A stretch of DNA of 36,545 nt, from NCBI GenBank assembly GCA_937919085.1, contig CALFRN010000272.1:1-36545 (forward strand), written 5' to 3'. Made by a program: the position numbers and the translations under genes. The notes beneath the pieces are model-generated. The model had not been told where the DNA came from. It worked only from the letters and a program-made list of their open reading frames with translations, and did no database searches. The stretch is from an uncultured Reyranella sp. Its GTDB lineage: Bacteria; Pseudomonadota; Alphaproteobacteria; Reyranellales; Reyranellaceae. This document shows, one piece after another, positions 1 to 36,545 of this stretch (position 1 is the first letter of the stretch; every line of letters begins with the position of its first letter).

Positions 1-1
1 G

Positions 2-754
2 CTAGAGCCTGTCGAGGGCCAACCGCAGGCTCGCCCCCGGTTCTCCGGCCAGGACGATCTCGAACGGCGCATCGAAAATCGCCACGATCACCAGGCAGAA
101 GGTGAAGGCGATGGTGAACAGTCCGACTGCCACGCGCATGGCGCGCGGCTTGTCGACATGAACCAGCAGCAACGCGATCTGGGTGATGGCGCCGAAGACC
201 AGAATGGCGAGCCATTTGATCGGTGCCGTGATGTCGTTGGCGAGATAGAGCCGTTCGTCGTGCGCATGCAGCAGATCGCGTGTTGCGGTCAGCATGGCAC
301 CACGCGCCGGCGCGTCGAGGAAATGGGCCTGCGAAAGGGCCGTCAGCAGTTCGAGATAGGCCTTGCCGGTCTCGCTACGCGTGACGGCGATCGTCGTGGC
401 ATAGGGGTCCTCGGCGCTTGCCGCGACGATGTAGGCCTTGAGTCGCGGGATCACGATGGTGTCGATGCCGTTGGCGCGCGCGAAGTGCGACAGCATATGA
501 ACGGCATCGCTTTCGATCTGGACGGCGCGCTTTGCCTCGTCGGCCCTCTGCCAGACTTCGTTTACCAGCAGGGCGGCAAACAGGCCGAACAGGATCGACA
601 CCGAGCCAAAGTATGGTCCGACGATGCCGGTGCAAGCGCGGATATGCGGCACCAGCGGCCCCCGGGCGGCGGCAAGAAAGATGGCGAGAGCGACGACGAT
701 CGGGAGCGCTGCCGATAGTCCGATTTCCCAGGCGGAAGCGAGAAAGCCCGCCAT
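2..754 (-). CDS. DUF4239 (bestrophin-like) inner-membrane protein
   Basis: Protein of 250 residues, complete, ending with TAG at the very edge of the window. It shows two hydrophobic segments near the N-terminus (about residues 10-30 and 45-67), a soluble middle part of about 105 residues rich in charged residues, and two more membrane segments (about 179-200 and 206-227). The pattern of a short N-terminal pair, the WQR-x-DEA stretch after segment two and the C-terminal hydrophobic pair fits DUF4239, a family of unknown function sometimes called bestrophin-like. The ATG shares its A with the TGA of dnaJ, so the gene is probably translated by coupling and transcribed with the chaperone genes. 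No biochemical role can be assigned; a membrane-stress or ion-handling role is only a guess from the neighbours. Confidence 0.8.
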   Translation of the reverse strand: MAGFLASAWEIGLSAALPIVVALAIFLAAARGPLVPHIRACTGIVGPYFGSVSILFGLFAALLVNEVWQRADEAKRAVQIESDAVHMLSHFARANGIDTIVIPRLKAYIVAASAEDPYATTIAVTRSETGKAYLELLTALSQAHFLDAPARGAMLTATRDLLHAHDERLYLANDITAPIKWLAILVFGAITQIALLLVHVDKPRAMRVAVGLFTIAFTFCLVIVAIFDAPFEIVLAGEPGASLRLALDRL

Positions 755-1866
755 CAGCCGCCGAACATTTCCTTCACTTTGCTGAAGAAGCCGTCCGATT
801 CGGGGCTGGTCCTGCCGGCCTTCTCGAACTCCTTGAGCAGTTCCTTCTGCTTCGAGGTGAGGTTGGTCGGCGTCTCGGCGTTGATCTCGATGTACATGTC
901 GCCGCGCTGGCTCGAGCGCACGATCGGCATGCCCTTGCCGCGCAGGCGGAACTGGTGGCCGCCCTGGGTGCCGGCAGGAATATTGATGCGCGCCATCTTG
1001 CCGTCGAGCGTCGGCACCTCGATGTTGCCGCCCAGGGTCACCTGCACCATCGAGATCGGCACGCGGCAATGGATATCGGCACCCTCGCGTTCGAACAGTT
1101 GGTGACGTCGCACCGAGAGGAAGACGTAGAGATCGCCCGCCGGGCCGCCACGCGCGCCAGCCTCGCCCTCGCCGGAAAGACGGATGCGTGTGCCCTCCTC
1201 GACGCCGGCCGGGATGTTGACCTTGAGCGTCTTGTCGCGGCGCACGCGGCCCTGGCCGCCGCAGCCGCGGCACGGCTTGTCGATGATCTGGCCGGCGCCG
1301 TGGCAGGCATGGCAGGCCCGCTCGACGGTGAAGAAGCCCTGCTGGGCGCGCAAGCGGCCGCGGCCCTGGCAGGTCGGGCAGGTCTGCGGCTTGGAACCGG
1401 CTGCCGCGCCACTGCCATGACAGACCTCGCAGGACACCGAACTCGGCACCCGCACCGTCGCTTCGGTGCCGGAATAGGCCTGCTCAAGGGTGATCTCGAG
1501 ATTGAAGCGTAGATCCTGGCCGCGCGTGTCGCCGCGGCCGCCGCGGCCGCGTCCGCTGCCGCCGAACATCTCGTCGAAAATATCGCCAAACACCGAGCCG
1601 AAATCGAAGCCCTGGCCCTGGGGGCCGCCTGGCCCGGCTCCGCCTTCGAAGGCGGCCGGGCCGTAGCGGTCATAGGCTGCTCGCTTCTCCGGATCCTTCA
1701 GGATGTCATAGGCGTGATTGACGACCTTGAATTTCTTCTCGGCCTCCTGATCGCCTTGATTGCGATCCGGATGATGCTGCATGGCGAGCTTGCGGAACGC
1801 CTTCTTGATGTCGTCGGCGCTTGCCGTACGGCTGACCCCGAGCAGCTCGTAATAGTCTTGCGACAT
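754..1866 (-). CDS. dnaJ: DnaJ (Hsp40) co-chaperone
   Basis: Full-length class A J-protein of 370 residues. It delivers unfolded clients to DnaK and stimulates its ATPase in the cytoplasm. Visible parts are the J domain at residues 1-70 with the HPD triad at 32-34, a Gly/Phe-rich linker at about 75-115, and four CxxCxGxG-type zinc motifs between residues 147 and 206 (CEVC, CPTC, CHAC, CRGC), followed by the two client-binding beta domains. It lies 85 bp downstream of dnaK on the same strand, separated by a strong hairpin, and its stop codon overlaps the start of the DUF4239 gene. Length and motifs match the family closely, so the call is secure. Confidence 0.98.
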
Positions 1867-1901
1867 ACGCTCTACGCAGCCCCCACTTGCCTCTCATACG
1901 T

Positions 1902-1927
1902 CGGCCTCCCGCTCACGCGGGAGGCCG
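1902..1927 (-). promoter_or_regulatory. Strong hairpin between dnaK and dnaJ
   Basis: An 11-bp perfect stem (CGGCCTCCCGC against its complement) closes a 4-nt loop at 1913-1916, in the gap between the dnaK stop and the dnaJ start. No run of T follows on the minus strand, so it is not a classical intrinsic terminator. It could stabilise the upstream dnaK message or reduce read-through, making DnaK more abundant than DnaJ. The structure is seen in the sequence; the role is inferred. Confidence 0.55.
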
Positions 1928-1951
1928 CCTTGTCTCGCATTTCTACCCGGC

Positions 1952-3886
<1,935 letters not shown>

Positions 3887-3985
3887 GTTGCTACTCTCTC
3901 GCTAGGCGGATCGATCCGGCCCCAAAGGCGCCAAATCGACCCCCGATCTGTGATTTCCTGCCAAAAACCGGGTCAGGATAGGGGC

Positions 3986-4014
3986 TATATAGGTTCTGCT
4001 GCGCCACCTGCAAT
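3986..4014 (-). promoter_or_regulatory. Candidate heat-shock (RpoH-like) promoter of dnaK
   Basis: On the minus strand ATTG, 17 nt, then CCTATAT fits the alphaproteobacterial RpoH pattern CTTG-N17/18-CYTATNT except for the first base. The same bases also read as a sigma-70-like pair TTGCAG-16-TATATA. The -10 ends about 100 nt before the dnaK ATG. This would let dnaK be transcribed independently of grpE. No CIRCE element (TTAGCACTC inverted repeat) is present, which speaks against HrcA control here. Confidence 0.45.
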
Positions 4015-4111
4015 GGCATCAGCGGGCAAGGCGTACGAAAATCGCGCGGCTAAATATCGCCATAGGCCGGCTCGGCGCGAGAATCGACCCCCCAATGACC
4101 GCGCTGAAAAT

Positions 4112-4717
4112 CTAGTTCTCGTTACTGGCTGGCCGAACCACCGGTCCGCCCTTGGACACGGCAACCATCGCTGCGCGCAGCAGGCGTCCGGCGAGCAGAT
4201 ATCCCGGGATCATCTCCTGCAGGACGGTGCCGGTGGGAACCGACGGGTCGTCGATTTCCATCATCGCTTGATGGAATTCGGCGTTGAATGGCTGGCCGAG
4301 GGCTTCTACGCGCGTCACGCCATGGCGCTCCAGAACCGACTGCAATTCGCGTTCGGTGGCCTGGACGCCGACAACGACGTTGCGCAACGCTGGATCCAGC
4401 TCCTCGAGGTCCGTGGGGAGCGCCGAGAGGGCGCGGCCGAGATTGTCGGCCACCGACAGCACGTCACGGGCGAAGCGCTCGATGCCGAACTTGCGCTCTT
4501 TCTCGATGTCCTGCTGCGCGCGTCGGCGCACGTTCTGGGCCTCGGCCAGCGCACGAAGCTGCTTGTCCTGCAGGTCGGCATTCTCCGCCTCGAGCCGTTC
4601 GACGAGCTGCTTCAGCTCGGACGTGCCTTCCGGCTTGGGTGGAATGTCGAGGCTCGATTCGGGCGTTTCGTCCGGCAGTTCAGACGGGGCGCCGCCCGCA
4701 GTTGGATCGCCGGCCAT
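4112..4717 (-). CDS. grpE: GrpE nucleotide-exchange factor
   Basis: Protein of 201 residues. GrpE dimers open the nucleotide cleft of DnaK and release ADP. The first 30 residues are acidic and Pro-rich and likely disordered; a long coiled coil runs from about residue 33 to 95 (ELKQLVERLEAENADLQ), followed by a short helix bundle and the beta domain (about 140-193) with the family signature around NAEFHQAMMEIDD and VLQEMIPGYLLAGRLLR. The ATG is preceded by AGGGA at a 6-nt spacing, and this site is one arm of an inverted repeat. The gene stands 225 bp ahead of dnaK; no hrcA is adjacent. Confidence 0.97.
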   Translation of the reverse strand: MAGDPTAGGAPSELPDETPESSLDIPPKPEGTSELKQLVERLEAENADLQDKQLRALAEAQNVRRRAQQDIEKERKFGIERFARDVLSVADNLGRALSALPTDLEELDPALRNVVVGVQATERELQSVLERHGVTRVEALGQPFNAEFHQAMMEIDDPSVPTGTVLQEMIPGYLLAGRLLRAAMVAVSKGGPVVRPASNEN

Positions 4718-4719
4718 AT

Positions 4720-4770
4720 GTCGTCCCTGGTTACGGTAGTTTGTTCAGGCGGCCTTCAATTAGGGACGAC
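4720..4770 (-). promoter_or_regulatory. Inverted repeat enclosing the grpE ribosome-binding site
   Basis: A perfect 9-bp inverted repeat (on the minus strand GTCGTCCCT, 33 nt, AGGGACGAC) ends 2 nt before the grpE ATG. The downstream arm contains the Shine-Dalgarno AGGGA. If both arms are in the mRNA the site would be paired and translation blocked, as in an RNA thermometer. The candidate RpoH promoter overlaps the upstream arm, so a transcript starting there would lack it; then the repeat could only act in read-through mRNA or as a DNA operator. The repeat is certain; its role is open. Confidence 0.5.
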
Positions 4771-4786
4771 CACGCTCCGGGTCAAC
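4758..4786 (-). promoter_or_regulatory. Candidate heat-shock promoter of grpE
   Basis: On the minus strand GTTG, 18 nt, CCTAATT matches the alphaproteobacterial RpoH pattern CTTG-N17/18-CYTATNT at all but two defined positions; the -35 also reads TTGACC, five of six sigma-70 bases. Transcription would begin near 4750, about 33 nt before the grpE ATG. It lies in the 77-bp gap after the dioxygenase gene. Confidence 0.4.
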
Positions 4787-4794
4787 CACCTGCG

Positions 4795-5850
4795 TCAGAC
4801 CGCCTGGAGTGGCGCATGCAGTTTGGTGCCGTGCACGATGATGCCGCCGCGATCGCCGACAGTGACGGCGCCGTAGCGCTGGGCGAAGACGTCGGGCAGC
4901 GGCCGGGCGTCGGATGCCGCCAGCCACAGACGCAGCAAATGACGGCGGCGGTCCGGCTCCGGCCAGTCAACGAAGTCGGTGCGGTCATGCAGCATGGTGT
5001 GGTTGTGCACGAGCTGCACGTCGCCCGGCTTAAATTCCATGAACATGTGGAGCTTTGGGTCTCCGGCCAGCGCGTCGAACATGTCTAGGGCCTCGACCTG
5101 GGCCGTTGAAAGTCGCGGGGCATCGGCAAACCGCTGGGCCGAATCGACATACTGGCGCTGGTAGATCGTACTCAGAAAGCCCTTGTGCCAGTTGAAGACG
5201 GGAATCTCGAAATACGGCTTTTTGCCTTCCGGCACCTCACCGCGCCGGTCGGTGGCGATCGGCTGGAACAGCAGCTTCAGAAGGTCGGGCCGGCGGCGGC
5301 GCATCTCATTGAAGATCGTGGTCGAACTCACCAGAGCCGACAGGCCCCCTGACTTGGCGGTCTTGAGGCAAAGCAAGCCGACGATGTCGCACGAGTCGGT
5401 GTGGTAGGTCTGACGTTCGTGCGTCTGATAGATGCGGACGTTAGGATCCTTCACGTCGAGGCCGAGATCCTGGACGTGGCCCAGGACGTGGCCCTTGCCG
5501 TTCTGCGAGCGTGCGCTGCCGAGATGGGTGCCAAGTCCGAAGAACGCCGTTGCCGCCTCGCGCATCGACCAGCGCTCGACGGGCAGGCCGCGCAGCAGCA
5601 GGAAACCACGGCCGTTCAGCACTTCGTCGCGGACGCGCGCCTTGAGTATCGGTCCGAACCTCGGCAGCGGGAAGTCGTCGTCCGTCATCGCGGCGATGTC
5701 GGCTTCACGCGACGCCAGTGCTTTCGTGGTCGTCTCGATTTCCGTGATTTCGGCCGGCGCAAGTACCAGCTGCCAGTCAGTGCGCGCTGACATCTCGGGA
5801 CCATACCAGGCGGCGGCGGCGGTCTGCTCCGGCGGAAGGTCGAATGACAT
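4795..5850 (-). CDS. TauD/TfdA-family Fe(II)/2-oxoglutarate dioxygenase
   Basis: Protein of 351 residues from the ATG at 5850; a TTG nine bases upstream overlaps the previous stop and is less likely because GGGAGA lies 10 nt before the ATG. The fold is the TauD/TfdA double-stranded beta helix. The iron ligands are visible as H150-x-D152 (in QTYHTDS) and H288 in the MLHDRTDF stretch, and R307 in RHLLRLWL is the expected 2-oxoglutarate contact. Such enzymes hydroxylate small molecules using Fe(II), 2-oxoglutarate and oxygen; the substrate cannot be read from sequence. It follows prolyl iminopeptidase with a start close to that gene's stop, so the two are co-transcribed. Confidence 0.88.
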   Translation of the reverse strand: MSFDLPPEQTAAAAWYGPEMSARTDWQLVLAPAEITEIETTTKALASREADIAAMTDDDFPLPRFGPILKARVRDEVLNGRGFLLLRGLPVERWSMREAATAFFGLGTHLGSARSQNGKGHVLGHVQDLGLDVKDPNVRIYQTHERQTYHTDSCDIVGLLCLKTAKSGGLSALVSSTTIFNEMRRRRPDLLKLLFQPIATDRRGEVPEGKKPYFEIPVFNWHKGFLSTIYQRQYVDSAQRFADAPRLSTAQVEALDMFDALAGDPKLHMFMEFKPGDVQLVHNHTMLHDRTDFVDWPEPDRRRHLLRLWLAASDARPLPDVFAQRYGAVTVGDRGGIIVHGTKLHAPLQAV

Positions 5851-5855
5851 GTCCT

Positions 5856-6893
5856 TCAAGTCTCCCAGGGAAAACGCGGGGCGAAGAGGTCGTCGTTGCT
5901 GGTTGTCAGCCGGAAGCTCTCGGTGGCATTGACCAGTGCGCCTCGAATGCCGGGCTCCAGCGCGCTATGGCCGGCGTCGGGCACAACGATGTAGCGCGCT
6001 TCCGGCCATGCCCGCGCCAGGGCGTCGGCGGTGACCGGCGGGCAGACGATATCGTAGCGACCCTGCACGATGGTGCCGGGAAGGTGGCGGATGCGTTCGA
6101 GGTCCGACCACGGCCAGCCTTCGGGCACGAATGTGCCGTGGGCGAAGTAGTGCGCCTCGATGCGTGAGAGGGCCAGGGCGAAGCCGCCGTGATCCGATTC
6201 GAAGGGCGCCCGCGCCATCGGATAAAGTGTCGAGCAGGCGGCCTCGTAGCGGCTCCAGGCGCGTGCCGCCGGGCGATGGCTATCAGGGTTGCGGTCGACG
6301 AGCCGGCGGTAATAGTTCCCCAGAAGATCGGTGCGCTCGCCTTCCGGAAGATGCTCCACGAAGTCGCGCCACGCTTCCGGAAAAATCGTGCGCATGCCGT
6401 GGAGGAACCAGTCTATCTCCGATCTCGCACCCAGGAAGATTCCACGCAGGATGAAACCCGTCACATGGTCGGGGTGCTTGATTCCGTAGGCCAGTGCCAG
6501 CGTGCTGCCCCACGAACCGCCGAACAGCAGCCAGCGGGCGATGCCGAGATGGGTCCGCAGCGCTTCCATATCGGCAACGAGGTGGTCGGTGGTGTTGTCG
6601 CGCAGTTCGCCAAGTGGGATCGAACGGCCGCAGCCACGCTGGTCGAAGACCACGACGCGGTAGAATTGCGGATCGAAGAAGCGGCGATGGACCGGAGCCG
6701 ATCCCGCGCCTGGACCGCCGTGCAGGAACAGCACCGGCACGCCGTCGGGGTTGCCGCTCTGCTCCCAATAGATCGTATGCCGGCCGTCTACCGCCAGCAT
6801 GCCGCTGGCATAAGGCGATATCTCCGGGAACAGGTCGGAGCGAAGTGGAGTCTCTGAGCGCGGCATGTCTGTATCTGCGCCTATCACTGCCAC
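5856..6893 (-). CDS. pip: Prolyl iminopeptidase (alpha/beta hydrolase, S33)
   Basis: Protein of 345 residues. The enzyme removes N-terminal proline from peptides in the cytoplasm. The oxyanion motif HGGPG (58-62), DQRGCGRS (84-91), the nucleophile elbow GGSWGS with Ser127, the acid in GRYDIVCP and the His in DAGHS near the C-terminus are all present, as is the helical cap typical of S33. The start is taken as GTG because GGGGGAC precedes it by about 8 nt; an ATG at 6866 would shorten the protein by nine residues but lacks a clear ribosome-binding site. It is the first gene of a pair with the TauD-like dioxygenase. Confidence 0.93.
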   Translation of the reverse strand: MAVIGADTDMPRSETPLRSDLFPEISPYASGMLAVDGRHTIYWEQSGNPDGVPVLFLHGGPGAGSAPVHRRFFDPQFYRVVVFDQRGCGRSIPLGELRDNTTDHLVADMEALRTHLGIARWLLFGGSWGSTLALAYGIKHPDHVTGFILRGIFLGARSEIDWFLHGMRTIFPEAWRDFVEHLPEGERTDLLGNYYRRLVDRNPDSHRPAARAWSRYEAACSTLYPMARAPFESDHGGFALALSRIEAHYFAHGTFVPEGWPWSDLERIRHLPGTIVQGRYDIVCPPVTADALARAWPEARYIVVPDAGHSALEPGIRGALVNATESFRLTTSNDDLFAPRFPWET

Positions 6894-6976
6894 AGGGACG
6901 TCCCCCGTTCCAGCCCCGCGGCAATTGCCGGTGCCGTACTCGGACGTCTAAGGTGGACGGTCATCGAGGAGAGCGA

Positions 6977-8404
6977 GTGGATATTCGCCGCATTCTGACA
7001 CTGGTTGCGTTGCTCCTCGCCGTGGGTGGCTGCGCGACTGGAAACACATCGTCGCAGACGACGACCGCCAGTTCGTCTCCACGGCAAGCCGATGGCGTTC
7101 CGGTGTTGCCTCGTGCGATCGAGCGGGAGGTCGGCGCTGTCTATCCCGACGCTGCCCTGCAGTCCTACGTCGATCGTGTCGGGCAGAAGCTGGTGACCGG
7201 GTCGGCCCTCAAGGGAGCCTACCGATTTGTCGTGCTCGACCTGCCGGTGGTCAACGCACACGCCATAGTGCCGGGCTATGTCTTCGTGACGCGCGGCCTG
7301 CTTGCCGTGCTCGACGACGAAGCCGAACTCGCGGCCGCGCTTGGTCATGAGCTTGGGCATCTCATCGAGCGGCACGCCGCCCAGCGTGCCCGTGCACGGC
7401 AGGGGGTAGTCGATGCCGCTGTCGAGGCTGCCGCCGCGACGGGGTCTGTTATCGTCGGACGTTCGGTGGCGCGCGATGGCATGCTTGCCTTGCGGCGCTA
7501 TTCGCGCGAGCAGGAGCTCGAAGCCGACCGGATCGGTCTCGCCTACGTCGTGCAGGCAGGCTATCGGGGAAATGCGATGGCCAGCTTGATCGACAGGTTG
7601 CGCCAGCAGTCGCGGCTCGAAGCCCAAATTCTGGGAGAGGCGCTGGACGCGTTCGAGCAACGCAGCGCCACTTCCACGCATCCCGCTCCCCTCGAGAGAA
7701 AGCAGGCACTGCAGGCAGCCGGTGTGGCGGCAGCAGGAGAGTCCGGCCGGGCCGCCTATTTCGGGGCGATCGACGGCATGTCGATCGACGATGCCCCTGA
7801 CGAAGGGTTCGTTCGCGACTCCGCATTTCTTCACCCGACAATGAAATTTGCCTTCGTGGCACCGCCTGATTTCCGGCTGTTCAACAATCCCGACGGCGTG
7901 CTCGGTGTCGGGCGTGACCGCTCGCTGTTGTACTTCGGATGCTCCAGCGATCGCGTGCCAGGCCGCCTCGACACATGGATGCGCAACACTCTGAAGCCGA
8001 CGCCAGCCAATATCGAGGCGACGGAGATCGGCGGGGCAGAAGCCGCCATCGGCGCACGACCGCGCGGCTCCGATACCAGCCTTGGCCAGGCCCGCTACGT
8101 ATTGGTGCGCCATGGCGAGCGCATCTGCTTTTTCAATCTGTCGAGCGATGGGCCTGACCGCGATCGCCGGATCGAGGAACTGGTGAACGCTGCGCGCACG
8201 TTTCGTCCGCTGTCTGGGTCGGAGGCAGCGGCTCTCAGACCCTATCGGCTGCGTGTGATCTCGCTGGCGGAGGCCTCGCCGGCGCAGCTCGCGGCGCGGC
8301 TGCCCTATGGCGACCTCAGGATGGAGCGTCTGCTGGTCCTGAACGGTGCCGACACACTGGCCGAACTCACCCGCCAGTCATCGGTGAAAACTGTCGAACC
8401 CTAG
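6977..8404 (+). CDS. M48-family zinc metalloprotease, predicted lipoprotein
   Basis: Protein of 475 residues starting at GTG behind a GAGGAGAG ribosome-binding site. The first 19 residues form a lipoprotein signal (DIRRILTLVALLLAVGGC) with Cys19 as the lipidation site, so the enzyme should sit in the periplasm attached to a membrane. The zinc motif HELGH is at 124-128 and the third ligand is Glu182 in LEADRIG, which is standard for M48. The C-terminal half has no obvious TPR repeats and ends in a small domain with a LysM-like look (VISLAEASPAQLAARLP), compatible with peptidoglycan or envelope contact. BepA-type outer-membrane quality control is the nearest known role, by family only. Confidence 0.9.
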   Translation: MDIRRILTLVALLLAVGGCATGNTSSQTTTASSSPRQADGVPVLPRAIEREVGAVYPDAALQSYVDRVGQKLVTGSALKGAYRFVVLDLPVVNAHAIVPGYVFVTRGLLAVLDDEAELAAALGHELGHLIERHAAQRARARQGVVDAAVEAAAATGSVIVGRSVARDGMLALRRYSREQELEADRIGLAYVVQAGYRGNAMASLIDRLRQQSRLEAQILGEALDAFEQRSATSTHPAPLERKQALQAAGVAAAGESGRAAYFGAIDGMSIDDAPDEGFVRDSAFLHPTMKFAFVAPPDFRLFNNPDGVLGVGRDRSLLYFGCSSDRVPGRLDTWMRNTLKPTPANIEATEIGGAEAAIGARPRGSDTSLGQARYVLVRHGERICFFNLSSDGPDRDRRIEELVNAARTFRPLSGSEAAALRPYRLRVISLAEASPAQLAARLPYGDLRMERLLVLNGADTLAELTRQSSVKTVEP

Positions 8405-8437
8405 ATCGGGGCACTGGCCATGGAAGCCGGACATTGA

Positions 8438-8472
8438 AAAGGCGGCGCGACTTCAAGAGGTCGGCCGCCTTT
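8438..8472. terminator. Two-sided terminator between the M48 gene and carD
   Basis: AAAGGCGGC pairs with GCCGCCTTT around an inner CGAC/GTCG stem and an 8-nt loop, giving about 13 base pairs. It is flanked by A and T runs and sits 33 nt after the protease stop and 53 nt after the carD stop, so it can end transcripts from both sides. Confidence 0.75.
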
Positions 8473-8525
8473 GGGATATCCGGTAGGTTGGCTCGCCGGG
8501 ATAACCCCGTCGCGCCGCGTGTCGC

Positions 8526-9053
8526 CTAGGCCACCTTCTGCAGCACGCTGTTCAGCTTCTGTGTCGCAAGATCCTTGTCGATCCGTTCGACCGCAGCCAG
8601 CTCGCGCGCCAGCCGGTCAAGCGCCGCTTCGTAGATCTGGCGTTCGCTGTAGGACTGGTCGGGCTGACCGGCATTGCGGTGCAGGTCGCGCACCACTTCG
8701 GCGATCGACACCGGATCGCCCGAGTTGATCTTGGCTTCGTATTCCTGGGCGCGGCGGTTCCACATGGCGCGGCTCACACGGCTGCGGCCCTTCAGGGTGA
8801 CCAGGGCACTTTCCATGATCTTGCGCGAGCTGAGCTTGCGCAGACCGGAAATCTTGGCCTTCGCAACCGGCACACGCAGCATCATGCGCTCCTGTTCGAA
8901 CGAGATGACGAACAGATCAAGCTTGAACCCGGCAATCTCCTTGGCCTCGATGTCGACAACGCGGCCGACGCCGTGCGTCGGATAAACTACAAAATCGCCC
9001 TTCTCGAAGGCAAATTCCTTCGCCTTGAGCGATGTCTTCTTCGGCTTCACCAT
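8526..9053 (-). CDS. carD: CarD-family transcription regulator
   Basis: Protein of 175 residues from the ATG at 9053, preceded by AGGGA at a good distance; an in-frame extension further upstream has no ribosome-binding site and no conservation to be expected. The N-terminal RNA-polymerase-interaction domain (about residues 12-70, FEKGDFVVYPTHGVGRV onward) binds the beta subunit, and the C-terminal helical domain (about 75-165) with the conserved Trp in SRAMWNRR contacts promoter DNA upstream of the -10. CarD proteins stabilise open complexes. It is the last gene of the helicase-S4-ferredoxin run on the minus strand, 276 bp after fdxA, and ends at a two-sided terminator. Confidence 0.95.
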   Translation of the reverse strand: MVKPKKTSLKAKEFAFEKGDFVVYPTHGVGRVVDIEAKEIAGFKLDLFVISFEQERMMLRVPVAKAKISGLRKLSSRKIMESALVTLKGRSRVSRAMWNRRAQEYEAKINSGDPVSIAEVVRDLHRNAGQPDQSYSERQIYEAALDRLARELAAVERIDKDLATQKLNSVLQKVA

Positions 9054-9157
9054 ATCAAGTCCCTTCACGTCAAACCCCGCAATCAGCGATACCGCGATCC
9101 ACCGCACATGCTCCCCTGCATGTTCGGCTCGATAGCCCGCATCGGTAAGTTTCTTTC

Positions 9158-9178
9158 GGATACCGACAAGGATACCGA
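9158..9178. repeat. Direct repeat upstream of carD
   Basis: GGATACCGA occurs twice with a 12-bp period (9158-9166 and 9170-9178), about 105 bp before the carD ATG. It could be a regulator site in the carD leader or promoter. No clear -35/-10 pair was found in the 276-bp gap. The copy number is too low to exclude chance. Confidence 0.35.
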
Positions 9179-9329
9179 GCCCACGGCGGACCGGACCCCG
9201 GACCGCTTCCTGCCCCGACCTTGTATCACAAATTTGGCCTGGAGTCGCGGGTGATGTTGCATTTGGGCAACGGTCTACCCATGCGCTATCTGCATAGCGG
9301 CATCAATTTCGCCTCAAACCGCCGGGTAT

Positions 9330-9665
9330 TTAGCGTTTTGCCGGATTCTTAGTGAAATATTTGTCGAACTTGTCTTTCTCGTCCTTGAAAGCGTCGGCGT
9401 CGGCGGGTGGTTCACCCTTGCGAGTTATGTTCGGCCACTCGGCCGACAGGCTCCGATTGAGCTCCAGCCACTTCTCGAGCCCTTTTTCGGTGTCAGGCTG
9501 GATGGCCTCGACCGGGCACTCGGGTTCGCATACGCCGCAATCGATGCATTCATCCGGATTGATGACAAGCATGTTCTCGCCCTCGTAGAAGCAATCCACG
9601 GGGCAAACTTCGATGCAGTCCATGTACTTGCACTTGATGCAAGCCTCGATCACGACGTAGGTCAT
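9330..9665 (-). CDS. fdxA: 7Fe ferredoxin FdxA
   Basis: Ferredoxin of 111 residues. The ATG at 9665 is used because GGGAG precedes it; a TTG one codon upstream is possible but weaker. The N-terminal half has cysteines at 9, 12, 17, 21 and 25 and the second group at 40, 43, 46 and 50, the arrangement of the ferredoxin with one 3Fe-4S and one 4Fe-4S cluster, followed by the usual Lys- and Asp-rich C-terminal tail of about 50 residues. It is a low-potential electron carrier in the cytoplasm. The order helicase, S4 protein, fdxA, carD is common in alphaproteobacteria. Confidence 0.97.
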
Positions 9666-9731
9666 CAATGGCTCCCGAAACGAGCGGCCGGCTGATTAAC
9701 GCGCGACGGCGCCACGCGCAAGGCCGCCGAC

Positions 9732-9986
9732 TCACCCGGGGTTGATTTCATCATACAACGCGCGTGCTTCGGGGGCCGGCCCCCGGCGATCGCCGAGCGC
9801 CAAGATGCGCACCACCCGCACGCTTGGCCCAAGCGCGATCGTCAACACCATGTCCGGTGCGACGACCGCATGAGGCTTGTTGACGACGCGGCCATCGAGC
9901 CGGCAGCGCGACTTTTCGATATGGCGAGTGGCCAGCGTGCGCGATTTGAAGAAGCGGGCGTGCCAGAGCCATTTGTCGAGCCGCAT
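9732..9986 (-). CDS. S4-domain RNA-binding protein (Hsp15-like)
   Basis: Small protein of 84 residues made almost entirely of one S4 domain: RLDKWLWHARFFKSRTLA at the start, then the basic surface RHIEKSRCRLDG and the beta hairpin VVNKPHAVVAPDM. This is the pattern of the heat-shock protein 15 family, which binds 50S subunits carrying stalled peptidyl-tRNA. It lies 33 nt after the helicase stop on the same strand, so both are in one message. The basic C-terminal tail seen in E. coli Hsp15 is absent; the protein ends soon after the domain, so a general rRNA- or RNA-binding role is all that can be said. Confidence 0.9.
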   Translation of the reverse strand: MRLDKWLWHARFFKSRTLATRHIEKSRCRLDGRVVNKPHAVVAPDMVLTIALGPSVRVVRILALGDRRGPAPEARALYDEINPG

Positions 9987-10019
9987 CGCGCCGTGGTGCC
10001 TCTGGTCCCTCGGGCTCGG

Positions 10020-13322
<3,303 letters not shown>

Positions 13323-13366
13323 TGGCGCACCTTCGCCTGCACCTGCGCCCGGCGCAAGGCCGCTGC

Positions 13367-14125
13367 CTAGCCCGAGTAGGCGGGTTCCAGCTTGTTGCAG
13401 CCGACCATCGGGCCATGATCGGCCCGCTGCACCAGCACCGCCACGCCCTGATTCGGCTGAATCCGGTCGGCGGCGATCGCCCAGTTCGCGGGCGAACCAT
13501 CCCAGTGGCCGACCAGTTCAAGATGGCGCACGATGTTGAAGTTTTCGATCGTGCGACCCTGGTTCTCGCCGCTTCTTACCGGAGTCGCGTAGCGCCGGTC
13601 GTAGACCGCCAGCACCACATCGGCCGACTGGCCACCAAGTGCAAAGGCATCGAGCCTGATGGCGAGCGGTCCGCCGCCGGTGCGAGAGAGCTCGGGCGTG
13701 GCGCGTTTGGGCGAGCGGCGCTGCGCTTCTGCGAGCAGCCTCTCGATCGCGCCGGTATCGCGGCCGGTGTCGTGGCCGATACCGTCGACCACCATCTCCG
13801 GCGTGTAGACATAGCGTTGCTTCAGTACGCGGGCGTAGGCGCGCTGCCGATCCGTGGTTTCGCGCGAGGCGAAGGGATCCTTCCAGCCGATATAGTCCCA
13901 GTAGTCGACGTGGAACGACAGGGCGACAATGTCGGGGCGCTTGGCAAGCTTGCCGAGGAAGGCATCCGCCGGCGGGCACGAACTGCAGCCCTGCGATGTG
14001 AAAAGCTCGACCGCCCAGGGTCCGTCCGCAGGCGCGCGCGCGAAGGCCCGCTGGGACCGCCCTACGACGATTGCCGCCCCGGCAGTAGCGGCAGCGCCAA
14101 TCAGTACCGATCGCCGGTGGGGCAT
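13367..14125 (-). CDS. DUF1223 thioredoxin-fold protein, exported
   Basis: Protein of 252 residues if the ATG at 14125 is used; it is preceded by GGTGAAG at 6 nt. Two upstream in-frame starts (ATG 14140 and TTG 14176) lack good ribosome-binding sites. The N-terminus MPHRRSVLIGAAATAGAA has a twin-arginine and a hydrophobic stretch, so Tat export is plausible but the motif is not perfect. The mature part begins with a thioredoxin-like strand and the motif C47-SS-C50, placed as in DUF1223 proteins, with WAVELFTSQGCSSCPPAD as the hallmark. It is probably a periplasmic thiol-redox protein. The gene precedes the helicase by 44 bp and is divergent from the zinc-transport genes. Confidence 0.85.
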   Translation of the reverse strand: MPHRRSVLIGAAATAGAAIVVGRSQRAFARAPADGPWAVELFTSQGCSSCPPADAFLGKLAKRPDIVALSFHVDYWDYIGWKDPFASRETTDRQRAYARVLKQRYVYTPEMVVDGIGHDTGRDTGAIERLLAEAQRRSPKRATPELSRTGGGPLAIRLDAFALGGQSADVVLAVYDRRYATPVRSGENQGRTIENFNIVRHLELVGHWDGSPANWAIAADRIQPNQGVAVLVQRADHGPMVGCNKLEPAYSG

Positions 14126-14236
14126 CGAAGACTTCACCATGGCGGCAACATGCGCGCGGAAGGCCGGCGCTGCCAATCAAGAAACAGTTAACGAACGGTA
14201 ACGCGTCGCTCTCGCCGCCTGCTGGACTCCGCGAGC

Positions 14237-14249
14237 GTAATAATATAAC
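14237..14249. promoter_or_regulatory. Zur-box-like palindrome before the zinc-transport genes
   Basis: GTAATAATATAAC differs from the perfect palindrome GTTATA-N-TATAAC, the core of known proteobacterial Zur operators, by one base. The right flank AATTC also resembles the ATTTC of the longer consensus; the left flank does not. TATAAC within it is a good -10 for the plus-strand genes, so repressor binding would block RNA polymerase. It lies 46 bp before the small ORF and 173 bp before the ATPase gene, and about 110 bp before DUF1223 on the other strand. Confidence 0.55.
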
Positions 14250-14282
14250 AATTCATACCGTCGCAACCCTTCACCTTGGACC

Positions 14283-14399
14283 ATGCGCGAACCGGTTTCC
14301 CCTGGAACGACCCTGCTCGCCATGAGCGCGCCGGCACGTGTCGCGGCAGCGATCGGCGTGTCGGTTGTGCTCTGGCTCTGCGTCTGGTGGGCGCTGTGA
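14283..14399 (+). CDS. Putative 38-residue single-span membrane peptide
   Basis: Short reading frame in front of the ATPase gene. It encodes 38 residues: a polar N-terminus, then a hydrophobic segment from about residue 17 to the end (VAAAIGVSVVLWLCVWWAL) rich in Val, Leu and Trp with one Cys. The TGA overlaps the GAGGA ribosome-binding site of the ATPase gene 10 nt further on, which suggests translational coupling. It sits between the Zur-like palindrome and znuC, so it would be zinc-regulated with them. An internal ATG at residue 14 gives a 25-residue alternative. The ribosome-binding site for the first ATG is weak. Function unknown; existence is an inference from position and composition. 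Confidence 0.5.
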   Translation: MREPVSPGTTLLAMSAPARVAAAIGVSVVLWLCVWWAL

Positions 14400-14409
14400 G
14401 GACGAAGCC

Positions 14410-15153
14410 ATGAGTGCGGCCCTTCGCCTGATCGATCTGACGGTGAGCTACGACCGCCATCCGGCGGTGCATCATGTCTCGGCCGAAATTCCCATGGCCG
14501 AGATGACCGCCATCGTTGGGCCCAATGGAGCGGGCAAGAGCACGCTCCTGAAAGCGCTGCTGGGTCTGGCGCCGCACATCGAGGGCCGTATCGAGTGTTC
14601 GGCCAAGCGCATCGCCTATCTGCCGCAGCAGGCCGAAATCGATCGCAGCTTTCCGATCTCGGTATTCGACACGGTCCTGCTCGGTCGCTGGTCGCGTTTC
14701 GGTGGCTTCGGCGCGGCCACGCATGCCGATGTCCACGACGCCCAGCACGCCATCGACGCCGTCGGACTTTCAGGCTTCGAGCGCCGGCCGATCGACACGC
14801 TCTCGGTCGGCCAGTTCCAGCGCGTGCTGTTTGCGCGGCTGTTGCTCCAGGATGCCGATCTGGTCCTGTTGGACGAACCGTTCGCCGCCATCGACTCCAA
14901 AACGGTTGCCGATCTCATGGTGGTGATCCGGCGCTGGCGGGCCGAAAAGCGCACGGTCGTTGCCGTCCTGCACGATCTCGATCAGGTGCGGCGCGATTTT
15001 CCCAATGCATTGTTGCTCGCCCGCGAACTGGTCGATGCCGGTCCGACGCCGCAGGTTCTGTCGGCCGAGAACCTGCTGCGCGCTCGCGCCATGGCCGAGG
15101 CATGGGACGAAAATGCCGACGCTTGTGAAGCGCCGATGCGCCTGAGCGCCTGA
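14410..15153 (+). CDS. znuC: Zinc/manganese ABC transporter ATPase (ZnuC-like)
   Basis: ABC ATPase of 247 residues. Walker A is GPNGAGKST (37-45), the signature is LSVGQFQRV (131-139, the S-V-G-Q form seen in metal-ion importers), Walker B is LVLLDEPF (151-158) and the switch His is at 188. It powers import of Zn2+ or Mn2+ through the partner permease. The start follows GAGGA by 8 nt. The permease gene starts 14 nt after the stop, so they form one operon. A Zur-like palindrome lies upstream, which favours zinc over manganese. No solute-binding protein gene (znuA) is in the window, so that part must be elsewhere. Confidence 0.88.
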   Translation: MSAALRLIDLTVSYDRHPAVHHVSAEIPMAEMTAIVGPNGAGKSTLLKALLGLAPHIEGRIECSAKRIAYLPQQAEIDRSFPISVFDTVLLGRWSRFGGFGAATHADVHDAQHAIDAVGLSGFERRPIDTLSVGQFQRVLFARLLLQDADLVLLDEPFAAIDSKTVADLMVVIRRWRAEKRTVVAVLHDLDQVRRDFPNALLLARELVDAGPTPQVLSAENLLRARAMAEAWDENADACEAPMRLSA

Positions 15154-15167
15154 TCGCGTCGCTCGCC

Positions 15168-16037
15168 ATGCTCTACGAGTACCTGATCCAGCCATTCGTC
15201 GAGTTCGGATTCATGCGTCGCGCCCTGGTGGCGAGTCTGGCACTGGCCGTCGGCGGCTCGTCGATCGGCGTGTTCCTGATCCTGCGCCGCATGAGCCTGA
15301 TGGGTGATGCGCTGGCCCACGCGCTTCTGCCCGGTGCGGCGCTGGGGTTCCTGCTGGGTGGCCTCTCGTTGCCGGCCATGAGCCTCGGCGGTTTCCTTGC
15401 CGGCATAGCGACCGCGCTGGTGTCGGGCGCCATCGCGCGCTTTTCAAACATGCGCGAGGATGCAAGCTTCGCCGCCGCCTATCTCACCGCCCTGGCGCTC
15501 GGTGTGTTGATCGTCTCGATGCGCGGTTCGGCGGTCGACCTGATGAACATCCTGTTCGGCGCCATCCTGGCGGTCGACGATCAGGCGCTCTACCTCGTGG
15601 TTTCGACGGCCACGCTGACATTGATCGGTCTGGCCGCGATTTATCGGCCGCTTGTCGTCGAGTGCTTCAATCCAGGGTTTCTCGCCGCCATGGGCGTGCG
15701 CGGCTCGGTCTATCACTATCTCTTTCTGGCCCTGGCCGTGTTGAACATGGTGGCCGGCTTCCAGGCACTCGGCACGCTGATGGCACTCGGCATCGTCCTG
15801 CTGCCGGCGGTCGCCGCTTCGTTCTGGGCGCGCGAGGTCTGGTCGATGACGCTCGTCGCTGCGCCCATGGCTTTCGCGTCGGCGGTGATCGGACTGCTGG
15901 TGTCGTTTCACGCCGGTCTGCCCTCGGGGCCGGTGATCGTGCTGTTCGCCAGCGTCTTTTTCGTTGGCTCGCTGCTGCTGGGCTCGCGCTCCTCGGTGCG
16001 CGCGCGGCTGTCGCGTCCAGTTCACTTGCGCGGATAG
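15168..16037 (+). CDS. znuB: Zinc/manganese ABC transporter permease (ZnuB-like)
   Basis: Integral membrane protein of 289 residues with eight or so hydrophobic spans, in the ABC-3 (ZnuB/MntB/TroC) family. The family marks are RRMSLMGDALAHALLPGAALGFLLGG near residues 42-67 (the conserved DALAHA coupling segment) and the late motif LGTLMALGIVLLPAVAA (about 202-218). It forms the channel for the metal taken up with ZnuC. The last 20 residues are basic (RSSVRARLSRPVHLRG) and face the cytoplasm. The epoxide-hydrolase-like gene begins 5 nt after its stop and is probably on the same message. Confidence 0.9.
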   Translation: MLYEYLIQPFVEFGFMRRALVASLALAVGGSSIGVFLILRRMSLMGDALAHALLPGAALGFLLGGLSLPAMSLGGFLAGIATALVSGAIARFSNMREDASFAAAYLTALALGVLIVSMRGSAVDLMNILFGAILAVDDQALYLVVSTATLTLIGLAAIYRPLVVECFNPGFLAAMGVRGSVYHYLFLALAVLNMVAGFQALGTLMALGIVLLPAVAASFWAREVWSMTLVAAPMAFASAVIGLLVSFHAGLPSGPVIVLFASVFFVGSLLLGSRSSVRARLSRPVHLRG

Positions 16038-16042
16038 TCCAG

Positions 16043-17029
16043 ATGACTGCCTCACCCGTTCCCGGCGTTACGCTCGAGACGACCAGAGCCAACAATATCA
16101 ATATGCGCTACGCCGAATCCGCCCCCAAGGGGTCGGGGGGCCCGTTGGTTCTGTTCTGCCATGGTTGGCCGGAGAGCTGGTATTCATGGCGCCATCAATT
16201 GCTGGCCGTCAGTGCCGCAGGCTTCCGTTGCGTGGCACCCGACATGCGTGGCTACGGCGGCACCGAGGCGCCTGAACCCATCGACCAGTACACGCTTCTC
16301 CATTTGGTCGGCGATATGGCTGAACTGGTGAAGGCCCTGGGCGAAACCAAGGCGGTGATCGTCGGCCACGATTGGGGCGCGCCGGTTGCCTGGCACGCCG
16401 CCCTGTGGCGGCCCGATCTCTTCACCGCCGTCTGCGCCATGAGCGTCCCCTACGCTCCGCCCGGCTACGTCGACATCCTGACCGCGCTGGAGAAACTCGG
16501 AATCAACGACTTCTACCTGCAGTATTTCCAGAAGCCCGGCATCGCCGAGGCCGAGTTGCAACGGGACATCCGGGAGGCTCTGCGGCGCCTCTACTACACG
16601 GCAGGCGGTGACCTCACCGAGTCCGGCAAGGGTTTTGCCCGGCTGATCGACGGCACCCTGCTCGGCAACACGGTCGATCCCGGGAAACTGCCGGCGTGGT
16701 TGAGCGACGCCGATCTCGACTACTACACCAGCGAATTCTCGCGCACCGGCTTTCGCGGCGGCCTCAACTGGTACCGCAACCTTCGGCGCAACTGGGAACT
16801 TGCCGGCCCCTGGCGCGGCCAGCCAATTCGCCAGCCGTCGCTGTTCGTCGCCGGCAGCCGCGACGGCGTGCTGCGGTTTCCCGCCGCCAAGAGCCAGCTC
16901 GAGGCCTATCCGAAGACCCTGCCCGGCCTGCGCGGCAGCCACATCCTCGAGGGCGCCGGCCATTGGGTGCAGCAGGAGCAGCCGGCCGCGGTCAACAAAC
17001 TGTTGATCGACTTCCTCAAGGGGCTGTGA
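16043..17029 (+). CDS. Soluble epoxide hydrolase-type alpha/beta hydrolase
   Basis: Protein of 328 residues. The oxyanion motif HGWPESW is at 40-46, the nucleophile Asp110 lies in GHDWG, the acid Asp274 in SRDGVL and the base His307 in GAGHW. A cap domain between about 145 and 250 carries tyrosines in NWYRN and YLQYF that would activate the epoxide oxygen. Aspartate at the nucleophile position marks an epoxide hydrolase or haloalkane dehalogenase rather than an esterase; the cap tyrosines favour epoxide hydrolase. The substrate is unknown. It follows znuB by 5 nt without a strong ribosome-binding site, so its link to zinc uptake may be only transcriptional. Confidence 0.85.
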   Translation: MTASPVPGVTLETTRANNINMRYAESAPKGSGGPLVLFCHGWPESWYSWRHQLLAVSAAGFRCVAPDMRGYGGTEAPEPIDQYTLLHLVGDMAELVKALGETKAVIVGHDWGAPVAWHAALWRPDLFTAVCAMSVPYAPPGYVDILTALEKLGINDFYLQYFQKPGIAEAELQRDIREALRRLYYTAGGDLTESGKGFARLIDGTLLGNTVDPGKLPAWLSDADLDYYTSEFSRTGFRGGLNWYRNLRRNWELAGPWRGQPIRQPSLFVAGSRDGVLRFPAAKSQLEAYPKTLPGLRGSHILEGAGHWVQQEQPAAVNKLLIDFLKGL

Positions 17030-17054
17030 TCCACTTCGGTTCCTGGAGGCGCCG

Positions 17055-17183
17055 ATGACCCGACTTCTCAGTCTTCTCGCAGTCGTTCTCTTATCGACCA
17101 TGGCTGCCATCTCACCGACGCTGGCGCAGGTCTGCGACGACGGCCCGCCGCCACCGCCGAAGGGCGACCAGCCGACGACCTAG
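17055..17183 (+). CDS. Putative 42-residue secreted peptide
   Basis: A short frame with an excellent ribosome-binding site (GGAGG, 5 nt before the ATG). It encodes a signal-peptide-like N-terminus (TRLLSLLAVVLLSTMAAIS) with a likely cleavage after Ala24 (PTLA). The mature part would be only 18 residues: QVCDDG, five prolines, then KGDQPTT, with one Cys. It follows the epoxide-hydrolase-like gene by 25 nt and its TAG stop sits inside a hairpin that probably ends the operon. No family was recognised. It could be a periplasmic or surface micropeptide. The strong ribosome-binding site and clean signal are the reasons for calling it. Confidence 0.6.
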   Translation: MTRLLSLLAVVLLSTMAAISPTLAQVCDDGPPPPPKGDQPTT

Positions 17184-17204
17184 ACTCGAGAGTCTATTTC
17201 TTTT
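17181..17204 (+). terminator. Hairpin with T tract that holds both stop codons
   Basis: TAGACT and AGTCTA (6 bp) flank a CGAG loop and are followed by TTTCTTTT on the plus strand. The left arm begins with the TAG of the secreted peptide; the right arm ends with the reverse complement of the msrB TAG. The stem is short, so efficiency is uncertain. Confidence 0.55.
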
Positions 17205-17604
17205 CCTCGAACCTCATCGCCGCGCCGTTCATGCAATAGCGCTGTCCGGTTGGCGGCGGCCCGTCGGGGAAGACGTGACCGAGATGGCCGCCGCACTTGG
17301 CGCAATGCACTTCGGTTCGGGTCATGAAGAAACTGCGATCGGTCGTCGTGCCGACGCCGTCGGGCAGCGGCTGCCAAAACGACGGCCAACCCGTACCGCT
17401 CTCGAATTTCGTTGCCGAATCGAACAGCGGCTCGCCGCAACCGGCGCAGACGAATGAGCCCTGGCGCTTCTCGTCGTTCAGCGGGCTGGTGAAGGCGCGC
17501 TCGGTGCTATGCTTGCGCAGCACGTTGTACTGCAGCGGATCGAGCTGCTGGCGCCACTCGTCGTCGCTTTTCTCGATGGCAAAGGCTTCGCTCTTCTTGC
17601 TCAT
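17194..17604 (-). CDS. msrB: Methionine-R-sulfoxide reductase MsrB
   Basis: Protein of 136 residues. It reduces the R form of methionine sulfoxide in proteins with electrons from thioredoxin. The zinc-binding pairs C53/C56 (CAGC) and C101/C104 (CAKC) and the catalytic Cys124 in RYCMNGAAM are present, as is GTGWPSF at 70-76. No signal peptide, so it is cytoplasmic. It starts 29 nt after the NAD-GDH stop on the same strand, suggesting one message. It overlaps no gene, but its stop codon lies in the hairpin described at 17181. Confidence 0.97.
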   Translation of the reverse strand: MSKKSEAFAIEKSDDEWRQQLDPLQYNVLRKHSTERAFTSPLNDEKRQGSFVCAGCGEPLFDSATKFESGTGWPSFWQPLPDGVGTTTDRSFFMTRTEVHCAKCGGHLGHVFPDGPPPTGQRYCMNGAAMRFEEKK

Positions 17605-17633
17605 GACATGCTCCGGTGGGCAATCCTCGCGCG

Positions 17634-20600
17634 CTAGACAAGAGTTCGCAACTCCGCCGTCGCAACCGAGAGCATGGCGAGATCGAGCGCGCCGGCCGCC
17701 GGCAATTCTTCCTTCAGAATCCGGTCGACCCTCTCGAGCGCCAGCTTGCGCGGCTCGCTCCAGCGCGCCAGCACGACGTCCGGATCTGCCGCGCCGTCCG
17801 GTCCGGCGATTCGCAGCGCCGAGGCCAGCAGATCGGCCTGAAGGGCGGCGAGTTCGTCCTGCATGGCCAGTGCGGCCTGCGCCGGCCACAGGCCGTCGCG
17901 CGGCAGGTTCTGGGCGCCCGTCGCCAGCGTGGCAAGCGACAGCCGCTCGCCGAGGCGGAAATAGAGCCGGGTCGCATCGCCGATATCGCAGCTGCTGGCG
18001 CGTGCCGTCTGCATCAGGTCGCCGGCAGCAGCCAGCGTCTCGAGCGCGGCGGCGCGGCGGGCGAGATCGGTCGGCGCGCCCATCGCCTCGAAGGCGGCGG
18101 CGCGCTCGGCAAGTGCGGCACTTTCCGACGGTCCGATCAGCCCGGGCGGCAGATTGCTCAAGGCAGCCACCGCCGTGCCGAGCTGCTCGGTCGCTGCCAT
18201 AGTGTCGAGGGGTTGCGGCAGGCGGCGCAGCGTCCATTGCGTGGCGCGCGTCAGGAAGCGCTGCGAGGCCACCAGCATCTTCGTCTGCGCCTCGGCCTTG
18301 AGCGAGGCATCCAGCGCCTCGATGTCGCCCCACAGGTCGCGCAGCTTCCAGGCGTCGCGCACCACGGCGAAGGCGCGGGCGATGGCCGCTGCCGTTGCGC
18401 CGGTGCGCTGGCCGACGTTGCGCACGAAGGTCGGTCCGCAGCGGTTGACCAGCGAATTCACCACCTGCAGGGCCGCGATCTCGCGGCGCAGCCGGTGGGC
18501 GCGGATGGCCGGCTCATATTTTTCCCGCAATGCCGCCGGGAAATAGCGCAGAAGTTCGCCCTCGAGCAGCGGATCGTCGGGCAGGTCCGAGCCGAGGATC
18601 TCGTCGTTGAGGTCGATCTTGGCGTAGGCCAGCAGGACGGAGAGCTCGGGCCGCGTCAGGTACTGGCGGTTCTGCCCGCGCGTGCGCATCGCCGCCGTGT
18701 CGGGCAGAAACTCGACGGCGCGGTCGAGCCGGCCCTGGCGTTCGAGGGCACGCATGAAGTGCTCGGTGCGATGGTGTTCCTCGCCGGCCTGGGCCAGCGC
18801 TACGCTGATCGCCTGGCTCTGCTGATAGTTGTGGCGCAGCACCAGGGCCGCGACGTCGTCGGTCATGGAGAACAGCAGGGCGTCGCGATCGGGGTCGGCC
18901 AGCAGGCCGCGGGCGATCGCGTCGCCGGTCGCGACCTTGATGTTCACTTCATGGTCGGAGGTGTCTACTCCGGCCGAATTGTCGAGCGCATCGGTGTTGA
19001 TCCGGCAGCCCGCCAGTGCCGCTTCGATCCGGCCGCGCTGGGTGAAGCCGAGATTGGCTCCTTCGCCGATCACCCGCGCGCGCAAGCGTCCGGCGTCGAT
19101 GCGCACGGCGTCGCTGGCGCGGTCGCCGGCCTCGGCATGGCTTTCGCTCGAAGCCTTCACGTAGGTGCCGATGCCGCCGAAATAGAGCAGGTCGACCGGG
19201 GCGGCCAGGATGGCGCGCATCAGTTCGACCGGCGTAACGGTCGATGCGTCGAGTCCCAGGGCGCGCCGGGCTTCGGCCGGGAGGGCGATCGACTTGGCGC
19301 CGCGGTCGTGGATGCCGCCGCCTGCCGACAGCAGGGCCTTGTCGTAGTCCATCCACGACGAACGCGGCAGATCGAACAGCCGCTTACGTTCAGCCCAGCT
19401 CGTGGCCGGGTCGGGCATCGGGTCGATGAAGATATGGCGGTGATCGAAGGCGGCGACCAGCTTGATGTGACGCGACAGCAGCATGCCGTTGCCGAACACG
19501 TCGCCCGACATGTCGCCGACACCCGCGACCGTGAAGGCGGTGGTCTGGATGTCCTGCCCCAGCTCGCGGAAGTGGCGCTTCACCGATTCCCACGCACCGC
19601 GTGCGGTGATGCCCATCTTCTTGTGGTCGTAGCCCGCCGAGCCGCCGGAGGCGAAGGCATCGCCCAGCCAGTAGTCGTAGTCGGCCGCCAGCGCGTTGGC
19701 GATGTCGGAGAAGGTGGCGGTGCCCTTGTCGGCGGCAACCACGAGATAGGGATCGTCGCCATCGTGGCGCACCACGCCAGCCGGCGGTGCGATGCCGTCG
19801 CCGGCGTAGTTGTCGGTGAGGTCGAGCAGGCCGCGGATCAGTGTCTGATAGCAGTAGATCCCCTCGGCCTGGACCTGTTCGCGCGTGCCGTCGGCCGGCG
19901 GCCTCTTCACGTAGAAGCCGCCCTTGGACCCGACCGGCACGATGACGGCGTTCTTGACCATCTGGGTCTTCATCAGGCCGAGGATCTCGGTGCGGAAATC
20001 CTCGCGCCGGTCCGACCAGCGGATACCGCCGCGCGCCACCCGGCCGCCGCGCAGGTGGATGCCCTCCATGCGCGGGCTGTAGACGAAGACCTCGACCGCC
20101 GGCCGCGGCGCCGGCAGGTCGTCGATGGTGCGGCTGTCGATCTTGAAGGAGATCCATTCCTTCACCGCGCCGTCGACCGAAGTCTGCCAGTAGTTGGTGC
20201 GCAACGTGCAGCGCACGGCATTGACGAGGCGCCGCAGGATGCGGTCCTCGTCGAGCGTGGCCACGGTATCGAGTGCGGCGGCAAGGGCTGCCTCGACCGC
20301 CTCGACTCGGGCGTTGCGGGCATCGGACCGGGCCTCGCCCAGCGCCGGGTCGAGACGTGCTCCGAACAGGTCGACAAGGCCGCGGGCGATCGCAGGGTAG
20401 GCCATTAACGCGCGTTCCATGTAGTCCTGGCTGAAGGGAACGCCTGCCTGGCGCAGGTACTTGGCGTAGGCGCGCAGCACCGTCACCTCGCGCCAGCCCA
20501 GGCCCGCACCCAGCACGAGGCGATTGAAGCCGTCGTTCTCGAGCGCGCCGCTCATCAGCCGCTCGAGCGTCTCGGTGAAGCGTGGGCCGGAGGCGGCGAG

Positions 20601-22472
20601 GTCGACCGCCGACTTATTCGCCGTCTCGACGGTCAGGACCTGCAGCGCCACCTCCTCGCTGCCGCCCTTGCTCAGCAGGAACGGCGCTTCGCTCAGCACC
20701 CTGAGGCCGAGATTCTCCGCCGGCGGCAGGATATCGGAAAGCGCCAGCGCCTCGCGCGGATGGAACAGGCGCAGGATGAAGCGGTGTGGCGGCGCATCGG
20801 GTTCGCGGTCGAGGCGGACACCGAACGGCTTGCCGTCGAGCGTCGCCTTCAAAACCGCGATATCGGCGGCGGCCTGCGAGGCCTCGACGGTGTCGCGAAA
20901 GGCCGGCGGGAAATACCCGCGCCAGCGGCGGGCGGCGATGCGGCCTTCGGCATCGCCCAGCTCGGCCTGCAGGGTCGCGCGCAGCCGGTCGCTCCACGAA
21001 GTCGCTGCCTCGACCAGCTCCTGCTCGAGGGCGGCAAGGTCGGGTTTTGGCGTGCCGGGACTGCTGAACCTCACCGTGTAGAGCGCCTGCACGAGGGCGG
21101 AATTGCTGCTGGCCGAGACGGCGACCGAAATCGTCTTGCCGTCCCAGGCCTGTTCGAGGATCGCAGCGAAACGGCCGCTCAACGCGGCATCGAAACGCTC
21201 GCGCGGCACGAACACCAGATTGGTGGCGAAGCGGTCGACCGCATCGCGCCGCGTGAACAGCGCCACCCGGCGGCGTTCCTGCAGCTGCAGGATACCCATC
21301 ACGTGGTCGTAGAGCGTGTCCTCGTCGATCTGGAACAGTTCGTCGCGCGGGTAGGTGTCCAGGATGGCCTGCAGCGCCTTGCCGTCGTGGCTGTCGGCGG
21401 CGAGACCGGAACGGCGGAGCAGGATCTCGACCCGGCCGCGCAGCAGAGGCACGTCGGCCACAATCGCGTGGTAGGCACCGGAAGTGAACAGGCCGGCCAG
21501 GCGCCGCTCGCCGGTGACCCGGCCATCGGCGTCGTAGGTTTTTATGATCACGCCATCGGCCGGTCCGCTGCGATGAACCATCGCCGGCCGGTCGGTCTTC
21601 ACGATCAGGATATTTTCGGGGCCGGTGGCGAAGCGGGCCATGGCATCGCCGCTGCCGAGGCCGGCCTCGAACTGGCGGACCTCGTCGCGACTGAGGACGC
21701 CCAGTGCCGAGCCCGGCACCAGCTCGTAGCGGATGCCGCCCGGCAGCGCCGGATCCTCGACATAGCGGTAGCGGCGATGACCGAGAAACGTGAAGTGCCC
21801 GGCCTCCAGCCAATGCAGGAAGTCGGCGTACTCGGCCATTTTGGCCGGCCGGCCGGGCGCGAGGTCGTCGATCGCATCGAGGCAGGCCTGCCGCATCGGC
21901 CGCCAGTCCTCGACCGCCAGCCGGACTTCGGCCAGCACGCGCGTGAGCGCCGAGGCGATCTCGTCGAGCTGGCGGGGATCGGCCTGGCGGTCGATCTCGA
22001 GATGCATCATCGATTCGGCGCGGCCGCCCCTTTCACCCGATACGGCGCCGGCCTCGAGGCCGAAGCCTGCCAGGTCGCCATCGAGGTCGCGCCGTACCGC
22101 CAGCACCGGATGGGCCAGCATCTGCACGGCGATTTCACGGCGGTTGAGCTCGTTGACGATCGAATCCACCAGGAACGGCATATCGTCGTTGACGATGTGC
22201 ACGACGCTGTGGCGGCTTTCGAAGTCGTGGCCGGGCCCGCCCGGGTTGAACACCCGGATCTTGGCGACGCCGGGCAGGCGCCGGCGGGCGAAGGTGAGCA
22301 GGGCGGTGGAGACGGCGGCGCGTTGCCTTGGCGGGGCGGCCGCCAGATCCTTGTCGGAGACACGCTCGAACAACCGGCGTGCAAACCGGGCGGCGTCCTC
22401 GCCGCCGGCCTCGAGGGCCGCGGCACAGATGGCGTCCAGCCCGTAAACCCGTGGCGCCGGTGCGATGGCCAT
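17634..22472 (-). CDS. gdhZ: Large NAD-specific glutamate dehydrogenase
   Basis: Protein of 1,612 residues, in the size class of the bacterial 180-kDa NAD-GDH. It converts glutamate to 2-oxoglutarate and ammonia in amino-acid catabolism. The first 700 or so residues are the regulatory region with ACT-like parts (for example the VHIVNDDMPFLVDSIVNEL block near residue 90). The catalytic core has the stretch GGIRWSDRREDFRTE and MKTQMVKNAVIVPVGSKGGF at about 812-854, with the lysines expected of the active site, and the NAD-binding segment GDMSGDVFGNG near 985-995. The start is the ATG at 22472, with GGGGA about 11 nt before it; a 69-residue extension upstream is not used. msrB follows in the same direction. 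Confidence 0.95.
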   Translation of the reverse strand: MAIAPAPRVYGLDAICAAALEAGGEDAARFARRLFERVSDKDLAAAPPRQRAAVSTALLTFARRRLPGVAKIRVFNPGGPGHDFESRHSVVHIVNDDMPFLVDSIVNELNRREIAVQMLAHPVLAVRRDLDGDLAGFGLEAGAVSGERGGRAESMMHLEIDRQADPRQLDEIASALTRVLAEVRLAVEDWRPMRQACLDAIDDLAPGRPAKMAEYADFLHWLEAGHFTFLGHRRYRYVEDPALPGGIRYELVPGSALGVLSRDEVRQFEAGLGSGDAMARFATGPENILIVKTDRPAMVHRSGPADGVIIKTYDADGRVTGERRLAGLFTSGAYHAIVADVPLLRGRVEILLRRSGLAADSHDGKALQAILDTYPRDELFQIDEDTLYDHVMGILQLQERRRVALFTRRDAVDRFATNLVFVPRERFDAALSGRFAAILEQAWDGKTISVAVSASSNSALVQALYTVRFSSPGTPKPDLAALEQELVEAATSWSDRLRATLQAELGDAEGRIAARRWRGYFPPAFRDTVEASQAAADIAVLKATLDGKPFGVRLDREPDAPPHRFILRLFHPREALALSDILPPAENLGLRVLSEAPFLLSKGGSEEVALQVLTVETANKSAVDLAASGPRFTETLERLMSGALENDGFNRLVLGAGLGWREVTVLRAYAKYLRQAGVPFSQDYMERALMAYPAIARGLVDLFGARLDPALGEARSDARNARVEAVEAALAAALDTVATLDEDRILRRLVNAVRCTLRTNYWQTSVDGAVKEWISFKIDSRTIDDLPAPRPAVEVFVYSPRMEGIHLRGGRVARGGIRWSDRREDFRTEILGLMKTQMVKNAVIVPVGSKGGFYVKRPPADGTREQVQAEGIYCYQTLIRGLLDLTDNYAGDGIAPPAGVVRHDGDDPYLVVAADKGTATFSDIANALAADYDYWLGDAFASGGSAGYDHKKMGITARGAWESVKRHFRELGQDIQTTAFTVAGVGDMSGDVFGNGMLLSRHIKLVAAFDHRHIFIDPMPDPATSWAERKRLFDLPRSSWMDYDKALLSAGGGIHDRGAKSIALPAEARRALGLDASTVTPVELMRAILAAPVDLLYFGGIGTYVKASSESHAEAGDRASDAVRIDAGRLRARVIGEGANLGFTQRGRIEAALAGCRINTDALDNSAGVDTSDHEVNIKVATGDAIARGLLADPDRDALLFSMTDDVAALVLRHNYQQSQAISVALAQAGEEHHRTEHFMRALERQGRLDRAVEFLPDTAAMRTRGQNRQYLTRPELSVLLAYAKIDLNDEILGSDLPDDPLLEGELLRYFPAALREKYEPAIRAHRLRREIAALQVVNSLVNRCGPTFVRNVGQRTGATAAAIARAFAVVRDAWKLRDLWGDIEALDASLKAEAQTKMLVASQRFLTRATQWTLRRLPQPLDTMAATEQLGTAVAALSNLPPGLIGPSESAALAERAAAFEAMGAPTDLARRAAALETLAAAGDLMQTARASSCDIGDATRLYFRLGERLSLATLATGAQNLPRDGLWPAQAALAMQDELAALQADLLASALRIAGPDGAADPDVVLARWSEPRKLALERVDRILKEELPAAGALDLAMLSVATAELRTLV

Positions 22473-22630
22473 ATCTGGTGTTTCCCCGTGTTGGCGTCGG
22501 GCGGATGTTACGCCCGGCTGTGACAGTCTGACGATGATCCGATGGCGATGCCAAGAATGCCTGTCGTGCCGCGCATTTTGTGCGGTGGCTCGGCGCGGGT
22601 GAGCCGATTCTCTGGCCTTTCTGTTTGCAG

Positions 22631-22647
22631 GCCACGGAATCCGTGGC
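22631..22647. promoter_or_regulatory. 17-bp palindrome (operator-like) in the gdhZ leader
   Basis: GCCACGGA, one central base, TCCGTGGC: a perfect 8-bp inverted repeat. It lies 159 bp before the gdhZ start and 276 bp before nrdA. Without a T tract it is not a terminator. The symmetry and size fit a dimeric repressor or activator site, most simply for gdhZ. The regulator is unknown. Confidence 0.5.
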
Positions 22648-22794
22648 AAAGCGCGTTTTGTTCTCCTGTTATGCTGCACTTGCGAAGGTGAAAAACGGGG
22701 ATGAAAAACAAAATTTCAAAGGCGATTTTTTTGTTGTTTTACAGATGTTTAACCAACCATTCTTGAGATTCACACGCGGGGAAAAAATTTGCCG

Positions 22795-22822
22795 ATGACA
22801 GCCGCGACAGGTGCCGTATCAT
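22795..22822 (+). promoter_or_regulatory. Candidate sigma-70 promoter of nrdA
   Basis: ATGACA (five of six) and TATCAT (five of six) are separated by 16 bp. Transcription would start near 22830, leaving a leader of about 93 nt. It is the best match in the region; the DnaA-like boxes lie just downstream. Confidence 0.5.
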
Positions 22823-22832
22823 CTATGGATAG

Positions 22833-22855
22833 TGGGAGCAGCCGAAACGCTCCCA
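22833..22855 (+). promoter_or_regulatory. Leader hairpin of the nrdA message
   Basis: TGGGAGC and GCTCCCA form a 7-bp stem with a 9-nt loop right at the predicted 5' end of the nrdA message. It may stabilise the mRNA or take part in control. No T run follows, so it is not an obvious attenuator. The role is unknown. Confidence 0.4.
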
Positions 22856-22882
22856 ACATCTAGGTGTATTCCACAGTGTGTT

Positions 22883-22902
22883 CTATCCACATCTGTGGAC
22901 AA
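22883..22902. promoter_or_regulatory. Inverted pair of DnaA-box-like sites before nrdA
   Basis: CTATCCACA (22883-22891) and, on the other strand, TTGTCCACA (22894-22902) each differ by one base from the DnaA box TTATCCACA and face each other across TC, giving the 14-bp inverted repeat TCCACA-TC-TGTGGA. A weaker copy lies at 22867-22875. They are 21-40 bp before the nrdA start. DnaA control of nrd genes is known in E. coli; here it is inferred. Confidence 0.45.
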
Positions 22903-22922
22903 AAAGAAAATGGGGGCCGCAA

Positions 22923-24797
22923 GTGTTTGATGTTGTTCAAGTTCGCAGCGGTGCGCGCGTTGTTACCGACTCCTCCCGTGATTCCCGCCTGACGATATTC
23001 GGCAAGGCCACTCTCACAGATCGCTACCTTCTTCCGGGCGAAACCTACCAGGACATGTTCGCCCGCGTCGCCTCGGCCTATGCCGACGACGACGGCCACG
23101 CGCAGCGGCTTTACGACTACATCAGCAACCTGTGGTTCATGCCGGCGACGCCGGTGCTGAGCAACGGCGGCACCAGCCGCGGCCTGCCGATCTCGTGCTT
23201 CCTGAACGAGGCCAACGATTCCCTCGAAGGCATCGTCGGCCTGTGGAACGAGAACGTCTGGCTGGCCGCCCGTGGCGGCGGAATCGGCTCCTATTGGGGC
23301 AACCTGCGTTCGATCGGCGAAAAGGTCGGCATGAATGGCAAGACCTCCGGTGTGGTGCCGTTCATCCGCGTGATGGATTCGCTCACCCTGGCCATCAGCC
23401 AGGGCTCCCTGCGCCGCGGTTCGGCCGCCTGCTACCTGCCGGTCAACCATCCCGAGATCGAGGAATTCATCGAGATCCGCCGTCCGACCGGCGGCGATCC
23501 CAACCGCAAGGCGCTCAATCTCCACCACGGCCTGCTGATCTCCGACGCCTTCATGCGGGCCGTCGAGAACGACGAGGAATGGGCGCTGGTCAGCCCCAAG
23601 GACGGCGCGGTGCAGCGCAAGGTCTCGGCCCGCCACCTGTGGATCCGCATCCTGACGGCGCGCATCGAGACCGGCGAGCCCTACCTGATCTTCGTCGACC
23701 ACGTGAACAACGCCCGGCCCGAGCATCACAAGCTGGCCGGCCTCGAGGTCAAGACCTCGAACCTGTGCAGCGAGATCACGCTGCCGACCGGCATCGACCA
23801 TCACGGCAAGCAGCGCACCGCGGTGTGCTGCCTCAGCTCGCTCAATCTCGAGACCTATCTCGAGTGGCACGAGCATCCGACCTTCATCGACGACGTGATG
23901 CGCTTCCTCGACAACGTGCTGCAGAGCTTCATCGATACTGCCGGCAGCGACTTCGCCCGGGCCACCTACGCCGCCATGCGCGAGCGTTCGGTCGGGCTGG
24001 GCGTCATGGGCTTCCACTCCTTCCTGCAGGCCAACAACATCCCGCTCGAATCGGTGATGGCCAAGGTGTGGAACAAGAAGATGTTCAAGCACATCCGCGG
24101 CCAGTGCGACGATGCCTCCGTTTCGCTCGGCAAGGAACGCGGCGCCTGTCCCGACGCCGCCGACTTCGGCTTCGAGGACCGCTTCTCCAACAAGCTGGCG
24201 ATCGCGCCGACCGCCTCGATCTCGATCATCTGCGGAGGCGCCTCGCCCGGCATCGAGCCGTCGGCGGCCAACGTCTACAACCACAAGACCCTGTCGGGCT
24301 CGTTCGTGGTGCGCAATCCGTACCTCGAGAAACTGCTCGAGCAGAAGGGCCGCAACGACGAGGACACCTGGACGACGGTCACCACCAGTCAGGGATCGGT
24401 GAAGGATCTCGACTGCCTCGACGACCACGAGAAGGCGGTGTTCAAGACCGCCTTCGAGATCGATCAGCGCTGGCTGGTCGAGCATGCCGCCGATCGCGCG
24501 CCCTACATCTGCCAGAGCCAGTCGCTCAACATCTTCCTGCCGGCCGACGTGCATAAGCGCGACCTGCACCAGATCCACATGATGGCCTGGAAGCGCGGCG
24601 TGAAGAGCCTCTACTACTGCCGCTCGCTCTCCATCCAGCGCGCCGAGGCCGTCTCGGGCGATGCCATGGCCGACCAGCGGGGCGATCACGCCACGGGCGT
24701 GCCGACGCGGGAGGAGGGCGCCGAGGCGCCGCTGCCGTTCGTCGGCAACCAGATCTCCCAGACCAACGACTACGAAGAGTGCCTTAGCTGCCAATAG
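22923..24797 (+). CDS. nrdA: Ribonucleoside-diphosphate reductase alpha subunit
   Basis: Protein of 624 residues, class I. It reduces ribonucleotides to deoxyribonucleotides with NrdB. The start is GTG behind GGGGG at 6 nt; an in-frame GTG at 22878 lies within the DnaA-like sites and is rejected. Active-site parts are visible: the ISCFLNEAND cysteine region near residue 95, the catalytic TSNLCSEI with its Cys, Asn and Glu (about 277-285), and the C-terminal redox pair C620/C623 in EECLSCQ. The protein lacks the N-terminal ATP-cone (about 90 residues) that gives dATP feedback in E. coli NrdA. A terminator lies between it and nrdB. Confidence 0.96.
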   Translation: MFDVVQVRSGARVVTDSSRDSRLTIFGKATLTDRYLLPGETYQDMFARVASAYADDDGHAQRLYDYISNLWFMPATPVLSNGGTSRGLPISCFLNEANDSLEGIVGLWNENVWLAARGGGIGSYWGNLRSIGEKVGMNGKTSGVVPFIRVMDSLTLAISQGSLRRGSAACYLPVNHPEIEEFIEIRRPTGGDPNRKALNLHHGLLISDAFMRAVENDEEWALVSPKDGAVQRKVSARHLWIRILTARIETGEPYLIFVDHVNNARPEHHKLAGLEVKTSNLCSEITLPTGIDHHGKQRTAVCCLSSLNLETYLEWHEHPTFIDDVMRFLDNVLQSFIDTAGSDFARATYAAMRERSVGLGVMGFHSFLQANNIPLESVMAKVWNKKMFKHIRGQCDDASVSLGKERGACPDAADFGFEDRFSNKLAIAPTASISIICGGASPGIEPSAANVYNHKTLSGSFVVRNPYLEKLLEQKGRNDEDTWTTVTTSQGSVKDLDCLDDHEKAVFKTAFEIDQRWLVEHAADRAPYICQSQSLNIFLPADVHKRDLHQIHMMAWKRGVKSLYYCRSLSIQRAEAVSGDAMADQRGDHATGVPTREEGAEAPLPFVGNQISQTNDYEECLSCQ

Positions 24798-24806
24798 CCT
24801 GATCAA

Positions 24807-24853
24807 CCCTCGTCGCGTCGGCTGCAACAGGCCAGGCGCGACGGGGGATTTTT
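24807..24853 (+). terminator. Intrinsic terminator between nrdA and nrdB
   Basis: An 11-bp stem (24807-24817 with 24837-24847, one G-U pair) closes a 19-nt loop and is followed by TTTTT at 24849-24853. It lies in the 84-bp gap between the two subunit genes. It should end or attenuate nrdA transcripts; nrdB then needs read-through or its own promoter. Confidence 0.75.
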
Positions 24854-24881
24854 CGCTTCACCGTTTGACCGGTCCGATGCC

Positions 24882-25844
24882 ATGTCCCTTCTCGATTCCA
24901 AGCCGATCTACAAGCCGTTCCATTATCCCTGGGCCTACGACGCCTGGCTGACGCAGCAGCGCATCCACTGGCTGCCCGAGGAAGTGCCCCTGGCCGACGA
25001 CGTCAAGGACTGGCGCAACCGGCTGACCGATACCGAGCGCAATCTGCTGACGCAGATCTTCCGCTTCTTCACCCAGGCCGACGTCGAGGTGAACAACTGC
25101 TACATGAAGCACTATTCGCGGGTCTTCAAACCGACGGAAGTGCAGATGATGCTTGCCGCCTTCTCCTCCATGGAGACGGTCCATATCGCCGCCTACAGCC
25201 ACCTGCTCGACACCATCGGCATGCCGGAAACGGAGTACTCGGTCTTCCTCACCGTCAAGGAGATGAAGGACAAGTACGACTACATGCAGAACTTCAACGT
25301 CGATTCGAAGGCCGACATCGCCAAGACCCTGGCGGTGTTCGGCGCCTTCACCGAAGGCCTGCAGCTCTTCGCCTCCTTCGCCATGCTGATGAACTTCCCG
25401 CGCTTCAACAAGATGAAGGGCATGGGCCAGATCGTGACGTGGTCGGTGCGCGACGAGACGCTGCACTGCAATTCGATCATCCGCCTGTTCCGCACCTTCA
25501 TCCAGGAGAACCCGGAAGTCTGGACCGAGGCGCTGCAGCGCGAGCTCTACGTCGCCTGCTCGACCATCGTCGATCATGAGGACGCCTTCGTCGATCTCGC
25601 CTTCGAGATGGGCGGCATCGAGGGCATGACCGCGACCGACGTGAAGCGCTACATCCGCTTCATCGCCGACCGCCGCCTGCAGCAGCTCACGCTGCAGCCG
25701 ATCTACCGCCAGGACGCCAAGAACCCGCTGCCGTGGATGGACCAGATGCTGGGCGCCATCGAGCACACCAACTTCTTCGAGAACCGTTCGACGGAATACT
25801 CGAAGGCTTCGACGCGTGGTTCTTGGGAAGAGGCGTTCGCTTAA
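24882..25844 (+). CDS. nrdB: Ribonucleoside-diphosphate reductase beta subunit
   Basis: Protein of 320 residues, class I small subunit that holds the di-iron-tyrosyl radical. The metal ligands and radical site are visible: acidic residues in QADVEVNN (67/69), E98, H101 and radical Tyr105 in METVHIAAYSH, E158 in FTEGLQ, and E192/H195 in RDETLHCN. The tail RGSWEEAFA provides the peptide that docks on NrdA. The ribosome-binding site is weak. It follows nrdA by 84 bp across a terminator. Confidence 0.97.
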   Translation: MSLLDSKPIYKPFHYPWAYDAWLTQQRIHWLPEEVPLADDVKDWRNRLTDTERNLLTQIFRFFTQADVEVNNCYMKHYSRVFKPTEVQMMLAAFSSMETVHIAAYSHLLDTIGMPETEYSVFLTVKEMKDKYDYMQNFNVDSKADIAKTLAVFGAFTEGLQLFASFAMLMNFPRFNKMKGMGQIVTWSVRDETLHCNSIIRLFRTFIQENPEVWTEALQRELYVACSTIVDHEDAFVDLAFEMGGIEGMTATDVKRYIRFIADRRLQQLTLQPIYRQDAKNPLPWMDQMLGAIEHTNFFENRSTEYSKASTRGSWEEAFA

Positions 25845-26132
25845 GGCAAACTTCGCACGGCACTGAACGTTGAAAACAGCGAGCGTGCCGCAAACATGCT
25901 CGAGGCATTTCCTGCGGGCAACTGAGCTATCGGGTGCGCGATAGTCCTTCTTCTTGCCCATGGTTTTTTGACCGTCCTCTTGGGCCGAAGCCGACTGCCA
26001 TCGTGAAGGCGCGGCCCCATCTTGGCCGCTGACGTAACCGTCGACTCGAAACGGGCCCATGCATTCGGCTCAAATGCGAGCGGATAGGGGAGTCTCACCA
26101 TCCTGACATGGCAGGCCCGCATTATGAGCTTG
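25845..26132. other. 288-bp gap after nrdB without a recognised gene
   Basis: The gap lies between convergent nrdB and the PPOX-family gene. A weak 6-bp hairpin with a 21-nt loop (CGGCAC at 25858-25863 with GTGCCG at 25885-25890) lies near the nrdB end, without a T run. A minus-strand frame beginning MGKKKDYRAP runs on through nrdB in antisense and is not credible as a gene. Nothing else was seen. Confidence 0.5.
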
Positions 26133-26876
26133 CTATGTATTGTCTCCAAAAGTGCGGCGGTAACTCCTGCTCATCAACTCGTCGAAACGTGTACCCGGTT
26201 CGAAGTCGGACATCCCGTCGGGCCGGGTGAGGCCGGGGATCTGGCGTTCGCACTCCGACGGTTCCCCCAGCACCTGGGTGATCGGATAGAGCGCCGACCA
26301 TGCCGGCACGCCGGCGTAATCCTCTTCCTCGTCGGCGACATGCTTGTCCCGGATCTTGGCCGACGCGGTCTCGATCTCCATGCCGATCATGGTGGTCGCC
26401 TTGAATTCCTGCTTGTTGGGCTGGCGGATCAGCTTCGAGCGGCCGGGGTAGATGCGGTCGATGAACCTGTCCATCAGCTTCAGCTTCACTTCAGGGTCGT
26501 CGATCACATGCGCCTTCCCGAAAGCCATCACCGCGCGATAGTTCACCGAATGGTGGAAGCCCGAGCGCGCCATCACCAGCGAGTCGAAATGCGTGACGGT
26601 GAGGCAGACGTCGACGCACTCCTTCTGGCTGCGGATCATCCGGCTGGCCGATGAGCCGTGCCAGTACAGATGCTCGCCCTCGCGCCAGAAGCCGGTCGGC
26701 GTGCAGAAGGGCCTTCCGTCGATCACATAGGCGATGTGGCAGACCAGGGCGGCGTCGAGGATGGCGTGCACCGTCTCCTTGTCGTAGCGGCCGCGCTCGT
26801 GGACGCGCTTCACCTTGTTGACCGGGGTGATGGGGTAGCTGGCGTCGGGGCTGGTCACTGAATCGGGAGGGCTCAT
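26133..26876 (-). CDS. Pyridoxamine 5'-phosphate oxidase-family flavoprotein
   Basis: Protein of 247 residues with the FMN-binding split barrel in about residues 25-175. Family marks are VNKVKRVHERGRYD at the start of the domain, CHIAYVIDGRPFCTPT, a Trp-His stretch at HLYWHGS, and HHSVNYRAVMAFGKA. It is close to the group of PPOX-like proteins that are not the vitamin B6 enzyme itself, some of which act as flavin reductases or Nim-like proteins. It is divergent from a MocR regulator with start codons only 11 bp apart if both first ATGs are used. MocR regulators often control a neighbouring divergent gene, so this flavoprotein is the probable target. Confidence 0.85.
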   Translation of the reverse strand: MSPPDSVTSPDASYPITPVNKVKRVHERGRYDKETVHAILDAALVCHIAYVIDGRPFCTPTGFWREGEHLYWHGSSASRMIRSQKECVDVCLTVTHFDSLVMARSGFHHSVNYRAVMAFGKAHVIDDPEVKLKLMDRFIDRIYPGRSKLIRQPNKQEFKATTMIGMEIETASAKIRDKHVADEEEDYAGVPAWSALYPITQVLGEPSECERQIPGLTRPDGMSDFEPGTRFDELMSRSYRRTFGDNT

Positions 26877-26887
26877 GGCTTACCTGG

Positions 26888-28525
26888 ATGGGGTTGCTTG
26901 CAGCCGGACCATGGTCGGGATACGGATCAGGTGAAAGGGCCGGTTTCCCGGAAAGTGACTGGACCAGTTTGAAAGCCCGCTCCCATCGCTCTCGCCGCGT
27001 CCCACCGCTCGGCATCGCCCTCGATCCCGCGAGCCCGCTGCCGCTGCACCGCCAGATCGGCGAGCAGGTGCGCCGCGCCATCCTCGAAGGCCGGCTGAAA
27101 CCCGGCACGCGCCTGCCGTCGTCGCGCCTGCTGGCCCAGGACCTCGACTGTTCGCGTGGCACGGTGGTGCTGGCCCTCGATCAGCTCGTGGCCGAGGGCT
27201 ACGTCGTGGGTCAGCCGGGCTCGGCCATGACGGTGGCAGCCAACCTGCCCGACGAGATGTTGTATGCGCCGCGCACGCCGGTGCCTTTGGAATCGCCTCA
27301 GCCCACTCGACCGACGGTCGCGAGGCGCGCCCGTGCGCTGCTGGCCGCCAGCCCGCCGATCGCCTCGGACGCCCTGGCGCTGGCCTTTCCGACCAGCCAG
27401 CCCGACCGTGACGCGTTTCCCTTCGCGCTGTGGGCCAAGCTGCTGGAGCGCGAATGGCGGCGGCCGTCGGCGGAAGCGGCCGCCGCGCATCCGTTCGGTC
27501 ATTCGGGGCTGCGCGAGGCGGTCGCGGCCTATCTCGGCATGGCGCGCGGTTTCACCTGCGAGGCACGCGAAGTCGTCATCACCACCGGCATCCGGCATGG
27601 GCTGGCGCTCTTTGCCGAGGTGGCGCTCGACGCCGGCGACGCGGCCTGGATCGAGGAGCCGGGTTTTGTCGGCGTCCGCGATGCGTTGGCGGCGGCGTCC
27701 GTCCGCGCGGTGCCGGTGCGCATCGATGCGGCAGGCTTTCCGCCCGAAGCGGCGCAGGTCGCGGCGCCCGAGGCGCGCCTCGCGGTCGTGGCGCCCGCCC
27801 ATCATTTTCCGCTGGGCGCCGTGCTCGGCCTGCAGCGCCGGCTAAAACTCCTGAGCTGGGCCGAGCGTCATAAGGGCTGGATCGCCGAGGACGATTTCGA
27901 CGGCGAGTACCGTTATAGCGGCCGGCCACTGGCGCCGCTGCGCGCGCTCGACCGCTCCGGCCGCGTCGCCTACTTCAGCAGCTTCTCCAAGCTGCTGTTC
28001 CCGGCGCTGCGTCTCAGCTTCCTCGTCCTGCCGGCCTCTCTCGTCGACGTGACGGAACGGTTGATGGACAGGGTCTCCGTGCGCGCGCCGCTGATGGCGC
28101 AGGGTGCGCTGGCGCGGTTCATCGCCGATGGCCATCTCGCGTCGCACCTGCGCCGCACGCGTCAGCTTTATGCCGGCCGGCGCGAGGCCCTCCTGGCGGC
28201 GGCGGAGCGGCATCTCGGCGGCCTGCTGACGATCGAGCCGGATCCCGGCGGCATGCACCTGATCGCGCTTCCCGTCGGCGCTCTCGCGAAATCGTTCGAC
28301 GATGTCGCGGTGACGGCGGCGGCGGCTGCCGCGGGGCTGGTCGTCCAGCCGCTGTCGGTCTGCTACGCGGGCAGGTCGAAGCGGCACGGGCTCATCCTGG
28401 GCTATGCCGGGACACCCGAACCGGAGATCGAACCCGCCATCCGGAAACTGCGGCGGGTGCTCGACGGTCTCGTCCGGCCGCCGACAAAGCGGTCCCGGCT
28501 TTACAAAAAGCCGGCGCTCGATTAG
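26888..28525 (+). CDS. MocR-type regulator (GntR HTH plus aminotransferase-like domain)
   Basis: Protein of 545 residues from the first ATG; a TTG at 26969 gives a 518-residue version and is attractive because it leaves room for two operator-like palindromes and the divergent promoters. Neither start has a strong ribosome-binding site. A GntR-type winged helix (PLHRQIGEQVRRAILEGRLKPGTRLPSSR onward, about residues 52-120) is fused to a fold-type I aminotransferase domain with the PLP lysine at K368 in SSFSKLLFPALR (numbering from 26888). Such proteins sense PLP or an amine and control an adjacent gene. The partner is the PPOX-family gene on the other strand. The C-terminal tail is basic. Confidence 0.88.
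   Translation: MGLLAAGPWSGYGSGERAGFPESDWTSLKARSHRSRRVPPLGIALDPASPLPLHRQIGEQVRRAILEGRLKPGTRLPSSRLLAQDLDCSRGTVVLALDQLVAEGYVVGQPGSAMTVAANLPDEMLYAPRTPVPLESPQPTRPTVARRARALLAASPPIASDALALAFPTSQPDRDAFPFALWAKLLEREWRRPSAEAAAAHPFGHSGLREAVAAYLGMARGFTCEAREVVITTGIRHGLALFAEVALDAGDAAWIEEPGFVGVRDALAAASVRAVPVRIDAAGFPPEAAQVAAPEARLAVVAPAHHFPLGAVLGLQRRLKLLSWAERHKGWIAEDDFDGEYRYSGRPLAPLRALDRSGRVAYFSSFSKLLFPALRLSFLVLPASLVDVTERLMDRVSVRAPLMAQGALARFIADGHLASHLRRTRQLYAGRREALLAAAERHLGGLLTIEPDPGGMHLIALPVGALAKSFDDVAVTAAAAAAGLVVQPLSVCYAGRSKRHGLILGYAGTPEPEIEPAIRKLRRVLDGLVRPPTKRSRLYKKPALD
26907..26968. promoter_or_regulatory. Two operator-like palindromes sharing GGACCA
   Basis: GACCATGGTC (26907-26916) is a perfect 10-bp palindrome and ACTGGACCAGT (26958-26968) a perfect 5-1-5 palindrome. 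Both contain GGACCA, at 26906 and 26961, which are 55 bp apart, near five helix turns. They lie between the flavoprotein gene and the later start of the MocR gene, where a dimeric MocR would be expected to bind. The functional link is inferred. Confidence 0.45.
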
Positions 28526-28554
28526 GTGTCTCGCCATGTCGCGCTTCGTCAAAA

Positions 28555-28591
28555 CCCCGACCACCAAAAAAACCACCACCGATGGTCGGGG
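28555..28591. terminator. Hairpin after the MocR gene
   Basis: CCCCGACCA and TGGTCGGGG form a perfect 9-bp stem with a 19-nt loop, 30 nt after the MocR stop. No T run follows on the plus strand, but TTTT follows on the minus strand. It may act as a terminator in either direction; its strength is uncertain. Confidence 0.45.
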
Positions 28592-28613
28592 GGCGAGGGA
28601 GCGCGCGAATTGA

Positions 28614-29762
<1,149 letters not shown>

Positions 29763-29877
29763 GCCCCCCGGACGCGCGGGAGGCGACCTCGCTCCACCAC
29801 ATCGCGCTGCCGCCCAGCAGGGCGGGGCGCTCGCTGTCGTGGATGCATGCAGCCCGTGCGGGCACTGCCAGCATTAT

Positions 29878-29900
29878 CACAGGTGGGCGCTCAACCTGTG
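29878..29900 (+). terminator. Hairpin after asd
   Basis: CACAGGT and ACCTGTG form a perfect 7-bp stem with a 9-nt loop, 115 nt after the asd stop; the following bases are TTACAACATTT, a weak T-rich stretch. A possible terminator for asd. Confidence 0.4.
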
Positions 29901-29921
29901 TTACAACATTTGTCTCAACCT

Positions 29922-29947
29922 AGTGTGACACCTTGGGGTGTGACACC
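29922..29947. repeat. Tandem 11-bp palindromes between convergent genes
   Basis: GGTGTGACACC (29937-29947) is a perfect 5-1-5 palindrome; AGTGTGACACC (29922-29932), 15 bp upstream, differs by one base. Together they also fold as one hairpin (ACACC-TTGG-GGTGT, then one mismatch and four more pairs). A looser copy, GTGTTACAAC, lies at 29898. The site falls between the 3' ends of asd and the dehalogenase-like gene, so it may be a two-sided terminator rather than an operator. Confidence 0.5.
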
Positions 29948-29965
29948 GGAAGGCCGACGGCAGGA

Positions 29966-30700
29966 TTACGCCCAGCCGCCGGCGTGCGGCAGGACGTGGC
30001 CGGTGATGAAGCCGGCGCCGTCGGAGCACAGGAAGCAGATCGCCGCGCCGAGCTCGTCGGACTTGCCGAGGCGGCCGAGCGGGATCTGCGCCGTCATCTT
30101 GGCCATCGCGTCGCGGTTGGCCAGCAGGGCCGGCGGGAAGTAGTCGGGGTTCTCGACATAGTTCGAGCCCACGGCATTCACCGTGATGCCGTCGTGGCCC
30201 AGCTCCCGGGCGAGCGAGGAGACGAGGCCATTGGCCGCGGCCCGCGCCGAGACATAGGGCGCGTAGTTGGCGATGCCGCGCAGCGGTGCCGCCGACGACA
30301 CGAACACGATGCGCCCCGACTTGCGCTTGCGCATCGACGGCGCCACCAGCTGGGCGAGGTGGAAGGGCACCACCGCCATCGCCTCGAGGGCGTTGCGGTA
30401 GTCTTCCAGGCGGGCTTCGCCCAGCGGCGCGCGCAGGGCGGGAAAGGCGTCGTTGTTGACCAGGGCGTCGATGTGGCCGTGCCGCTTCAGCGCCAGTTCG
30501 ACCATCGTGGCGGGTTCGATGGCCGACAGCGCATGCGCGCCCTGGAACTGGGTCTCGTACTTGCGCCGCGCGCTGGGCGCCTCGAAGGCGGGATCGTGCG
30601 CCAGCACGGTGGCGCCCTGGGCCAGCGCCACGCGGGTCGTGCCGTAGCCGGCGAACTTCTCGACGTTGGTGATCAGGATCACCCGGTCTTTCAGCAGCAT
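29966..30700 (-). CDS. SDR-fold protein with halohydrin dehalogenase signatures
   Basis: Protein of 244 residues from the ATG at 30700, with AGAGGAA before it. It is an SDR fold, but the glycine-rich NAD(P) motif is missing. In its place is TNVEKFAG: T11-x4-F16-x-G18, the halide-site signature of halohydrin dehalogenases. The catalytic set is S136-x12-Y149-x3-R153, again the dehalogenase pattern, with Arg replacing the Lys of true SDR dehydrogenases. The line with HheC-type proteins is visible also at LAHDPAF, VNNDAF and KRKSG. These enzymes expel halide from vicinal haloalcohols to form epoxides, or open epoxides with anions. Substrate unknown. Its ATG lies 25 bp from the ubiE start on the other strand. 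Confidence 0.85.
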   Translation of the reverse strand: MLLKDRVILITNVEKFAGYGTTRVALAQGATVLAHDPAFEAPSARRKYETQFQGAHALSAIEPATMVELALKRHGHIDALVNNDAFPALRAPLGEARLEDYRNALEAMAVVPFHLAQLVAPSMRKRKSGRIVFVSSAAPLRGIANYAPYVSARAAANGLVSSLARELGHDGITVNAVGSNYVENPDYFPPALLANRDAMAKMTAQIPLGRLGKSDELGAAICFLCSDGAGFITGHVLPHAGGWA

Positions 30701-30725
30701 GGCGATTCCTCTAGGTTGCGGCCCC

Positions 30726-31529
30726 ATGAGCCGAGCCTCCCCCGACACCCCCGATCCTAGCGCGTCCGAGCCGGCGGCACAGGCATCCTTCGGCTTCAAG
30801 GACGTTCCGGCGGCCGAAAAGGCCGGAATGGTGCGCCAGGTCTTCGAAAGCGTGGCGCCGCGCTACGACCTGATGAACGACCTGATGTCGGGCGGCGTTC
30901 ACCGGCTGTGGAAGAACACCCTGGTCGATGTCGTGAACCCCCGTCCGGGCGAAAAGTTCCTCGACGTGGCCGGTGGTACCGGCGACATCGCCTTCCGCCT
31001 GCTGTCCCGCCAAACTGGGGGCAAGAGCGGCGAACCGGCCGACGTCACGGTCTGCGACATCAATCCGGCGATGCTGGCGGTGGGCCGCGACCGCGCCGTC
31101 GATCGCGGCCTGCTGCAGGGTCTCACCTGGACCACCGGCGATGCCGAGGCGCTGCCGTTTCCGGATCGCTCGTTCGACGGCTACACGATCGCCTTCGGCC
31201 TGCGCAACGTCACCGACATCGACAAGGCGCTGGCCGAGGCGCATCGCGTGTTGAAGCCGGGTGGCCGGTTTTATTGCCTGGAGTTCAGCAAGATGACGTC
31301 GGCGCCGCTCGGCCGCGTCTACGATGCCTATTCGGAACGGGCGCTGCCGTTCTTCGGTCGTCTCGTCGCCCGGGACGCCGAGTCCTACCGCTATCTGCAC
31401 GAGAGCATCCGCCGCTTTCCGCCGCAGCGCGAGCTGGCGCGGCGGCTCGGCCGCGCCGGGTTCGCCAATGTCGCCTGGCGCGACATGACGCTGGGCGTCG
31501 TGGCCCTGCACAGCGCCTGGCGGATCTAG
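30726..31529 (+). CDS. ubiE: UbiE C-methyltransferase (ubiquinone/menaquinone)
   Basis: Protein of 267 residues. It carries out the SAM-dependent C-methylation step of ubiquinone (and menaquinone) synthesis. The SAM motif FLDVAGGTGDIAFRLL is at about 78-93, the second motif around GDAEALPFPDRSFD (about 138-151), and the UbiE mark FGLRNVTDIDKAL (about 156-168) follows. The tail GVVALHSAWRI is typical. The TAG stop is directly followed by the ubiB ATG, so the two are coupled. The usual alphaproteobacterial divergent neighbour is mutM; here it is the dehalogenase-like gene with only 25 bp between starts. Confidence 0.97.
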   Translation: MSRASPDTPDPSASEPAAQASFGFKDVPAAEKAGMVRQVFESVAPRYDLMNDLMSGGVHRLWKNTLVDVVNPRPGEKFLDVAGGTGDIAFRLLSRQTGGKSGEPADVTVCDINPAMLAVGRDRAVDRGLLQGLTWTTGDAEALPFPDRSFDGYTIAFGLRNVTDIDKALAEAHRVLKPGGRFYCLEFSKMTSAPLGRVYDAYSERALPFFGRLVARDAESYRYLHESIRRFPPQRELARRLGRAGFANVAWRDMTLGVVALHSAWRI

Positions 31530-33071
31530 ATGCTGCGCGCCCTTCGCAACAGCTGGCGCCTGATGCGCATGGCCCTGAGCTTTGCGCGGCACGACGCGCT
31601 GTTTCCGCTCGAGACCCTGCGCATCGCGCCGGCGCTGGTGGCCTGGGCGCGGCTGTTCGCCCGCCGTCGCGATCCGCGCCGTCCGGGCGAGCGGCTGGCG
31701 GCGGCGCTACAGGACATGGGCCCATCCTTCATCAAGCTCGGCCAGGCGCTGTCGACCCGCGCCGACCTGTTGAGCGAGGGCGTCGCCGCCGATCTAGCCA
31801 GCCTGCAGGACCATCTGCCGGCATTCTCCGGCGCCGAGGCCCGACGCACCGTCGAGCGCGAACTCGGCCAGCCGGTCGAGGCGCTGTTTTCCAGTTTCGA
31901 CGACGTGCCGGTGGCGGCCGCCTCGATCGCCCAGGTGCATTTCGCGGTGACAACCGATGGCCGCGACGTTGCCGTGAAAGTGCTGCGGCCGGGCATCGAG
32001 AAGGCCTTCGAACGCGACCTCGATCTCTTCTACTGGATGGCTGCGCTGGTCGAGCGCACGCAGCCGCGGTTCCGGCGCCTGAAGCCGGTCGATTCGGTGC
32101 GTGCCTTCGCCGACGTGGTGCGGATCGAGATGGACCTTCGCATGGAGGCGGCGGCGGCCGAGGAACTGGGCGAGAACTTCGCCGACGATCCGGGCTACCG
32201 TGCGCCCACGATCGACTGGGATCGCACCGCCGAGCGGGTGCTGACGCTGGAGCGGATTGACGGTATTCCGATCGGCGACCGTGACGCCATCGTGGCGGCC
32301 GGCCATGACGCCGACGCCATCATGAAGACCTGCGCCGAGGCGTTCTTCTATCAGGTATTTCGCGACGGCTTCTTTCATGCCGACATGCATGGCGGCAACG
32401 CTTTCGTCGATCGCAAGGGCTGCATCGTGCCGGTCGATTTCGGCATCATGGGCCGGGTCGACGAGGACACGCGCGGCTACCTCGCCGAGCTCCTGGTCGC
32501 CTTCCTGCGGCGCGACTATCGGGCCGTCGCCGAAGTCCAGTTCCGCGCCGGCTATGTGCCGCCGAACCAGTCGCTGGAGACTTTCGCCCAGGCCTGCCGG
32601 TCGATCGGCGAGCCGATCTTCGGCAAGCCGAGCCACGACATCTCGATCGCGCGGTTTCTTGCCCAGCTGCTGCGCGTCACCGAACAGTTCGAGATGGCAG
32701 TGCAGCCGCAGCTGCTGCTGCTGCAGAAAACCATGCTGATGGCCGAGGGCATGGGCACCAAGCTCAATCCCAAGGTCAATATCTGGGAGTTGGCGCGGCC
32801 GCTGATCGAGGAGTGGATGCGCACGCATTTTGGGCCGCGCGCCACCGTCGAACGCACCACGGGCGAACTCGTCCGGGCGCTGAGGCGCCTGCCGCGTCTG
32901 ATCGACAGCCTGCATCTCGTAGCCGAACGCGAGCGCCGCATCGCCGAACGTGCCACCGCACCGCCGCTGCCGGTGCCCGGCCGGCTGTGGCCACGCGCCG
33001 GTTTCGCCGAGGTGGTGGCTGTCCTCGCCCTCGTTGCCGCCATCTTCGCCGCCGCGGCCGCCTGGTACTAG
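31530..33071 (+). CDS. ubiB: UbiB protein kinase-like factor of ubiquinone biosynthesis
   Basis: Protein of 513 residues with the atypical-kinase ADCK/UbiB fold. The N-terminal extension ends in the KxGQ motif (K69-L-G-Q72 in FIKLGQALSTRADL); an Ala-rich loop (PVAAASIAQVHFAV) replaces the glycine loop; the late VDFGIMGR supplies the DFG-like Asp. A C-terminal hydrophobic segment (about 490-511) anchors it to the membrane. It is needed for ubiquinone synthesis, possibly by ATP-driven lipid extraction. It begins immediately after ubiE, and the TSUP gene follows by 3 nt. Confidence 0.96.
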   Translation: MLRALRNSWRLMRMALSFARHDALFPLETLRIAPALVAWARLFARRRDPRRPGERLAAALQDMGPSFIKLGQALSTRADLLSEGVAADLASLQDHLPAFSGAEARRTVERELGQPVEALFSSFDDVPVAAASIAQVHFAVTTDGRDVAVKVLRPGIEKAFERDLDLFYWMAALVERTQPRFRRLKPVDSVRAFADVVRIEMDLRMEAAAAEELGENFADDPGYRAPTIDWDRTAERVLTLERIDGIPIGDRDAIVAAGHDADAIMKTCAEAFFYQVFRDGFFHADMHGGNAFVDRKGCIVPVDFGIMGRVDEDTRGYLAELLVAFLRRDYRAVAEVQFRAGYVPPNQSLETFAQACRSIGEPIFGKPSHDISIARFLAQLLRVTEQFEMAVQPQLLLLQKTMLMAEGMGTKLNPKVNIWELARPLIEEWMRTHFGPRATVERTTGELVRALRRLPRLIDSLHLVAERERRIAERATAPPLPVPGRLWPRAGFAEVVAVLALVAAIFAAAAAWY

Positions 33072-33074
33072 GCG

Positions 33075-33815
33075 GTGACGCCGCAGGAAATCGCCTTTGG
33101 GCTTGCCGTCTTCCTGCTGGCTGGCACCGTCAAGGGCCTGGTCGGGCTGGGCCTTCCGACCATCGTGATCGCGCTCACCACGCTTGTCCTGCCGCTGCCT
33201 GAAGCGATCGCCCTGATCGCCCTGCCGACCATCTTCACCAATGTCTGGCAGGCCGCGATCGGCGGCAAGTTCCTGATCATCGTGCGCCGGCAATGGCCGC
33301 TGATCGTACCGCTGATGATCCTGCTCTGCCTCACCATGTGGCTGATCGGGCAGCGCGGCCCGAACTGGGCGTTCCTGGTGCTGGCGGCGGTGCTGGTCGC
33401 CTACAGCGGGCTTGGGTTGCTGCGCATCCGGCTCCACATCCACGCCGACCTGGAAAAGCCGCTGGCGCCGGTGATCGGCGTGGTTTCCGGGTTCGTGGCT
33501 GGCCTGATCGGCGTGCCGATCATTCCGCTGATGCCCTACCTGCAGGGGCTGGACATCAAGCCGGCCGAGCTGGTGCAGACGCTGGGCGTCGTACTGTGCG
33601 CCACCTCGCTCACGCTCGCCGCCTCGCTGCTCTTCTTCGGCTTGCTCGACGGGCCGCGCGCCCTCGTGTCCGCGGCGGCCGTGGTGCCGGCTCTTGCCGG
33701 CATGTGGGCCGGCCAGCGGATCCGCCAGCGCCTCTCGGTGGAGCAGTTCCGCCTGGCCGTGTACTGGGCACTGTTGCTGACGGGGCTCTACACTTTCGCC
33801 AGCCGCCTGTTGTGA
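33075..33815 (+). CDS. TSUP (TauE/SafE) family membrane exporter
   Basis: Protein of 246 residues starting with GTG 3 nt after the ubiB stop. Eight hydrophobic segments are visible in two similar halves, the first starting GLAVFLLAGTVKGLVGLGLP, the second GVVSGFVAGLIGVPIIPLMPY, matching the two-repeat TSUP fold with the conserved GxxKGxxGxGxP-type element in each half. The family exports sulfite or organosulfonates, or moves other anions. The substrate cannot be read from the sequence. Its place inside the ubiB-coaBC block is not the usual order, so it may be an insertion. Confidence 0.85.
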   Translation: MTPQEIAFGLAVFLLAGTVKGLVGLGLPTIVIALTTLVLPLPEAIALIALPTIFTNVWQAAIGGKFLIIVRRQWPLIVPLMILLCLTMWLIGQRGPNWAFLVLAAVLVAYSGLGLLRIRLHIHADLEKPLAPVIGVVSGFVAGLIGVPIIPLMPYLQGLDIKPAELVQTLGVVLCATSLTLAASLLFFGLLDGPRALVSAAAVVPALAGMWAGQRIRQRLSVEQFRLAVYWALLLTGLYTFASRLL

Positions 33816-33828
33816 TAGTCTTTCCGGC

Positions 33829-35055
33829 ATGTTGCAGGGCAAGCGGATACTGCTGATCGTCGCGGGCGGCATTGCCGCCTTCAAGGCGCTCGAACTGATC
33901 CGGCGCCTGCGCGAGCGCGGCGCGGCGGTGCGCTGCATCCTCACCGAAGCCGGCGCCAGGTTCGTGACCCCGCTGTCGCTCCAGGCCTTGTCGGAGGATC
34001 GGGTCTACACCGACATGTTCTCGCTGACCGACGAGAGCGAGATGGGCCACATCCAGCTCTCGCGCGATGCCGACCTGCTGGTCGTGGTGCCGGCGACCGC
34101 TAATATCCTGGCGCGCATGGCTGGCGGCCTCGCCGATGATCTTGCCGCCACCGTGTTGCTGGCCACCGACAAGCCCGTCCTTGCCGCACCCGCGATGAAC
34201 GTGCGCATGTGGACCCACGCCGCGACGGTTGCCAACGTCGAGATCCTGAAGACGCGCGGCGTCACCTTCGTCGGCCCCAACGACGGCGCCATGGCCTGCA
34301 ACGAGCATGGCCCCGGCCGCATGTCGGAGCCGGAAGAGATCGTCGCCGCCATCGAGTCGATGCTGGCCACAAACCGACCGCTGGCGGGAAAGCGGGCGCT
34401 GGTGACCAGCGGTCCGACGCGCGAGGCGATCGATCCGGTGCGCTACATCTCCAACCATTCCTCGGGCAAGCAGGGCCATGCGATCGCCACCGCGCTCGCG
34501 CGCCTGGGCGCCGAGGTCACACTGGTGAGCGGCCCTGTCGCCGTGGTCGATCCGCCGGGAGTACGCACGATCCATGTCGATTCCGCCGACCAGATGCTGG
34601 CCGCCTGCCTTGCTGCCGGCGCCGTCGACATCGCGGTCTGTGCGGCGGCCGTTGCCGACTGGAAGGTGACCGCGCCGTCGGGCGCCAAGATCAAGAAGAA
34701 GGTGGGCGCCCAGCCGCCGCCCCTCGAGCTTTCGCCCAACCCGGACATCCTGGCGACGCTGTCGAAGCCCGGTCCGCGGCGCCCGGCGCTGGTGGTGGGC
34801 TTTGCTGCCGAGACCGAGAACCTGGTGGCCAATGCGATCGACAAGCGCGTCCGCAAGGGCTGCGACTGGATCGTGGCCAACGACGTATCGCCGGCCATCG
34901 GCACCTTCGGTGGCGAACGCAATACCGTCCATCTGATAAGCACCGTGGGCGTCGAGAACTGGCCGACGCTCACCAAGGGCGAGGTCGCCGGTCGCCTCGC
35001 CGCGCGCATGGCGCTTCACCTGGCCGGCCCGCGATCGGCGGCAGCAGCGGAGTAG
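33829..35055 (+). CDS. coaBC: Bifunctional CoaBC (phosphopantothenoylcysteine synthase/decarboxylase)
   Basis: Protein of 408 residues. CoaB joins cysteine to phosphopantothenate; CoaC decarboxylates the product, giving phosphopantetheine for coenzyme A. The CoaC half (about 1-180) shows the catalytic His74 in MGHIQL, the FMN/PAMN motif PAMNVRMW (121-128) and Cys157 in [13 protein letters not shown]. The CoaB half shows [24 protein letters not shown] with Asn209 and the KIKKK segment near 284-288. A short gap of 13 nt follows the TSUP gene. Confidence 0.98.
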
Positions 35056-35062
35056 CGGTCAT

Positions 35063-35560
35063 ATGAACGGTGTCGAAAGCGTCGAGATCGAGGTGGTGCG
35101 GCTGCCGCACGGGCGGGACCTCGCGCTGCCCGACTATGCGACCGCCGCCGCCGCCGGCGCCGATCTCCTGGCCGCCATAGAGGGCGAGATCGAACTGGGG
35201 CCGCTCGAACGGAAAATCGTCCCGACCGGGATTTCGCTGGCGCTGCCGGTGGGTTTCGAAGCCCAGGTTCGGCCGCGGTCCGGCCTGGCAGCCAAGAACG
35301 GGATCACCGTGGCCAACGCGCCGGGCACCATCGACGCCGACTATCGCGGTGAAGTCGGGGTGATCCTGATCAATCTCAGCCGCGAGCCGTTCAAGATCAC
35401 CCGCGGCATGCGAATTGCACAATTGGTCATTGCCCGGCATGCCCGGGCAATCTGGCGGGAAGTCGGCGAACTCGATGGGACGGCGCGCGGGACGGGTGGT
35501 TTTGGATCGACCGGCGTGACGACAGCCGATGAGACCACGGGGGCGGTACGGAGAGCCTGA
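35063..35560 (+). CDS. dut: Deoxyuridine triphosphatase (dUTPase)
   Basis: Protein of 165 residues. It hydrolyses dUTP to dUMP and pyrophosphate, keeping uracil out of DNA and supplying thymidylate synthesis. All five motifs of the trimeric family are present: AGADL (31-35), PRSGLA (71-76), [11 protein letters not shown] (88-98) with the catalytic Asp91, RGMRIAQLV (114-122) and the Gly-rich GTGGFGSTG (143-151). It lies 7 nt after coaBC. The Rrf2-like gene starts 13 nt downstream if the start at 35574 is right; an upstream ATG at 35529 would overlap this gene by 32 nt. Confidence 0.98.
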
Positions 35561-35573
35561 GGGGAAACCGAGG

Positions 35574-36032
35574 ATGCCGCGGCTCAGCAAGAAGACGATG
35601 TTTGCCCTTGAGGCGGTGCTCGACGTGGCCTTCCATGTTGGCGAGCATCCGGTGCGCAGTGGCGACATCACCGAGCGCCAGCGCATTCCCAGACGCTACC
35701 TCGAACAGGTCCTGCAGCATCTGGTGCGCGCCGGCATCCTGTCGGGCAAGCGCGGCCCCAGGGGTGGCTATCGCCTTGGCCGCGACCGGACGCTGATCAC
35801 CCTGGGCGAAGTCGTGCGCGTCGTGCGCAATCTCGAGGCCGAAAGCGAACCCAGCGACCCCTCGGTCGGCTCGCCGCTCGCCCATGAGGTGGTGTGGCCG
35901 GTGTGGGAAAGACTGCGCGAGGGCATGATGGCGCAGCTCGACGGCATTTCGATTGACGATCTCTGCCGTCAGGCGCGAGACAAGGGACTCGATGTCCCGC
36001 CCAATCCGCAGGCGGGCCAAGTCGTCCCCTGA
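35574..36032 (+). CDS. Rrf2-family regulator without cluster cysteines
   Basis: Protein of 152 residues from the ATG at 35574, with GAGGGGA about 10 nt before it; an overlapping start at 35529 would add 15 residues. The N-terminal winged helix has LSKKTMFALEAVLDVAFHVG, RIPRRYLEQVLQHLVRAGIL and the wing KRGPRGGYRLGR, which fit Rrf2. IscR-type proteins have three cysteines that bind a 2Fe-2S cluster; this one has a single Cys in DDLCRQ near the C-terminus, so it is unlikely to hold the cluster in the usual way. CymR-like ligand or partner sensing is possible. It may regulate the nucleotide or CoA genes beside it, but no operator was identified. Confidence 0.87.
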   Translation: MPRLSKKTMFALEAVLDVAFHVGEHPVRSGDITERQRIPRRYLEQVLQHLVRAGILSGKRGPRGGYRLGRDRTLITLGEVVRVVRNLEAESEPSDPSVGSPLAHEVVWPVWERLREGMMAQLDGISIDDLCRQARDKGLDVPPNPQAGQVVP

Positions 36033-36083
36033 AGCATCCTGCGCTATGCTCGTCCGTCACCGAATGAACGGAGGAGCAGGACG

Positions 36084-36512
36084 ATGGCCAAGGCCAAGGC
36101 GAAAATCACGAAAGCCAAACCCAAGCCGCGCAACAAGAAGCTTTACGACGAGGGCATGAAGGTCCGCAAAGCCGTGCTAGGCGCGGCCTATGTCGACAAC
36201 TCGCTGGCGGGTGCAGCCAACGATGAGTTCATGATGGCGTTCCAGGACATCACCACGGAATATTGCTGGGGTTATGCCTGGACGCGGCCGGGCCTGTCGA
36301 AGAAGACGCGCTCGATGCTGAACCTCGCCATGCTGGCGGCGCTGAACCGCGGCCCTGAACTCAAGCTGCACATCAACGGCGCGCTGACCAACGGCCTCAC
36401 CAAGGACGAGATCAAGGAGATCTTCCTGCAGGTTGCGATCTATTGCGGTATCCCGGCGAGCCTCGACGCCTTCAAGACCGCGCGCGACGTCTTCAAGGAA
36501 CGCGGCGTCTAG
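36084..36512 (+). CDS. Carboxymuconolactone decarboxylase-family protein
   Basis: Protein of 142 residues with a very good ribosome-binding site (GGAGGA). The core from about residue 20 to 140 is the CMD fold: GMKVRKAVLGAAYVDNSL, the helix LSKKTRSMLNLAMLAAL, KLHINGALTNGLTKDEIKEI and the end YCGIPASLDAFKTARDV, which is the gamma-CMD (PcaC) pattern. It lacks the CxxC of AhpD, so it is not a peroxidase of that type. A 19-residue Lys/Ala-rich N-terminus (AKAKAKITKAKPKPRNKK) is unusual for the family and may bind nucleic acid or membranes. Its role could be aromatic-ring degradation, but no pca genes are nearby. Confidence 0.85.
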   Translation: MAKAKAKITKAKPKPRNKKLYDEGMKVRKAVLGAAYVDNSLAGAANDEFMMAFQDITTEYCWGYAWTRPGLSKKTRSMLNLAMLAALNRGPELKLHINGALTNGLTKDEIKEIFLQVAIYCGIPASLDAFKTARDVFKERGV

Positions 36513-36545
36513 GTCCTACATGGTCGCCATACGGCCGGCGCGGGC

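Follow-up and report, generated by a model that had tools for sequence, protein, structure and literature searches.

A halohydrin dehalogenase family gene beside ubiE is a near-universal, constrained core gene of the Reyranellaceae

Introduction

Halohydrin dehalogenases (HHDHs) are used for making chiral building blocks. The earliest ones were found in strains that had been selected by enrichment with toxic halogenated chemicals (PMC4989007). A gene of an uncultured Reyranella sp. raises the question of what such an enzyme would do as a resident of an ordinary bacterial chromosome. The window analysed here is the whole stretch of 36,545 nucleotides that carries this gene, from a draft genome of 525 contigs and 4.9 Mb. 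We asked whether the encoded protein belongs with the known HHDHs or with the SDR oxidoreductases, how widely and how tightly the gene is kept, and whether its setting is that of a catabolic pathway.

Results

The window gene carries both HHDH motifs and lacks the SDR cofactor motif

The gene lies on the minus strand at positions 29966-30700 (ATG at 30700, stop included), and its uninterrupted translation gives 244 amino acids followed by the stop codon. Two motifs are described as diagnostic for HHDHs in a 2016 review (PMC4989007) and in a 2025 mutagenesis paper (PMC11976700), and pattern matching found both in the window protein. Motif 1, T11-N-V-E-K-F16-A-G18 (TNVEKFAG; 30647-30670, minus strand), stands in place of the NAD(P)-binding glycine motif of SDRs; motif 2, the catalytic triad S136-x12-Y149-x3-R153, reads SAAPLRGIANYAPYVSAR (30242-30295, minus strand). 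The SDR cofactor motif T-G-x3-G-x-G and the Y-x3-K pattern are both absent, which sets the protein apart from FabG-like enzymes. The initial annotation of this locus was exact in its coordinates, the length of 244 residues and the divergent orientation to ubiE; it had also placed both HHDH motifs at these residues and reported the glycine-rich cofactor motif as lost, as found here. Residues G18, S136, Y149, R153 and N180 are invariant in a 49-row alignment, in which T11 is kept at a level of at least 90%.

The window genome contains 66 other matches to the protein, from which 13 SDR paralogues were picked, the five best and others further down. Both HHDH motifs were missing from 13/13, the glycine-rich stretch was present in 13/13 and the Ser...Tyr-x3-Lys pattern in 12/13 (in paralogue L122 the glycine-rich pattern, TALVTGSG, was reported one register early). 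The two HHDH motifs are therefore more than chance matches. Homologous loci numbered 110, of which 107 could be tested, the fragments L073, L077 and L080 being cut off inside the gene; these 107 are not independent, since L081 corresponds to the window itself and certain genomes are represented by more than one record. Motif 2 was found in 107/107 and strict motif 1 in 94/107, including both motif 1 and the triad in all 53 loci where the gene is linked to ubiE. The 13 exceptions to motif 1 carry Trp for Phe/Tyr in eight cases and Ser for Thr in five. The Trp-type loci (L063, L064, L065, L069 and L089-L092, in some cases the same genome twice) read T-x4-W-x-G, as in TFATHWAG of L063, and have an intact motif 2; the published [FY] search pattern would therefore miss these eight homologues. 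Ser comes first in L056, L058 (SNVAKFAG), L060 and L086, which are Vineibacter-type, and in L106; the T7S variant of HheC has been reported active (PMC11976700).

Sequence, tree and model place the protein with A/C-type HHDHs

The nearest named relatives of the window are Reyranella, one at 99% identity (L001) and many more at 90-93%. When the protein was searched with phmmer against PDB sequences, 6a41 came first, matching over the full length, followed by HheC variants, HheA, then 8xxb and 7b73 (which we take to be D-type HHDHs), and finally FabG-type SDRs mixed with the HHDH 7wkq and HheB. Pfam matched two SDR families and nothing else, and the best 25 of 210 NCBIfam models included no HHDH model; all were SDR models and all scored below their cut-offs. 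A maximum-likelihood tree of 53 rows separated the 13 own-genome SDR paralogues from 40 HHDH rows with a support of 100/99, putting the window protein outside these true SDR oxidoreductases; the references in this tree were six HHDHs, of types other than HheE, F and G, and its SDRs came from the window genome. The window protein sits beside 6a41 in a 37-row A/C branch (support 82/92, below the tool's 95/80 mark), and HheB, 7b73 and 8xxb form a separate branch at 100/99. The branching order within the A/C branch is left unsettled by this tree; HheC and HheA2 fall together inside the alphaproteobacterial set, at an inner fork of weak support (85/75).

An AlphaFold model of the monomer, built from the 49-row alignment, has a mean pLDDT of 94.1 and a pTM of 0.92 and adopts an SDR-type fold. 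Compared with PDB chains, it gave a Z score of 39.5 to 6a41 over 244 residues at 1.0 Å, 33.7-34.4 to HheC entries (34-36% identity) and 32.7 to HheA (32-33%), and the top 11 structure matches were all 6a41, HheC or HheA entries. FabG (4nbu) scored 32.6, level with HheA, and therefore the fold alone cannot decide between HHDH and SDR. By sequence and by tree the protein groups with the known HHDHs, and the model fits as well, which supports its assignment as a probable member of the HHDH family, not an SDR oxidoreductase, much as the initial annotation had proposed. Tree position makes A/C, rather than B/D, the predicted subtype.

A close relative has been crystallised

The best match, PDB 6a41 (244 amino acids, released 2019), aligns with the window protein without gaps over the full 244 residues, and a direct count gave 219/244 identical positions (90%). 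The two share the motifs and the C-terminus, and the 25 substitutions by which they differ leave the motifs untouched. Because 6a41 is identical at 240/244 positions to L083, from a genome of the same genus, it probably comes from a Reyranella-type bacterium. Its depositors named it only 'dehalogenase' or 'Dehalogenation enzyme'. Searches of the open-access literature found no paper naming 6A41 together with HHDH, no paper on Reyranella and halohydrin, and, for alphaproteobacterial HHDH structures or mining, nothing on the Reyranella clade; for Reyranella and dehalogenase they gave two papers, both about bioreactor communities, and for HHDH and Rhodospirillales one soil paper. As a close relative is already crystallised, the window protein brings no new chemistry.

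The better known enzymes are more distant. HheB (4zd6), 7b73 and 8xxb share HHDH-type motifs and, in the alignment, a C-terminal GGW with the window protein, but are ~31-33% identical to it and shorter after strand 2. HheA/HheA2 (PDB 4z9f, 1zmo) resemble it in length, motifs and position in the A/C branch, but are 33% identical and sit on a long branch; their sources are Corynebacterium and Arthrobacter degraders (PMC4989007). HheC of Agrobacterium radiobacter AD1 (PDB 1pwx and variants) is like the window protein in fold (Z ~34), in both motifs and in the N-Y of the halide loop, and is 36% identical; however, HheC is longer, with 254 residues, and ends in a C-terminal extension of ~10 residues for which the window protein has no counterpart. 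In addition, hheC shares an operon with an epoxide hydrolase gene (PMC11976700), whereas the window gene has none.

The start regions of the HHDH gene and ubiE interlock

The divergent neighbour at 30726-31529 (plus strand) is ubiE, identified by NCBIfam model TIGR01934 above its cut-off, and 25 bp lie between its start codon at 30726 and that of the HHDH gene at 30700. A ubiE start at the CATG overlapping the HHDH start was considered and rejected, since the upstream frame is broken in several loci. Among 80 fetched loci, 53 (L001-L052 and L057) have ubiE divergent from and adjoining the HHDH gene, with the matches 0-158 bp apart; three of the remaining 27 are the fragments cut off inside the gene and 24 have no ubiE match. 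In L088, from a distant family, the stretch 2394-2897 is 33% identical to UbiE and lies divergent to an HHDH of 51% identity.

Upstream stretches were compared between the window and L001-L052 (n = 53). The conserved gap holds AGAGGAA (30706-30712, minus strand), which probably serves the HHDH gene as its Shine-Dalgarno site and occurs within the last 20 bases before the HHDH start in 48/53 stretches. Inside the 5' end of ubiE lies TAGGAT (30754-30759, minus strand), a weak candidate for the -10 element of the HHDH promoter; CTAGGAT was found within 140 bases upstream in 34/53 stretches, 37-68 bases from the HHDH start, where the N-terminal part of ubiE is otherwise variable. The tetranucleotide CTAG is scarce in the window, with 19 copies found and ~114 expected from base composition. 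The sequence CTAGGATC is conserved inside ubiE in 33/53 stretches. The first ten HHDH codons show extra synonymous conservation (seven codons counted), as expected if ubiE signals lie inside the HHDH gene. A longer gap replaces the conserved one in L026 and L046, and that of L026 holds the inverted repeat CTTGTTCGGCTG...CAGCCGAACAAG. The interlocking of the start regions offers a simple reason for the pair staying together. The gene may thus have been kept next to ubiE for reasons other than its function, and the case for reading the ubiE neighbourhood functionally is weakened.

The gene is near-universal in Reyranellaceae and held under strong constraint

The HHDH gene is a near-universal, strongly constrained core gene of the Reyranellaceae. 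Within the genus, a match at E<=1e-50 was found in 57/65 genomes (41/44 good ones); within the family, at E<=1e-30, in 66/75 genomes (48/51 good ones) from 5/5 genera. There is one copy per genome, the exception being a second partial match in draft G056. The three good genomes with no match indicate either that the gene may be dispensable or that those drafts are incomplete. A class-wide sample gave matches at E<=1e-30 in 50/387 genomes, 41 of them at 40% identity or more (three of these over part of the length only); matches below 40% may include ordinary SDRs, because the best SDR of the window genome itself scores 6e-25. The initial annotation had called such enzymes rare, a view that does not hold against these frequencies in family and class. 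Three genomes of one family (G155, G246 and G321, 1.6-2.3 Mb) each have two tandem HHDH-like matches 18-48 bp apart, 31-35% identical to the window query.

Selective constraint was compared by the Nei-Gojobori method over the window and L001-L052, with at most 300 random pairs per gene and 38-53 rows (53 for HHDH). The median pairwise dN/dS of the HHDH gene, 0.086, was the lowest of six neighbouring genes (ubiE 0.195, ubiB 0.161, a membrane gene 0.220, coaBC 0.162 and dut 0.132), and its median amino acid identity was 0.906 against 0.79-0.86 for the neighbours; NCBIfam models served to check the names ubiE, ubiB, coaBC, dut, nrdA, nrdB and asd. By both measures the HHDH gene is therefore under tighter constraint than neighbouring genes that are generally counted as essential.

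A recently acquired or mobile gene was rejected as an explanation: the ubiE side is fixed in 53/53 loci, and a search of 72,556 plasmid records at E<=1e-30 gave one distant match, a 32.8% identical Microbacterium gene. That plasmid, from Microbacterium sp. J1-1 of activated sludge, has features annotated as haloalcohol dehalogenase and epoxide hydrolase family protein, a classical catabolic setting in contrast to that of the Reyranella gene. Gene order varies on the flank beyond the HHDH gene, away from ubiE. Clustering of flanking genes within ~6.5 kb (~1.5 kb for many of the loci L081-L110; families in at least three loci counted) gave none common across genera, and flanking reading frames of the outgroups had neighbours common only to groups of like loci. 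A conserved neighbour as a clue to the pathway was thus rejected, none having been seen across genera.

A soluble epoxide hydrolase shares a probably old gene neighbourhood

The full reading frame at 16043-17029 (plus strand) codes for a soluble epoxide hydrolase with the alpha/beta-hydrolase fold (best PDB match 6unw, E=4.1e-91), in which the stretches HGWP, GHDWG, GSRD and GAGHW were read by eye; no NCBIfam model scored above its cut-off for this frame. It lies 12.9 kb from the HHDH gene on the opposite strand, and the two do not form an operon. Homologues of the hydrolase are present in 72/75 Reyranellaceae genomes and 51/51 good ones, and 26 of the 64 genomes holding both genes have them on one contig. 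The distance is 8.8-43 kb (median 16.8) in 22/22 such genomes of genus g1, the window included; elsewhere it is 29 and 35 kb in two g3 genomes, both with ubiE on a different contig, 67 kb in G070 and 120 kb in G072. A search of the HHDH flanks at E<=1e-10, covering up to 8 kb for L001-L080 and ~1.5 kb for L081-L110, found a hydrolase homologue in 0/110 loci.

Two other genes served as controls. The distance from nrdB to the HHDH gene is 0-8.3 kb in seven g1 genomes tested, ~3.5 kb in three g5 genomes, 55 kb in G070 and 198 kb in G068, with nrdB on another contig in G066; in the genomes tested, the nearer neighbour of the HHDH gene is nrdB in g1 and g5 and the hydrolase in g3. The large gene at 10020-13322, which no NCBIfam model named, remains close to the hydrolase in all seven of the g1 genomes tested; in three g5 genomes and G066, however, it is on other contigs, and in G068 it is ~260 kb off. 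Because nrdB is in the same neighbourhood, linkage alone shows no HHDH-hydrolase pathway, and because nrdB is nearer, the closeness of HHDH gene and hydrolase can be a remnant of the ancestral order of genes. Most simply, the genes once formed a common block that is breaking up differently between genera; functional coupling as something proven by linkage was rejected after these two controls.

Outside the family, a hydrolase homologue at E<=1e-60 was found in 11/44 HHDH carriers of the class sample versus 33/337 non-carriers (p=0.006, kinship ignored), leaving 33/44 carriers with no close homologue. Counting 11 weak or partial HHDH matches as non-carriers changed the figures to 8/33 versus 36/348 (p=0.025, kinship ignored), and four of the eight co-occurring genomes in this stricter test are of one family, f9. 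The initial annotation had pointed to an epoxide hydrolase 13 kb away that could act on the HHDH products. The enzyme and its distance stand, and the proposed relation, in view of the nrdB control, is plausible but weak: the hydrolase is a possible downstream partner, not an operon partner.

Discussion

We read the window protein as a predicted cofactor-free, chromosomal HHDH of the A/C branch with a standing cellular role, to the exclusion of an acquired pollutant pathway; we give this joint reading a probability of roughly 0.85. By analogy with HheC chemistry, Tyr149 would act as the base that takes the proton of a vicinal halohydrin, Arg153 would lower the pKa of Tyr149 and Ser136 would bind the halohydrin hydroxyl. 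The resulting alkoxide would close to the epoxide while the halide would depart into a pocket that occupies the former cofactor site, putatively formed by Phe16 and the Ser179-Asn180-Tyr181 loop; these positions were assigned by alignment to HheC, and Phe16 is within the stretch that holds the cofactor-binding glycines in SDRs. In the reverse direction, halide, azide, cyanide or similar anions would open the epoxide, and NAD(P) would take no part. The cellular need served might be, for example, the clearing or interconversion of endogenous or commonly met halohydrins and epoxides, and the family-wide soluble epoxide hydrolase may process the resulting epoxide.

The protein may instead use the HHDH fold for another natural reaction, such as opening or closing an endogenous epoxide in an anion-dependent manner, with dehalogenation as a by-product. 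We regard this as possible, though rather unlikely. A core gene with no catabolic neighbours found would suit it, the 2016 review leaves room for other physiological functions (PMC4989007), and PMC11976700 describes the compounds tested as probably not natural HheC substrates. However, the retention of motif 1 and the triad in every ubiE-linked locus is what one would expect of an anion pocket in use, and this explanation comes with no candidate substrate.

We consider it improbable that the gene belongs to a xenobiotic halohydrin or epichlorohydrin route that runs through the hydrolase 12.9 kb away, as HheC does in A. radiobacter. Such a route could draw on a true soluble epoxide hydrolase on the same contig, on the near-universality of both genes in good family genomes (48/51 and 51/51), on their constant closeness in the one-contig genomes of the same genus, on the 29 and 35 kb kept in two g3 genomes that have ubiE on another contig and nrdB 198 kb away or on another contig, and on the weak co-occurrence outside the family. 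Yet there is no operon and no hydrolase in any flank searched, nrdB is the closer neighbour in the tested genomes of g1 and g5, the HHDH and hydrolase genes are 120 kb apart in G072, and there is no plasmid setting; family-wide presence and tight constraint also fit a pollutant pathway poorly. An SDR oxidoreductase of the ordinary kind that matches the motifs by chance, as the SDR-only Pfam and best-25 NCBIfam results and a FabG fold scoring as high as HheA might suggest, was rejected by motifs and tree as very improbable, given the missing glycine motif, the replacement of Lys by Arg, the 13 paralogues tested that lack both HHDH motifs, the 100/99 branch and the 90% identity to a deposited dehalogenase.

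What the present analysis adds is the genomic context: the gene is core and constrained and has no catabolic cluster around it, which bears on the role of HHDHs in nature. An HHDH gene that is a conserved standard gene of a whole family, as opposed to an optional pollutant-degrading gene, is unusual. For enzyme work, the homologues provide a diverse alphaproteobacterial A/C panel, among them the Trp variants of motif 1, which escape the published [FY] pattern. For biology, a near-universal, constrained gene in a fixed place in the Reyranellaceae would make it possible to approach the natural role genetically, by deletion. Tentatively, and at somewhat less than even odds, A/C-type HHDHs may originally have been core housekeeping enzymes of Alphaproteobacteria acting in endogenous halohydrin and epoxide metabolism, with the catabolic HheA and HheC as late recruits; Reyranella would then be the place to look for the natural substrate.
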